From assembly GCA_002632325.1 (NCBI GenBank), contig NSJK01000004.1, positions 1 to 64,000 of the forward strand: a stretch of DNA of 64,000 nt, read 5' to 3'. The translations under genes and the position numbers were made by a program. The notes beneath the pieces are model-generated. The model did no database searches. It saw only the letters and a list, made by a program, of their open reading frames with translations, and was not told the origin of the DNA. Positions within the stretch are counted from its first letter, which is position 1. Each line of letters begins with the position of its first letter. The DNA is from Lysobacterales bacterium. GTDB taxonomy: Bacteria; Pseudomonadota; Gammaproteobacteria; Xanthomonadales; Rhodanobacteraceae. This document shows, piece by piece, positions 1 to 64,000 of the stretch.

Positions 1-647
1 CCGCACCAGCCCGCCCCGCTCCCGCGCCGCCGGCTGTCGTCGAACCACCCAAGGCCGCAGTTCCCCCACCCGTCGCGGTTCCGGCCGTGCCACAGACCTT
101 GATTGATCTGCTCGGCAGCGAGGGGCAGCCGGGCAAGCGCTGGCGCCTGCGCCACGATGGCCTGCCGCCGCTGGTGCTCGATGGCAGTCACCAGCTCGCA
201 TACTCCCAGGATGTTTCGCTCAAGGCGCTTTCGCCCTGGTGCACGCAGGCGCTGACTGCGGTCAAGCTCGAACAACTCGATGCCACCACGCTCGTTCCCG
301 CGACCAGGAACCTCGCATCGCTGCCTTATGCGCGCCTGTCGTGGCTTGCCCACCTGCTCGGCAGCAACGGCCAGCTCGAGGAGCAGCTCGATCCACTGGG
401 TCGTTACAAGCTTGCACGCTGGCCGCAGAGTGAACGCGAATTTCCCAAGCATTTTCGTATCGCCACCGCGATGATGAAAGCCCACGCCACCGTCGAGGAA
501 ATCGCCGAAGCAAGCGGTTCGCCGGCCGCCGACGTTGCCAATTTCATCAATGCTTACAACGCCAGTGGCCATATCGAAATCGAGTCGGCCGCGCGTGATG
601 CGGGCTCCGATCAGCGCCGCAGCGGCCTGTTCGGCCGCAACCGCTGA
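1..647 (+). CDS. Hypothetical protein, C-terminal part (5' end outside window)
   Basis: The frame is open from base 3 and runs into the window edge, so this is the C-terminal part of a longer protein. The first ~30 visible residues are an Ala/Pro-rich linker; the GTG at 87 lies at the end of that linker and is probably not the true start. The rest (about 185 residues) is a soluble, mixed-composition domain; its last third (around 'TVEEIAEASGSPAADVANFI') looks like a small helical, possibly winged-helix segment. No signal peptide or membrane helix is visible in this part. I do not recognise the family. The gene ends 60 bases before a tRNA cluster on the same strand that has its own promoter. 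Confidence 0.7.
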   Translation, partial: APARPAPAPPAVVEPPKAAVPPPVAVPAVPQTLIDLLGSEGQPGKRWRLRHDGLPPLVLDGSHQLAYSQDVSLKALSPWCTQALTAVKLEQLDATTLVPATRNLASLPYARLSWLAHLLGSNGQLEEQLDPLGRYKLARWPQSEREFPKHFRIATAMMKAHATVEEIAEASGSPAADVANFINAYNASGHIEIESAARDAGSDQRRSGLFGRNR

Positions 648-662
648 GGATGAAAAATGAGG

Positions 663-691
663 TTGACGAAACGCGCGCGCCTCACTATCCT
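663..691 (+). promoter_or_regulatory. Promoter of the tRNA cluster
   Basis: TTGACG (663-668) and TATCCT (686-691) are separated by exactly 17 bases and are followed by a GC-rich stretch (CTCGCGCTCCC) before the tRNA-Ala start at 707. A GC-rich discriminator is typical of stable-RNA promoters under stringent control; that regulation is inferred. Confidence 0.7.
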
Positions 692-706
692 CTCGCGCTC
701 CCTTGA

Positions 707-782
<76 letters not shown>

Positions 783-801
783 AAGGTTTCCGGTTTCCGA
801 C

Positions 802-877
802 GTCCCCATCGTCTAGAGGCCCAGGACACCGCCCTTTCACGGCAGTAACAGGGGTTCGAATCCCCTTGGGGACGCCA
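802..877 (+). tRNA. tRNA-Glu (anticodon TTC)
   Basis: Closely resembles the standard bacterial tRNA-Glu: acceptor stem GTCCCCA/TGGGGAC, anticodon loop CTTTCAC and encoded CCA. The anticodon stem reads CCGCC/GGCAG, so the second pair (C830 with A844) is a C-A mismatch where relatives have C-G or T-A. The other stems are intact, so it is probably functional. Confidence 0.96.
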
Positions 878-928
878 GATCAGTGAAAGGAACGATTGCT
901 GCAGGATGCGGCAGTAGCAAAACAGCGC

Positions 929-1005
929 GGAGCGGTAGTTCAGCTGGTTAGAATGCTGGCCTGTCACGCCGGAGGTCGCGGGTTCGAGTCCCGTCCGCTC
1001 CGCCA
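929..1005 (+). tRNA. tRNA-Asp (anticodon GTC)
   Basis: Cloverleaf with acceptor stem GGAGCGG/CCGCTCC, anticodon stem CTGGC/GCCGG, loop CTGTCAC (anticodon GTC) and encoded CCA. Third and last tRNA of the cluster, directly followed by a rho-independent terminator. Confidence 0.97.
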
Positions 1006-1015
1006 CTTGTTTGCA

Positions 1016-1046
1016 GAAAAAACCCCGCAGCTTGCGGGGTTTTTTG
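1016..1046 (+). terminator. Rho-independent terminator of the tRNA cluster
   Basis: AACCCCGCA (1021-1029) pairs with TGCGGGGTT (1033-1041) across a 3-base loop and is followed by a run of six T. An A-run precedes the stem, so it may also act on the gene converging from the other side (stop at 1114). Confidence 0.9.
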
Positions 1047-1113
1047 TTGCCCTCATGCCGGAACGCGGCAGTCTTCTGGTGCCGCTACGCACGCGCCCGG
1101 CGCGACCGAAGTG

Positions 1114-2427
1114 TTACCTCGGCTCTGCCGGCGCGCGATATACGCGACCGTCCTTGACCACCAACACCGGCTTGGCGAGCGCGCTGATCGTTGCACTCGG
1201 ATCGCCTTCGAACGCCGCGAGATCGGCGCGCATGCCCACCGCAATGCGACCGATTCGATCTTGCTGACGCAGCACCTTGGCCGCGCCGTCGGTCGCTGCA
1301 TGCAGAGCCTGCGCAGGGCGCATGCCGAGCTTGACCATCCATTCCAGCTCGCGCCAGTTCTCGCCATGCTTGAACACGCCGACATCGCTCCCGTTGGCGA
1401 TCGTCACGCCGAGCTTGAGTGCGGTGCGGAACGCATGCTCGGACTCGCGCATGCGCGCGGTGGGTTCGCCGCCGGGCCGGTATTGTTCGAAGTATTCGCC
1501 GATCGCGGCGACTGCGGTCAGGGTCGGCACGTAGACCGCGCCATGCTGCTTGAGCATCTTCATGGTGGCTTCCGTCGCCGCATCACCATGCTCGATCGTG
1601 TCGACGCCGGCCTCGACCGCCATGCGCACGCCCGCATCGCTGCCCGCATGTGCCGAAACCGGTCGGCCGAGCTGGTGCGCGGCATCGACGATCGCCTTCA
1701 TCTCCGCCGCGCTGAGCGTGGGCATCGTCTCGCCTTTCGGACCGACCCGATAGTCGGCATAGAACTTGATCCAGTCGGCGCCACGCGATGCCTGCTCGCG
1801 CACGGCGCGCACCGCTTCATCAACGCCGGTGACCGGCTGCGCGCCCTGCGGCAGATCGAGGTCAGGGCGAAAGCCCTTTGGTCCCGGGCCGTAGCTGGAG
1901 CTGGCAACGATCGCGCGCGTGGCGACGAACAGGTGCGGGCCGGGAATCAGGCCTTCATCAATCGCGCGCTTGACTGAAACATCCGCATAACCCGCGCCTT
2001 CGGTGCCGAGGTCGCGCAAGCTGGTGAAACCCGCCAATAGCGTGTCGCGCGCGTGATTGGTGGCGAGCACGGTGCGGTAATCCTGCGGCTCCTTGAGCAC
2101 CTGATCGTTCCACACCACCTCGTTGTAGGGATGCAGGAACAGATGCGAGTGCAGGTCGATCAGGCCCGGCGTCAGCGTCGCTCCGGGCAAGGCGATGCGG
2201 CGCGTACCCGCGGTAACCGTGAGCGAGGCCTCGGGACCCACTGCGGCAATCACGCCGTCGTGGACGAGCACGACGAGTCCGGATTGGGCGATATCGCCCT
2301 GCCCGCTCCATACCTTTTCGGGAACCAGCAGCAGATCACCCGCTGGCGCAGGCGCGGCGCTGGCGGCCGATTGCAAGATCAGGACGCACAACGCGGCGAG
2401 AACACCCACCAAGACAGATGGACGCAT
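1114..2427 (-). CDS. Secreted amidohydrolase family protein (metal-dependent, imidazolonepropionase/Xaa-Pro dipeptidase-like)
   Basis: 437 residues from the ATG at 2427, which has AGGGGAG just upstream and opens straight into a signal peptide (residues 1-25, ending near 'SAASAAPA'). The mature part has the amidohydrolase layout: a small beta-sandwich segment, then the metal-binding H-x-H (H93/H95 in 'DLHSHL'), a Lys in 'GADWIKFYADYR' in the position of the bridging lysine, His in 'VSAHAGSD' and 'TIEHGD', and a late Asp in 'NGSDVG'. Related enzymes hydrolyse Xaa-Pro or other dipeptides or cyclic amides; the substrate cannot be read from sequence. Export points to a periplasmic role. It stands alone between the tRNA cluster and a cold shock gene. 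Confidence 0.88.
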   Translation of the reverse strand: MRPSVLVGVLAALCVLILQSAASAAPAPAGDLLLVPEKVWSGQGDIAQSGLVVLVHDGVIAAVGPEASLTVTAGTRRIALPGATLTPGLIDLHSHLFLHPYNEVVWNDQVLKEPQDYRTVLATNHARDTLLAGFTSLRDLGTEGAGYADVSVKRAIDEGLIPGPHLFVATRAIVASSSYGPGPKGFRPDLDLPQGAQPVTGVDEAVRAVREQASRGADWIKFYADYRVGPKGETMPTLSAAEMKAIVDAAHQLGRPVSAHAGSDAGVRMAVEAGVDTIEHGDAATEATMKMLKQHGAVYVPTLTAVAAIGEYFEQYRPGGEPTARMRESEHAFRTALKLGVTIANGSDVGVFKHGENWRELEWMVKLGMRPAQALHAATDGAAKVLRQQDRIGRIAVGMRADLAAFEGDPSATISALAKPVLVVKDGRVYRAPAEPR

Positions 2428-2536
2428 GAGCTCCCCTTCAATAGACAGCGATCGCAGCTTTGGATTGTGCGCACGCGGACAAGGCTGCGGCAAGCTCGAA
2501 GCTCGCGTGAAGGTTCAGGACGCCACACGCCGCCCC

Positions 2537-2567
2537 AAAAAAAAGCCGCAGCGCGAGGCTGCGGCTC
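2537..2567 (-). terminator. Rho-independent terminator of the cold shock gene
   Basis: On the minus strand AGCCGCAGC pairs with GCTGCGGCT (2544-2566) and is followed by a run of eight T. It lies 24 bases after the cold shock gene stop. Confidence 0.9.
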
Positions 2568-2590
2568 CGGTGTCTTTCAGGAAGAAAAGT

Positions 2591-2800
2591 TCAGGCGGGT
2601 GAAACTTCTTCGGCTTGCAGACCCTTCTGGCCCTGCACGACGCGGAACGTCACCTTCTGGCCTTCCTGCAGGGTCTTGAAGCCCGAACCGGTGATCGCGC
2701 GGAAATGCACGAACACGTCCGGCCCATTCTCGCGGCTGATGAAGCCGAAGCCCTTGCTCTCATTGAACCATTTGACGGTACCCGATTCACGATCCGACAT
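2591..2800 (-). CDS. Cold shock domain protein (CspA family)
   Basis: 69 residues, the usual length for the family. It is one OB-fold cold shock domain with RNP-1 'KGFGFI' and RNP-2 'VFVHF' and the N-terminal 'GTVKWFN'. These proteins bind single-stranded RNA/DNA and melt RNA structure. The ATG at 2800 has GGAGAG upstream; a longer reading to 2857 would add 19 unrelated residues. About 220 bases separate it from the next gene upstream on the same strand, room for the long leader that cold shock genes often carry. It has its own terminator. Whether it is cold-induced cannot be read from sequence. Confidence 0.95.
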
Positions 2801-3024
2801 GTAACTCTCCGTTGCAACGCTGGGGAAAAATCCCATTCCTTGCGGAATGGCGAGCACTGGGTATGCCGGTGGAACGATGAAGCGGACTAACCGTCACCGC
2901 GCGGCGAAACGCCCGCGCATTCATGACCGTGCAGACACAGCGGCGCAAGTCTACTCGACTCGCAAGCACTTGCCAGCCTTGATTGCATGCTGCGCTGCGC
3001 AACGTCGCAAGCCATGCATTGAAC

Positions 3025-4209
3025 TCAATAGGCACGCACTTCCTGCGGCGGGCTGCGCATGAAACCTTGCCAGGATTGCGCGAGCGCGGGCAGTCCACCC
3101 GGAAAGTGCTGCTCGAACCAGCGCTCCGGCGCCACTGGCGTGCAGGGCTCAGCAGCCTGTTGGCGCAGCAATCCGCCCAGTGCGTTGCGCCCCTCGCTGC
3201 TGCCCATCAGCATCGCCACCAGCGCGAACGCCCGCCGGTAGCGCATCTCGCGTGCGGCCATCGCGCTGCCAGCGAGATAAAACGCTTCACCTTCCGGCGC
3301 CAGCAGATCCACCAGCGCCTCGGCGCCATCGCCGTCCGGTGCTGCCGCGAGCAGCGCCGTCCGTTCGCTGCCGATGTCGACCTGCCCACCCATGCCCGCA
3401 GTGCGATAGCGGCCAAAGTATTCAGCCATGCCCTCGTTGATCGACACCGCAAGATTGCCGATCGCCTCGTGCACGAGGGCATGCACGATCTCGTGACGCA
3501 GCACGGCGAAGTTGCCTTCTCCCTCGTCCTGCATGCGCACATGGATCGTGCGCGTCGCAGTCGAATAGGCGCCTGCCGACTGCGCCAGCGCAGGCGCACC
3601 TATCAGGCGCGCGTACTCCTGCGCGGAACGCACGAAAACGATGCGCAAACTCAAGCCTTGGGGAATCGGCACCGCAAGCGTGTCATGCAGGACGCGCTCG
3701 ACCGCCAGCGCATCCGCCACCGCGCGCTGCTGCAACTGGTCGGGCAGATTCACGTCGTGGCCACTTGCCTCGATCACGACGCGCGGCGCCGCAGCGAGCG
3801 TGACCGTGCGCACATCGCGCGCGCCGGTCGGTGGTTTGCGATCGGAGTAGTGGATGATGCCTTGGGCATCGGTCCAGCGTTGCACGGCGAGCTTCGAGCC
3901 TTCGCCGGAGCCCGACTTCGCCAGACACGCCGCCGAGGTCATCTGGCGCGCGCTGTCGAGCAGGGAGTCGATCATCACGCGCGAGGCTTGTGCGGCGTCT
4001 GCGGACAAGCTCGGCGTCGCCACGGCAACTGCCTCGGCTGCGGCGACCGAGGCGGCCGGAGCGCGCTCGGCAACGGCCGCTTCGGGCGCCTCGGCGGCCA
4101 TGAGCGTTGCCGCCGGCGGCGCCTGATCCGTGCCGCAGCCCGCAAGCACACCGACAAGCGCGCCAGCGACCCGCATGATCTGCGCTCGCCATGGTCTCCC
4201 CGAATGCAT
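3025..4209 (-). CDS. DUF4124-containing lipoprotein with HExxH metalloprotease-like domain
   Basis: About 394 residues from the ATG at 4209; an ATG at 4176 is an alternative, and both lead into a lipoprotein signal ending in L-A-G-C. An Ala-rich linker follows, then a DUF4124 segment ('RWTDAQGIIHYSDRKPP') and, in the middle, 'HEIVHALVHE' with a later Glu in 'INEGMAEYFG'. H-E-x-x-H plus a downstream Glu is the gluzincin arrangement seen in peptidase MA-like proteins. DUF4124 is a small domain of unknown function frequent in gammaproteobacterial envelope proteins. Likely anchored in an envelope membrane. Substrate unknown; catalytic activity is inferred only from the motif. Confidence 0.75.
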   Translation of the reverse strand: MHSGRPWRAQIMRVAGALVGVLAGCGTDQAPPAATLMAAEAPEAAVAERAPAASVAAAEAVAVATPSLSADAAQASRVMIDSLLDSARQMTSAACLAKSGSGEGSKLAVQRWTDAQGIIHYSDRKPPTGARDVRTVTLAAAPRVVIEASGHDVNLPDQLQQRAVADALAVERVLHDTLAVPIPQGLSLRIVFVRSAQEYARLIGAPALAQSAGAYSTATRTIHVRMQDEGEGNFAVLRHEIVHALVHEAIGNLAVSINEGMAEYFGRYRTAGMGGQVDIGSERTALLAAAPDGDGAEALVDLLAPEGEAFYLAGSAMAAREMRYRRAFALVAMLMGSSEGRNALGGLLRQQAAEPCTPVAPERWFEQHFPGGLPALAQSWQGFMRSPPQEVRAY

Positions 4210-4334
4210 GCCGCCCCCGCTCCACAAAAAGTTCAACGCCGGCCACGTGGCGGTTCGCCGACGTTAACCGCTGGCGGCTCAAGATCCAATCGGCGCCGCC
4301 CCGGCGTCGATGCAGTCTCTCACATGGAGGCCTC

Positions 4335-4640
4335 ATGAATACCATGCTCGCAGGCCTTGCCGCGCTCCTGCTCGCCGGCGATTCCCTTGCCCAGGACATC
4401 AGCAGCGCGCGTTACCCGATTCCGCAAGGCGAACTGATCGTCACCACGAGTCAGCCTCAAGCCGGCCACTTCGGTGCACCGCCACCCTTTGCGCAACTGG
4501 ATGCCGGTCATCGCGGCTATCTCACACCCGCCGACGCCAATGCCTATCCGCCGCTTGCCAACGACTACATCTTTGCCGACAGCAATCGCGACGGCCGACT
4601 CTCGCCGCGCGAGTACCGGCGCTGGTGCACTGAACGATGA
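4335..4640 (+). CDS. Small secreted EF-hand-like protein
   Basis: 101 residues from the ATG at 4335, which follows GGAGG closely. A signal peptide (to about 'GDSLAQ') is followed by a short mature part. Its C-terminus carries an EF-hand-type loop 'DSNRDGRLSPREY', preceded by a degenerate one ('LDAGHRGYLTPADA'), so it may bind calcium in the periplasm. Related short exported EF-hand proteins are common in Xanthomonadales; function unknown. Divergent from the metalloprotease-like lipoprotein gene. Confidence 0.7.
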   Translation: MNTMLAGLAALLLAGDSLAQDISSARYPIPQGELIVTTSQPQAGHFGAPPPFAQLDAGHRGYLTPADANAYPPLANDYIFADSNRDGRLSPREYRRWCTER

Positions 4641-4647
4641 CGAAAGC

Positions 4648-4674
4648 AACGGGGCCCGCGAAAGGCCCCGTTCC
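4648..4674. terminator. Hairpin between convergent genes, probable terminator
   Basis: AACGGGGCC (4648-4656) pairs with GGCCCCGTT (4664-4672) across a 7-base loop, 8 bases after one stop and 34 bases from the stop of the convergent gene. The T-tract is weak on both sides. Confidence 0.6.
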
Positions 4675-4707
4675 TGCAGTTGATGTCGGCGCCGATGCTC
4701 AGGCGCA

Positions 4708-5025
4708 TCACGGATGCACCCAGCCGCCCCCGCGCAAACGCCAGCCGTGTCCCCAATGCACCCAGTGCGCCCCGACGTAGTGATAACCGGGCCGCGCAGG
4801 CAGCCAGCGCCCGCCCACCCAGACGTGACGACTGCCGCTCCAGCGCCAATAGCCCGGCGCCCACACGTAACCGGCACGGATGCCCACGCGTTCGACGCGC
4901 ACCGGCGGCGGAGCAAGGCCGATGGAAACACCAAGCCAGGTACGCGCCTGCGCCGGAATGGCAGTGCACACGCCGAACATCAATGCGGCGGCGAGTATCG
5001 AACCGGAAAACTTGCGGGACAGCAT
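4708..5025 (-). CDS. Secreted YXWXGXW-repeat protein
   Basis: 105 residues from the ATG at 5025, preceded by GAGGAG. A signal peptide ends near 'IPAQA'. The mature part is rich in Trp, Gly, His and Arg and repeats the pattern W-x-P-G-Y-W / W-V-G-G-R-W / W-L-P-A-R-P-G-Y, the YXWXGXW (BcpO-related) repeat of small exported proteins. A surface or outer-membrane role is likely; the exact function is unknown. It converges on the EF-hand-like gene. Confidence 0.75.
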
Positions 5026-5200
5026 TGCGATCTCCTCGTGAAACCGGATCGGCTGATCCGACATCCGCTTCAACGAGACTCGACAGGATGCGTTGACCCG
5101 CGCAATCCCATGGTTCAGCGTGCGGCAAGATCCGCAGCTGCGCTGTCGACACGGCGAATCGACCTCGCCGTGCAAATCGCGAAAGCAGCCATGCAGTCGG

Positions 5201-5965
5201 CTACAGCTCGAACTGTTCGTTGAGGATGCGCTCTTCGAGGTTGTGCTCGGGATCGAACAGCAGGGTCATCGTCCGTTCGCGCGACTCGCGGATGCGGACC
5301 TCGACGACATCGCGCACTTCGTGCGAATCGGCGGTCGCGCTCACCGGGCGCTTGTAGTGATCGAGGATCTCGAAGCGCACCTCGGTCACCGCCGGCAGGA
5401 TCGCGCCGCGCCAACGCCGCGGTCGGAACGGGCTGATCGGCGTGAGCGCAAGCAACTGCGAACCCAGAGGCAGGATCGGCCCGTGCGCGGACAGGTTGTA
5501 GGCCGTCGAGCCTGCCGTGGTCGACACCAGCACGCCATCGCAAACCAGTTCCTCGATCTTGACCACGCCATTGAGTGCAACGCGCACATGCGCCGCCTGC
5601 TTGGTCTGCCGCAACAGCGAGACTTCATTGAAGGCCAGCGCCTCGGCATCACCACCGGCTTCGGTGGTCGCCTGCATTTCAAGCGGCCGCAGCAAGGTCG
5701 GCTGGGCTTGGGCGATGCGCTCGGGCAAATCCTCTACGGCATGCTGGTTCATGAGAAAACCGACTGTGCCGAGCTTCATGCCATACACCGGCACGCCGCG
5801 CGCCATGTGCCGGTGCAGACTGCGCAGCATGAAACCGTCCCCACCGAGCGCAACGATCACTTCGGCCGTATCGAGCGGCGCGTCGCCATAACGCGCGACG
5901 AGTTCGACGCGCGCGGCGGCGGCCTCTTCGGTCTGAGCGGCAACGAAGGCGATACGTTGGGACAT
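5201..5965 (-). CDS. nadK: NAD kinase
   Basis: 254 residues from the ATG at 5965, matching the short NAD kinases of Xanthomonadales. It phosphorylates NAD to NADP with ATP or polyphosphate in the cytoplasm. Visible motifs: '[10 protein letters not shown]' (the GGDG nucleotide-binding motif), '[12 protein letters not shown]', 'AFNEVSL' (NE/D motif) and '[17 protein letters not shown]', the conserved NAD-binding loop. The longer open frame to 6205 runs into the glutamate dehydrogenase gene and lacks family similarity, so the later start is right. It lies 98 bases after the NAD-glutamate dehydrogenase gene on the same strand, with a strong hairpin between them. Confidence 0.95.
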
Positions 5966-6008
5966 CACGGCATGCCCTTGGGACGGGTGCCGAAGCTTCG
6001 CATCTTGG

Positions 6009-6032
6009 CGGGCCCGGCGAAAGCCGGGCCCG
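6009..6032. other. GAAA-capped GC hairpin between gdh and nadK
   Basis: A 10-bp stem CGGGCCCGGC / GCCGGGCCCG closed by a GAAA tetraloop, in the 98-base gap after the dehydrogenase stop. No T-run follows on either strand, so it is more likely an mRNA-stabilising or attenuating hairpin, or an intergenic palindrome, than a standard terminator. Confidence 0.6.
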
Positions 6033-6063
6033 GATGATGGGAACCTGAGCTGCGATGCCAGAC

Positions 6064-9000
6064 TCAGCCCTTGGCGCCGGCCTGCACGAGTTGGGCGAAG
6101 CGGCGCAGCGCGACCGAGGCGATCGGATAATCGACCGGTTGGGTGCGGATTTCCTCGAGCATGCCGAGCGTGAACTTGAGCGTGGGATCGTCGCGCTCGA
6201 GCCAACGCGCAACCGGATGCTGCTCCTTGGCCGGTGCCGCAGCGAGAATCTGCCGCATCAGGGCGCAGTGCTGAGCCGAAAGTTCATCGCGCAAGGCTCC
6301 GCGTGCCTGTGCGTGCCAACGGCTTTCCACCGGCAACGCCTCGATCTGACGGCGCAGGCCGTTGATGTCGAGCGCATGGGCGAGTTCGAAGTAGACCGCA
6401 GCGACGCGATCGGGTGCGTGTCCGCTGTCGATCGCGACTTCGATGATGTCGAAGGCCGCATCGAGTTCGGCGATCTGTGCGAGCGACTGCGCGAGTTGCT
6501 CGGGAACGCCCAGACCTTGCCATTTCTCGACATCGACGTCGTAGTCGGCGCGGCTGTTGGCAGTGAGCACGCGCGGGAAAGCCGCGCGCAAGGCATTCAC
6601 GCCGGGGCCGTAGCGACCGACGAGTTCGGCGATGTCGAGCACGCTGCCGCGATGGTTGAGCAGCCAGCGGGTGAGATTGCGTTGCAGGTTCCAGATCTTG
6701 AGCAGCGCATCGATCTGCACACTCTCGGCAACTTCGCCGTCAAGCGCTTCGATGCCCGCCCACAGTTCGCGCGATCCGACGATCTCGCGCACTGCGCTGT
6801 AGGCCTTGGCGATCGCCGCCGGCCCCTGCCCGGTGTCTTCCTGCATGCGCAACATGAAAGTTGCATCCATGCGGTTGACCAGCGAGTTGGTGACCGCGGT
6901 GGCAATGATCTCGCGCTTGAGGCGATGCCGCTGCATGTGCTCGGCATAGGGCTGCTGCAAGGGCTGCGGGAAGTAACGCACCAGTTCCTTGGACAGGAAC
7001 GGATCCTCGGGCACATCCGAATGCAGCAACTGCTCGAACAGCTTGAGCTTGGAATAGGACAAGAGCACGGCCAGTTCGGGACGCGTCATGCCCTGATGGC
7101 GAGCCTTGCGCTCGGCCAGTTCGGCCTCGCTGGGCAGGAACTCGATCTGGCGATCGAGCAAGCCTTCGGCTTCGAGCGTGCGGATGAAATGCGCATTCGA
7201 ACCGATGCGCTGCGCCGACATGTGCTCCATCAAGGTGATCGCCTGATTCTGGCGATAGTTGTCGTTGAGCACGAGGCGCGCGACTTCGTCGGTCATTTCC
7301 GCAAGCAGCGAATTGCGCCGCTCGAGCTTGAGCTCGCCACGCTGCACCGCGTCATTGAGCAGGATCTTGATGTTGACCTCGTGGTCTGAGGTATCGACAC
7401 CGGCCGAGTTGTCAATGAAGTCGGTATTGAGCAGCACGCCCTTGCGCCCGGCCTCGATGCGTCCCTTCTGGGTGAAGCCGAGATTGCCGCCCTCGCCCAC
7501 GATCTTGCAGCGCAGCTCGCCGCCATTGACACGCAGCGCATTGTTGGCGCGATCGCCGACATCGGCATTGGTTTCGCTTTCGGCCTTGATATAGGTGCCG
7601 ATACCACCGTTCCACAGCAGATCGACCGGCGCCTTGAGCACCGCGCTGACCAGCGCGGTCGGTGTCAGCGGCTCGTCGCTGCCGATGCCCAGTGCCGCAC
7701 GCGCCTCGGGCGAGAGGGTGACCGTCTTGGCGCTGCGCGCGAAAATGCCGCCGCCCCTGGAAATCAGCTTGGCGTCGTAGTCTTCCCACGAGGAGCGCGG
7801 CAGTTTGAACATGCGCTCGCGCTCGGCGAACGAGGCTGATGCATCCGGGTTGGGGTCGATGAAGATGTGGCGGTGGTCGAATGCCGCGATCAAGCGGATG
7901 TGGCGCGACAGCAGCATGCCGTTGCCGAACACGTCGCCGGACATGTCGCCGATGCCGACGCAGCTGAAGTCTTCACTCTGGCAATCATGCCCAAGCGCGC
8001 GGAAATGGCGCTTGACCGATTCCCAACCGCCGCGCGCGGTGATGCCCATGCCCTTGTGGTCATAGCCGACCGAGCCGCCCGAGGCGAAGGCGTCGCCAAG
8101 CCAGAAGCCGTGCTCGGCACTGATGCCGTTGGCGATGTCGGAGAACTTCGCCGTGCCCTTGTCGGCGGCAACCACCAGATACGGATCGTCGGCGTCGTGA
8201 CGCACCACGTCGCGCGGCGGCACGATCTTGCCGTCGACGATGTTGTCGGTGACATCGAGCAGGCCGTTGATGAACATCTTGTAGCAGGCGATGCCTTCGG
8301 CCTGCAGCGCATCGCGTTCGGTCGGCGGGCGCTTGACGAAGAAGCCGCCCTTGGAGCCGACTGGCACGATCACGGTGTTCTTGACCATCTGCGCCTTGAC
8401 CAGACCAAGCACTTCGGTACGGAAATCCTCGCGCCGATCCGACCAACGCAAACCGCCGCGCGCGACTGCGCCGAAACGCAGGTGAATGCCCTCCACGCGT
8501 GCGCCATAGACGAAGATCTCGCGATACGGGCGCGGCTTGGGCAGGTCCGGCACCTTGGACGAATCGAACTTGAAGGCGATGTATGCGTGCGGTTTGCCGT
8601 CTCGTGCGTTCTGGTAATAGTTGGTGCGCAGGGTCGCGCCGATCACACCGAGCCAGGCGCGCAGGATGCGATCCTCGTCGAGACTGGCAACGTGTTCGAA
8701 CAGTGCCTTGATCGCATTGACCGTGGCGCCGATCTGCCCGGCGCGCGGCTGTTTGCACGCGGCAGCCAAGGTGTCGAAGTAGTCGGTCGGCAGTTTGGCG
8801 ATCACCGCAGCCGGCAGCAGCGCGTGCAGTTCCGCCGCGAGTTCGCCCGCCCCTGCGACCGCGCTCGCCTCGCGCGCCGGATCGAAGCCGGCCTCGAACA
8901 GCTCCACCAGCAGGCGCGCAATGGCCGGATAGCGATTGAGCGTTTCTTCCATGTAGCTCTGCGAGAATGTCACACCGGTCTGCAGCAGGTATTTGCAATA

Positions 9001-10983
9001 GCCGCGCAGCATCGCCACCTGACGCCATCCCAGATGCGCGCCGAGAATGAGCTTGTTGAAGGCATCGTTTTCGGCATTGCCGCGCCAGATCTGTTCGAAC
9101 GCGCTTTCAAAGGCAGGTCCGACCTGGGCGATGTCGAACGCACATTGCGTCTGCGGCTGCACCACGATGTCCTGGATGCGCAGCTGCGCATCCCCCAGAT
9201 TCAACTCGTCGAGCTGTTCGGTGAGCACCTTGAGATTCATGTTCTCCAGCAGCGGGATCACCTCGGACAGCGAGATGTCGCTGCCATGGCGGAAGATCTT
9301 GAAGTGCTGGGTCGCGGAATCACGATGCGAGGGCACCAGGCTGAGGCGGATATCGTCATCGCCCTGCAACTGCGCGGCCAGCGCAATGTCCGCGGCCGCA
9401 CCACGCGCACCCGCGGTTTCGATGTAACCGGTCGGCAAGGCGGCGTAGCGCGCTGCAAGCTGGCGGCCCTTGGCATCGCCTTGCGTCTCGATCAATGCCG
9501 CACGCAGTTCCTCACTCCAGTTGCGCACGATTCCGGCCACGCCGCGTTCGAGCGCCGCCACGTCGTACTCGGCGTGCTCACCCGGTTGCGGGCGGATGAC
9601 CAGATGCAGCAAGGCAACCGGCGACTCACTGACCTGCACCGACGAGTCCACCTGCTTGCCACGCAAGGTCGTGCTGAGCAGCGCGGTGATGCGCTCGCGC
9701 GCATCGCTGGTGAGGCTTTCGCGCGGCACATAGACCAGGCAGGAATAGAAACGGCCATAGCGATCGCGACGCACGAACAGGCGGGCACGCGGCCGCGTGC
9801 GCAACGCGAGCACGCTGGTGGCGAGATCGAACAGTTCGTCCTCGTCGGCCTGGAACAGCTCATCACGCGGCAGCAGTTCGAGCACGTGACGCAAGGCCTT
9901 GCCCGAATGCGCGTCGAGGCGCAGACCGGAACGCTTGAGCACGGCTTCGACCTTGCGTCGCACCAGCGGTACGTCCTGCGGACGCGCCATGTAGGCATTG
10001 GTGGTGAACAGACCGAGGAAGCGTTGCTCGGCCACCGGCACACCGGCGTCGTTGAAACGCAGCACACCGATGTAATCCATGTAGCCGGAACGGTGCACGC
10101 GCGCACGCGCGTTGGTCTTGGTGAGGATGATCGCATCCATCGAACCCGACTGCGGCAATTGTCGCGCGACCAGGGTGCGCAGGGAGCGCGCCGCCTGCGC
10201 GCGTTCGGCGCCGCGCAGGATGCCCAGACCCGACTTTTCGACGGCCTGCAACACCTCGTCGCCGGCAACGCTCGCCACTTCGTACTCGCGGTAGCCGAGG
10301 AAGGTGAAATTCTCGTCCACCGCCCAGCGCAGGAACTCCTGTGCCTCAGCGACACCTTCGGCAGCCACCGGCAGCTTGCGCTTGGGCAATTCGTCGGCGA
10401 CGCGCAGCATCACCTCGCGCATGCCCTGCCAGTCACCGACGCTCGCACGCACGTCCGCAAGCGCGTCGCTGACCGATTTCTCCAGCGCACGCGCGGCGGC
10501 CGCGTCGGCGACGCGATCCACCTCGAAATGCATGATCGACTCGACCACGCTGCCGTCGCCGGCCGTTTCGGCAATTGCCTGCAGCTTGCCGGCACCATCA
10601 CGACGCACCGCGATCACTGGATGAATCAGCGCGTGGGTGGCCAGACCGGCATCGGCGATCGCCATGCCGACCGAATCGACGAGGAAGGGCATGTCGTCGG
10701 TGACCACATCGACGCAAGTGCGTGCATTGCGGCCGCTGCCTGTCTCGCTGATGCGCACGGTCGGTGTCTGCGGCGCACGCTCGGCCAGCAGCCTGAGGGT
10801 CGCAACGATCAAAGCGGCCCAATCCTGCGCCGTGCGTGACTCCAGTTCCTCGCCGGGCACGCGCTCGAGGAACTTGTGCGCGAGTCGGGCGGCGTCATCC
10901 TTCTGCCCTGCCGCGATCAAGGACGGAAGCTGCGCCACAATCGCTTCCATTGCCGCACTGCCCGAAACACCCGAATTGGTCAT
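6064..10983 (-). CDS. gdh: NAD-specific glutamate dehydrogenase, large (about 180 kDa) type
   Basis: 1639 residues, the size of the large NAD-dependent glutamate dehydrogenases of Xanthomonas and Pseudomonas. It converts glutamate to 2-oxoglutarate and ammonia in the cytoplasm, mainly for glutamate catabolism. The N-terminal half (about residues 1-700) carries the regulatory ACT-like segments. The catalytic core in the second half shows '[16 protein letters not shown]', 'PVGSKGGF' with the conserved Lys, '[13 protein letters not shown]' and the NAD-domain 'GEGGNLG'. The helical C-terminal region is present, so the gene is full length. nadK follows on the same strand. The start at 10983 lies opposite the divergent efflux operon across a 253-base gap. 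Long antisense frames here come from GC bias. Confidence 0.96.
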
Positions 10984-11236
10984 GTCGTTCCCGAAAAATG
11001 GCCGGTTTCAAAAAAGCGCAAGGATACGCTGCACCCGTGCACAAGGCCACCGCAAGCCGCAGCAAGCGCAGCTGTCGAGACGCCTCGACGCAATCACCGC
11101 ACATGCAGAAAAACCACGTTTCAGCGCATTTGACAACGATGTCTTGGCTTACTGAACAACGCCCCAACTTTCCACACTCCCCGCCTTGCGGCGATGATGT
11201 CAGGCTGCGCGTTTGTGCGAGCTTGCAAGGATCCCC

Positions 11237-12397
11237 ATGAAATCGGCCCATCGCCTGTGCGCTGTCATCGCCACCGCGGCCCTGCTCGGCGCCTGCAGCA
11301 GCGGCAAACAGAGCGCACCGGCAGCCACCCCGATCGACGTCACCATCGTGACGGCTGCGGCGCAGAGCGTGCCACTGTCGCGCCAGACCGTGGGGCGCCT
11401 GAGCGCGCTGCGCAGCGCCGACGTGCGTGCACGCGTGGCCGGCATCCTCGAACAGCGCGTCTACGACGAAGGCAGTGACGTCAAGCAGGGACAAGTCTTG
11501 TTCCGCATCGATCCGGCACCGCTGCGCGCCACGCTCAATGCGCAGTTGGCCAATCTCGCCGCGGCGCAAGCGACCCTCGACAACAACCGCATCGCCGCCG
11601 AGCGCGCGCGCTCGGTCGCCGCCAAGGGACTGCTCTCGCGCGCGAACCTCGACACCGCCGAAGCGGCCGAACGCACGGCAGCCGCAGCGGTGAAGCAGGC
11701 GCAAGCCAATGTCGAGACGGCGCGCATCAATCTCGGCTACGCCGAAGTCGCGGCGCCGATCAGCGGCCGTGCCGGCAAGCAGCAGGTCACCGAAGGCGCC
11801 TTGGTCGGTCAGGGCAGCGCGACCTTGCTCACCACGGTCGAACAGGTCGATCCGCTCTACGTCAACTTCAGTCTTGCGGTCGGCGAGCTTGAGGCGATGC
11901 GCCGCGCGGCAGCGAGCGGTCAGGTTTCGCTCAGCGAACGCAATCAGGTGCAGCTCCGCATCAGCCTGCCCGATGGCACGCCGTATGCGGAATCGGGTTT
12001 GCTCGACTTCACCGACGCCTCGGTCGATGCGGCAACCGGCGCGGTCACCCTGCGCGGCAGCGTGCCCAACCCGCAGCACAGCCTGATGCCGGGCATGTTC
12101 GTCAATGTCGATCTCGAACTGGGCGCAATCAAGCAGGCGTGGCTGGTGTCGCAGTCGGCGGTGCAGCGCGATGCGCAAGGCCTGTACGTCTTCGTGGCCG
12201 CCAATGGCAAGGCCGCGATCAAGCACATCAAGGCCGAGACTGCGCAAGCCGGCAACTGGATCGTCACCGAGGGTCTCGCCGATGGCGACCAGATCGTGAT
12301 GAGCAATCTGCAGAAGCTGCGTGCCGATACGGCGGTCAAGACCAGTCCCTGGCAGCCCACCGCGGGCACGGCACCCGGTTCGGTATCGGCGCACTGA
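11237..12397 (+). CDS. RND efflux periplasmic adaptor (membrane fusion) lipoprotein
   Basis: 386 residues from the ATG at 11237, preceded by AAGGA; the start gives a lipoprotein signal with 'LLGACSS' as lipobox. Order: beta-barrel and lipoyl halves ('VRARVAGILEQRVYDEGSDVKQGQVLFRID'-type biotinyl-lipoyl motif), a coiled-coil hairpin around residues 95-165 rich in Ala/Arg, the second lipoyl half ('INLGYAEVAAPISGRAGK'), then beta-barrel and membrane-proximal domains. It belongs to the AcrA/MexA family and links the inner-membrane pump to an outer-membrane channel. The pump gene follows after 88 bases. No local TetR or MarR regulator gene is seen. Confidence 0.93.
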   Translation: MKSAHRLCAVIATAALLGACSSGKQSAPAATPIDVTIVTAAAQSVPLSRQTVGRLSALRSADVRARVAGILEQRVYDEGSDVKQGQVLFRIDPAPLRATLNAQLANLAAAQATLDNNRIAAERARSVAAKGLLSRANLDTAEAAERTAAAAVKQAQANVETARINLGYAEVAAPISGRAGKQQVTEGALVGQGSATLLTTVEQVDPLYVNFSLAVGELEAMRRAAASGQVSLSERNQVQLRISLPDGTPYAESGLLDFTDASVDAATGAVTLRGSVPNPQHSLMPGMFVNVDLELGAIKQAWLVSQSAVQRDAQGLYVFVAANGKAAIKHIKAETAQAGNWIVTEGLADGDQIVMSNLQKLRADTAVKTSPWQPTAGTAPGSVSAH

Positions 12398-12485
12398 CGG
12401 GCCGCAGCTCGCGCGGCGCCTTCAGCGCCAGCGCGCAAGCAACGCATCGATCACAGGCACGCAGCGCAGTTCCAAGGAAAGCACC

Positions 12486-15400
12486 ATGTCCCAGTTCTTC
12501 ATCGACCGCCCCGTGTTTGCCTGGGTCATCGCGATCCTGATCAGCCTCGGCGGCGTGCTCGCGGTGCGCAGTCTGGGCATCGAGTCGTATCCATCGATCG
12601 CACCGCCGCAGGTGGTGATCTCGGCGAACTACCCGGGTGCCGATGCGGCCACGGTCGAGAAATCGGTGACCCAGGTGATCGAGCAACAGCTCACCGGCAT
12701 CGACAACCTCGCTTATTTCAGCGCGAATTCGGGTTCGGACGGCTCGGCCTCGATCACGATCACCTTCGAACCGGGCACCAATGCCGACACCGCCCAGGTG
12801 CAGACCCAGAACAAGGTCGCGCTGGCGACGCCGCGCCTGCCTTCCGATGTGGTTCAACAGGGCATCGTCGTTGCCAAGCAGAACCCCGACTTCCTCCTCA
12901 TCGCCATGCTGCGCTCGGAAGATGGCAGCCTGGACTCGGGCGCGCTCAACAACCTCGCCGCCGCGACCGTGATACCGCAGATCCAGCGCGTACCCGGCGT
13001 CGGTGGCGTGCGCCAGTTCGGCTCCGAATATTCGATGCGCATCTGGCTCGATGCCGACAAGCTGCATGGCTATCACCTTTCGGCGGCGCAGGCGCTGGCG
13101 GCCGTGCGCGCACAGAACATCCAGGTCGCCGCGGGTTCGCTCGGCGCGCAACCCGCCGTGCCCGGCAATGGCTTTTCGGCGACCGTCACGGCCGAAGGCC
13201 GCTTCACCTCGCCGGCGCAGTTCGAGAACATCATCCTGCGTGCCAACAACGACGGCACGGCAGTACGCCTCAAGGATGTCGCCCGCGTCGAACTCGGGCC
13301 CTCCTCGTATGGCAGTTCCACGGCGTACAACGGCCATCCGGTGGCCGGCTTTGCGGTGCAGCTGCAGACCGGCGCCAACGCACTCACGGTTGCCGATGCC
13401 GTCAAGGCGCGCCTGGCCGAGTTGTCGACGAGTTTCCCGCAAGGGGTGGTCTGGTTCGTGCCCTACGACACCACGCCGTTCATCGTTTTCTCGATCCGCG
13501 AGGTGGTCAAGACGCTGGTCGAGGCGGTCGTGCTGGTGTTCTTCGTGATGCTCCTGTTCCTGCAGAACCTGCGCATGACCACGATTGCGCTGCTGGTGGT
13601 GCCGGTGGCCTTGCTGGGCGGCTTTCTGGGCTTGTGGTTGGCCGGATTCACGATCAACCAGCTCACCCTGTTCGGCATGGTGCTGGTGATCGGCATCGTC
13701 GTCGACGATGCGATCGTGGTGATCGAGAACGTCGAGCGCATCATGGACGAGGAAGGCCTCCCGCCCAAGGAGGCCACACGCAAGGCGATGGGTCAGATCT
13801 CGGGCGCGGTGGTGGCGATTGCCGTGGTGCTGATGGCCGTGTTCATACCGAGCGCGCTGCAGGCCGGTTCGGTCGGCGTGATCTTCCGCCAGTTCTGCGT
13901 GACGATTGCACTGTCGACGGCATTTTCGGCCTTTCTCGCGCTGGTGTTCACGCCGGCGCTGTGTGCTTCCCTGCTCAAGCCGGTTCACGAGAAGGACAAG
14001 AACGCCTTCTTCCGCGGCTTCAACCGCGGCTTCGAGCGCATGCGCACTGCGTATCTGGGCCATACCCTCGCCGCGATCCGCCACGCACCGCGATGGTTGG
14101 CCGCGTTCGTCGCGGTGACCGTGCTGTGCGGCTTCCTGTTCACGCGCATTCCTTCGAGTTTCGTGCCCGAGGAAGATCAAGGCTCGATCATGGGCGTCGT
14201 GCAGTTGCCGGCCGGCGCGAGCATGGAGCGCACGCGCCAGACGATGGCCAAGGTCACCGAGCTGGTGCTCGCGAACAAGGCGATTCAGGGCGTGATCTCG
14301 GTCACCGGCTTCAGCTTCATGGGCAATGGCGAAAACACCGGCATGACCTTCATTCGCCTCAAGCCCTGGGACCAGCGCACCAGCCACGACCAGGTCGCCA
14401 CCGAGGTGATCAAGCAGCTCAACCAGTCGCTGTCCGCGAACATCAAGGACGCCAGCGTGACCGTGCTCAACCAGCCGACGATTCGAGGGCTAGGCCGTTT
14501 TGCCGGCTTCGACATGTATCTGGAGGATCGCGGTGGCCTGGGCCACGAAGCGCTGGCACAGGCGCAGGAAACCCTCATCGCCAAGGCCGGCGAGCGCAAG
14601 GACCTGCTCACCGGCGTGCGCGCGAACTCCTTGCCGCCGACACCGCAACTGGCGATGCACGTCGATCGCGTGCAGGCACAGTCGATGGGCCTTTCGCTCA
14701 GCGATGTCTACACCGCGATCCAGCTCATGCTGGCGCCGGTCTATGCCAACGATTTCTTCAATCAGGGCCGCGTGCAGCGCGTGACCATGCAGGCCGATGC
14801 ACCGTTTCGCATGGGCGTCGATGCGCTGTCGCGCTTCTACGTGCCCAGCGCCACGCAAACCGAAACCATCACCGGCAGCGATGGCACCACCACCTTGCCG
14901 GCCATGGTGCCGCTGTCGAACGTGGTGCGCACGCAGTGGAAGATGGAACCTTCGACGCTGGCGCGTTACAACGGCTATCCGGCGGTGCAGATCAACGGCA
15001 GTCAGGTCGCAGGGCGCAGCTCGGGCGATGCGATGGCGGCGATGCAGGAGATCGTCGACAAGGATCTGCCGCAGGGCTTCGGCTACGACTGGACCGGCCA
15101 ATCCCTGCAGGAAATCATCTCCGGCAATCAGGCACCGATCCTCTACACACTGTCGCTGTTGGTGGTGTTCCTGTGTCTGGCCGCGCTTTACGAGAGCTGG
15201 TCGATCCCGGTTTCGGTGTTGCTGGCGGTGCCGCTGGGCGTGCTCGGATCCTTGCTCGCGACGATGGCACGCGGTCTCACCAACGACGTCTATTTCAAGA
15301 TCGGCATCATCACCATCATCGGTCTGGCGGCAAAGAACGCGATCCTCATCATCGAATTCGCGGTTGCCGAACAACGCAATGGTCGCGCGCTGGGCAGCGC

Positions 15401-15680
15401 GGTGATCGATGCCGCGCGCATGCGCATGCGACCGATCATCATGACCTCGCTCGCCTTCATCTTCGGCTGCTTTCCGCTGGCGATCTCCAGCGGCGCCGGC
15501 GCCAACTCGCGTCATGCGATCGGCACCGGCGTGGTCGGCGGCATGCTGTTCGCGACCATTCTCGGCCTGCTCTTCATCCCGGTGTTCTACGTTGCGGTGC
15601 GCCGTCTGCTCGGCGACAAGATGGAGCCGATCGAAGAAACCCGCGCCGCGCTGATTGGCGGTCCGGGATCACACTCATGA
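12486..15680 (+). CDS. RND efflux pump, inner-membrane permease (HAE1 family)
   Basis: 1064 residues from the ATG at 12486 (AAGGA upstream), usual for AcrB/MexB-type proton-driven drug exporters. It starts with the first transmembrane helix ('VFAWVIAILISLGGVLAV'), followed by the first large periplasmic loop, helices 2-6 with the paired acidic residues of helix 4 in 'GIVVDDAIVVIENVERIM', a second periplasmic loop, and helices 8-12 ending 'LGLLFIPVFYV'. The helix 10 Lys is in 'GLAAKNAILIIEF'. It probably forms a trimer with the preceding adaptor. Substrate range is unknown. Its stop overlaps the next start by ATGA, so the three genes form one operon. Confidence 0.95.
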   Translation: MSQFFIDRPVFAWVIAILISLGGVLAVRSLGIESYPSIAPPQVVISANYPGADAATVEKSVTQVIEQQLTGIDNLAYFSANSGSDGSASITITFEPGTNADTAQVQTQNKVALATPRLPSDVVQQGIVVAKQNPDFLLIAMLRSEDGSLDSGALNNLAAATVIPQIQRVPGVGGVRQFGSEYSMRIWLDADKLHGYHLSAAQALAAVRAQNIQVAAGSLGAQPAVPGNGFSATVTAEGRFTSPAQFENIILRANNDGTAVRLKDVARVELGPSSYGSSTAYNGHPVAGFAVQLQTGANALTVADAVKARLAELSTSFPQGVVWFVPYDTTPFIVFSIREVVKTLVEAVVLVFFVMLLFLQNLRMTTIALLVVPVALLGGFLGLWLAGFTINQLTLFGMVLVIGIVVDDAIVVIENVERIMDEEGLPPKEATRKAMGQISGAVVAIAVVLMAVFIPSALQAGSVGVIFRQFCVTIALSTAFSAFLALVFTPALCASLLKPVHEKDKNAFFRGFNRGFERMRTAYLGHTLAAIRHAPRWLAAFVAVTVLCGFLFTRIPSSFVPEEDQGSIMGVVQLPAGASMERTRQTMAKVTELVLANKAIQGVISVTGFSFMGNGENTGMTFIRLKPWDQRTSHDQVATEVIKQLNQSLSANIKDASVTVLNQPTIRGLGRFAGFDMYLEDRGGLGHEALAQAQETLIAKAGERKDLLTGVRANSLPPTPQLAMHVDRVQAQSMGLSLSDVYTAIQLMLAPVYANDFFNQGRVQRVTMQADAPFRMGVDALSRFYVPSATQTETITGSDGTTTLPAMVPLSNVVRTQWKMEPSTLARYNGYPAVQINGSQVAGRSSGDAMAAMQEIVDKDLPQGFGYDWTGQSLQEIISGNQAPILYTLSLLVVFLCLAALYESWSIPVSVLLAVPLGVLGSLLATMARGLTNDVYFKIGIITIIGLAAKNAILIIEFAVAEQRNGRALGSAVIDAARMRMRPIIMTSLAFIFGCFPLAISSGAGANSRHAIGTGVVGGMLFATILGLLFIPVFYVAVRRLLGDKMEPIEETRAALIGGPGSHS

Positions 15681-16663
15681 AGAACAGCTCGCACCCCCTT
15701 GCGAACCTGTTGGCCTGCGCAGCCTGCATGATCGGCTCGAATGCGACGGCAGTCACCGCTTACGCGCCCGCACCCTGGCAACTCGGGCGCGATGCCAATC
15801 CCTTCGTTGCTGCCGGCGGACTGCCGTTCACGCCACCGGCAGTGGCTGCCGACAGCCACTGGCATTTCGACGCCCTGCTCGCCGCAAGCAACACCGAGAT
15901 CGGTTTTTCGCGCGCCGATGAGCAACTGCTCTACGACATGGAAATCCACGAGGCGCGGCTTGCGGTTTCGCGCGGCATTGGCGAGCACTGGGTCGCACGC
16001 GCGAGCACTGCTCTGTTGCGCTTCGAGCAGGGCTTTCTCGACCGCTTCGTCGAGGATTTCCACCGCGCCTTCGGCTTCGACAATGGCGATCGCGGCCACT
16101 TGCCGGGCAATGGCCACACGATTCGCTACGACGACGCTCGCGGCAATGCGGTTGAACTTGCGCGCACACGCTCCGGCCTTGCCCCGCTCATGCTCGATCT
16201 GGCTTGGCGCACGCCCGCTGATGGCCGTGAATGGCTGCTCGGCGGCACGCTCAAATTGCCTACTTCGCACGCCACGCCCTTGCTCGATGACCGCGCCACC
16301 GATCTCAGCTTGTGGGCAGCCTTGCAATCGACTACCGCCACGCGTTGGCGCTGGGGCGCACGTGCCGGTGTGTGGCTGCGTGGCGAAGGCGATCTGCTCG
16401 ACGGGCGCCGCAAGGATCAGGTGCCCTTCGTCGATGGCGTGCTCGGATTCCAGCTCACACCGCAATGGGACGTGGCGGCGCAGTACCAGTGGCATGGCGC
16501 GCCCTACCAGTCGGAGATCTCGCTGCTGCGCGCAGCCGGCACGCTCACGCTCTCGTCGGCGTGGCACACCCGCAGTGGCTGGCATCTGCGTGCGGGACTG
16601 GTCGAGGATCTGCCTGCACGCCATGCGCAGGACGTGACTTTCTTCCTCGGCCTGTCGCACTGA
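15677..16663 (+). CDS. DUF3187-type outer-membrane/secreted protein in the efflux operon
   Basis: 328 residues. The ATG overlaps the permease stop (ATGA), so translation is coupled. A signal peptide covers about residues 1-24. The mature part alternates short aromatic and polar segments as in an outer-membrane beta-barrel and ends in a hydrophobic strand 'DVTFFLGLSH'. It matches what I know of DUF3187 proteins, which have no assigned function. RND operons usually carry a TolC-like channel gene in this third position; none is present here, so this protein may be an envelope accessory while the channel is encoded elsewhere. Confidence 0.7.
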   Translation: MKNSSHPLANLLACAACMIGSNATAVTAYAPAPWQLGRDANPFVAAGGLPFTPPAVAADSHWHFDALLAASNTEIGFSRADEQLLYDMEIHEARLAVSRGIGEHWVARASTALLRFEQGFLDRFVEDFHRAFGFDNGDRGHLPGNGHTIRYDDARGNAVELARTRSGLAPLMLDLAWRTPADGREWLLGGTLKLPTSHATPLLDDRATDLSLWAALQSTTATRWRWGARAGVWLRGEGDLLDGRRKDQVPFVDGVLGFQLTPQWDVAAQYQWHGAPYQSEISLLRAAGTLTLSSAWHTRSGWHLRAGLVEDLPARHAQDVTFFLGLSH

Positions 16664-16708
16664 GCGCAGGCGGCTACAATCGCAGGCTTCGACCGCAGAT
16701 CACGCCCC

Positions 16709-17464
16709 ATGAGCACCAACGAACAAGCCCTGCTCGACAAGACCTGGTTCTACCGCTTTCGCCTGCCCAGCGGTCGCATCACGCCGACCTATGACGATGG
16801 CGCGCTCGATGCGATTCACGAAACACGCCGCACGATGTTGCGCGATACCGTGCGCGCACGCTTCGGCGAGTCACTGGCCGGACACAGGGCGGTCGACATT
16901 GCCTGTCATCAGGGCTGGTTCTCGACCCAGTTGCTCGAATGGGGCGCCGATGAAGTGCTCGCGATCGATGCGCGCGCCGAGCACATCGCCGATGTCGAAC
17001 TGATCCGCAGCGCGCTCGATCTTTCGAAACTGCGCACCCTGCGCAGCGATGTGCACGCGCTCGACACCGCCGGCCTCGGCCAGTTCGACCTCGTGCTCAT
17101 GCTTGGCCTGATCTATCACCTCGAAAACCCGATCGGTGCCCTGCGCCAGGCACGCGCACTCACCCGCCACCTGTGCGTGGTCGAGACCCAGATCGTGCCC
17201 GGCATGAGCGGCGTGGTCGACTACGGCAGCTATCGCTTCGTGCGTCCGCTCAAGGGCTCGTTCGGGATCATCGATGAAACCGACGACACCCACGGCCCGG
17301 AAGCCAGCACCACCGGCATCTGCCTCGTGCCGAGCCTGGAAGCCCTGTTCTGGATCCTGCGCAAGGTCGGTTTCGATCGCGTGGAACTGCTGCCGCCACC
17401 GGCCGATGCCTACGAACAGCTCGCCCACGGCAAGCGCGTGATGGTGGCCGCCTACGTCGATTGA
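16709..17464 (+). CDS. Class I SAM-dependent methyltransferase
   Basis: 251 residues. The Rossmann-type SAM site is visible: motif I 'AVDIACHQGWFSTQLLEWGA' with acidic motif II 'LAIDAR', then 'FDLVLMLGLIYHLENP', reminiscent of tRNA (mo5U34) methyltransferase-like (DUF1698) enzymes, where 'GvfyHl' follows strand 4. The N-terminus ('LLDKTWFYRFRLPSGR') is typical of soluble methyltransferases acting on small molecules or sugars. Substrate unknown. It stands alone downstream of the efflux operon; TACAAT at 16675-16680 could be its -10 element. Confidence 0.8.
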   Translation: MSTNEQALLDKTWFYRFRLPSGRITPTYDDGALDAIHETRRTMLRDTVRARFGESLAGHRAVDIACHQGWFSTQLLEWGADEVLAIDARAEHIADVELIRSALDLSKLRTLRSDVHALDTAGLGQFDLVLMLGLIYHLENPIGALRQARALTRHLCVVETQIVPGMSGVVDYGSYRFVRPLKGSFGIIDETDDTHGPEASTTGICLVPSLEALFWILRKVGFDRVELLPPPADAYEQLAHGKRVMVAAYVD

Positions 17465-17569
17465 GGCCACGCCGGGTCGCGTCCGCAGTGCAAGAACTGT
17501 GGTGCAGGCCAATATCGTCACACCCAGCGATCGCGTAGGATCAGTGCCGGTTCGCCACGGAGACCGGCC

Positions 17570-19285
17570 ATGATTCATCGCCCCACCCTGCTCGGTTGCG
17601 CGCTCGCGCTTGCCTTGTCGATCGCGACACCGGCTCAGGCCGCAATCACGATCGATCTGTCCTTCGTCAATCCGAGCTCGCCCGAATACCTGCGCTTCAA
17701 GTCCTTCGTCGATGCCGCGGTCGGCGGCAATCCCGGTTATGCGTTCTCGGCCGCCGATGCGGCCTGGATGTTCAAGCTCACCGGTCAGGCGCAGTACGCC
17801 AACCTCGCGGTGCAGATGGTCGAAGCTCAGGTCAGCGCCGCCGAGACCGCGATCGCCGGCGGCAACCGCCCCGAGATTTCCGGCGATCAATATCTCGAAG
17901 TCGGACCGATGATCGAGGATCTCGCGCTCACCTACGACTGGTGCGCGGCCTACGTGACGCCGACGCAGAAGACGCGCTGGGGCAACTATGCGCAACAGGC
18001 GGTGTGGAACGTGTGGAATCACGCTTCCGCATCCTGGGGCGGCAACCCGTTTCCGTGGGCGGGCTGGGGCGTGAACGACCCCGCCAACAACTATCACTAC
18101 AGCTTCCTGCGCGCGACGATGTACTGGGGCCTGGCATCGAACAATGCCACCTGGATCAACCTGCTGCAGAATGACAAGTGGCCCGAGCAATTGGCCTACA
18201 CCGCAACGCTCGCCGGTGGCGGCAGCGAGGAAGGCACCGGCTACGGCCTCTCGCACGGCACGCTGTTCGAGATCTATCACGTGTGGAAGGATTCGACCGG
18301 ACAGGACGTCGCCAACAGCAACGCTCACGTCAAGGACAGCATCGAGTGGTGGATCCACGCCACCGTGCCGACACTCGATCGCGTCGCCGCGATCGGCGAC
18401 CAGTCGCGTGTGTCCGAGCCGGTGATCTACGACTACCACCGCAAGCTCATGCTGCATGCACGCGCAAGTTCCAACGATGCCGCCGCGCGCGATGATGCCT
18501 CGTGGTGGCTGCACGCCATCCCCAATCAGGACATGGAGAGTGGCTTCAACTATCGCCACAACCTGCAGTCCGCTGGCGCAGGCGGCACGCCGCCCGCCTC
18601 GCTCGTCTACCACGGCAGCGGCACCGGGCAACTGTTCGCGCGCACCGGTTGGGATACCGGCGCGATGTGGCTCAATTTCAGCGCCGGCCCTTACGAGCAG
18701 AGCCACGCGCATCAGGATCAGGGTTCATTCACGCTGTTCGAAAACGACTGGCTCGCGGTGACCGAGAACATCTGGACCCACAGCGGCATCCAGCAAGGCA
18801 CCGACACCCACAACGTGCTGCGCTTCGAGCACAACGGCAGTATCGTGCCGCAGCGCACCGGCACCGAATCGACGATGACGGTGACACCGGGCAACGGCGG
18901 CGCGGTGCATGCAGTGGCCAACCTCACCCCGGCCTACGATGGCGATTCCGCAGTCGGCTCCTGGCAGCGCACGATCGACTTCGGCGCTCGCAAACTCACG
19001 GTCAGCGACGCCTTCACGCTCGGCGCCAACACGCAGGCGATCTTTCAGGTCAACACGCCCGCGCAGCCCATGATCAACGGGCTCACCGCCACCGCGGGCG
19101 CACTCAAGATCCGCGTGATCGCACCCGCCAATGCCACGCTCAGCGCGCTCGATTGGACCACTCGCAGCGATGGCGATGAAACCTACAACAGCGGCTGGCG
19201 GCTCGACGTGAGCGGCAGCAGCAGCGGTTACGTGGTCGAGTTCAGCACCAGCGACACGATCTTCGCCAACGGCTTCGAGGCTTGA
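17570..19285 (+). CDS. Secreted heparinase II/III-like polysaccharide lyase with C-terminal IFANGFEA tail
   Basis: 571 residues with a signal peptide (1-24, cut near 'PAQAA'). The N-terminal ~340 residues are helix-rich, as in an alpha/alpha-toroid, with likely active-site regions 'NNYHYSF' (~173-179) and 'GTGYGLSHG' (~222-230). The second part has the heparinase II/III beta-sandwich signature 'SHAHQDQGSF' (H379/H381) and 'HNVLRFEHNG' (~414). Such enzymes cleave acidic polysaccharides by beta-elimination; the substrate here is unknown. No other polysaccharide-utilisation gene is nearby. The last ten residues, DTIFANGFEA, nearly match the end of the M64 peptidase at 45672-47348. The next gene converges with only 15 bases between the stops. 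Confidence 0.8.
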   Translation: MIHRPTLLGCALALALSIATPAQAAITIDLSFVNPSSPEYLRFKSFVDAAVGGNPGYAFSAADAAWMFKLTGQAQYANLAVQMVEAQVSAAETAIAGGNRPEISGDQYLEVGPMIEDLALTYDWCAAYVTPTQKTRWGNYAQQAVWNVWNHASASWGGNPFPWAGWGVNDPANNYHYSFLRATMYWGLASNNATWINLLQNDKWPEQLAYTATLAGGGSEEGTGYGLSHGTLFEIYHVWKDSTGQDVANSNAHVKDSIEWWIHATVPTLDRVAAIGDQSRVSEPVIYDYHRKLMLHARASSNDAAARDDASWWLHAIPNQDMESGFNYRHNLQSAGAGGTPPASLVYHGSGTGQLFARTGWDTGAMWLNFSAGPYEQSHAHQDQGSFTLFENDWLAVTENIWTHSGIQQGTDTHNVLRFEHNGSIVPQRTGTESTMTVTPGNGGAVHAVANLTPAYDGDSAVGSWQRTIDFGARKLTVSDAFTLGANTQAIFQVNTPAQPMINGLTATAGALKIRVIAPANATLSALDWTTRSDGDETYNSGWRLDVSGSSSGYVVEFSTSDTIFANGFEA

Positions 19286-19300
19286 CTGCCATCGGCGTGC

Positions 19301-20461
19301 TCAGCGCACGCCGGTCTCGTTGCGCGCGATCACCAGACGCTGGATTTCGCTGGTGCCTTCGTAGATCTCGGTGATCTTGGCATCGCGGAAATAGCGCTCC
19401 AGCGGCAATTCCTTCGAATAGCCCATGCCGCCGTGGATCTGCACCGCAGCGTGGGTGATGAACATTGCCGCTTCTGATGCAAACAGCTTGGCGACCGAGG
19501 CCTCGGTGCTGAAACGCCCGCCCGTGCGCTCGGCTTCCATCTTGGTGAAGGCCGCGCGCAGCACCAGCAGGGTCGCTGCATCGAGTCGGCACTTCATGTC
19601 GGAAATTCGCGCCTGAATCATCTGGAACGATCCGATCGGGTGGCCGAAGGCCTTGCGTTCGCGCACCCAGCTCAGACTCGCCTCGTAGGCCGCGCGGGCA
19701 AGGCCGACGGCCTGCGAGGCGATGCCGATGCGGCCCGCATCGAGCACACCCATCGCGATCGAGAAGCCCTTGCCCTCCGGACCGAGCAGGTCGCTCGCCG
19801 GGCAGACGTAATCGCTGAACTCGATCTCGCAGGTTGCCGAAGCGCGGATGCCGAGCTTGGGTTCGCTCTTGCCGGCGTGGAAACCCGGACGCTGGGTGTC
19901 GATGATGAAGGCCGACACGCCCTTGGCGCCCACGCCGGGCGTGGTGATCGCGAACAGCACGATGTAGCGAGCCACCGGACCCGAGGTGATCCAGCTCTTC
20001 TTGCCGTTGATGACCCAGTCGCCATTGGCATTCCTGGTGGCCCGCGTATGCATCGCCGAGGCATCCGAACCCGATTGCGGCTCGGTCAGCGCGTAAGCGC
20101 CGATCGCCTCGCCGCTGGCAATCGCGCGCACGTACTTCTGCTTCTGTTCCTCGGTGCCGTACTTGAGGATGCCGTTGCAATACAGCGAATTGTTCACCGA
20201 CATGATCGTCGAGTGCGCGCAGTCGGCCGCGGCGATCTCGATCATCGCCAGTGCATAGGCGATGGTGTCCATCCCGGCGCCACCGTATTCGTGCGGCACC
20301 TCGATGCCCATCAGACCGAGCTGGCCCATCTCGCGGATGTTGTCGAGCGGGAACTCGCCCTTGGCATCGAGCTCGGCGGCGTTGGGCGCGATGCGCTTCT
20401 GCGCGAAATCACGCGCGATGGACTGGATCGAGAGCTGGTCTTCGGTGGGATTGAAATCCAT
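19301..20461 (-). CDS. Acyl-CoA dehydrogenase
   Basis: 386 residues, the normal length. It is an FAD enzyme that introduces the alpha-beta double bond in acyl-CoA during fatty acid or branched-chain amino acid breakdown. Signature 1 is 'YALTEPQSGSDAS' and signature 2 near the C-terminus is 'QIHGGMGYSKELPLERYFRD', with the catalytic Glu in 'EIYEGTSEIQR'. The short/branched-chain or butyryl-CoA type is most likely; chain-length preference cannot be read. No electron-transfer flavoprotein or thiolase gene is nearby. Divergent from the AraC-type regulator gene. Confidence 0.93.
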   Translation of the reverse strand: MDFNPTEDQLSIQSIARDFAQKRIAPNAAELDAKGEFPLDNIREMGQLGLMGIEVPHEYGGAGMDTIAYALAMIEIAAADCAHSTIMSVNNSLYCNGILKYGTEEQKQKYVRAIASGEAIGAYALTEPQSGSDASAMHTRATRNANGDWVINGKKSWITSGPVARYIVLFAITTPGVGAKGVSAFIIDTQRPGFHAGKSEPKLGIRASATCEIEFSDYVCPASDLLGPEGKGFSIAMGVLDAGRIGIASQAVGLARAAYEASLSWVRERKAFGHPIGSFQMIQARISDMKCRLDAATLLVLRAAFTKMEAERTGGRFSTEASVAKLFASEAAMFITHAAVQIHGGMGYSKELPLERYFRDAKITEIYEGTSEIQRLVIARNETGVR

Positions 20462-20568
20462 GGCGGCTTCCGGGGCAACGAGAGATCAGTCGCCGATTTT
20501 AAGGCAATGCCGCGGCCAAGCGTGCGGCCTGTGCCAAGATGCCGTGGATTTGCATCGGAACCCTGCGC

Positions 20569-21597
20569 ATGCTCGAACTGGTCACCCTGACATGGATAGG
20601 TTTCTCGCTGGTGGCCACGATCCTGCTTGCCTCGGTCGCCGCCACCGTCTACCGCGACGCGCAACTGTCGCCGATCTCGCGGATCTTCGGCGTGGTTCTG
20701 CTCACGGCGCTGTTCCTTCTTCAGCTCGCCCACGCCGACTGGCTCATGCGCAGCGGCGTCTGGAGTGGTTCGCCGGCCTATCTTGCGGTTCTGTTTCTTG
20801 CCGCCGCCTCCTTTTTCCTGTTCTTCAGTGGCGCGCTGTCTCCTGACTCGCCGACTTGGCCGCAGGCCATCGTCGTCTGCCTGCCGGTGCTGCTCGCCTT
20901 CGTGATCCCGACATCGATCGCGATTCCGCTGGCCTTCGCCTGTGGCACGGCAGGCGCGATTCGCTTGGCGATGCTCGCCCACAAGCTGCGTTCGCAGCGT
21001 GCCAATTTCCGACTCGAACGCGGCGTGTTCTTGATGCACGCACTGATTGCGCTGACGATGCTCGTGGTCGGCATCGCTTCGCCCTGGCTCGGCCTGGCGG
21101 CGTTCTACACCGCCTATTCCATTCTCATCGGAGCAGGTTTGTGCGTCTCGCTCTACCTGCTGCTGCACTACCCCGGCCTGCCGACCAAGGCCGCCGAAGC
21201 AGTTGCCACCGCCTATGCCGTTTCGACGCTCGGCAAGGTCGATGTCACCGCGGCAGCTGCACGACTGCGCCAGTTGATGGAGGACGAGCGCGTCTACCTC
21301 GACGAGAACCTCAGCCTCGGCCGCCTGGCTGCGCGCGTGGGTCTTTCGACGCACCAATTGTCCGAATTGGTGAATCGCGAGTTCGGCAGCGGCTTCTCGC
21401 GTTTCGTGCGCGGCTACCGCGTCGAGGCAGCGAAGCGAATGCTGCTCGATGAACCGCAGGCTTCGGTGTTGTCGATCGGGCTCGCGGTGGGCTTCAGTTC
21501 GCAGTCGACCTTCTACAGCGCCTTTCGCGAAGTGACCGGCGAGGTGCCGGGACGCTACCGGGAACGCTGTCAGAACGTGGATCCGGGCGCACGATGA
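20569..21597 (+). CDS. Membrane-bound AraC-family transcriptional regulator
   Basis: 342 residues from the ATG at 20569; an ATG at 20539 would add 10 residues. The N-terminal ~200 residues form six or seven hydrophobic helices ('LVATILLASVAATVY', 'FGVVLLTALFLLQLAH', 'VVCLPVLLAFVIPTSIAIP' and others). The C-terminal ~110 residues are an AraC DNA-binding domain with two helix-turn-helix units ('LSLGRLAARVGLSTHQLSELVN' region and 'SVLSIGLAVGFSSQSTFYSAFRE'). This build suggests direct sensing of a membrane or periplasmic signal. The downstream DCC and desaturase genes are on the same strand after 163 bases and could be targets; that is inference from position only. Confidence 0.85.
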   Translation: MLELVTLTWIGFSLVATILLASVAATVYRDAQLSPISRIFGVVLLTALFLLQLAHADWLMRSGVWSGSPAYLAVLFLAAASFFLFFSGALSPDSPTWPQAIVVCLPVLLAFVIPTSIAIPLAFACGTAGAIRLAMLAHKLRSQRANFRLERGVFLMHALIALTMLVVGIASPWLGLAAFYTAYSILIGAGLCVSLYLLLHYPGLPTKAAEAVATAYAVSTLGKVDVTAAAARLRQLMEDERVYLDENLSLGRLAARVGLSTHQLSELVNREFGSGFSRFVRGYRVEAAKRMLLDEPQASVLSIGLAVGFSSQSTFYSAFREVTGEVPGRYRERCQNVDPGAR

Positions 21598-21760
21598 ACC
21601 GCCACGGTTGACTCGTACAGCCCGGATTGGTCTTTCCGCAAGCCGGCAAGTCATTGATCGCAAAGACCGATCTGGAAAACTTGTTGCTGACTGATCAATC
21701 CGGAAGATTCCATCCGTTTGCCTGAGCATCATCGCCCCTTCGATACCGCTGGAGGGCATG

Positions 21761-22135
21761 ATGGCAACGACGACCGTGTACTTCGACGGACTGTGCCCCG
21801 TCTGCAGCCGCGAAGTCGCCCTGTACCGCCGGCTCGTATCACCCGATCGCATGAGCTGGCGCGATCTGGCGAGCGGGCCCGCAGCGCTCACCGACGAGAG
21901 CTTCGATCTCGAAGCGGCCCTCAGCCTCCTGCATGTGCGCGACCGCGCAGGCCGCCTGCACATCGGCCTGACCGCACATCTGGTGATGTGGGACGAGCTG
22001 CCCGTGCTCAAGTGGCTCGCTGCGCTCTTGCGGCACTATCCACGACTGCGGCGCGCATTCGAGCGAGGTTATCTGGCCTTCACGGCGCGCCGACCGGGCC
22101 TGCGCAGACGCCGGCAGGGCGGCAGCGATGCCTGA
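21761..22135 (+). CDS. DCC family (DUF393) thiol-disulfide oxidoreductase-like protein
   Basis: About 124 residues. It opens with the family motif 'YFDGLCPVCSREVALY', where the C-x-x-C sits in the thioredoxin-like active-site position that names the DCC family. GGAGGG at 21751-21756 fits the ATG at 21761 better than the adjacent ATG at 21758, which is only one base away. Function is not settled; a redox role is inferred. It overlaps the following desaturase gene by 8 bases, so the two are probably co-translated. Confidence 0.85.
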   Translation: MATTTVYFDGLCPVCSREVALYRRLVSPDRMSWRDLASGPAALTDESFDLEAALSLLHVRDRAGRLHIGLTAHLVMWDELPVLKWLAALLRHYPRLRRAFERGYLAFTARRPGLRRRRQGGSDA

Positions 22136-22937
22136 ACCGCGTCATGCCGCAGTCATCTGGCAGGATCTGCGCACGCTCAGTCGCTTCGAAGTTGCGCGCG
22201 AACTGGCGATGCCACTGCTTGCCCTGAGCGCGGCCCTGCTCGCCGGTCTGCTGGGCTGGTGGCCTGCCCTGGTGCTCGCGAGTTTCGTCGTGTTCATGAC
22301 TGGCCTGCGCGTCACCCATGGCGCCTTCCATCGCAGCATCGGCCTGCGCGGCACCCCGAACGATCTGGTGATGTTCACGCTCAGCGCCCTGCTCGGCGGC
22401 TCGATGCATGCCATCGAAGTCACCCACCTGCGCCATCATCGCGACTGCCTCGGCCCGGATGATGTCGAAGGCCACATCGCCGCGCTCGGCTTCATGCGCG
22501 CCCTGCTCGCCAGTCCGCGCTATCCGCTGCTGATCCATCGCGCCGGCTGGCGCCATGGCAGTCGCCGCCAACGGCGCTGGATCGCTGCCGAACTGATCGC
22601 AGCGGCAGGCATTCAAACTGCCATCTGGACGAGCGGCTCAGCCGCGCTGCAGGCAATCGCGCTGTCGCTGTACGTCGCCAACGCCTTCGCGGCGATCCCT
22701 GGCATCTGGTGCGTGCATCACGGCGGCCATCATGATCCCTCGGCCCGCTTGCGCAGCACGCGCTCACGCTGGATCGCGCGCCTCACCGTGAACATGTTCC
22801 ACCACGCCGAGCACCACGCCTTTCCCGCAGTCCCGACCTGTCGCTTGCCGCAACTCGCGCTGCGCTTCGATCGCGCGCAGGCCACGCCACAGCCGATTCT
22901 GGGGCAACGCGGGCCAGCGCCAGGCGCCACCGCCTGA
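22128..22937 (+). CDS. Membrane fatty acid desaturase-family protein
   Basis: 269 residues. Three histidine boxes of the di-iron membrane desaturase/hydroxylase family are visible in order: 'HGAFH', 'HLRHHRD' and 'HHAEHH', with an additional 'HHGGHH'. Hydrophobic stretches at about residues 28-60 and 150-185 give the membrane anchors. Such proteins insert a double bond or hydroxyl group in acyl or carotenoid chains at the inner membrane. The start overlaps the DCC gene by 8 bases, suggesting that the small redox protein serves or accompanies it. The array of REP repeats begins about 110 bases downstream. Confidence 0.82.
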   Translation: MPEPRHAAVIWQDLRTLSRFEVARELAMPLLALSAALLAGLLGWWPALVLASFVVFMTGLRVTHGAFHRSIGLRGTPNDLVMFTLSALLGGSMHAIEVTHLRHHRDCLGPDDVEGHIAALGFMRALLASPRYPLLIHRAGWRHGSRRQRRWIAAELIAAAGIQTAIWTSGSAALQAIALSLYVANAFAAIPGIWCVHHGGHHDPSARLRSTRSRWIARLTVNMFHHAEHHAFPAVPTCRLPQLALRFDRAQATPQPILGQRGPAPGATA

Positions 22938-23050
22938 GGACCATCTCACTGCCGGCTTGCCGGGAACGGCTTGCGACCGAGGCCATGAGGGCCGAGCGCA
23001 ACGCAAGGTTTGCGCGAATTCGATCCTCCCGCGATCGCAGGGTTTGCTCT

Positions 23051-23475
23051 TGCATTTGCATGGCGTCTGCACGACATGCGGTCGCGACTGCCGTCGCTCC
23101 TGCATTTGCATGGCGTCTGTACGGCATGCGGTCGCGACTGCCGTCGCTCCTGCATTTGCATGGCGCTTGCACGACGCGTGGTCGCGACTGCCGTCGCTCC
23201 TACATCGCTTTTGCGCTGCGTCTGTACGGCATGCGGTCGCGACTGCCGTCGCTCCTACATCGCTTTTGCGCTGCGTCTGTACGGGATGCGGTCGCGACTG
23301 CCGTCGCTCCTACATCGCTTTTGCGCTGCGTCTGCACGGGATGCGGTCGCGACTGCCGTCGCTCCTACATCGCTTTTGCGCTGCGTCTGCACGGGATGCG
23401 GTCGCGACTGCCGTCGCTCCTACATCGCTTTTGCGCCGCGTCTGCACGGCATGCGGTCGCGACTGCCGTCGCTCC
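23051..23475 (-). repeat. Tandem array of eight REP-type palindromic units
   Basis: The 603-base gap 22938-23540 holds no convincing gene but this array. It has three units of exactly 50 bases (23051-23200) and five of exactly 55 bases (23201-23475), then a decayed partial unit. All eight share GGTCGCGACTGCCGTCGCTC, whose GCGAC-TGCC-GTCGC forms a hairpin. Read on the minus strand, the 55-base units have GTAG then GAGCGACGGCAGTCGC, the layout of the GTAG-headed REP elements mobilised by RAYT (TnpA-REP) transposases. The 50-base units have GCAG instead and a different spacer, so there are two subfamilies in one array. No RAYT gene is in the window. Three forward frames stay open through it because of composition; I do not consider them genes. 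Confidence 0.93.
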
Positions 23476-23540
23476 TACATCGCTCCTGCATCGTTACTAC
23501 GTCGCTGCGGCAGTGCCCGAACGTCGGCAGCGCCCAGGCG

Positions 23541-24323
23541 TCAGTCCCGCAGGCGCGCGAAATCGCAGGGTTTTCCACGCAGGCGCTGCTCGAGCATCCA
23601 CGGCAACAGGCCGGTTTCGTTGTAGGCGCGTGCCCAAATCACGTGCTTTTCGCGCGGGTATTCGGTGTAGCGCGGCGTGCCGCCCATCGCGCGCAAGGCG
23701 CGCACGACTGCGCGCGAGCCGACCATCGCGCCGTTGTATCCGGTCTCGACATCGGTGTCGTTGTCCTCGCTGCCGTGGAACACCCACTGCGGCACATCGC
23801 GGATCGGGCCGAGGCCGGCCAGCTCGGTCATGCCCGACATCGGCACACCCGCGGCAAAGCAGGTTGGCCAGGCCTTGAGCGCATCCCAGACGCCGGTCGC
23901 GCCATCGGAAATCCCGGTGAGATAGATCCGGCGCGGATCGATCGGCCAGCGCGTGAGCGCATCGGCGATCACCGCGGCGACGCGTCGCGGCGGCCAATAG
24001 GCGCCGGTCGTCTGCGGCGCTATGTAGATGAGCGCAATGCCATCGGCATTGGCGCGATCGACGAGTTCGAACGAGCCATTGCCGCGTCCGGCCAGTTGCG
24101 ACTGGTTGTCGGTGCCATCCTGCCAATCGCCATGCAGAAACACGATCAGCGGGATCTTCTCGTCACCACGGCGCCCTGCCGTCTGCACCGCGCGATACGG
24201 CACATGCAGCGCGTCGGCGCTCCAGTAGCGGGCAAGTGCGCTGTCGGCAAGTTCGTCGGCACTGGCCGCGAGCGAAAGCAACGTCAGCAACAGACCAAGC
24301 AGGCTGGCTTGTGGCTTCGTCAA
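23541..24323 (-). CDS. Secreted alpha/beta-hydrolase (esterase, PHB depolymerase/dienelactone hydrolase-like)
   Basis: 260 residues with a signal peptide (1-21, 'LLSLAASA'). Alpha/beta-hydrolase features: oxyanion region 'VFLHGDWQDG' (~61-70), nucleophile elbow 'GISDGA' with Ser139, 'HGSEDNDTD' supplying the acid near 187, and His227 in 'REKHVIW'. It resembles small exported esterases of the feruloyl-esterase/PHB-depolymerase-like group; substrate unknown. Its ATG overlaps the stop of the trypsin-like protease gene by 4 bases, so both are translated from one message. Confidence 0.8.
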   Translation of the reverse strand: MTKPQASLLGLLLTLLSLAASADELADSALARYWSADALHVPYRAVQTAGRRGDEKIPLIVFLHGDWQDGTDNQSQLAGRGNGSFELVDRANADGIALIYIAPQTTGAYWPPRRVAAVIADALTRWPIDPRRIYLTGISDGATGVWDALKAWPTCFAAGVPMSGMTELAGLGPIRDVPQWVFHGSEDNDTDVETGYNGAMVGSRAVVRALRAMGGTPRYTEYPREKHVIWARAYNETGLLPWMLEQRLRGKPCDFARLRD

Positions 24324-25687
24324 TGCGCAACACCCACGGCGCCGAGCGCGCGATCGATCGGAATCAGGTAATTCACGTTGAGCGAGCTGCCTTCCTTGTT
24401 GAACAGCCCGGCCACCGTGATCGCGACCAGTTCACCGGCTTCATTGAACACCGGCCCTCCGGAATTGCCCGGATTGATCGCGGCATCGGTCTGGTAGAAC
24501 CTGGCGCCATCTTCTTCACGCACCGCCGACAGGATGCCCTCGGTCACGCTGTGGCTGAGCTTGAGGCTGAGCGGCGTGCCGATCACATACAGCGGATCGC
24601 CAGTCTTCGGCACGCCACGCGCAATCGGCGCGGCCTGCAACGGGTCGGCGCTGAAATGCAGCAAGGCGACATCGTTGCGGCGGTCACGCTTGACCACGCG
24701 TGCCATCAGCGCCTTGTCGCCAAGGATGACTTGCACATCCACGTCATCACCTACCACATGCGCATTGGTCAGTGCGTAACCTGCGGCATCGATGACCACG
24801 CCACTGCCATGGCCGCGATCGGTACGCACGGTGACCGCGCTCTGCAGGCGTTCATCCGAATGCGCGCGGAATTTCTCGCCACCATCGCCATACTTGATCG
24901 CAACCTGACTGGCAGTGCCGGCGCTGGCGACCGCGAAACTTGAACCGGCGCCCAGTTGTGCCGCGAATTCGGCATCGCCGAGCAGGTTGTCGCTGGCCTG
25001 CTTGACCGCGCGCAACAGGCTGTCACGCACCGAAGATCCGTTGTGCCAGCCGTCGTAGGCACCTTCGCTGCTGCCCTTGTACAGATCACTGCCCTTGGCA
25101 GCGAGCTTCCAGCGCATCTTGACGTAAACGCGCGAGCCGGTGCCCGCGCTGTTGCCGGCCATGCGCGTGTTGCAGACGTCGATCTTGATGTCGGTGAGGT
25201 CGGCTTCGAGATCGAGGCTGCCCGGCAACAAGTCGCCACCTTCACTCACGCTCAGACCGTAGCCCGCGTCGCGGAAGCGTTCGGCCACCGCGTTCTGCAG
25301 CGCCTTGCCCTTGACATCGACGGTGCCCTCGTCCCAGATCAGATCGGTCGAATTTTCGCAATTGCGCCCGCTGTAGGCGCGACCCGCAGTGAAGGCCCGC
25401 CCATCCGAACCAGGCCGCAGAGTGAAGCGACTCAGGCTCACCAGCGATGCCGATCCAGGTCGCGGATTGCGGATCGGCGACTTGCTCGACACATTGAAAT
25501 TGCCATAGCCGCCCTTGACCTCGACCTTGTCGACGCCGGCCTTGGTCTTCACGTCAGGCGGCGGCGTATCCGAAAAATGCAGGTTGCCCTGCGCATCCTT
25601 CCACTTGTAGATGCCACCTGCGCCGGCCGGGAAAGCGGCCAGGCCGAACGCAATGACCAGGGCCACGAACGCGTACGAGGTATTCAT
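24320..25687 (-). CDS. Secreted trypsin-like serine protease with N-terminal DUF4124
   Basis: 455 residues. A signal peptide (1-23) is followed by DUF4124 ('IYKWKDAQGNLHFSDTPPP', 26-44), a central region of about 200 residues without a recognised motif (cysteines at ~110 and ~172), and an HtrA/S1C-like protease domain from about 275. The triad is visible: His310 in 'TNAHVVGDD', Asp339 in 'RNDVALL' and Ser409 in 'NPGNSGGPVF'. No PDZ domain follows, unlike DegP. It probably acts in the periplasm, with DUF4124 as a possible targeting or binding module. Translationally coupled (ATGA) to the esterase gene. Upstream lies the divergent ArsR-methyltransferase promoter. Confidence 0.85.
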   Translation of the reverse strand: MNTSYAFVALVIAFGLAAFPAGAGGIYKWKDAQGNLHFSDTPPPDVKTKAGVDKVEVKGGYGNFNVSSKSPIRNPRPGSASLVSLSRFTLRPGSDGRAFTAGRAYSGRNCENSTDLIWDEGTVDVKGKALQNAVAERFRDAGYGLSVSEGGDLLPGSLDLEADLTDIKIDVCNTRMAGNSAGTGSRVYVKMRWKLAAKGSDLYKGSSEGAYDGWHNGSSVRDSLLRAVKQASDNLLGDAEFAAQLGAGSSFAVASAGTASQVAIKYGDGGEKFRAHSDERLQSAVTVRTDRGHGSGVVIDAAGYALTNAHVVGDDVDVQVILGDKALMARVVKRDRRNDVALLHFSADPLQAAPIARGVPKTGDPLYVIGTPLSLKLSHSVTEGILSAVREEDGARFYQTDAAINPGNSGGPVFNEAGELVAITVAGLFNKEGSSLNVNYLIPIDRALGAVGVAH

Positions 25688-25767
25688 GCGCAGCTTCTCC
25701 TGATGGACATTGGACCGGTGATGGCGACAGCGCCATGCAGTATAGCCATGCAGTCGAGCCAGAACCC

Positions 25768-25796
25768 TCGACTGCGCGCCGTGGCCTGCCTATAAT
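25768..25796 (+). promoter_or_regulatory. Promoter of the arsR-methyltransferase/metH operon
   Basis: A perfect -10 TATAAT (25791-25796) lies 17 bases after TCGACT (25768-25773, 4 of 6 matches to TTGACA). The GTG start follows 28 bases later with AAAAGGA between. Confidence 0.75.
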
Positions 25797-25810
25797 CTTT
25801 CGATCAAGAT
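25795..25810 (+). promoter_or_regulatory. Candidate operator (16-base semi-palindrome) for the ArsR-type regulator
   Basis: ATCTT-TCGATC-AAGAT is an inverted repeat with 5-base arms. It overlaps the last two bases of the -10 element and the expected transcription start, where a repressor would block initiation. ArsR-family SahR proteins, which control methionine-cycle genes, are described as binding short semi-palindromes; assigning this site to the adjacent gene product is inference. Confidence 0.55.
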
Positions 25811-25824
25811 AAAAGGATGAATGC

Positions 25825-26751
25825 GTGGACCTGGCCGCCACCTCGGCATTGTTGCGCCTGCTTTCGGACCCGACGCGGGTACGGCTGCTGGCCCTGCTCG
25901 AACGCGAAGAGCTCACCGTGGCGGAGCTGTCGGCGATCCTGCGGCTGGCCCAGCCGCGCGTCTCCACGCATCTGGCCAAGCTCAAGGAGGCCGATCTGGT
26001 GCGCGACCGCCGTGCCGGGGTGTCGTCCTACTACCGCTTCAACGGCGAGCTCGATGCACGCGAGATGGCCCTGCTGCACGCGCTGCGCGAGAACGTCGAC
26101 GACGCCATCCTGCGCGATGACGAGCGTCGCCTTCCCGCCTTGCTGGCCAAACGCGCGCGTGCCGAGGGTTGGGCCGACACGGTCGCCGGCGACATGGAAC
26201 GCCACTACTCGCCCGGCCGCACCTGGGAAGCGCTTGCGCGCGGGATGATGCAACTGGTCGAAACCGGTGACGTGCTCGACATTGCTTCAGGCGATGGCGT
26301 GCTCGCCGAACTGCTGGCGCCGCGCGCGCGCTCGATCATCTGCATCGATGCCAGCGAGCGCGTGGTCGCTGCCGCGCAGCGCCGACTGCAGTCATTTCGC
26401 AATGTCGAGGTGCGCGTGGGCGACATGCACGCGCTCGAGTTCGCCGACGCCCGCTTCGACCTCGTCCTGCTCATGCACGCGCTCACCTACAGCAAGCGAC
26501 CGGCACAGGTGATCGCCGAAGGCGCTCGCGTGTTGCGCCGAGGCGGGCGCCTGCTCGCCGCGACGCTCGCTCGCCACGCCCATCGCACCGCGGTCGAACC
26601 CTTCGGGCATCGCAACCTCGGTTTCACCCTCGACGAGTTGCACGGCCACGCCGGCAAGGCGGGGCTGGAAGTCATCAGTTGCGAGCGCCTCACACGCGAG
26701 CGCCGCGCCCCCCATTTCGAAGTCCTGAGTCTGTTGGCGAGGAAAACATGA
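25825..26751 (+). CDS. ArsR-family regulator fused to a SAM-dependent methyltransferase domain (SahR-like)
   Basis: 308 residues from a GTG at 25825, with AAAAGGA 8 bases upstream; the nearby ATGs are in other frames. The N-terminal ~90 residues are an ArsR winged helix ('[24 protein letters not shown]', recognition helix region '[19 protein letters not shown]'). There are no metal-binding cysteines. Residues ~135-300 form a class I methyltransferase fold with '[16 protein letters not shown]', acidic 'ICIDASE' and '[12 protein letters not shown]'. It sits directly before metH with an ATGA overlap. SahR, an ArsR-family regulator responding to S-adenosylhomocysteine, controls metH in many Proteobacteria, so this is probably its counterpart, with the methyltransferase domain as the ligand sensor. 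Confidence 0.85.
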
Positions 26752-27836
26752 GCCTGCCCTGGTTGAACCCGCAACGCGCCAAGGCGCTGACCGACGCGCT
26801 TGCCCGGCGCATCCTCATCATCGACGGCGCCATGGGCACCATGGTGCAAGGCTACAGGCTCGACGAAGCCGCCTATCGCGGCGAGCGCTTTGTCGAGGGC
26901 TTCGATCGCCTGCACGAACCACAGCGCAATGCCGCCACGCAGCCCGGCCATGACCTCAAGGGCAACAACGACCTGCTCACGCTCACGCGCCCCGACGTGA
27001 TCGGCGCGATCCACGATGCCTATCTGCAAGCCGGCGCCGATTTCATCGAGACCAATACCTTCAACTCGACCTCGATCAGTCAGGCCGACTATCACCTCGA
27101 ACACCTCGTGCGCGAGCTCAATGTCGAAGGCGCGCGCCTCGCGCGTGCGCGCTGCGATGCAGCCGAAGCGGCCACGCCGAACCAGCCGCGCTTCGTGATC
27201 GGCGTGCTCGGCCCGACCAGCCGCACCGCCTCGATCAGCCCCAACGTGAATGATCCGGGCTATCGCAACACCAGTTTCGACGAACTGCGCCTCAACTATC
27301 GCGAAGCCGCCAGCGGCCTCATCGACGGCGGCGCCGACGTGCTCATGGTCGAGACGATCTTCGACACGCTCAACGCCAAGGCCGCGCTGTTCGCGATCGA
27401 GGAAGAATTCGACGCACGTGGCGCGCGTCTGCCGGTGATGATCTCGGGAACGATCACCGACCGCTCGGGCCGCACGCTCTCGGGCCAGACCACCGAGGCG
27501 TTCTACATTTCGGTCGCGCATGCGCAACCGCTCGCGGTCGGCCTCAACTGCGCGCTGGGCGCCAAGGAACTGCGCGAATACGTCGACGCGATGTCGCGCA
27601 TTGCGCAGTGTCACGTCAGCGCCCATCCCAACGCCGGCCTGCCCAACGCCTTCGCCGAATACGACGAAACGCCCGAGGAGATGGCTGCGCTGATCGGCGA
27701 ATTCGCCCGCTCCGGCCTGCTCAACATCGTCGGCGGCTGCTGCGGCACCACGCCCGCCCACATCGCCGCGATTGCCGCTGCGGTTGCCAACGTCGCGCCG
27801 CGCCAGCTGCCGACCCCGATTGCCGCGGCTGCCTGA
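26748..27836 (+). CDS. metH: Methionine synthase, homocysteine-binding module (split MetH, part 1)
   Basis: 362 residues, equal to the first domain only of cobalamin-dependent methionine synthase. It is the zinc barrel that activates homocysteine. 'DGAMGTMVQ' opens it, and the zinc ligands are Cys268 ('GLNCALG') and Cys331/Cys332 ('GGCCGTTP'). The ATG at 26748 overlaps the regulator stop (ATGA). The rest of the enzyme is encoded by the next gene after 34 bases, in a different reading frame and with its own start, so the split is a genuine two-gene arrangement, as known in other Xanthomonadales, rather than a recent frameshift. Confidence 0.93.
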
Positions 27837-27870
27837 TCCGCGCCCAAACACGATTGATTGCCTGCCCTCC

Positions 27871-30561
<2,691 letters not shown>

Positions 30562-30585
30562 AATCGGCAAGATGACGATGCGGCG

Positions 30586-30915
30586 TCAGCCCGCACCGGG
30601 GCTGCCGCTCTGCGCTGCGCGATGCCGCGCGTGCACGTAGAGGTTGTAGGAGGCCACGAACATCGGGAACGCATTCTGCAGAATCCCGACCGAATCGTTC
30701 TTGCCCCAGATGAAATAACTCAGCGTCATCATGCTGCCGACCATCGACAGATACCAGAACGCCATCGGCACCGCGACGCGCTTGAGCTTGCGGGTGGCGT
30801 AGAGCTGCACGAACCAGCGCCCGGTGAACAGAAGCGCGCCGCCATAGCCGACCAGTTTCCACGGCGTGATCGTCACGTTGTGGATCTGCAGGATGACCTC
30901 GTTCATTAAGCTCAT
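30586..30915 (-). CDS. Small membrane protein with lipid-A-disaccharide synthase N-terminal-like (LAB_N) domain
   Basis: 109 residues with three hydrophobic helices ('LVGYGGALLFTGRWFVQLYA', 'FWYLSMVGSMMTLSYFIW', 'AFPMFVASYNLYV'). The pattern G-G-x-x-L-F-x-x-R-W-x-x-Q and the aromatic residues resemble the LAB_N domain, a three-helix unit found alone or fused to other envelope enzymes. Role unknown; despite the name it is not known to make lipid A. Single gene, converging on metH. Confidence 0.75.
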   Translation of the reverse strand: MSLMNEVILQIHNVTITPWKLVGYGGALLFTGRWFVQLYATRKLKRVAVPMAFWYLSMVGSMMTLSYFIWGKNDSVGILQNAFPMFVASYNLYVHARHRAAQSGSPGAG

Positions 30916-30986
30916 GGGCGCTTACCACAACGGGAAAGCGCGCATTTTACCGTGATGTCGCCTTTCGGCCGCGTGTCGGGAAACAA

Positions 30987-31012
30987 GAAAGGCCGCAAAT
31001 TCGCGGCCTTTC
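30987..31012 (-). terminator. Rho-independent terminator of phaEC
   Basis: On the minus strand GAAAGGCCGC and GCGGCCTTTC (31012 down to 30987) form a 10-bp stem with a 6-base loop, followed by TTGTTT. It starts 24 bases after the phaC stop. Confidence 0.85.
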
Positions 31013-31035
31013 TCGCGACAAACTGTCGGCAAGGA

Positions 31036-32100
31036 TCAGGTTCGCGCGGCGAGCCACTCGTGGATAGCGCTTGGCACTTCGCGCTGGGCACGCCCTGACA
31101 CGTAGATGCCGATGTGACCGCCACGAAACGCAACCTGAGTGTAATCCTTGGTACCGACGTGCTCGGCGAGCACGCGCGAGGCCGCTGGCGGCACCAGATG
31201 ATCCTGCTCGGCAAACACATTGAGCACGGGCATGCTGATGTTGCCCAGATGCACGTCGCGACCGCCGATCTTGAGCCCACCCTTGATCAGCTTGTTGCCC
31301 TGGTAGAAATCCTTGAGGAACTGGCGGAACGCCTCGCCCGCCTGATCAGGTGAATCGAAGATCCACTTTTCCATGCGCAGGAAGTTTTCCATTTCGACCT
31401 TGTTGTCGAGGATGTCGACCAGGCCGATGTATTTCTGCTGATTGAGCCGCACCGGCTTGAGCATGAGATAGCACAGGTTCATGAGATCGGCCGGCACGTT
31501 GCCGAGCGTGTCCACGAACAGATCGATGTCGAGCTTCTGCACCCAGTTCGACAGCATGTTGTCGGGCGTCTGGAAATCGACCGGCGTCACCATGGTGATG
31601 AGGTTCTGCACCTTGTGCGGATGCAGCGCGGCAAAGCACAGTGAGAACGCGCCGCCCTGGCAGATCCCGAGCAGGTTGATCTTGCGCACGCGGCGATGGC
31701 GCGCGACCGCATCGACCGCCCGCGCGATGTAGCCGTTGATGTAGTCATCGAGCGTGAGCCAGCGATCGGCACCATCGGGATAGCCCCAGTCGATGAGGTA
31801 GACGTCCTCGCCCTTGGCGAGCAGGTTCTTCACCAGCGAACGGTCATCCTGCAGATCGACCATGTACGGACGATTGACCAGCGCGTAGACGATGAGGATC
31901 GGCACCTTCGCGGTCGGCGCGCGCTCGCCCTTGAAGCGGTACACGACGACCTTGTCCTCGCGATAAATCTCTTCCTTGGCGGTGACGCCGAAATCGACGT
32001 CGTCCATCGAACGCAGCGTTTCGAGCGCAGCGCCGAGCTTGCGCTGGGTGGTGATGACTTCTTCGGCGGCCTTGGCCGGCTGGATCTTGACGGCTTGCAT
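31036..32100 (-). CDS. phaC: Poly(3-hydroxyalkanoate) synthase, class III subunit PhaC
   Basis: 354 residues, the size of class III PhaC (Allochromatium type), shorter than class I enzymes. It polymerises (R)-3-hydroxyacyl-CoA at the granule surface. The lipase-like box is 'GICQGG' with Cys147 as nucleophile; Asp300 ('AEQDHLVP') and His329 ('RGGHIGIY') complete the triad, each two residues earlier than in Allochromatium (149/302/331). It needs PhaE, whose gene ends 11 bases upstream on the same strand. A terminator follows. No phaA or phaB gene is in the window. Confidence 0.95.
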   Translation of the reverse strand: MQAVKIQPAKAAEEVITTQRKLGAALETLRSMDDVDFGVTAKEEIYREDKVVVYRFKGERAPTAKVPILIVYALVNRPYMVDLQDDRSLVKNLLAKGEDVYLIDWGYPDGADRWLTLDDYINGYIARAVDAVARHRRVRKINLLGICQGGAFSLCFAALHPHKVQNLITMVTPVDFQTPDNMLSNWVQKLDIDLFVDTLGNVPADLMNLCYLMLKPVRLNQQKYIGLVDILDNKVEMENFLRMEKWIFDSPDQAGEAFRQFLKDFYQGNKLIKGGLKIGGRDVHLGNISMPVLNVFAEQDHLVPPAASRVLAEHVGTKDYTQVAFRGGHIGIYVSGRAQREVPSAIHEWLAART

Positions 32101-32111
32101 GGGAGCCTCGC

Positions 32112-33374
32112 TCAGCTATGCGCGCGCTTGCCGCGCCGGGTGGTCGCGGCCTTGGCGCCACGGGATGACTTTGCGGGCGCGGCCTTGTTGCCGCGTGCCT
32201 TGCGCTTGCCGCCGAGTGAAGCATCTGCGAACTGCGCGATGCGGGTGGCAAAGCCGCCGCTGGCCGCAGCCGCCGCACGCCGTGGCGCTGCCTTTTCGGG
32301 CGCCACTCTTGCGGGCGCCGTCTTTGCGCTTTGCTTCTTCGGTTTCGTCGCTGCAGCCCGCGGCTTGTCCACGCGCGCCACGGACGGCGCAGCCGCGACT
32401 TGCGCCGATGTTTTCGCTCGCTCACCCAGCGCCTGCCTGACCGCGTTGCGTGCCAGCGTCTCGAGTTCGCCACGCAGATCGGCAATCTCATCGATGAGGG
32501 CATCGCCGCCGCGCAAGCCGCGCACCTCGCGACGCAGTGCCTGCAAGCGCTCGCCGATGCTGTCGATCTCGCTGCGTGTGGGCACGCCCATGTCGCTGCT
32601 CAGGCGCTCGACTTCCTTTTGCACGTGCGAGCGCACGCGCATCTGCGCGTTGACCAGATCACCGTAGACCTCGCGGTATTCCTGCGACAGCGCGATGTCG
32701 GCATAGGCCTCTTCGATCGCATCGACCCACAGATCGTAGAGCGCGCGCAGTGATTCGATCTGGCGGCCCGGCTGCTCACGCTCGGAGAGTTTGCCTTCGA
32801 ACAGCTCGAAACCGCGCTTGGCGGCGCGCAGCATGAGCTCGTTGTGGCGCTGGATCTGCTGTTGGTAGTCGAACCAGGCCAGCGCCGCATTCTGCTGATT
32901 CACCTGATGCTCGCGCGCCGGGCCGAAACTCGGCAACTTGAGCCAGGACTTGAGATCGCGCAGGTCGGGCGCTGCCGTTTGTCCGAAGCCGGACATGCCC
33001 AGCGCAAACGGATTCATGCCTGCGGCCGATCCCGGCCAGAGCTTGGCGAACGGATGTTCGAACGCGCCAGCCATGCCGTCGGGCGCCGCGAACATGCGTT
33101 TGAGCGGCTCGATCCAGCCCGACATGCCTTCGGCGTTGATGCCGCCGACGTTCATGCCGGCCTGCAGGAAGGACAGGTAATCGCGCGCCCCTTGCACGAA
33201 GCGCTCGATCGTTTCGGTCGGCGTGGCGTTGTTGCCGCCGAACAGTGCCGACCATTTCTCGAAGGCATTGGGCGGTTGCGCGCCTGCGCGCATCCATTCG
33301 GCCCATGGCCCGGCAGACTGCTGCAGCAACGCCTGCCACTGTCTGGTTGCATCGGAAAAGAACGCTTCGGACAC
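32112..33374 (-). CDS. phaE: Class III PHA synthase subunit PhaE with a histone-like Lys/Ala C-terminal tail
   Basis: 420 residues from a GTG at 33374 ('VSEAFFSDATRQW', GAGGGCGG upstream); a longer frame reaches 33434 but looks non-coding. Residues ~1-290 match PhaE, the partner that activates PhaC ('ALAWFDYQQQIQRHNELML', 'LYDLWVDAIEEAYADIA'). A coiled coil follows (~270-315, 'IGERLQALRREVRGLRG'). The last ~100 residues are Ala/Lys/Arg/Pro-rich ('KPRAAATKPKKQSAKTAP', 'RGAKAATTRRGKRAHS') and resemble the H1-like DNA-binding tail of Pseudomonas PhaF. Known PhaE proteins are about 350-370 residues, so the tail accounts for the extra length. Operon with phaC; a PmtA-like gene lies 69 bases upstream. 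Confidence 0.9.
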   Translation of the reverse strand: MSEAFFSDATRQWQALLQQSAGPWAEWMRAGAQPPNAFEKWSALFGGNNATPTETIERFVQGARDYLSFLQAGMNVGGINAEGMSGWIEPLKRMFAAPDGMAGAFEHPFAKLWPGSAAGMNPFALGMSGFGQTAAPDLRDLKSWLKLPSFGPAREHQVNQQNAALAWFDYQQQIQRHNELMLRAAKRGFELFEGKLSEREQPGRQIESLRALYDLWVDAIEEAYADIALSQEYREVYGDLVNAQMRVRSHVQKEVERLSSDMGVPTRSEIDSIGERLQALRREVRGLRGGDALIDEIADLRGELETLARNAVRQALGERAKTSAQVAAAPSVARVDKPRAAATKPKKQSAKTAPARVAPEKAAPRRAAAAASGGFATRIAQFADASLGGKRKARGNKAAPAKSSRGAKAATTRRGKRAHS

Positions 33375-33443
33375 GATCCGCCCTCGCTGACAAGATGGCA
33401 CATGATACCGCGCCGCAGCATCCCGATCAGGCACAAACGGATT

Positions 33444-34061
33444 TCAGTCGGCGCGACGCGACAACTTGTAGACGAAGGCTGGCGGCAGATTGAGGGGCGC
33501 GAAGCCGACGCGCGTTGCGGTCAATCCCAATTCCTCGAGCAAATCCTGCGGAATCGGCGCCTTGGGCCCGTAGGTGAACTGGATCAGGCTGCGTCCCTTG
33601 CCGAGTACCGCAAAGACCGCTTCGAGGATCTGCTTCTGGATTTCGCGCGGCATGGCAAGAAAGCCGAGCCCGCTCACCACCGCATCGATACCGCCGTCGA
33701 GGCTTGCGCCGGCGACGATTCCCTGCAGATCGCGCGCATCGCCATTGATGATTTGAAGTTGCTGAAAACGCCGACACAGCACGGCGTGGAACTCGGGATT
33801 GAGCTCGACCACCAGCAGGTTGCGTGGCGAGATGCCTTGCGTGAGCAGGGCTTGCGTGAACACGCCGGTGCCTGCCCCCAGCTCGACCACGCAGCGCGCG
33901 TCCGCAGGAAGCTGACGCATCATCTGGCGCGTGAGCTGACGACCCGACGGCACCATCGACGCGGTGGTCAAGGGATGACGCGCCCATTGCAGGAAGAAGG
34001 CCCACGCAGCGGGGTGATCATGATTTGCTGCGGAAACTCCGCTGCCTTCTGGTTCGCTCAT
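33444..34061 (-). CDS. PmtA-like phospholipid N-methyltransferase / rRNA adenine methyltransferase-fold protein
   Basis: 205 residues. Class I methyltransferase fold: 'HPLTTASMVPSGRQLTR' at the N-terminus, SAM motif I 'VVELGAGTGVFTQALL', acidic 'VVELNPEFHAV' and 'INGDARDL', then 'DAVVSGLGFLAMP'. The N-terminal 'ASMVPSG' motif and overall length fit the phosphatidylethanolamine N-methyltransferase PmtA group. If it acts that way, the product is phosphatidylcholine or a methylated intermediate. It is on the phaE-phaC strand, directly upstream. Substrate assignment is uncertain. Confidence 0.72.
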   Translation of the reverse strand: MSEPEGSGVSAANHDHPAAWAFFLQWARHPLTTASMVPSGRQLTRQMMRQLPADARCVVELGAGTGVFTQALLTQGISPRNLLVVELNPEFHAVLCRRFQQLQIINGDARDLQGIVAGASLDGGIDAVVSGLGFLAMPREIQKQILEAVFAVLGKGRSLIQFTYGPKAPIPQDLLEELGLTATRVGFAPLNLPPAFVYKLSRRAD

Positions 34062-34148
34062 GCAGATGCCATGGATCGCCGGGCGCGCATCATAGCGTGC
34101 CGGCGCCCTGCTCCGCGCAGGGCCGGCTCACTGGACTGGACAAAGGAA

Positions 34149-34181
34149 GCCCCGCAACGATCAGGGGAACCGTTGCGGGGC
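34149..34181 (-). terminator. Strong hairpin, probable terminator of the Gly/Tyr-rich gene
   Basis: GCCCCGCAACG (34149-34159) pairs perfectly with CGTTGCGGGGC (34171-34181), loop 11 bases. On the minus strand it is followed by TTCCTTTG. It lies about 50 bases after the stop at 34232. Confidence 0.7.
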
Positions 34182-34231
34182 GGACGCGGACGGCATGAAG
34201 GGGAGGGGAGAGCCGTCAGCGTGGAACCGGA

Positions 34232-34708
34232 TCAGCGGCGGTAGTAGCCGTCGCGATCGTAATAGCTCGCTCGACGTCCGTAGTCGCCGCGATAGCTGTC
34301 GCGGTAGTAACTGCGATGAACGACGCGATGGCTGCGATAGCCGTAGTCATCGTGGTAACGCGCACCGTACCAAACCGGATAGCTGTAATACGCCGGCATG
34401 TAGTAGCTGCTGTAGTAGCTTGGGCCGTAGTAGGCCGGGTAGCTGTAGTTGCCGGCCCAACCGTAGCCATATCCACCGTAGCCGTAGCCACGATAACCAT
34501 GACCCCAGCCGCCGTAACCGACGCTGGCGTTCCAGCCGTTGTAGCCATGACCCCAACCGCCGTGGCCACCGGAATAGCCAATGCTCACGCCCGGGAAATT
34601 GAAGCCGACACCCCAGCTCACGTGACCGCGGGCCAACGCGGCAGGCGCACACGCCATGCCTGCCAGGATCAGGATTCCAAACACCCAATTGCGCAGTCGA
34701 GTCGTCAT
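34232..34708 (-). CDS. Secreted Gly/Tyr-rich low-complexity protein
   Basis: 158 residues from the ATG at 34708; a start at 34738 would add 10. A signal peptide ends near 'APAALARG'. The mature part is dominated by Gly, Tyr, Trp, His and Ser in short imperfect repeats (GGWGHGYNGW, GGWGHGYRGYGYGGYGYG, then YY-rich blocks) and ends in a basic Arg/Tyr stretch. Proteins like this occur as exported, surface-associated or matrix proteins in Xanthomonadales, but none that I can name with confidence. A strong hairpin follows the gene. Confidence 0.7.
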   Translation of the reverse strand: MTTRLRNWVFGILILAGMACAPAALARGHVSWGVGFNFPGVSIGYSGGHGGWGHGYNGWNASVGYGGWGHGYRGYGYGGYGYGWAGNYSYPAYYGPSYYSSYYMPAYYSYPVWYGARYHDDYGYRSHRVVHRSYYRDSYRGDYGRRASYYDRDGYYRR

Positions 34709-34786
34709 GTTCAGCACCCCGTCGATTGACGGCTCCATCCTAGGCTACGGTGCTGAATCGGATGTGAAACGAAAACGAGACAATCG

Positions 34787-36958
34787 TTAAATTTTCGCAC
34801 CGGCCGACGCCCGCACCCGCAGCTCGTAGCTGTGATGCACATGGCTGTTGCGGGCGAAGTCGAACGGAATCGTCTGTGCGGTCGTCTCGCGCACCTCGAA
34901 GGCTTCGGCAAGCTGCGCATCGAGGCGGAATCGGCGCAGGTTGTTCGAAAACAGGATCACGCCACCCGGGGCGAGTCGCGCAGCGCACAGGCGCAGCAGT
35001 TCGACGTGGTCGCGCTGCACGTCGAAGTCCTCGGCGCGCTTGGAGTTCGAGAAGGTCGGCGGGTCGACGAAGATGAGATCGTATTGACCGCGCGCATGGC
35101 GCAACCACTCCAATGCATCGGCCTGGATCAACTGGTGCTTCGGCCCGACGATGCCGTTGAGCGTGAAGTTCTCGGTCGCCCATTCCAGATAGGTTGCCGA
35201 CAGATCCACGCTGGTGGTGGCTGCGGCGCCACCTGCTGCGGCGTAGACGCTGACCGCGCCGGTGTAGCAGAACAGATTGAGGAAACGCTTGCGCGCGGCC
35301 AGTGCGCGCACCTGCGCGCGGATCGGTCGATGGTCGAGGAACAGTCCCGTGTCGAGATAATCGAACAGGTTGACGCGAAAGCGCAGGCCGCCCTCTTCCA
35401 CTTCGAGAAACTCGCTGCGCTGGGCGAAGCGCCCGTACTTGGAGCCGCCCTTGGCCTTGTAACGTGTCTTGAGCGCAATGCGCTCGCGCGGCACCTCGAG
35501 CGCCTGCCCGGCCGCGCGCACCAATTCGCGCAGACGATCGCGTGCGACCTCTTCGGGAATCTCGCGCGGCGGCGCGTATTCCTGAATGTGCAGCCAGACT
35601 TGCGGCTCGCCGGAATCCGCACACCTCGTGTACACGTCGATCGCTGCCGAATACTCGGGCAGATCGGCGTCATACGCCCGCCAGCAACTGATGCCTTCGC
35701 GCTGCAGGCGCTTGCGCAGGTGGCGCAGCGTCTTGCCAATCCGGTTCGCGACTGCCTGCGCGCCTGCCGAGAGCGGCTTGGGCGCATGATCCGGCGACTC
35801 CGCCGGCGCATTCAGGTCGAACAGCAGCAGTCGACATTCGAGCGCGCCGTTGTAGAGCGTGTAGCGCTTGTGCGCGCGCAGTCCGAGCACATGGCCAAGT
35901 TCGTCATCGGCCACGATCACACCGGCTTGCCAGCCCTTGAATTCCTCACGCAGGCGCTGACCGAAGGCGCGATACAACGATGCCAGTTCGACGGCTTCAC
36001 CGAGGCGTTCGCCATAGGGCGGATTGCAGACCACCAAGCCTTGTTCGATGCCTGCAGGCCGCTGCAGGTGCTCGGCCGACTGCCGTGCCAGATGCAGAAA
36101 TCCCGCCACGCCCGCGGCCTGCGCATTGCGCCGCGCCTCGGCGAGCACCTGCGGATCGACGTCGAAACCGAAGAACACCGGCTGCAGGGCGCGCAAACCC
36201 TCTTGCGCGCGGGTCTGCGCTTCTTCGTGCAGACGCGTCCACAAGGCCGCGTCGTGTCCGCGCCAGCCGAGCAAGCCAAAATACTCGCGGCGCAGACCCG
36301 GCGCGACATCGGCGGCGATATGCGCGCCTTCGATCAACAGCGTCGCCGAGCCGCACATCGGATCGAGCAGCGCCCCACCCTGCCGCGCAATCTGCGGCCA
36401 GCCTGAGCGCAGCAAGATCGCAGCCGCGAGCGTTTCCTTGAGCGGCGCCTCGCCGGTGCCCTGACGCCAGCCGCGCCGATGCAGCGGCGTGCCGGACAGG
36501 TCGAGCGCAATCCCAGCGCGTCCCTTGTGCAGGCGCACGTTGACGCGAATCGAAGGCTGCTCGACCTCGACATCGGGGCGCGCGCCACAGTGCTCGCGAA
36601 ACTGATCGACGATCGCATCCTTGACGCGCAAGGCCGTGAACTGCGAGTGGCGCAGGCCCTCGCCGCCACCGACCGCATCGACCGCGAAGCTGCCTTCGAC
36701 GGCCAAGTGCGCGCCCCAGTCGATCGCGCGCACACCGGCGTACAGCGTATCGGCGTCGCCCGCCTCGAATTCGGCCAATTGCAACAGGATGCGGCTCGCC
36801 AGTCGCGACCACAGACAGGCACGATAGCCCAGCTCGAGTTCGCCGCTGAAATGCACGCCCGCGAGTGCCTCGCGCGCATCGCCCGCACCCAATCCCTGCA
36901 ACTCGTCGCGCAGCAGGTATTCCATGCCCTTGGCGCAGGTGGCGAAGAACTTGTGCAT
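34787..36958 (-). CDS. rlmL: Bifunctional 23S rRNA methyltransferase RlmKL (m2G2445 and m7G2069)
   Basis: 723 residues (E. coli 702). Order: N-terminal THUMP-containing part, first methyltransferase (RlmL half) with 'LLDPMCGSATLLIEGA' and 'NPPYGERLG', then the RlmK half with 'FLNLFCYTGAVSVYAAAGGA' and 'FVDPPTFSNSKR'. Both active sites are intact. It methylates G2445 and G2069 in helix 74 of 23S rRNA. The ATG at 36958 gives the family start 'MHKFFATCAKGME'; it lies one base after the stop of the upstream hydrolase gene, so the two are probably coupled. Confidence 0.95.
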   Translation of the reverse strand: MHKFFATCAKGMEYLLRDELQGLGAGDAREALAGVHFSGELELGYRACLWSRLASRILLQLAEFEAGDADTLYAGVRAIDWGAHLAVEGSFAVDAVGGGEGLRHSQFTALRVKDAIVDQFREHCGARPDVEVEQPSIRVNVRLHKGRAGIALDLSGTPLHRRGWRQGTGEAPLKETLAAAILLRSGWPQIARQGGALLDPMCGSATLLIEGAHIAADVAPGLRREYFGLLGWRGHDAALWTRLHEEAQTRAQEGLRALQPVFFGFDVDPQVLAEARRNAQAAGVAGFLHLARQSAEHLQRPAGIEQGLVVCNPPYGERLGEAVELASLYRAFGQRLREEFKGWQAGVIVADDELGHVLGLRAHKRYTLYNGALECRLLLFDLNAPAESPDHAPKPLSAGAQAVANRIGKTLRHLRKRLQREGISCWRAYDADLPEYSAAIDVYTRCADSGEPQVWLHIQEYAPPREIPEEVARDRLRELVRAAGQALEVPRERIALKTRYKAKGGSKYGRFAQRSEFLEVEEGGLRFRVNLFDYLDTGLFLDHRPIRAQVRALAARKRFLNLFCYTGAVSVYAAAGGAAATTSVDLSATYLEWATENFTLNGIVGPKHQLIQADALEWLRHARGQYDLIFVDPPTFSNSKRAEDFDVQRDHVELLRLCAARLAPGGVILFSNNLRRFRLDAQLAEAFEVRETTAQTIPFDFARNSHVHHSYELRVRASAGAKI

Positions 36959-36959
36959 G

Positions 36960-37472
36960 TCAGCCGAGCCCGCCGAGGAACTGTCCGAACAACTGCGCAC
37001 AGAGTTCAACATGCGCGCCGAGGCGATGGTCGTCATCGACGAGATGCAAGGTGGCTGCGCGTGTTCGTGCGAATTCGATCACCGGCTCGACCGCGCACAG
37101 TTCGTCGCGCCAGCCGTGCACCAGCGCGCTCGGTACCGCCGCCGCATCAAAGGCCAGGGAGTAACCCTTGACCGCAATCGGCACCGCGAGCAGGAACAGT
37201 CCATCGCAGGCAATTCGCAGCGACGCGAGGCCGGAAATGAAGGCACCCATGCTCGAACCCGCAAGCACGACACGCCCCTGATTCGGCACATGCTCAAGCA
37301 GGTACGCGATGCGCGCGTCGATCTCGCGCACGTCGCGCCGCGCATCGATGTCGCGATAATCGGGACGTACGCTCCCCCAGCCCAGCGCATCGCAGACCTG
37401 CGCCAAGGCGCTCACCTTGGTCGCCTGCGGCCCGCTTTCGAGGCCATGCGAAAGAATCACGCTACCTTTCAT
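36960..37472 (-). CDS. Small alpha/beta-hydrolase (YqiA/UPF0227-like)
   Basis: 170 residues from the ATG at 37472; the frame extends to 37523 but similarity begins at 'MKGSVILSHGLESGP'. Compact hydrolase: 'LSHGLESGPQATK' oxyanion region, nucleophile elbow 'GSSMGA', 'HGWRDELC' with the acid, and His in 'DDDHRLG'. It is a cytoplasmic esterase or thioesterase of unknown substrate. It ends one base before the rlmL start. Confidence 0.8.
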   Translation of the reverse strand: MKGSVILSHGLESGPQATKVSALAQVCDALGWGSVRPDYRDIDARRDVREIDARIAYLLEHVPNQGRVVLAGSSMGAFISGLASLRIACDGLFLLAVPIAVKGYSLAFDAAAVPSALVHGWRDELCAVEPVIEFARTRAATLHLVDDDHRLGAHVELCAQLFGQFLGGLG

Positions 37473-37598
37473 CGGCAATCTGGAATCGGCAAAGAAGCCA
37501 GCATACCGGTTCGGCACACTCATCGGTTCACTGCGCGGGTGCGCGAGATGTCACGAAAGCCTGTAGGCTGCGCCACGCCCACACTTGCCCAACACACC

Positions 37599-38171
37599 AT
37601 GCCTGCACTCGCGATCATCGACTGGCCCCTGCCTTACGAATCCCGTCTGGCCGCGCGGCCTTCGAGCGCAATCGACCTCGTCGTGATCCATTGCACCGAA
37701 TTGCCCGACATGAAGATGGCGCGCGAGTTCGGCGAGCGCGTCCGCTACGAGAGCTCGCAGACCGGCAACAGCGGGCATTACTACATCGACACCGACGGCA
37801 AGGTGTTCCGCTTCGTCACCGATACGCGCGTGGCGCACCACACCTTCGGCTACAACCCGCGTTCGCTCGGCATCGAATTGAGCAACATCGGCCGCTATCC
37901 CCATTGGGGCGACAGCCGCCATCAGGCCTTCACCACACCGTACACGGCGGCACAGATCGAAGCGCTGCGTGCGTTGTTGGCGCAGCTGCGTCAGGAGCAC
38001 GCGAACCTGCGCTGGATCGCCGGCCACGAGGATCTCGACCGCCGCCTCGAACCGGCCAGCGACGATTCTTCGATCCAGTTGCGCCGGCGTCAGGATCCCG
38101 GCCCGTTGTTTCCATGGCCCGAGGTGCTCGAGGGCAGCGGGCTCGAACGCTTCGAGCCCCCCGCATCGTGA
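37599..38171 (+). CDS. N-acetylmuramoyl-L-alanine amidase (AmpD-like, Amidase_2)
   Basis: 190 residues from the ATG at 37599; an in-frame ATG at 37548 is an alternative, and neither has a clear ribosome site. The Amidase_2 zinc site is readable: His in 'LVVIHCTE', His in 'VAHHTFG', and the late 'AGHEDLD...' with 'RRRQDPGPLFPWPE'. 'YIDTDGKVFRFV' is the family hallmark. AmpD enzymes cut the amide bond between muramic acid and the stem peptide, in murein recycling if cytosolic. No signal peptide is seen, so a cytosolic recycling role is likely. tesB follows. Confidence 0.88.
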   Translation: MPALAIIDWPLPYESRLAARPSSAIDLVVIHCTELPDMKMAREFGERVRYESSQTGNSGHYYIDTDGKVFRFVTDTRVAHHTFGYNPRSLGIELSNIGRYPHWGDSRHQAFTTPYTAAQIEALRALLAQLRQEHANLRWIAGHEDLDRRLEPASDDSSIQLRRRQDPGPLFPWPEVLEGSGLERFEPPAS

Positions 38172-38232
38172 ACGATGCACGGGCAGCGCCTCGCTATACT
38201 GTCGCGCTCCCCCGGCCACCGCATGGATCACG

Positions 38233-39102
38233 ATGTCTTCCGCCGTCGAAGAACTGCTCGACTTGCTGCGCCTCGAACGTCTCGAGGACAACCTGTTCCG
38301 CGGCCAAAGCCGCGACATCGGCACGCGCTTCGTGTTCGGCGGTCAGGTGCTCGGCCAGGCCCTGTCAGCCGCACAACAAACCGTCGATGGGGCGCGCTCC
38401 GCGCATTCGCTGCACGGTTATTTCCTGCGTGCAGGCGACATCGACCATCCGATCATCTTCAATGTCGAGCGCACGCGCGATGGCGGGAGCTTTTCGGTGC
38501 GACGCGTGACAGCGATCCAGCATGGCCAGCCGATCCTCAATTTCTCGGCATCTTTCCAGATCAGCGAAAGCGGCTTCGAACACCAATTGCCCATGCCGAG
38601 CGTGCCCGCGCCTGCTGACCTCAAGCCTGCGGATCCGTTGCCCGACGAGGTTTACGAGCGCCTGCCGATCAAGTTGCAGCGCTGGTTCGGCAATTCCGGG
38701 CCGTTCGAGTTCCGTCAGGTCTACCCGCGCGACGAGCTCAATCCGCCCAAGCGCCCGCCGTTCCAGCACGTCTGGTTCCGCCTGATCGAGCGCGTGCCCG
38801 ATGATCCGGCCTTGCAACGCGCCCTGCTCACCTACTCGTCCGATTTCCATCTGATCGGCACCGCCATGCTGCCGCACGGGATTTCCTTCCTGCAGGGCAA
38901 CGTGCAGGTCGCCAGTCTCGATCATGCGATGTGGTTCCACCGCCCATTCCGCGTCGACGAATGGCTGCTGTATTCCTGCGACAGTCCGACCGCGCAAGGC
39001 GCGCGCGGCCTCGCCCGCGGCATGATCTACAGCGAGCAGGGTCGACTGGTCGCCTCGACCGCGCAGGAAGGCCTGGTGCGCTTGCGCGCCGACAAGGGTT
39101 AG
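38233..39102 (+). CDS. tesB: Acyl-CoA thioesterase II
   Basis: 289 residues (E. coli TesB 286). Double hot-dog fold: N-terminal 'EDNLFRGQSRDIGTRFVFGGQVLGQAL', the C-terminal half with 'LDHAMWFHRPFRVDEWLLY' and 'RGLARGMIYSEQGRLVAS'. The active-site residues Asp ('SLDHAM'), Thr/Ser and Gln lie in these blocks. It hydrolyses medium- and long-chain acyl-CoA in the cytoplasm. TATACT at 38195-38200 may be its -10. The ATG at 38233 is the first in-frame start matching the family. Confidence 0.93.
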   Translation: MSSAVEELLDLLRLERLEDNLFRGQSRDIGTRFVFGGQVLGQALSAAQQTVDGARSAHSLHGYFLRAGDIDHPIIFNVERTRDGGSFSVRRVTAIQHGQPILNFSASFQISESGFEHQLPMPSVPAPADLKPADPLPDEVYERLPIKLQRWFGNSGPFEFRQVYPRDELNPPKRPPFQHVWFRLIERVPDDPALQRALLTYSSDFHLIGTAMLPHGISFLQGNVQVASLDHAMWFHRPFRVDEWLLYSCDSPTAQGARGLARGMIYSEQGRLVASTAQEGLVRLRADKG

Positions 39103-39111
39103 GATGGCGCC

Positions 39112-39498
39112 ATGCGGCAGATCTACACCTCACCGCGAATGGAAAACATCGAGCGTGTCGTTGCGCTGATGGCCGAGCATGGCATCGAAACCTCGATCGG
39201 CAATCGCCGCGCCTATCAAGGCGCCGACTGGAAGCGCTTTTCCTACAGTGAGCGCGGCGACCGTGACAGTTGGCCGTTCGTCTCCATCGTGCGTTCGGAA
39301 GATCAGACCCTCGCACGCAAATTATTGCGAGAGGCCGGTGTCGAACCGGCCACGCGCTTTGCCGAGGAACTTGCCGCCGCGCGCGGCGCCGGCAATCCGA
39401 GCCAGCATCAGCGCACCTCGGCACGCGTGAAAATGGTCGTGCTCGCGCTGATTTGCGGAATTTGCGTGTTGATTGGACTGCGCCTGTTCGCGAACTGA
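39112..39498 (+). CDS. Small DUF2007-like protein with C-terminal membrane helix
   Basis: 128 residues. The first ~70 residues ('MRQIYTSPRMENIERVVALM', 'WPFVSIVRSEDQTLARKLLREAG') resemble the ferredoxin-like DUF2007 group of putative signal-transducing proteins. A flexible linker is followed by one hydrophobic helix at the very end ('MVVLALICGICVLIGLRLF'), so it is tail-anchored in the inner membrane. Xanthomonas relatives are sometimes labelled pathogenicity-like, without a known function. It starts 9 bases after tesB. Confidence 0.65.
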   Translation: MRQIYTSPRMENIERVVALMAEHGIETSIGNRRAYQGADWKRFSYSERGDRDSWPFVSIVRSEDQTLARKLLREAGVEPATRFAEELAAARGAGNPSQHQRTSARVKMVVLALICGICVLIGLRLFAN

Positions 39499-39523
39499 GC
39501 AAAGGCACGGCAGGCCTCCCACC

Positions 39524-40237
39524 ATGCGCTCGGACGTCGTTCGCCTGTTCCAGACCTTGCCGCATCCCTGCGGCTACTTCAGCGAGCGCACCGCACAGAA
39601 TCTCGTGATCGACCCGAGCGCACCGCAACTGGCCGCGCTTTACGACCAGGCCATGCAGCGCGGATTTCGCCGCGCGGGCGGCCACGTCTACCTGCCGCAG
39701 TGTCCCGCATGCCGCGCCTGCATCGCCTGTCGGGTCGCCGTCGCGCGCTTCGAGCCCGATCGTTCGCAACGACGCTGCCTCACACGCAACGAGGATCTCG
39801 AACTTCGCGTCACGCCGGCGGGCTATTCCGAGGAAGCCTTCGATCTCTACCAACGCTATCTGTCGGCGCGCCATCCCGACGGCGGCATGGATGATGCGAA
39901 TCCGGTCGATTTCGCACGCTTCCTCTACACCACCTGGAGCCCGACCCAGTTCGTCGAACTGCGCGATCGCGATCGCCTGGTGGCGATTGCAGTGACCGAT
40001 TTCTGCGCCGACGGCCTGTCCGCGGTCTACACCTTCTTTGATCCCAATCTGCCGCGCCGCAGCCTCGGCACCCATGCAATCCTCAGCCAGATCCGTCTCG
40101 CCGCCGAGCAGGGACTCGACTATCTCTACCTCGGCTTCTGGATAGCCGGGCATCCGAAGATGGACTACAAGAAACGCTTTGCCGGCCTCGAAATCCTCAG
40201 GAACGGCAACTGGCAGGCGCTCAACCGGGCCGAATGA
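39524..40237 (+). CDS. bpt: Aspartate/glutamate leucyltransferase (Bpt)
   Basis: 237 residues, family length, from the ATG at 39524. It transfers leucine from Leu-tRNA to N-terminal Asp or Glu of proteins, marking them for ClpS/ClpAP. The N-terminal half has the Cys-rich ATE_N pattern 'HPCGYFSERTAQN' and 'CPACRACIACRV'; the C-terminal half has the GNAT-like ATE_C segment 'FFDPNLPRRSLGTHAI', 'YLYLGFWIAGHPKMDYKKRF'. Complete. It is in a run with tesB and the DUF2007-like gene. The next gene converges 3 bases after its stop. Confidence 0.92.
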   Translation: MRSDVVRLFQTLPHPCGYFSERTAQNLVIDPSAPQLAALYDQAMQRGFRRAGGHVYLPQCPACRACIACRVAVARFEPDRSQRRCLTRNEDLELRVTPAGYSEEAFDLYQRYLSARHPDGGMDDANPVDFARFLYTTWSPTQFVELRDRDRLVAIAVTDFCADGLSAVYTFFDPNLPRRSLGTHAILSQIRLAAEQGLDYLYLGFWIAGHPKMDYKKRFAGLEILRNGNWQALNRAE

Positions 40238-40240
40238 GGC

Positions 40241-40507
40241 TCAGAGAAAACCGATCTCGTGCTCGCCATGCATCGACATCACCAGTTTGATCATCTGCAG
40301 TGGCAGCATGAGCTCGAGTTCAAGCCGCTCCTGCTTGGGGCCATTGCCGATCAAGGTCATCTCGAACAACGGCCCCGATGAATCGATCTCGCTGCAGACA
40401 ATGTGCGGCCCGCCCGGCCCGTCACGCAGATACGGCTTGATCGCATCACCGAGCGCATCGATTGCCTGCGGAAACAGGAATACGGCGTAGTTCACGGGGT
40501 CGGGCAT
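40241..40507 (-). CDS. Conserved hypothetical small protein
   Basis: 88 residues from the ATG at 40507, with AAGGAA upstream (a GTG at 40510 is possible). No signal peptide or membrane helix is clear. Segments 'NYAVFLFPQAIDALGDAIKPYL' and 'LELELMLPLQMIKLVMSMHG' look like helices around a small beta-sheet. I do not recognise the family. It is on the purT strand, 64 bases downstream of purT, and may be co-transcribed. Confidence 0.65.
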   Translation of the reverse strand: MPDPVNYAVFLFPQAIDALGDAIKPYLRDGPGGPHIVCSEIDSSGPLFEMTLIGNGPKQERLELELMLPLQMIKLVMSMHGEHEIGFL

Positions 40508-40571
40508 CACGGTTCCTTGCAGGTTGTGCGCGTGCTGCGGTCAAGCCTCATGGACGACCGCGAGGATTGCA

Positions 40572-41753
40572 TCACGGATCGATCGAGATTGCCTGCGCAG
40601 CGCGCACGGCCTTGGCAACAGCAGCCTCGATGTTCGCATCGCGCGCGAGCGCAACGGCCATGCGCCGCTCGCCATCGACTTCGGGTTTGCCGAACAGGCG
40701 CAACGCAGTGTCAGGTTCGGCCAGTGCCTCGGCGACGCCGCGATAGCGCGGCCTGTTGCCCTTGCCATGCGCGAGCACGGCACAAGAGGCCGAAGGGCCG
40801 AACTGACGGATCTGCGGAATCGGCAAGCCGAGGATCGCACGCGCATGCAGCGCGAATTCCGAAAGGTCTTGCGAGATCAGCGTGACGAGGCCGGTGTCGT
40901 GCGGACGCGGGCTCACTTCCGAGAAGATCACCGCATCGCCCTTGACGAAGAACTCCGCTCCGAACACGCCATGGCCACCGAGCGCGGCCGTGATCGCAGC
41001 GGCCTGACGACGTGCCTCGGCCTGCGCAGCCGCGCTCATCGGCTGCGGCTGCCAGGATTCGCGGTAGTCGCCATGCTCCTGGCGATGGCCGATCGGCTCG
41101 CAGAAACTCGTGCCGCCGACGTGGCGCACGGTGAGCTGGGTGATCTCGTAATCGAAATCGACGAAGCCCTCGACGATGCAGCGACCCTTGCCGGCGCGGC
41201 CGCCCGATTGCGCGTAGTCCCAGGCTGCATCCACTTCACCAACGCGGCGCAGCGTGCTCTGGCCCTTGCCGGAACTGGACATCACCGGCTTGACCACACA
41301 GGGAAGGCCAATCGCTGCGATCGCGGCCAGATACTCCTCGCGCGTATCGACGAAGCGATACGGCGAAGTCGGCAGACCCAGATCCTCGGCGGCGAGGCGG
41401 CGAATGCCCTCGCGATCCATCGTGAGCCAGGCCGCGCGCGCGGTGGGGATCACGCGCACGCCCTCGCGCTCGAGCTCGACCAGCGTCGGCGTATGGATCG
41501 CCTCGATCTCGGGTACCACCAGATCGGGCTTTTCCTGCTCGATCACGCGGCGCAAGGCGCTGCCATCGAGCATGTCGATGACATGACTGCGATGGGCAAG
41601 CTGCATCGCCGGTGCGTTGACATAGCGATCGACCGCGATCACCTCGACCGCGAAGCGTTGCAACTCGATCGCCACTTCCTTGCCCAGTTCACCTGCACCC
41701 AGCAGCAGGACGCGGATCGCGGTGTCGGTGCGCGGCGTTCCAAACGGTTTCAT
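40572..41753 (-). CDS. purT: Formate-dependent phosphoribosylglycinamide formyltransferase (PurT)
   Basis: 393 residues (E. coli 392). ATP-grasp enzyme that makes formyl-GAR from GAR, formate and ATP in purine synthesis. Visible blocks: '[20 protein letters not shown]' at the N-terminus, '[14 protein letters not shown]' as the ATP-grasp loop, and '[19 protein letters not shown]' with the metal-binding residues. Complete and in single copy here. The divergent transglutaminase-like gene starts 98 bases away. Confidence 0.96.
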
Positions 41754-41851
41754 GCGATCTCGCGGGCAATATCGGGCACGCGATTCTATGCGAATGCATG
41801 CCGGTGCAGATCAGGCACACTATGCCGATCGTGCCCTTGCCGGACCCTGCC

Positions 41852-43300
41852 ATGCGCCTTGCTGCCCTCGCCCTGCTTGTCCTTGCCTGCACCGCGCAGG
41901 CTGCTCCGCCCGCGCAGCAGTGGTATACGGTCCTGCTCGATGGCCGCAAGATCGGCAGCTTCGAGACCACGCGCACGGTTCACGAGGGGCAGGTGCAGAC
42001 CACGCAAACACTCGACATCAAGCTCGAGCGCGCCGGTATCTCGATCGGCCTGCGCAACAGCGAAAGCACTACCGAGACGCCTGCCGGCAAGCCGCTGGCG
42101 TTCAGCAGCACAGCGAGCATGTCGGGCATCGAAACGCGCATCGAGGGCCGTATCGTCGATGGCCGCATCGAGGCCACCACCAGCGTCGGCGGCGTAACCC
42201 AGAAACGCAGTCTCCCCTGGCCTGAAGGCGCGCTCATGCCCGAAGCAGCGCGACTGTTGGGCTTGCGCAAGGGGCTGACCGAAGGCGTGCACTACGACGC
42301 GCTCGCGTTCCAGCCCTCGGCGCTCGAAGGCGTGCGCATCGGCACCCGCATCGGTCCGCGCGAGAACGTCGAACTGCCCGGCGGACCACGGCAACTCGTG
42401 CGTGCGGAGCAGGCAATGACGATTGCGGGCACCACGCTGAATTCGCGCAGTTGGGTCGATGCGCAGCAGACCGTGTACAAGCTGGTGATGCCGCTGATGG
42501 GTGTGGATCTGGTGATGCTGGCCTGCGACCACGCCTGCGCCACCGCACCGAACCAGTCCAGCGATGTGTTCGAACGCACCCTGCTGATCGCGCCGCGCGC
42601 GCTCAGCCCGGCCGAACTCGCCGGCCCGATGCGCTACACGCTCGGCTGGCGCGGTTCGGGCAAATATTCCGGACTCATCAATACCGATGAACAGAGCGTC
42701 AAGGTCGATGGCGCTGCGCGCGTGCTCACGGTCGATCCCGAGGCGCACGCAGCCAGTGCAGCCGAACGTCCCGGCAAGAATGAGCTGCGGCCGAGCGACT
42801 ACCTGCAGAGCGAAGCCCCCGAAATCATCGCACTCGCGCGCAAGGCGGTCGGCGACGCGCAGAGCCCGCAAGAAAAGATGCAGCGCATCGAGACCTTCGT
42901 GCGTGGCTTCATCAGCAACAAGAATCTCAATGTCGGCTACGCCTCGGCGCTCGAAGTCGCACGCAAACCCGAAGGCGATTGCACCGAACACGCGGTGCTG
43001 GTCGCTGCGCTCGGTCGTGCAAGCGGTGTCGCCACGCGCGTCGCCACCGGCCTCGCCTATGCGCCCGGCTTTGCCGGCAAGGACAGCGTGTTCGTGCCGC
43101 ATGCCTGGGCACAGGCCTGGATCGATGGGCGCTGGCGCAGTTTCGATGCCGCACTCAAGGGCTTCGACAGTGGCCACATCGCCTTCGCGGTCGGGGACGG
43201 CGATCCGTGGAAATTCTTCGCCGGGCTGGAGCTGCTCGGCAATCTCGAACTCAAGGCGGTCGAGCCCGTGTCAAAGCCAGCGGCCACGCCAGCTCATTGA
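41852..43300 (+). CDS. Secreted transglutaminase-like (cysteine protease-fold) protein
   Basis: 482 residues from the ATG at 41852, which begins a signal peptide ('MRLAALALLVLACTAQA'). The first ~330 residues are a beta-rich region without a known motif. The C-terminal part is a transglutaminase-like domain: Cys about 376 ('GDCTEHAVL'), His about 417 ('VPHAWAQAW') and Asp about 432 ('SFDAALKG'). Bacterial proteins of this class act as proteases or amidases on envelope substrates; the target is unknown. Single gene before the SPFH operon. Confidence 0.85.
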   Translation: MRLAALALLVLACTAQAAPPAQQWYTVLLDGRKIGSFETTRTVHEGQVQTTQTLDIKLERAGISIGLRNSESTTETPAGKPLAFSSTASMSGIETRIEGRIVDGRIEATTSVGGVTQKRSLPWPEGALMPEAARLLGLRKGLTEGVHYDALAFQPSALEGVRIGTRIGPRENVELPGGPRQLVRAEQAMTIAGTTLNSRSWVDAQQTVYKLVMPLMGVDLVMLACDHACATAPNQSSDVFERTLLIAPRALSPAELAGPMRYTLGWRGSGKYSGLINTDEQSVKVDGAARVLTVDPEAHAASAAERPGKNELRPSDYLQSEAPEIIALARKAVGDAQSPQEKMQRIETFVRGFISNKNLNVGYASALEVARKPEGDCTEHAVLVAALGRASGVATRVATGLAYAPGFAGKDSVFVPHAWAQAWIDGRWRSFDAALKGFDSGHIAFAVGDGDPWKFFAGLELLGNLELKAVEPVSKPAATPAH

Positions 43301-43403
43301 GCGACGCGGCGCCTCGGCCAGCGCCTCATTCGGCCCGCCAAGCCAGTCCTTCAAGCTTGGATCCGGGATCGATCTGTGTGGACGCATCGCTTGAAGAAAT
43401 TCA

Positions 43404-43420
43404 TCTATCTTTTTGATTGA
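43404..43420. promoter_or_regulatory. Candidate upstream operator of the SPFH operon
   Basis: TCTATC-TTTTT-GATTGA is an imperfect palindrome (5 of 6 arm positions match). It shares the 12-base string TATCTTTTTGAT with the promoter-proximal site 91 bases downstream. Confidence 0.5.
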
Positions 43421-43486
43421 ATTGATTTCCTGTCAGCACGTTGATGCGTGCAGGGAAGGCACGCGCAGGGATCGGCCGCATTCTTC

Positions 43487-43515
43487 TTGACGATGATATC
43501 TTTTTGATATCTACT
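43487..43515 (+). promoter_or_regulatory. Promoter of the SPFH/Arc/CPBP operon with embedded operator-like palindrome
   Basis: TTGACG (43487-43492) and TCTACT (43510-43515) have a 17-base spacer. The spacer is filled by GATATC-TTTTT-GATATC (43495-43511), a perfect inverted repeat where a repressor would block RNA polymerase. The ATG at 43545 follows, with AAGGAGG before it. Confidence 0.6.
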
Positions 43516-43544
43516 TCTGTAGCACCTTGAAGGAGGCCATAGCC

Positions 43545-44438
43545 ATGAACGAACGCCCTGATCTCAACGAAACCAATGCGTTTTCCCTCGCCGGTATTCC
43601 GGTCGTCGTCATCATGATCCTGACCGCACTCGCCGACGTCGCGTGGATCATTCTGTCGCTCAAGGGTCAGACCAATCCCAACCCGGTACCACTCATCGTC
43701 GGCATCCTGTTTCTTGGGCTGCTTGGCTTTCTCGGCAAGGGATTCTTCCAGGTGCAACCCAACCAGGGTCAGGTGCTGCAATTGTTCGGCCGTTACGCCG
43801 GCACCAGTCGCGAGACCGGTCTGCGCTGGACCAATCCGTTCTATGGCAAGAGCGCAATAAGCCTGCGCGTGCGCAATTTCGAGTCGAGCAAACTCAAGGT
43901 CAACGATGCCGACGGCAATCCCATCGAAATCGCGGCGATCGTGGTCTGGCAGGTCATCGATACCGCCGAGGCGGTGTTCTGCGTCGACAACTACGAGAAC
44001 TTCGTGCAGATCCAGTCCGAATCGGCGCTGCGGCAGATGGCGCAAAGCTATCCCTACGATGCACACGATGACAGCAAGCCTTCGTTGCGCAGCCACGGCG
44101 ACCAGATCAACACGCACCTGGCCCAGGAAATCCAGCAGCGCCTGGGCAAGGCCGGCGTCAAGGTCACCGAGGCGCGCATCAGCCACCTCGCCTATGCGCA
44201 GGAAATCGCCCAAGCGATGCTGCAGCGCCAGCAGGCCAGTGCGATCGTCGCGGCGCGCGAGCGCATCGTCGAAGGCGCGGTGAGCATGGTCGAAATGGCG
44301 CTCGCCGAACTGGGCAAGCGCGGTGTCGTCGATCTCGACAACGAGCGGCGCGCGGCAATGGTCAGCAACCTGCTCGTCGTGCTCTGCGGCGAGCGGGCGA
44401 CGCAGCCGGTGGTCAACACCGGCAGCCTGTATCAATGA
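43545..44438 (+). CDS. SPFH/Band 7 domain membrane protein
   Basis: 297 residues from the ATG at 43545; AAGGAGG is well placed, while a TTG at 43527 would overlap it. Two hydrophobic helices at the N-terminus (about 15-40 and 50-70, '[20 protein letters not shown]', '[17 protein letters not shown]') anchor it. An SPFH domain follows ('[21 protein letters not shown]', '[24 protein letters not shown]'), ending in a helical region ('[24 protein letters not shown]'). SPFH proteins form oligomeric scaffolds that organise membrane regions or restrain proteases. First gene of a three-gene operon with an Arc-like protein and a CPBP protease. Confidence 0.88.
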
Positions 44439-44501
44439 TTGGCTGCAAAGCCCGCACGGCGCGATCGAAGCGGATCGCGCCCAACGGATGCCATCACCGA
44501 C

Positions 44502-44687
44502 ATGGCTGAGAAGAAGGCCTATCCGCTGCGCATCAGCGCACCTGTGCTCGACGCCGTGCAGCACTGGGCCGATGACGAACTGCGTTCGCTCAATGCGCAG
44601 ATCGAGTATCTGCTGCGCGATGCGCTGCGCAAGGCCGGTCGTCTCAAGCCACCACCAACTGAAGCGATCGAGGACGATCCGCAATGA
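44502..44687 (+). CDS. Arc-like ribbon-helix-helix DNA-binding protein
   Basis: 61 residues from the ATG at 44502 (the frame is open further up, to 44439). 'YPLRISAPVLDAVQHWADDE' gives the beta-strand and first helix, and 'RSLNAQIEYLLRDALRKAGR' the second helix of the Arc/MetJ fold, which binds operator DNA as a dimer. The remaining C-terminus is short and acidic. It lies between the SPFH and CPBP genes; its stop overlaps the CPBP start (ATGA). It may bind the GATATC palindromes upstream of the operon, but that is inference. Confidence 0.78.
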   Translation: MAEKKAYPLRISAPVLDAVQHWADDELRSLNAQIEYLLRDALRKAGRLKPPPTEAIEDDPQ

Positions 44688-45463
44688 ATCCACGCCAGCC
44701 ACAACTGCGCACCGCGCTTGTGCTCGCCCTCGTCAGCATCTTTGCGACTGCGCTGCTGTTTCCCTACCTGCTCGCCTTGCAGCCCGCGGCGCTGGAACTG
44801 GCGAGTGCGGCCAGCGGGCTGCCCGTCGCGGTGATCATTGCCGCGCAATCACTGCAGGCAGGCGTCATCCTGTTCCTGCTTGCATGGGCTGGCCTCAAGC
44901 TCGGCGCACCGCTGGGACTGGGCGCGCCCTGGCTGTCGGCGTGGCTGTATCGGCAGCCGGTTCCCGTGGCGCCGACCTGGACGCAGGCCGCGCTGCTCGG
45001 CGCACTCGCAGGCGGTCTCGTCCTCGTCGCGATTGCACTTTTCGGCGCGCCAATCGAAGAATCCACACCCACGGCGCAGGCCACGCTCGCGTTTGCCGCC
45101 AAGGGCTTGCTTGCATCGCCCTACGGCGCGGTCGTCGAGGAAGTGAGCATGCGCGCCTTCGTGATGGGTGGGCTCGCTTGGTTGCTCAGTCGCCTGTGCG
45201 GCGGCCAGCCTCGCGCGTGGGTGATGATTGCAGCGATCGTCATCGCCGCGCTCGCCTTCGGCGCCGGGCATTTGCCGATGGCCGCGCAACTGGCACCCTT
45301 GACGCTTGGCGTCGTCACGCGCGTGATCGTCTACAACACCCTGCCCGGCCTGATCTTCGGCTGGCTGTACTGGAAGCGCGGACTCGAGCACGCGATGCTC
45401 GCACACTTCTGCGCCGATCTCGTGCTGCACGTGGTTGCGCCGCTGGCGTCACTTGGCGCATGA
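44684..45463 (+). CDS. CPBP family intramembrane glutamic endopeptidase
   Basis: 259 residues with about seven hydrophobic segments. The CPBP (Abi) motifs are in order: 'EEVSMRAF' (E-E-x-x-x-R), 'FGAGHLP' (second motif His) and 'AHFCADLVLH' (late H-x-x-x-D). Members cut substrates in the membrane or, in bacteria, contribute to bacteriocin immunity; the partner here may be the SPFH protein. Translation is coupled to the Arc-like gene by ATGA. A terminator-like hairpin begins 10 bases after the stop. Confidence 0.85.
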   Translation: MNPRQPQLRTALVLALVSIFATALLFPYLLALQPAALELASAASGLPVAVIIAAQSLQAGVILFLLAWAGLKLGAPLGLGAPWLSAWLYRQPVPVAPTWTQAALLGALAGGLVLVAIALFGAPIEESTPTAQATLAFAAKGLLASPYGAVVEEVSMRAFVMGGLAWLLSRLCGGQPRAWVMIAAIVIAALAFGAGHLPMAAQLAPLTLGVVTRVIVYNTLPGLIFGWLYWKRGLEHAMLAHFCADLVLHVVAPLASLGA

Positions 45464-45472
45464 ACAACCGCG

Positions 45473-45495
45473 AACCCGACCATGCAGGTCGGGTT
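45473..45495 (+). terminator. Hairpin terminator after the CPBP gene
   Basis: AACCCGACC pairs with GGTCGGGTT across a 5-base loop, 10 bases after the CPBP stop. No T-run follows directly, but a second hairpin (45498-45529) starts three bases later. Confidence 0.6.
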
Positions 45496-45497
45496 AG

Positions 45498-45658
45498 CAG
45501 GCTGCTGAAAAAACCTTTTCAGCAGCCTGATAGCGCAGTGCAGGGATGCACTGCACGCGAATCGATCACGCAAGTGATTGATTTGTCGGAGACGAGTCCG
45601 GGCATGTACCGGACTCGTCGAGCTGAAGAAGTCCAGGATGGACTATTTCAGCACCCTG
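45498..45658. mobile_element. Chain of palindromes with terminal inverted repeats, possible MITE
   Basis: 161 bases. The ends are CAGGCTGCTGAAA (45498-45510) and TTTCAGCACCCTG (45646-45658), inverted repeats with one mismatch in 13. In between, five hairpins follow one another: 45498-45529, 45536-45553 (CAGTGCA/TGCACTG), 45560-45583 (AATCGATCAC/GTGATTGATT), 45591-45619 (GACGAGTCCGG/CCGGACTCGTC) and 45621-45653. No protein is encoded, and I see no clear target-site duplication. It fills the gap between convergent genes, so it could also end transcription from both sides. Confidence 0.55.
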
Positions 45659-45671
45659 TCAGGGCACCGTC

Positions 45672-47348
45672 TCATTCGAAACCGTTGCGGAAAATCAGGT
45701 CGGTATTGACCTGAATCGTCCAGGTCCGCGTGCGCGTTGGCAGGGGACCCGGCTTCACGTAGGTGCTGTTGTCGCGCACCCGCACCTGCAGCGTGCGCGT
45801 TGCCGGAGTCGGCGCGTTCTGCGCGAACGGAAAGCTCTCCGTCCATGAGCCGGCAAGGTGCACGCCGTCGAGCCACCACTCGAAGACGAGATTGCCGACC
45901 GAAGGCTGCAAGGCATCGATACTGAAGATCTGCGTCGTCCCCGGCGCGTATTGCACCGCTTGCGCGGTCGGCGGTGATTCGCTGCCGGGCTCGATCAGAT
46001 CGATCCCGCTCGCGGGAACGCCCCAACCGCCCGCGTAAAGCCTGACCACATATTCCTGACGGCACGCGGGACAGAAATTCATTCCCAGATAACGCATCTC
46101 GCACTGGTCGACGGGGCGATACATGCCCGTGACCTGATACCGCGCGCCCTGGAACAAGCCGACACCCGAAGTGCCGGGCGGGGTCGGGATGGGATTGCCC
46201 GGCGTGAACCACGCCTTCCATTTGACCAAGGCCGGGTTGGTCTGGTTGGTGACATTGGGCTCGCAGGGCGAACCACCGGAAACGTCGCTGCAGGCCGGGA
46301 AGCCCGGGTAGGCCGTATCGTACTCATCGGCGAGGCCAGTGAAGGTGTGGCCGTACTCATGCAGGATGATCTCGCTCGCATACTGATTGGTCGAGGTCAC
46401 CGAGACATACCCGCCCGAGCCGCCGTACACCGTGTCATTGGCCACCACGAGGATTTCGTCCCAATCCGGATAGGCCGCCGCTGCCGCCAGCACCTTGCTG
46501 TCGTTGACCGTGAGCAGTCGATGAATCTGCCAGTCGCAGAACTTGCCGTCGAATGCGGTGTTGACGAACTGTCCCGCACGCGGATCGGTTTGCGCGCCAG
46601 AATCCGCGCAACAACTCGAGGTGGTGCAACCGGCCTGGTAGGGCGGATGATCGACCCCGGACTGACTCGATGCGACGAACAACGTCGCCCAGTTGACGAA
46701 ACTCTTGTACTCCAGATACGGCGTGACAGCGAAGAATTGATTCTCGAAGCTCGCCACATTGCTGTTGAACAGACTCTGCTGCGCGCTGGTGTAGCCTTCG
46801 CCGATCACGAGAATATCGACTCGATTCGACGCCGGCCCGGTGATCGCAGCGGGCGCAACGACCGGCGCGGCACTGCTCACGCTGCGCGCATCGGGCACGC
46901 GCGCGGCGATGGCCTGCAGGTCGAACGTTTGCTGCCTGCTGCCCTTTCCGAAACTGACCGTATCGGCCTCATCGAGCGGAATGCGCAGCACGAAGGCGCG
47001 TGACCCGGCCGTGTCGATGCGGGTGGACTCGATGGTTCCATCGTGTCCCGGATCGCGCGCGAATTCTCCGCGCAGCTGTGGCAGGTGCACGCGATGCTTG
47101 CCCAGATCTGCGCCTTGCCTATGCAGGCCATAGACGACTTCGTCATTGCGTTGACTCTGCAAGCTTCCTGCGTCGGCGCGCTGGCCCGGCGCCACGCCGT
47201 TGAGATCGACCTGCGCGTAGTAGACCGGACTGACCGTGCCCGTTCGATCGACTTCGAACACGATGTAATGAGCTGGCGCGGCCAGCACCGTCTGCGCAAA
47301 AACGGCCGCACCGGCGACCAACATGAATCGCCACGATTGCTGCTTCAT
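45672..47348 (-). CDS. Secreted M64 (IgA-type) metallopeptidase with C-terminal IFRNGFE tail
   Basis: 558 residues with a signal peptide (1-24). After an N-terminal beta-rich region (~25-160), the M64 peptidase domain begins with 'VDILVIGEGYT' (~178-187). The zinc site is 'HEYGH' (His330, Glu331, His334), followed by 'GLADEYD', typical of M64. A cysteine-rich patch ('CTTSSCCADSG', and 'CEMRYLGMNFCPAC' further on) probably forms disulfides. After the catalytic domain there is an Ig/PKD-like beta-domain of about 110 residues. The last nine residues, DLIFRNGFE, nearly repeat the end of the heparinase-like protein at 17570-19285. Single gene; the palindrome chain lies right after its stop. Confidence 0.88.
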   Translation of the reverse strand: MKQQSWRFMLVAGAAVFAQTVLAAPAHYIVFEVDRTGTVSPVYYAQVDLNGVAPGQRADAGSLQSQRNDEVVYGLHRQGADLGKHRVHLPQLRGEFARDPGHDGTIESTRIDTAGSRAFVLRIPLDEADTVSFGKGSRQQTFDLQAIAARVPDARSVSSAAPVVAPAAITGPASNRVDILVIGEGYTSAQQSLFNSNVASFENQFFAVTPYLEYKSFVNWATLFVASSQSGVDHPPYQAGCTTSSCCADSGAQTDPRAGQFVNTAFDGKFCDWQIHRLLTVNDSKVLAAAAAYPDWDEILVVANDTVYGGSGGYVSVTSTNQYASEIILHEYGHTFTGLADEYDTAYPGFPACSDVSGGSPCEPNVTNQTNPALVKWKAWFTPGNPIPTPPGTSGVGLFQGARYQVTGMYRPVDQCEMRYLGMNFCPACRQEYVVRLYAGGWGVPASGIDLIEPGSESPPTAQAVQYAPGTTQIFSIDALQPSVGNLVFEWWLDGVHLAGSWTESFPFAQNAPTPATRTLQVRVRDNSTYVKPGPLPTRTRTWTIQVNTDLIFRNGFE

Positions 47349-47576
47349 CGGAATTCCCCTGCAATACCCCGCGCCAAGGATCAGTCACGCATGCGTGCTT
47401 GTCCAATGAATTGCCTGCATGACATCGGCACGAGTGCATTCAGCGGCCGCGGCATTGCGCGTGCTAGTGTGCCGCTCGGCAACTCGGCCCGGCTTCTGCG
47501 GCTCGCGGTGGAACTGACGCACCGTCAAGGCGCAGCTTTTCCCGAGCAATCTCGAAATCGAAATGGATCACCCGCC

Positions 47577-48635
47577 ATGACCCTGCGCCCCTTGCTAGTC
47601 ACCGCCCTGCTCGCCTGCATGCCGTTCGCGCTGGCGGCGCCTCCAACGTCCACGACCGACACGAAGGAAAGTGCAGCTCAGTCCATCGATGTCGATGCAC
47701 TCGCACGCGCGAAGGATGGCAAGCCGACCGAGCCATCACCCGCCAAGGCAGCCAATCAGCCCAAGCCAGTCGCAAAGCCCCCCAAGGCAGCCAAGCAGAA
47801 ACCGAAGGCCCCCGAGACCGTGCAGCAGCAAGTCAAGCCGGATGCAGCCGCTCAGGACATCGACGTCGATGCACTCGCGCGCGCCAAGGATGGCAAGCCG
47901 ACCGAGGCAGCTCCCGCCAAGGCAGCTGAAACCGATCAGCCCAAGCCGGCAACGAAGCCCGTGAAGGCGACCAAGTCGAAGGCGAGTGTTGAGTCGGGCA
48001 AGTCCACTGCGAAGCCCGAGCACGCCGCACCCGAACCACAGTCTGTCGAGGCCAAGGCAGCGCAGGGCGAGCTAGGGACTGCGGCGCCCGAGACTTCCCC
48101 GGAACCTGCCACTGCAACACCGGAGTCAGCGAGCCAAGCGACGCCCGCACAGCCCGCGTCCGAACCAAATCAGGCCACATCGACCGATGCCGCGCAGACA
48201 CCTGCTGCACAAGCCGCATCAGCGAACACGGCTGCGTCGAGCCAGAGCTCGGGCGACATGACAACCATGCGCCCGACGCCCCTGGCCCCACCCGACGCGC
48301 AAGCACAATCGCTGCAAAAAGCCTGCACGGCGCGCGCCACAGCCTTGCTCGATGCGGCCCAGAAGGGTGACTATGCCGCGGCCACGCACGACTTCGATGC
48401 GCAGATGCGCACGGCCTTGCCGCCCGAGAAATTCAAGGCCGCGTGGGAATCACTCGCCCGCTTCGGTACGCTGCAGGCACGCGGTCAGAGTCACGCGTCC
48501 GAGTCGCAGGCTTATCTGGCGATCACCATCCCGCTGATCTTCGACAAGGCCAACCTCTACGCCCAGGTCGCCTGCGGCAGTGATGGCCGTATCGCCGGCT
48601 TCTACATCAAACCATTGCCGGCGTCGGCGCAGTGA
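47577..48635 (+). CDS. Secreted Ala/Pro/Lys-rich protein with internal duplication and DUF3887-like domain
   Basis: 352 residues with a signal peptide (1-20). Residues ~21-235 are low-complexity, rich in Ala, Pro, Lys, Glu and Thr, and contain a direct duplication: 'IDVDALARAKDGKPTE' at 37-52 recurs at 95-110, with similar flanks over about 33 residues; the period is 58 residues (174 bases). The C-terminal ~115 residues ('KACTARATALLDAAQKGDYA', 'FDAQMRTALPPEKFKAAWESL') look like the cystatin-like DUF3887 domain. A periplasmic role is likely, with the linker spanning toward the wall. The stop overlaps the VanY-like gene start (GTGA). Confidence 0.7.
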   Translation: MTLRPLLVTALLACMPFALAAPPTSTTDTKESAAQSIDVDALARAKDGKPTEPSPAKAANQPKPVAKPPKAAKQKPKAPETVQQQVKPDAAAQDIDVDALARAKDGKPTEAAPAKAAETDQPKPATKPVKATKSKASVESGKSTAKPEHAAPEPQSVEAKAAQGELGTAAPETSPEPATATPESASQATPAQPASEPNQATSTDAAQTPAAQAASANTAASSQSSGDMTTMRPTPLAPPDAQAQSLQKACTARATALLDAAQKGDYAAATHDFDAQMRTALPPEKFKAAWESLARFGTLQARGQSHASESQAYLAITIPLIFDKANLYAQVACGSDGRIAGFYIKPLPASAQ

Positions 48636-49207
48636 TCGACGCTCCGCTCCCCACGCGCTGCGATGTTGACGCGCGCGCCGAAGTCATCGCGCGCGCGCGC
48701 CAGCTCGGCGTGCCGACCGATCACGCCCGACGTCACAAGCTTCGTCTGGTGCGTGAACCCAACCAACTCGCCTCGATCGGCTTCGACATCCATGGCCGCG
48801 AGCAATGGCTCATGCCGCGCGCCGCACTCGCCTTTGCGCGCATGCGCGCCGCGGCCCACGAGAAAGCGATCGAACTGCAGGTGGTTTCGGCGTTCCGCTC
48901 GGCGCATTACCAACTGGGCATCATCGAACGCAAGCTCGCGCGCGGCCAACCGATCGAAGACATCCTGCGTGTGAGCGCTGCGCCCGGTTACAGCGAACAT
49001 CACAGCGGTCGCGCGCTCGACCTCACCACACCGGGTTTTTCCGCGCTCGAAGAGGAGTTCGCGCAGTCACTTGCGTTCAAATGGTTGCATCGCCACGCGG
49101 CCTGCTTCGGCTTCGTGATGTCCTACCCTCGCGGCAACCACCATGGCATCGCCTATGAGCCCTGGCACTGGTGCTGGCATGCACGCGCGCCGTCGGCGCG
49201 ACGCTGA
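48632..49207 (+). CDS. VanY-like D-alanyl-D-alanine carboxypeptidase family protein
   Basis: 191 residues from a GTG whose first bases overlap the previous stop (GTGA). Peptidase M15B features: 'VSAFRSAHYQLGII', 'YSEHHSGRALDLT' with the zinc His and Asp, and 'EPWHWCWH' with the last His. Such enzymes trim the terminal D-Ala of peptidoglycan stem peptides. No signal peptide is seen, which is odd for a wall enzyme; it might act on cytosolic precursors or be exported another way. Translation is coupled to the DUF3887-like gene, suggesting a shared cell-wall role. Confidence 0.82.
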   Translation: MIDAPLPTRCDVDARAEVIARARQLGVPTDHARRHKLRLVREPNQLASIGFDIHGREQWLMPRAALAFARMRAAAHEKAIELQVVSAFRSAHYQLGIIERKLARGQPIEDILRVSAAPGYSEHHSGRALDLTTPGFSALEEEFAQSLAFKWLHRHAACFGFVMSYPRGNHHGIAYEPWHWCWHARAPSARR

Positions 49208-49260
49208 GCAGGCTCAAGCCGGCACGGCGGGGCTCGGGACAACGAGTGTGGATTCCGCGC

Positions 49261-51559
<2,299 letters not shown>

Positions 51560-51560
<1 letters not shown>

Positions 51561-52612
51561 CAGTTGCCTGCCTTGCCGGGTTCCGGCGTGACGGTGGTGG
51601 TGCCCAAGGCCTTGGCGCTCACGGCGGGCAGCATCGGCGACGGCAGGTTGATGAGGTTCTTGCCGCCGGTGGCATCGATCACCTTGGCGACCGGCTTGAG
51701 CACTTCGCTCATGGTTTCCAGATACAGACGCTTGCGCGTGATTTCGGGCGCGGCGCGGTACTGCGCCTCGACCAGATTGAAGCGCTGCGCGTCACCTTGC
51801 GCACGCGCGATGCGTTCGGCCTTGTCGCCTTCGGCGCGGGCACGGATCTCGGCGGCGACACCACGCGCCTCGGGCACGATGCGGCTGGCTTCGGCGCGTG
51901 CGTCTTCTTCCAGACGCGACTTGTCCTGCAGCGCGCGACTGGCATCGTCGAAGGCATCCTTGACCTCGGTCGGCGGGCGCACGTTCTGGATGTTGAGGTC
52001 GAGCAGCACGAGGCCGGTCTGGTATTGCTCGAGCGTGGCCTGCAAGACCTCGCGCGCCTTGATCACCAGTTCGTTGCGCTGTCCGGACAGGATCGCATCC
52101 ATGTCGTTGTTGCCGACCACCGAGCGCACCGCGCTTTCGGCCGCCTGGGCGAGCGTTTCGTTGGGATCCTTGACGTCGAACAGGAAACGCTGCGCGTCGC
52201 TGATGCGGTACTGCACGTAGAAATCGACCAGCACGATGTTCTCGTCCTTGGTCAGCATGCGCACCTGATCGCTGGTCTGCAGCGTCTTGCCGGTGTTGAC
52301 CGCCACCACGGTCTCGATCGGACGCGGGAACTTGAAGCCGAGACCCGGCTGCACGAGCCTCGCGACCTTGCCAAAGCGCAGCACCACGCCGGTTTCATCG
52401 GCGTTGATGCGCATCACGCTGTCCCAGGCTGCCCACGCCAACAGCATGCCGAGCACGGCGATGCCGGCACCGCCACCACTGCCGCCGAAGAGGCGTCCGA
52501 AACCATCGCGCAGCTTGTTCAGCCAGGCATCGAAATCCGGCCCGGAGCCGCCTCCGCCGCTGTCCTTCCATGGATCTCGCTGTTTGCCGCTGCCGGGTTC
52601 ATTCCAAGCCAT
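51560..52612 (-). CDS. hflK: HflK, subunit of the HflKC regulator of FtsH protease
   Basis: 350 residues from the ATG at 52612 ('MAWNEPGSGKQRDPW'), which is the usual HflK opening. A cytosolic Gly-rich segment (about 15-50) is followed by one membrane helix ('GIAVLGMLLAWAAWDSVM') and the SPFH domain ('ETGVVLRFGKVARLVQPGLGFKFP'). The C-terminal helical part is rich in Ala, Glu and Arg. Shorter than E. coli HflK (419), mainly at the C-terminus. Between hflX and hflC, as in many gammaproteobacteria. Confidence 0.95.
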
Positions 52613-52722
52613 TGCTCTGCCTTTTTGCGCGACTGCCGACGGCCGGCTGTCGCCTGCCACGGTGCATCTGGATTGTTGCCGTCATCGTTGGCGCCGAAAG
52701 CACGCGGCACCGCGCTGCTGAT

Positions 52723-54144
52723 TCATCGAGACGGGATTGCTTCCCGATTGTAGGTAGGGCCTTCCGGTGCGGCAAGCAAGTGCTCGCGCAACCATGCGCC
52801 ATCGCCATCGGGCAAGCCGAACAGCGGCTCGACCAGTGCGCGTGGCGCATCGATGTGGATTCTCCAGCCGTCGTCGCCCGCTTGCTCCTGCGCCACCAAG
52901 CCCTGCGCATGCAGGCGCGCGCGCAGGCGGCCCGCCGCGGGCGGCAAGAGCAACTGTGCCTGGATGCGCTGCGCGCCAAGACTCTGCGCGATTGCCTCGC
53001 GCAGTCCATCGAGGCCCGCAGCAGCCAGTGCCGAGACCCAGGCGCGCAAGCGCGTGCCGCCGTCGATGCGGTCGAGCCGACCCGCACTCGAAGCCGCGAG
53101 GCCATTGCCGCTGCGTGCGGGCTGCGGCGAAGCGGATTCGACTTGCTCATCGCTCTCTGTCGCGGCTTCGAGCAGATCGACCTTGTTGTAGACCAGCACC
53201 TGCGGCAACTCGCCCGCACCGATCTGTGCAAGCACCGCATCGACATCGGCGATGCGCTGATCCCGCTCGGGGTCGGAGGCATCAACCACGTGCAGCAAGA
53301 GATCGGCTTCGCGCGCCTCGGCCAAGGTCGCGCGAAACGCGGCCACGAGGTCGTGGGGCAGATCGCGGATGAAGCCGACCGTGTCGGCGAGCAGGATCGG
53401 CCCGCAATCGAGCCCATCGAGTCGGCGCAAGGTCGGATCGAGGGTCGCGAACAACTGGTCGGCGGCGTAGACCTGTGCGCCGCTGAGCGTGTTGAACAGG
53501 GTCGACTTGCCGGCATTGGTGTAACCGACCAGGGCCACCACCGGAATCGCATTGCGCTGGCGCGCGCGGCGCGCGGTCGAGCGCTGGGTTTCGACCTTCT
53601 GCATGCGCTTCTGCAACTGCTTGACGCGCTCGCCGAGCAGGCGACGATCGAGTTCGAGCTGGGTTTCACCGGGGCCGCGCAGTCCGATCGAACCACCGCG
53701 CTGGCGCTCGAGATGGGTCCAGCCACGCACCAGTCGCGTGGTCATGTGCTTGAGCTGGGCCAGTTCGACCTGCAACTTGCCTTCGTGCGAGCGCGCACGC
53801 TGGGCGAAGATGTCGAGAATCAGGCCGGTGCGATCGACGACGCGGCACTGGGTGAGCTTTTCGAGGTTGCGCTCCTGCACGGGCGTGAGCGCGTGATTGA
53901 CGAGGATGAGATCGGCATCGAGCGCAAGTCGATGCTCACGCAGCTCCTCGGCCTTGCCGGTGCCGACGAAATAACGCGGATTGGCGCGCTCCACGCGCGC
54001 GTTCAGGCTGCCGACGACGCTGGCGCCGGCCGAACGCGCGAGCTCGGCAAACTCCGACAAGGCTTGTGGATCGGCATGCCCGGGCGCCTGCGGCAACAGC
54101 AGCAGGGCACGCTCGCCTTTTCTGGATCGCTCGAACAGGACCAT
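52723..54144 (-). CDS. hflX: GTPase HflX
   Basis: 473 residues from the ATG at 54144 ('MVLFERSRKGERALLL'); the frame continues upstream to 54183 but the match starts here. The N-terminal HflX domain has 'GTGKAEELRE' and 'ALTPVQERNLEK', then the Gly-rich linker 'GGSIGLRGPGETQLELDRR'. The G domain has P-loop 'GYTNAGKS', switch 'ATLDPT', 'DTVGFI' and 'NKVD'. A C-terminal extension with an inserted low-complexity stretch (about 325-345) follows. HflX binds and splits stalled or heat-stressed ribosomes. 69 bases after hfq on the same strand. Confidence 0.95.
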   Translation of the reverse strand: MVLFERSRKGERALLLLPQAPGHADPQALSEFAELARSAGASVVGSLNARVERANPRYFVGTGKAEELREHRLALDADLILVNHALTPVQERNLEKLTQCRVVDRTGLILDIFAQRARSHEGKLQVELAQLKHMTTRLVRGWTHLERQRGGSIGLRGPGETQLELDRRLLGERVKQLQKRMQKVETQRSTARRARQRNAIPVVALVGYTNAGKSTLFNTLSGAQVYAADQLFATLDPTLRRLDGLDCGPILLADTVGFIRDLPHDLVAAFRATLAEAREADLLLHVVDASDPERDQRIADVDAVLAQIGAGELPQVLVYNKVDLLEAATESDEQVESASPQPARSGNGLAASSAGRLDRIDGGTRLRAWVSALAAAGLDGLREAIAQSLGAQRIQAQLLLPPAAGRLRARLHAQGLVAQEQAGDDGWRIHIDAPRALVEPLFGLPDGDGAWLREHLLAAPEGPTYNREAIPSR

Positions 54145-54213
54145 CACCCGCAGCAACAGTAGCCCGGTCAATGCGGCCGGCACGGCACCGTTTCAAGCCA
54201 TGCCGTGCCGAAT

Positions 54214-54495
54214 TCAGGACTCGGCTTCGGCCCCGGCCTGCTCGGCCGCTGCGGGCTGACCCGAGTGCGCGCCATCGGCCCCTGTCATGCGCACATTGCG
54301 TGTGGGAACGATCGTCGAGATCGCGTGCTTGTAGACCATCTGGCTCACGGTATTGCGCAGGAGCACCACGAACTGGTCGAAGGATTCGACCGTGCCCTGC
54401 AACTTGATGCCATTGACGAGATAGATCGATACCGGCACGCGCTCGCGCCGCAGCGCGTTGAGGAACGGATCCTGCAGTGATTGCCCCTTGGACAT
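54214..54495 (-). CDS. hfq: RNA chaperone Hfq
   Basis: 93 residues. Sm1 motif in '[25 protein letters not shown]' and Sm2 in '[10 protein letters not shown]', with the proximal-face 'Q-D-P-F-L-N' at the N-terminus. The last ~25 residues are an Ala/Glu/Gly-rich flexible tail. It forms hexamers that pair small RNAs with messages. Between miaA and hflX, the classic order. The 150-base gap before it may hold its own promoter, but I see no strong consensus. Confidence 0.97.
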
Positions 54496-54645
54496 GAGTC
54501 TTCTTCTCCCGTGTTCGAATTGCGGGGAACCGGAGAAAACGCGCGCACGAGACGAGCCGCACCACGCCCGATTCCAAACCCCGACCCGATAGTAAGGCTT
54601 TGGCCGGACAAAGAGAAATGGGGATCGACGCGAACGCCGATTGGC

Positions 54646-55596
54646 TCACGCGGCCACACTGAGGAAGCGTCCGAGGCGGGCACTCGCAGCATCGACCAGG
54701 TCAACCCGCTCGCTGTCGAGGCTCTGGGCATCGATCTCGCCACGCAGCCAGGTGAGCTGACGCTTGGCGAGCTGACGGGTGGCGAAGATGGCGCGCTGGC
54801 GAAACTCGGCCAAGCTGGACTGCCCGGCCAGATACGGCCAAGCCTGACGATAGCCGACTGCGCGCATCGCCGGCAGATCAGGATGCCAACCCGATAATTC
54901 ACGCAGGCGCCGTGCTTCCTCGACCAGTCCCGCATCGAGCATCACGTCCATGCGCTGCGCGATCCGCTCGTGCAAGACCTCGCGCTGCGCCGGTTGCAAG
55001 GCGAGCTTGAGGATCCGGAAAGGGGGCCGCTGCATGCCATGTTCGAGCAGGCGCGAGGGCGGCTCACCCGTCAGTTCGGCAATCTCGAGCGCGCGCTGGA
55101 TGCGCTGCGCATCGTTGGGTGAGAGCCTGGCTGCGCTCTGCGAATCAAATGCAGCGAGCCGTGCATGCAGCGCCGGCCAGCCCAAACGCGCCGCCTCGTC
55201 GCTCAGGCGCTGGCGCAGTTCCGGATCGGCATCAGGCAGCGGCGCCAGTCCCCAGGCGAGTGCGCGAAAGTACAGGCTGGTGCCGCCGACCAGCAACGGC
55301 ACGTGGCCTGCCGCGGTGATCTCGTTCATGGCCAGCAAGGCGTCACGGCGGAAATCGGCGGCCGAATACGGAGCGGTCGGCTCGCGGATGTCGATCAAGC
55401 GATGCGGAAAACGCGCCAACGTCGCCGCATCGGGCTTGGCCGCGCCGACATCGAGGCCACGATAGATCAGCGCCGAGTCGACGCTGACGAGATCGACCTT
55501 GAAGCGTTCGGCCAGGCGACAGGCGAGCGCGGTCTTGCCGCTCGCGGTGGGCCCCATGAGGAAGATCGCAGCCGGACGCCGGTCGATGTCGTGCAT
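54646..55596 (-). CDS. miaA: tRNA dimethylallyltransferase
   Basis: 316 residues, same length as E. coli MiaA. P-loop 'GPTASGKTAL', 'SVDSALIYRGLDVGAAKP' (DSxQxYR-like site), 'PHRLIDIREPTAPYSAADF' and 'LLVGGTSLYFRALAWGL' are the family landmarks. It adds a dimethylallyl group to A37 of tRNAs reading codons that start with U. First gene of the miaA-hfq-hflX-hflK-hflC block. Confidence 0.96.
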   Translation of the reverse strand: MHDIDRRPAAIFLMGPTASGKTALACRLAERFKVDLVSVDSALIYRGLDVGAAKPDAATLARFPHRLIDIREPTAPYSAADFRRDALLAMNEITAAGHVPLLVGGTSLYFRALAWGLAPLPDADPELRQRLSDEAARLGWPALHARLAAFDSQSAARLSPNDAQRIQRALEIAELTGEPPSRLLEHGMQRPPFRILKLALQPAQREVLHERIAQRMDVMLDAGLVEEARRLRELSGWHPDLPAMRAVGYRQAWPYLAGQSSLAEFRQRAIFATRQLAKRQLTWLRGEIDAQSLDSERVDLVDAASARLGRFLSVAA

Positions 55597-55688
55597 CGGC
55601 GCATTGCAGCCGCGCCGGCGCGAGCGGTCAAGCAGGCAAGCCCTGCGCGAGGGGGCGCCGTTGTCAGCAAGATTGAAGAAGGAATCGG

Positions 55689-56210
55689 TTACTTCACGAA
55701 CTCGCCGCGCGGATGCTCGACCGCGGCCTGCACGCGGCGTCGTGGCATCAACGACACATCGAGCAGACGCTCGATGCGCGAGAACAGCTCGGCACGCGAG
55801 AACGGCTTCTTGATGAAGTCGTCGGCGCCGATGCGCTGTGCGTAGAACTGTTCGGTCGCCTGCTCGTTGCCGCTCATCATGATGATCGGCACTTCACGGG
55901 TGCGCAGGTTGCGGCGCATCTGGCGCAGCGCGGCGAAGCCATTGATGCCCGGCAAGATGATGTCGAGGAAGATCAGATCGGGCGGATCATTGACCGCGAT
56001 TTCGACGCCCTTCTCGCCATTGAGCGCCTCGTCGACCTCGTAGCCGTTCTGCTCGAGCATGCGTCGCAGCGTCGCCACCACGGTGGTGGAATCGTCGACC
56101 ACCAGCACGCGCATGCCGCTGCGGGCATTGACACGTTGTTTCTGCCGCCGCGTACCGTCGACGCTTTCCTTCTTGGACGCGCCGAACCATCGCTTCAGAA
56201 ATCCGAACAT
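55689..56210 (-). CDS. Response regulator receiver protein (PilG/PilH-like)
   Basis: 173 residues from the ATG at 56210 (AGGGGAC upstream). A basic N-terminal extension of about 32 residues ('[20 protein letters not shown]') precedes the receiver domain, '[20 protein letters not shown]'. The phospho-accepting Asp is in '[10 protein letters not shown]', Thr/Ser in 'IIMMSGNE' and Lys in 'IKKPFSR'. There is no output domain, so it signals through protein contacts, as twitching-motility regulators do. The last ~20 residues are basic. It lies 92 bases upstream of miaA and diverges from tdh. The exact pathway is unknown. Confidence 0.85.
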
Positions 56211-56346
56211 CCCGAAAGTCCCCTGAGCGGCCCTCCCGCGGCCTGCGCGTAGTTTCCTGCGGAAACCCCGTGCAAACAAGGGGCTGGCTAATGAAGTTTG
56301 GTTGTCAGCACCGCTGCAAACGGCATCTTCGCCCGCGATGGCGACG

Positions 56347-56352
56347 TATAAT
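56347..56352 (+). promoter_or_regulatory. -10 element of tdh
   Basis: A perfect TATAAT 34 bases before the tdh start. The hexamer 17 bases upstream (CATCTT) is a poor -35, so activation or an alternative recognition may be needed. Confidence 0.5.
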
Positions 56353-56380
56353 CGCCGACTTCGCCCGTGAAGTGATGACC

Positions 56381-57415
56381 ATGTCACAAATGATGAAGGC
56401 CCTGGTCAAGCGCGAAGCCGCGCGGGGCATCTGGATGGAAGAGGTGCCGATTCCCGAGATCGGCCCCAACGACGTACTCGTCAAACTCGAGAAGACCGCG
56501 ATCTGCGGCACCGACCTGCACATCTACAAATGGGACGAATGGGCGCAGCGCGTGATCAAGCCCGGCCTCGTGATCGGTCACGAATTCGTCGGCCGCATCG
56601 TAGAAATCGGCGCCGGCGTGCGCGGCTATCAGCTCGGTCAGCGCGTCTCCGCCGAAGGCCACATCGTCTGTGGTGTCTGCCGCAACTGCCGCGCCGGCAA
56701 GCAGCACCTGTGTCCGCACACGGTCGGCATCGGCGTCAATCGCAATGGCGCCTTCGCCGAATACGTGGCGGTCCCGGCCTCGAACCTGTGGCCGATTCCC
56801 GACCAGATTCCGAGCGAACTGGCGGCCTTCTTCGATCCCTACGGCAACGCTGCGCACTGCGCGCTCGAATTCGACGTGATCGGCGAGGACGTGCTCATCA
56901 CCGGCGCCGGCCCGATCGGCATCATTGCCGCGGGCATCTGCAAGCACGTGGGCGCGCGCAATGTGGTCGTCACCGACGTCAACGACTATCGCCTCAAGCT
57001 CGCCGCCGACATGGGCGCGACGCGCGTGGTCAACGTCTCCAAGCAGTCGCTCAAGGAGGTGGTCAAGGATCTGCACATGGAGGGCTTCGATGTCGCGCTC
57101 GAAATGAGCGGCAATCCGCGCGCCTTCGCCGACATGCTCGACGTGATGTATCACGGCGGCAAGGTCGCCCTGCTCGGCATCCTGCCCAATGGCGCCGGCA
57201 TCGACTGGGACAAGGTGATCTTCAAGGGCCTCACCCTGCACGGCATCTACGGGCGCCGCATGTACGAGACCTGGTACAAGATGACGCAGATGGTGCTCAC
57301 CGGCTTCCCGCTGCAGAAGGTGCTCACCCACCAGATCCACATCGACGACTTCCAGAAGGGCTTCGATCTCATGGATGCAGGCAACTGCGGCAAGGTGGTC
57401 TGCTCCTGGAACTGA
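56381..57415 (+). CDS. tdh: L-threonine 3-dehydrogenase
   Basis: 344 residues (E. coli 341); ATGs at 56375, 56390 and 56393 are alternatives. Zinc-containing medium-chain dehydrogenase oxidising threonine to 2-amino-3-ketobutyrate with NAD. Catalytic zinc ligands in '[10 protein letters not shown]' and 'VIGHEFVG', structural zinc cysteines in '[15 protein letters not shown]', NAD domain '[20 protein letters not shown]', and the Tdh hallmark '[14 protein letters not shown]'. The partner gene kbl is not in the window. tilS follows after about 90 bases. Confidence 0.95.
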
Positions 57416-57508
57416 ACGGCGCGTGGGCGTGGTCGTGTGCGCAAGAGCGCGCCGAGCCCCGCGCGCGCAAGCGCTCACTCACCTTCATGCAGGCTTGACC
57501 GTCCGACG

Positions 57509-58882
57509 ATGCCGATCCGAGACATCCGCCAACTGCTCGAGGCCGAACTGACCACACTGGCGCCGGGTCCGATTCTCGTCGCCTTCAGCGGTGGTCTGGA
57601 TTCGACCACGCTCCTGCATGCGCTTGCGCAAAGCCCGGCTGCGCGCGAACGCGGTCTGCGTGCGGTGCACGTCAATCACGGCCTGCATTCCGACAGCGCG
57701 ATGTGGGAACGCCACTGTCAGGCCTTCGCCAGCGCACTCGGTGTCGAGATCCTGCTGCGCCGGGTCGAGGTCGCGCGCCGTTCCGATCTGGGTCTGGAAG
57801 CCAGCGCGCGGCGCGCGCGCTACGGCGAAATCGAAACCCTGCTCGGCGTTGGCGAGATCCTCGCGCTCGCCCATCATCGCGATGACCAGACCGAAACCGT
57901 GCTGCTCAAGCTGCTGCGCGGCGCCGGCCCCGAGGGCATGGGCGCGATGCGGCCGTTGCGCCGGCTGGGTCAGGGTCTGGCTTGGCGGCCGCTGCTTGGC
58001 CTGCCGCGTGCAAGCTTGCGTGAATACACGGTTGGCCACGGCCTGCAGTGGCTGAGCGACCCGAGCAACGACGATCCGGGCATCGATCGCAACTACCTGC
58101 GTCTGCAGGTGCTGCCGCGCATCCTCGCGCGCTGGCCCGAAGCCGGAGCGAGCATCGCCTTGAGCTCGAACTGGGCACGCGATGTCGCCGCTTACGTCGA
58201 CACGCAGGCCCAACACGCACTCGCGGGCGTGCGCGGTCTGGATCCGGCCACGCTGCGTTTTCGCGAATGGCTCGATCTGCCCGCGGCCCTGCGCGATCCG
58301 GTCCTGCGCCAATGGCTGCGCGGCATGGGTCTGGCCGAGCCCACGCATTTTCAGGCGAGCGAACTGCTGCGTCAGATCAGCGAAGCGGGCGAAGATCGCC
58401 AGCCTTGCGTGCGCTGGCCCGGCGTCGAAGTGCGTCGCTACCGCGATCTGTTGTTCGCGATGCGCCCGGTGCAATATCCGCCGCACGACTGGCATGGCGA
58501 GTTCGACGGCCGCGACCTGCAGTTGCCGCTCGATCTCGGCATTCTGCGTCTGGCCAGTTCCAGGACCGATGCACGCCTGCCGCAGACATTGCAGGTGCGC
58601 TTTCGGCGCGGCGGCGAAAGCTTGCGCCTGTCCGGCGACGGCCCCACCCGCGAACTGCGTGACCTGCTGCAGGAGTCTGGCGTGCCGCCGTGGCAGCGTG
58701 CACGCCTGCCGCTGCTGTTCGATGCCGACGAACGCCTGCTTGCAGTCGCGGACCTGTATCTGGCCGCCGATGCATCGGCGCTGCTCGTGCCACTCGATGC
58801 ACGCATCGAGTGGCACGATCCGAGCCGCGCGCAAGCAGCCAAATCGCGTGACGCGGTTGATCTTGCCGATGGCCTGAGCTAG
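57509..58882 (+). CDS. tilS: tRNA(Ile)-lysidine synthetase
   Basis: 457 residues (E. coli 432) from the ATG at 57509. PP-loop '[16 protein letters not shown]' near residue 27, then '[18 protein letters not shown]' and '[21 protein letters not shown]'. The C-terminal TilS domain holds the tRNA-binding 'FRRGGESLR' and '[23 protein letters not shown]'. It modifies C34 of the CAU-anticodon tRNA-Ile2 to lysidine, so it is essential. xseB starts 11 bases downstream. Confidence 0.95.
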
Positions 58883-58893
58883 CGTTCGCGCCC

Positions 58894-59154
58894 ATGCCGA
58901 ACAAGCCCGCGACCCAGCCAGCCGAGCCGAGCTTCGAGCACTCGCTAGACGAGCTCGAACAACTGGTTTCGCGCATGGAGCATGGCGACCTCAGCCTTGA
59001 TGACTCATTGCAATCTTTCGAGCGCGGGATTGCGCTCTATCGCGACTGTCAGGGCGCGCTCGACCGCGCCAAACTGCGTGTGGATCAATTGCTCGACCCC
59101 GCCAATCCCGATGCGGCGCAGCCGTTCGACGAAGATCGCGACGAGCATCCGTGA
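58894..59154 (+). CDS. xseB: Exonuclease VII small subunit
   Basis: 86 residues, family-typical: '[32 protein letters not shown]' covers the two-helix XseB fold, followed by '[12 protein letters not shown]' and an acidic tail. It partners with XseA (not in this window) to degrade single-stranded DNA. 11 bases after tilS and before ispA on the same strand. Confidence 0.95.
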
Positions 59155-59251
59155 GCAAGATCGCATGCGGCGCATCTTTTCGCGCGAATTCTTGTGAATC
59201 GGTGCCCGGTGGCCATCTGCCTCAACTCAGCACGGCACGGACTGCAGCACC

Positions 59252-60145
59252 TTGAAAGAACTGTCGGCCGAACTTCTGGCCTTGTCGGCGCGCGCCGATG
59301 CCGCGCTCGCGCAGGCCCTGCCGCCTGAGTCGCTGCCTCCGGTCGAGCTGCATCGAGCGATGCGCTATGCCGTGCTCGGTGGCGGCAAGCGTCTGCGACC
59401 GCTGCTCGTGTATGCGACGGGAAATGCCTTCGCTGCGTCGCTCGACAAGCTTGATTCGAGCGCCGTGGCGGTCGAAGTCATCCATGCCTACTCGCTGGTC
59501 CACGACGACCTCCCGGCGATGGACGATGACGCGCTGCGGCGCGGCCGCCCCACCTGCCATGTCGCCTTCGGCGAGGCGATGGCGATCCTCGCGGGGGACG
59601 CCCTGCAGGCGCTCGCCTTTGAAGTCCTCGCCGGTGATTGCGCGCTCGCCACGGCGCCGAAGCGCCATCTGGCCATGCTGCGCACGCTGGCAGGCGCCTG
59701 CGGCTCGCACGGGATGGCCGGCGGACAGGCGCTCGACCTCGCAGCGGTCGGTCACAGGCTCACGCCTGCCGAGCTCGAACGCATGCACGTCCACAAGACC
59801 GGCGCGCTGATCCGCGCCAGCGTGCGTCTGGGCGCCCTTGCGGCCGGCTGCGAAGATGGTGCCGTGTTGGCGGCACTCGAAGACTATGGCCATGCCATCG
59901 GCCTCGCCTTCCAGATCCGTGATGACCTGCTCGACATCGAAGGGGCGACCGCGCAACTGGGCAAGACCGCAGGCAAGGACGCGACCGCGAACAAGCCGAC
60001 CTATCCGGCCATCCTCGGCGTCGATGCCTCACGTCGACAGCTCAGCGAACTGACTGCGCGTGCCGAAGCCGCGATCGACGTGCCCGGCCTCGATGCACGC
60101 CTGCTGCGCGAGCTCGCGCGCTTCGTCGCCCTGCGCGAGAGCTGA
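59252..60145 (+). CDS. ispA: Farnesyl diphosphate synthase (geranyltranstransferase)
   Basis: 297 residues (E. coli 299). The best start is a TTG at 59252 ('MKELSAELLALSARADAAL'); there is no in-frame ATG until the conserved core. First Asp-rich motif 'HDDLPAMDDD' (about 84-92), second 'IRDDLLDIEG' (about 222-231), plus 'GGGKRLRPLL'. It condenses IPP with DMAPP and GPP to farnesyl diphosphate for undecaprenol and quinone synthesis. The usual neighbour dxs is not here; panE converges instead, 17 bases away. Confidence 0.93.
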   Translation: MKELSAELLALSARADAALAQALPPESLPPVELHRAMRYAVLGGGKRLRPLLVYATGNAFAASLDKLDSSAVAVEVIHAYSLVHDDLPAMDDDALRRGRPTCHVAFGEAMAILAGDALQALAFEVLAGDCALATAPKRHLAMLRTLAGACGSHGMAGGQALDLAAVGHRLTPAELERMHVHKTGALIRASVRLGALAAGCEDGAVLAALEDYGHAIGLAFQIRDDLLDIEGATAQLGKTAGKDATANKPTYPAILGVDASRRQLSELTARAEAAIDVPGLDARLLRELARFVALRES

Positions 60146-60162
60146 GCAGAAAGACGCATCGC

Positions 60163-61077
60163 TCAGGCCGACGCGCGCCCTGCCTCGTACACGCGCAGGT
60201 GGCACAGCGCAGCGGTCAGCAGTGGCACGTCGAGGCCGAATCCGCTCGCGCGATGATGCAGGTCGCCAAGAATGTGCTCGACCTCGGTCGCTGCGCCGCG
60301 CTCGAGGTCGCGCAGCATCGAAGCCTTGAGCGGCGAGTCGGGCGTGGTCAGGGTGACGCGTGCGGCCTCTCGCGCTGCCGCTGCAACGGGATGGCCACTG
60401 CGCGCGGCAATCGCGCAGCATTCCGCGTACAGGCGCTCGATCACAGCCGCGCCGCCGTCGCTGGCAACGATCGGGCCGAGCGCGGCGCGCATCAGGCAGG
60501 TGATGCCGGCCAGCGTGGCAATGAAGGCGAACTTGTCCCACATCGCGGCAAGGATGTCGGGTCGCTCGATGGCCTGCGGCCCGAGTGCAAGCAAGGCCTC
60601 ACGTATCGACGCGGGAACCGGCATGTCGGCGTCGCGACTTCCGAAGCTCAGGCGTTCGAGCGTGCCGAACTGACGGATCGCACCATCGCTTTCGAGCGTG
60701 ACCGAGATATGGGCGAGGCCGCCGAGCACACGCTGCGCGCCGAATTGCGCATCGAGTCGATCAAGATGACGCAGACCGTTGAGCAGAGGCAACACGCGCG
60801 TATGCGGACCGACCGCAGACGCGATGGCGTCGATCGCATCATCGAGATCGCCCGCCTTGCACGACAGCAGCACCAGATCGAAGACCTGATCGACCGCGAC
60901 CAGCGTGCTCACGCGCTGACTGAATTCGAACTGGCGGCCCTGCACGCGCAGGCCGTGTTCATGCAGCAATGCAGCACGCGCTGGCCGCACGAGAAAGCTG
61001 ACATCGGCACCTGATTGCAGCAGGCGCGCACCGAAGAAGCCGCCTGTCGCACCGGCGCCGAGGATGAGGATGCGCAT
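60163..61077 (-). CDS. panE: 2-dehydropantoate 2-reductase
   Basis: 304 residues (E. coli 303). NADPH-binding 'ILILGAGATGGFFGARLLQSG' opens it; 'LLSCKAGDLDDAI' carries the conserved Lys-Ala, 'LPLLNGLRHLDRL' the second conserved block, and 'EVEHILGDLHHRA' the C-terminal helix residues. It reduces ketopantoate to pantoate for coenzyme A. The short-chain ketopantoate-like family is broad, so a related reductase is possible. It starts just upstream of the pilZ gene and may head the block to mltG in the opposite sense only by position: all of pilZ, holB, tmk and mltG are transcribed toward it. Confidence 0.88.
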   Translation of the reverse strand: MRILILGAGATGGFFGARLLQSGADVSFLVRPARAALLHEHGLRVQGRQFEFSQRVSTLVAVDQVFDLVLLSCKAGDLDDAIDAIASAVGPHTRVLPLLNGLRHLDRLDAQFGAQRVLGGLAHISVTLESDGAIRQFGTLERLSFGSRDADMPVPASIREALLALGPQAIERPDILAAMWDKFAFIATLAGITCLMRAALGPIVASDGGAAVIERLYAECCAIAARSGHPVAAAAREAARVTLTTPDSPLKASMLRDLERGAATEVEHILGDLHHRASGFGLDVPLLTAALCHLRVYEAGRASA

Positions 61078-61083
61078 CGCGCC

Positions 61084-61449
61084 CTACATCGTGTTGGTCG
61101 GGCGTTCCTGGCTGAGGATGCCGGCCAGCACCGACTCGATCTTGGTGCGCGCGACTTCGCCATCGGAGGATTCGTTGAACTGCACACCGATGCCGGCGAC
61201 CCGGTTGCCCTGGGCTCCGGCCGGCGTGATCCAGGCGACGCGTCCGGCCACCGGCAGGCGATCGCCCTCGTCCATCAAGGACAGCAGCAGGAACACTTCA
61301 TCGCCGAGGCTGTATTGCTTGGTGGTGGGCACGAACAGCCCGCCGCCACGCACGAAGGGCATGTAGGCATTGAACAACGCGCCCTTGTCCTTGATCGCGA
61401 GCGACAGGATGCCCTGTCGTGGCGCGCCGCCGCCGCTTGGTGTCGCCAT
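61084..61449 (-). CDS. pilZ: PilZ domain protein (type IV pilus assembly PilZ)
   Basis: 121 residues. 'LSLAIKDKGALFNAYMPFVRGGGLFVPTTKQY' and 'VFLLLSLMDEGDRLPVAGRVAWITP' match PilZ of the pilus type, which lacks the RxxxR c-di-GMP site (the N-terminus has no such Arg pair) and instead binds FimX and PilB in Xanthomonas and Pseudomonas. Located after holB (3 bases between), the conserved Xanthomonadales and Pseudomonas order tmk-holB-pilZ. Confidence 0.93.
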   Translation of the reverse strand: MATPSGGGAPRQGILSLAIKDKGALFNAYMPFVRGGGLFVPTTKQYSLGDEVFLLLSLMDEGDRLPVAGRVAWITPAGAQGNRVAGIGVQFNESSDGEVARTKIESVLAGILSQERPTNTM

Positions 61450-61452
61450 CTG

Positions 61453-62427
61453 TCAGCCTCGTTGCCTGGACTCGTCGCGCCGTGGCCACGTCCGCAGCAG
61501 ATCGAGCAGGAGCAAATCGATCCGCAAGGTCGTCGAAAGCAGGCCACGCGCGCGATTGGCATGGCCGAACCAGGCCACAAGCTTGGGGATTTCCCCCCGT
61601 GCGGTCAAGGACGGCGTTGCGGCAAGGGCGCGCTTGCGCGCCTCGTCGCGCGCGATCACCGCGGCAAACCACAGTCGTTCGGCCGGTCGATCCTGACTCC
61701 ATTGCTCGGCCAGTTCCTGCGCCTGACGCTGGCCGCGCTCGAATGCGGCGAGATCGCGGGCACAGGCCTCGCGCAGGGCCAGATTGGAGTCGCGGATCCA
61801 GTTCAGCGCCAACCCGGGGTTGCCCAGACTCGCCGCCAGCACCTCCTGCGCCTGCGCCGCCTCCACGCCCTGCACCTTGAGCCAGGCCAGCGCCGCGGCC
61901 GGCGTCGGCGCGGGCAGGTCGATGCGCTGGCAGCGGCTGCGGATCGTCGCCGGCAGTCGCGCCGGATCATCGGCAAGCAAGACGATCACGGTGGCGGTCG
62001 CCGGTTCTTCGAGCGTCTTGAGCAAGGCGTTGGCGGCATTGGCATTGAGCCGGTCGGCCGGATCGATCACGGCAAGCTGCCAACCGCCGAACTGACTCGA
62101 CAGCGCGAGGCGCTGCGACAGGGCGCGCATCTGGTCGATGGTGATCTCGCTGCGCTGCTTGCCATCGTCGCGCAGCTCGAGGCCCACGCGGATCAGATCC
62201 GGATGCGTACCCGCCGCGAAAAGCAGGCACGCCCGGCACTGCCCGCAGGCACCATGCCGGAGATCGGCACGCTCGCACAACGCCGCTGCCGCGAAGGCAT
62301 CGGCGAGTGCGCGTTTGCCCAGACCCGCGGGCGCGGCAAACAGCAAGGCGTGGTGGAGACGTCGCTGCGACAGCGCCGCCATCAATGCCGTCCAGGCCGG
62401 CTGCAGCCAATCACCGAGCCCGTTCAT
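61453..62427 (-). CDS. holB: DNA polymerase III delta' subunit
   Basis: 324 residues (E. coli 334). AAA+ clamp-loader subunit: '[21 protein letters not shown]' is the P-loop-like region (degenerate, as in delta'), the zinc-binding cysteines are in '[19 protein letters not shown]', and '[17 protein letters not shown]' is the conserved sensor region. It helps load the sliding clamp. Its start overlaps the tmk stop by ATGA. Confidence 0.93.
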
Positions 62428-63059
62428 TGCTTCACTCCGGCGCTGTCCAGGAATGCATCCAGTTCGGCGCAGGCAGCTGCGCGCACCGCCTCGAGCGGCT
62501 GGCTCGCATCGATGCTGCGGAAGCGCTGCGGCTCCTGCGCGGCGCGCTGACGATAGGTGCCGCGCACGCGCTCGAAGAAGGCCGCGCCCTCGGCTTCGAT
62601 GCGATCGCGCGGGCCGCGTGCGCCCGCGCGCGCGAGGCCCTGTTCGATCGGCAGATCGAGCAACAAGGTGAGATCGGCGCGCACGGGCGCCGCCCAGGCC
62701 TCAAGCGCAGCGATGCGTTCGAGCGGCTGGCCACGCCCGCCGCCCTGATAGGCATAGCTCGCGTCGGTGTAGCGATCCGACAGCACCCACTGCCCACGCG
62801 CGAGCGCGGGCGCGATGCGCTCACGCACATGCTGGGCGCGCGCGGCGAACACCAGCAGCAATTCGCTTTCCGCGCACAGGCCCGCGTGGGCCGGATCGAG
62901 CATGAGTGCGCGTGCAGCCTCACCGAAGGCGGTGCCACCGGGCTCACGCGTCACCACCACATCGATGCCGCGACTCGCAAGGCGCTCGCGCAGGGCATCG
63001 AGCACGCTGCTCTTGCCTGCGCCCTCGCCCCCTTCGAGCGTGATCAATCGTCCGTTCAT
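62424..63059 (-). CDS. tmk: Thymidylate kinase
   Basis: 211 residues (E. coli 213) from the ATG at 63059. P-loop '[16 protein letters not shown]', the dTMP-binding '[14 protein letters not shown]', '[19 protein letters not shown]' and LID region '[20 protein letters not shown]'. It phosphorylates dTMP to dTDP. Starts and stops overlap the neighbours by ATGA on both sides (mltG upstream, holB downstream), so the block is one operon. Confidence 0.96.
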
Positions 63060-64000
63060 TGGCCGCGCCGCAACTGGTACTTCTGCACGGCGCGATTGTG
63101 CGCGTCGAGCGTGGGCGAGAATTCGTGGCTGCCATCGCCGCGCGCGACGAAATACAGCGCATCGCCGGGCGCCGGATGCATGACGGCCTGCAACGCGTCG
63201 ATTCCCGGCAAGGCGATCGGTGTTGGCGGCAAGCCATCGCGCGTGTAGGTGTTCCAAGGCGTGTCGGCTTCCAGATCGCGGCGGCGGATGTTGCCGTCGT
63301 AGCTCGCACCCATGCCGTAGATCACGGTCGGATCGGTCTGCAGGCGCATGTGGAACTTGAGCCGACGCAGGAATACCCCGGCGATCTGCGGACGTTCGGC
63401 CGGCTGCGCGGTTTCCTTCTCGACGATCGAAGCGAGAATCAGCGCTTCATACGGCGAGGCCAGCCGCACCTCGTCCGCGCGCTGTGGCCACAACCTGGCA
63501 AGCGCCTTGTCCATTGCCTCGTGCGCACGCTTGAGGATGTCGAAATCGGACTCGCCCTTGACGAAGGAATAGGTCTCGGCGAGGAACCAGCCCTCGGGCT
63601 TGCCGTCGGCGATGTCGAGCCTGCGCGCGACGGCCTCGTCGCCGAGGCCAGGCAAGGTCTGCTCGAGTCCCGTCGCATTGGCCAGCGCAAGACGCAGTTG
63701 CTGGAAGGTCCAGCCATCGACGATGGTGAAATGGTGCTGCACCACATCGCCCGCCGCCATCTTGCGCAGCAGTTCGCGTGGCGTGAGCCCGGGCGTGAGC
63801 GCGTACTCGCCCGCATGCAGGCGCGCGGCAATTTTCGACTCGCGCCCAAGCACGCGCCAGTAAAGACTCGTGCGCATGTCACCGGCAATCAGCCCCTGCT
63901 CGCGCAACTGCGCAACGATGCGCGCGTAGTTGGCGCCGCGCGCGACTTCGAACGTGGTGCCGCTGTCGCTGATCGGCAGCGCGGTGTTGGTGTAGCTGCG
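63056..64000 (-). CDS. mltG: Endolytic murein transglycosylase MltG (5' end outside window)
   Basis: At least 315 residues; the frame is open to the window edge at 64000, so the N-terminus with its membrane anchor is missing. A TTG at 63907 is not the true start because the family match continues upstream ('[15 protein letters not shown]'). The LysM-like part is followed by the YceG core: '[22 protein letters not shown]' with the catalytic Glu, '[12 protein letters not shown]', '[14 protein letters not shown]'-like '[18 protein letters not shown]', and the terminal '[15 protein letters not shown]'. It cuts nascent glycan strands at the inner membrane. Its stop overlaps the tmk start (ATGA). 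Confidence 0.94.

Follow-up and report, generated by a model that had tools for sequence, protein, structure and literature searches.

According to recent work, the substrates of the type II secretion system (T2SS) share no linear signal; their recognition is structural, and the selection of folded proteins is stated to be an open question (PMC12369372, PMC7949064). In other species, some substrates, such as VesB of V. cholerae, depend on the PDZ domain of GspC (PMC12369372). In PelI, an exposed nine-residue loop (loop 3) acts as a T2SS signal and contacts GspC and GspD (PMC7949064). Here, we describe a nine-residue linear tail that occurs twice in the window, i.e., the whole stretch of 64,000 nucleotides analysed, and that is almost certainly a genuine, so far undescribed C-terminal tag of exported proteins.

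The heparinase II/III-like protein of the window has the terminus ...SGYVVEFSTSDTIFANGFEA, and the M64 peptidase has the terminus ...TWTIQVNTDLIFRNGFE, followed by the stop codon at once. The initial annotation had claimed that these two proteins share a C-terminal tail, and both copies were indeed read at the stop codons (Table 1). A six-frame search of the window for F-x-[DN]-G-F-E gave these two copies and no others. The Pfam and NCBIfam searches of both proteins returned no model spanning either tail.

Table 1. Positions of the two tail genes in the window and of the class A T2SS operon elsewhere in the source genome (G000).
Feature	Position	Strand	Basis or remark
Heparinase II/III-like exported protein gene, 571 aa, tail-ended	17570..19285	+	Pfam Hepar_II_III_C 3.2e-05
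Likely Sec signal peptide of the heparinase-like protein (MIHRPTLLGCALALALSIATPAQA)	17570..17641	+	Sequence, heuristic score
C-terminal tail of the heparinase-like protein, DTIFANGFEA	19253..19282	+	TGA stop 19283-19285
Exported M64 (IgA peptidase-like) metallopeptidase gene, 558 aa, tail-ended	45672..47348	-	Pfam Peptidase_M64 7.6e-40
Likely Sec signal peptide of the M64 protein	47277..47348	-	Sequence, heuristic score
C-terminal tail of the M64 protein, DLIFRNGFE, stop immediately after	45675..45701	-	Six-frame read
Class A T2SS operon gspC-D-E-F	L266:5923-11870 = G000:C30:99922-105869		GspC = T2SSC + PDZ

The source genome (3.36 Mb, 47 contigs) was searched with the pattern TTYNNNRAYGGNTTYGAR, which is a back-translation of F-x-[DN]-G-F-E. 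The search gave 41 matches, and the reversed control gave 0. The DNA surrounding the matches was taken and 40 non-redundant ORFs were read, one of which (L096) was rejected as a chance frame. In approximately 33 of the 39 real genes, the tail lies 0–18 residues before the stop codon, usually with 0–2 residues after the Glu; the motif of the remaining genes is internal, often in a linker. The consensus of the tail is D-x-[ILV]-F-x-[DN]-G-F-[ED]. Of the 34 terminal reads, with L096 still counted among them, 31 have Asp and 33 have [ILV], while the Asp/Asn position is divided 20 to 14; Phe, Gly, Phe, and Glu are fixed in these reads by the design of the search. The tail is acidic owing to its Asp, Asp/Asn, and Glu residues. 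Other ends found in the genome are IFRDGFD, LFADGFD, and IFEHGFE.

In the chitinase of locus L083 (8149-9408), the motif is in a linker with CBM5/12 on one side and the GH18 domain on the other, indicating that the terminal position is not obligatory. Internal copies were also seen in L093, L097, and L080. Meanwhile, the tails of L147 (4942-4971) and L208, from Marinicella and other genomes, are arranged in tandem at the C-terminus with a ten-residue period (DLIFKNGFESDIIFKDGFE and DLIFSNGFESDIIFKNGFE), which hints at a modular tag.

Under a lax signal-peptide rule, 27 of the 29 called tail genes passed in comparison with 139 of the 342 other called genes (p=3e-8), and the contrast became stronger (p=2e-10) when no further membrane helix was required as well. 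By this heuristic rule, nearly all tail genes carry the Sec/Tat signal peptide of T2SS substrates. The bodies of the tail proteins are unrelated and comprise S8 subtilases, M14 carboxypeptidase, M64 peptidase, heparinase-like proteins, beta-helices, propellers, kelch, glucose/sorbosone dehydrogenase, FG-GAP, and DUF2961. The tail occurs after peptidase, propeller, beta-helix, Ig, and choice-of-anchor ends alike. Several tail proteins have a choice-of-anchor Q, D, or J domain at, near, or immediately before the tail, and some of their regions match the models of rhombosortase-dependent or T9SS-dependent proteins. Bodies of these kinds bear named sorting signals in other systems; choice-of-anchor domains elsewhere precede sorting signals, usually of the surface-attachment type. 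When four tail peptides alone were searched against NCBIfam, the only match was the end of choice_anch_Q, which precedes one of the tails, and neither the tail peptides nor the two proteins of the window matched a curated CTERM model in NCBIfam. It should be noted that L071, L075, L081, and L095 encode four large exported paralogues located on different contigs and having the common end GANVTxVVxDCxDRIFA[DN]GFE[TS]P. This set is a local paralogue expansion; the S8 subtilase domain was confirmed in L071.

As 41 matches in the genome stand against 0 in the control, most copies lie at protein ends, and signal peptides are nearly universal among them, chance is excluded; the initial annotation had called it unlikely. 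Its proposal that exported proteins carry a new type of sorting signal at the C-terminus is supported by the strong enrichment at protein ends and among exported proteins, by the unrelated bodies, and by the lack of any shared named Pfam or NCBIfam domain at the tails. The C-terminal position that it assigned to the tail is true for most copies but not as a strict rule, a few copies being in linkers.

It is the peptide itself that is under selection. A comparison of 11 M64 orthologues, drawn from four families of the order, gave 70% identity over the last nine residues and 35% over the 60 residues before them, and both Phe residues of the tail are invariant. The AlphaFold2 model of the M64 protein has a low mean pLDDT of 53, reaching ~80 in the C-terminal Ig-like domain. 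Its last strand ends at residue 547, and residues 551–558 have a pLDDT below 50 and no secondary structure, so the model shows the M64 tail as a disordered coil beyond the final strand.

Many copies on unrelated genes of one genome might also be left by a mobile or repeated DNA element at gene ends, like the palindromic elements of Rickettsia, with the tail as its by-product. Nevertheless, no conserved nucleotide sequence was found: the codons of Gly (GGC/GGT/GGG/GGA) and Glu (GAG/GAA) vary freely while the residues stay constant, which argues that the tail is not a DNA element. In addition, the motif is confined to a single reading frame and a single position, and it is conserved as a protein motif across families that differ in base composition; we therefore find this origin barely conceivable. 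A common ancestry, in which the tail is the end of one C-terminal beta domain, is also very improbable. Although most bodies are beta-rich and the four paralogues mentioned above are alike further upstream, the sequences upstream of the tail are otherwise unrelated, and the tail follows many body types without being spanned by any Pfam or NCBIfam domain.

The tails were counted in 200 genomes of the order. The number of GFE tails ranged from 0 to 113 per genome, and the maximum of tail-type motifs in one genome was ~147 net of the control. The genomes rich in tails, defined as having at least 8 net of the control, comprise most of families f3–f7, f9, and f12 as well as a part of f10. Among 272 genomes from elsewhere in the class, at most 3 matches per genome were found, which equals the control level. 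Among the GTDB matches listed, the named carriers are Marinicella, Dokdonella, Tahibacter, Pseudofulvimonas, Pseudomarimonas, Rudaea, and Lysobacterales MAGs, together with a few MAGs under other labels.

A GspD search in 30 tail-rich and 30 tail-poor genomes showed that the rich ones have two T2SS secretins, while the poor members of the source genome's own family have one. The source genome contains two GspD genes, one of class A and one of the Xps type (class B), and thus encodes the T2SS that T2SS substrates need. Class B, the common system, is Xps-like, with an XpsN-type protein having no PDZ domain. In the GspD tree, class A stands apart from Xps; the Xcs-type systems of Xanthomonas and the systems of genomes G156 and G176 lie on long separate branches and were ruled out as class A. 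The T2SSK Pfam model was discarded as a T2SS marker, as it matched 58 of the 60 genomes and also control genomes such as B. subtilis.

The gene order of the class A operon recurs in other families of the order. In the source genome, gspC(PDZ)-D-E-F is followed by genes for an ATP-binding protein, an FtsX-like protein, and a sigma-factor-like protein, and the class A pseudopilin and L/M genes do not adjoin it. In genome G110 of the same genus, a gene for a protein ending in NDVIFADGFD (L268:12301-14025) adjoins class A gspC, and this is the sole tail gene noticed beside the operon. The neighbourhood search of the tail genes for a dedicated reader revealed no recurring gene family.

The class A markers, GspD and, as the second one, GspE, were searched in the same 200 genomes as the tails. 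Tail-rich genomes made up 92 of the 99 with class A and 17 of the 101 without it (medians of 34 and 2 tails; Fisher p=3e-30). At the genus level, the corresponding values were 32/34 and 4/35 (within-family genus permutation p=5e-5). All five class A genomes of family f1 are tail-rich and all 29 negative ones are at the background; in family f2, 68 tails were counted in G091, the sole genome with class A, and 0–3 in each of the other 34. Class A gspD thus follows the tail count over the 200 genomes, as would be expected of a gene tracking the motif, which the initial annotation had suggested looking for.

Genus g24 has class A but only 0–6 GFE tails per genome. With class A as the presumed reader, this genus was expected to use a variant tail. 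As expected, F-x-[DN]-[RS]-F-E was found 85 times in G037, 57 in G099, 50 in G124, 48 in G134, and 47 in G009, the controls giving 0–3. Others have 11–35 copies, which makes 11–85 over most of the genus; the low ones are G089 (1), G183 (8), and G197 (6). The examples read in G037 and G099 are true tails ending in IFADRFE, IFQDRFE, and VFGDRFE. In the class-A-negative genomes of f1 and f2, this pattern is near the control level. The expectation drawn from the class A link therefore held. The covariation of the PDZ groove with the Gly-to-Arg change in the tail was too weak to claim. The reduced genome of G089 (1.8 Mb) keeps class A gspD and gspE and a divergent PDZ-like GspC (L362, G089:C4:77500-85000) but has no tails, and this combination is useful for separating the reader from the tag.

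The exceptions to the class A link were examined by reading every GFE match in ten exceptional genomes. As expected, there were no real tails among the matches read in G060, G174, G189, and G019, which have no class A, or in G077. Meanwhile, G063, G097, and G171 of family f8 have approximately 12, 10, and 6 real tails, respectively, and no class A was found in them. Their T2SS clusters are of the Xps type, the stretches of G097 and G171 ending at contig ends before gspD, and no PDZ-type GspC was seen in the clusters read of the tail-positive f8 genomes, two of which are cut in this way. Two other f8 genomes, G082 and G127, show the opposite: class A is present and tails are absent. For seven more class-A-negative rich genomes, class A is present in close relatives, and the assemblies of these seven are mostly fragmented or incomplete; by their counts, four further f8 genomes lie just above the threshold. 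The association of the tail with class A is strong overall, but the rule that one occurs if and only if the other does is violated by the three tail-positive f8 genomes, which also reject a strict "class A only" model, and by G082, G127, and G089. Because of these exceptions, we regard class A as the best candidate found rather than as the established reader.

Our analysis demonstrates the tag itself as well as where it sits, the export context, how widely it is spread through the genome, how well it is conserved, and a statistical link to class A T2SS; a reader in the form of a secretion or maturation factor is plausible. That class A T2SS is this factor has, in our estimate, slightly less than an even chance. 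A more specific version, to which we give a probability of about one in three, is that the tail is a portable linear C-terminal T2SS signal read by the PDZ domain of GspC and co-evolving with its reader (GFE in most lineages and RFE in one genus). In our main reading, the peptide D-x-[ILV]-F-x-[DN]-[G/R]-F-[ED] would serve as a short address tag at the C-terminus of Sec-exported proteins. The protein would fold in the periplasm, leaving the tail as a flexible, exposed peptide after the last domain, and the reader would recruit it for transport across the outer membrane, with secretion as the presumable outcome. The second T2SS (class A gspC-D-E-F) would most likely be the reader, the contact being made by the periplasmic PDZ domain of its GspC, which is absent from the ordinary Xps-type system here. 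Against class A as the reader, other Gammaproteobacteria with T2SS are without the tail. Moreover, the fixed free carboxylate and the hydrophobic last residue of classical PDZ ligands are lacking: 0–18 residues follow the Glu, the ends are often charged or polar, and, with linker copies present as well, the tail does not fit classical PDZ carboxylate binding.

A real sorting tag may instead have a reader other than class A (an enzyme of maturation or surface attachment, a chaperone in the periplasm, or a receptor in the outer membrane would be examples) that is co-inherited with class A in most lineages and makes class A a correlate. We consider this quite possible, at odds clearly below even. 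It agrees with the f8 genomes, where tail and class A are decoupled both ways, and with the choice-of-anchor bodies, given the surface-attachment signals that these usually bear elsewhere. In addition, phylogenetic profiling covered gspD and gspE only, and since the tail and T2SS are both inherited vertically, genes lost at the same nodes could yield the same profile. However, no neighbour gene recurs near the tail genes, the tail offers no Cys, helix, or basic cluster that a known sortase or lipidation pathway could use, and the variant-tail genus was correctly predicted from the class A link. The tails of G063, G097, and G171, where only an Xps-type cluster was found, would also be explained if any T2SS of the order, the Xps type included, read the tail and it were kept only where the secretome is large. 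This is unlikely, as the 29 f1 genomes and nearly all f2 genomes are tail-free, those tested have an Xps-type or other GspD, and the matches read in three f1 genomes were all due to chance.

Even as a mere sorting tag, the tail allows the exported proteome to be named and predicted across a large and little-studied section of one gammaproteobacterial order, and it provides annotators with a new model. If T2SS reads it, the choice by T2SS of folded proteins without a common linear sequence would become directly testable, and the graftable nine-residue tail would be a practical secretion tool. A linear signal read by the PDZ domain of GspC, as in the more specific version above, would break the accepted view that T2SS substrates have no shared linear signal.

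Among the papers listed (in one search, the top 20 of 234), we found none on the motif or on such a tag in these genera. The initial annotation had set the tail apart from PEP-CTERM, LPXTG, the T9SS CTD, and MYXO-CTERM, and this distinction stands: the tail has no helix, no basic end, and nine conserved residues. GlyGly-CTERM/rhombosortase and MYXO-CTERM/myxosortase are similar in that short C-terminal tags are carried by many Sec-exported, T2SS-using proteins with the same kinds of body domains (PMC3237569, PMC11980579). Their tags, however, combine a signature with a transmembrane helix and a basic end, and cleavage takes place in the membrane, whereas in our tail mostly 0–4 residues follow the Glu, with no hydrophobic stretch, no basic cluster, and no Cys, which places it outside both families. 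PEP-CTERM/exosortase likewise involves a C-terminal tag on many exported proteins that was traced via phylogenetic profiling (PMC1569441), but the tail has no PEP motif, transmembrane helix, or Arg cluster.

The type IX CTD of Bacteroidota is likewise a signal at the C-terminus that is read once Sec export has taken place and that serves transport across the outer membrane. It is a conserved folded domain of ~70–80 residues, while the conservation described here is confined to nine residues preceded by unrelated sequences, and the host is gammaproteobacterial. The choice-of-anchor domains (Q, D, J) of NCBIfam are located immediately before the tail in several proteins; they are bodies that precede a signal, whereas the tail is a signal-like element without a model. 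The tail is thus a new variant among C-terminal sorting tags and would be categorically new only if its link to T2SS were proven. The closest systems also include VesB and PelI, which are Sec-exported folded enzymes whose substrate information involves the PDZ or second periplasmic domain of GspC (PMC12369372, PMC7949064). Their signals are structural, being presented on an Ig or Fn3 fold and specific to one or two substrates, in contrast to the linear tail found here on dozens of unrelated proteins.
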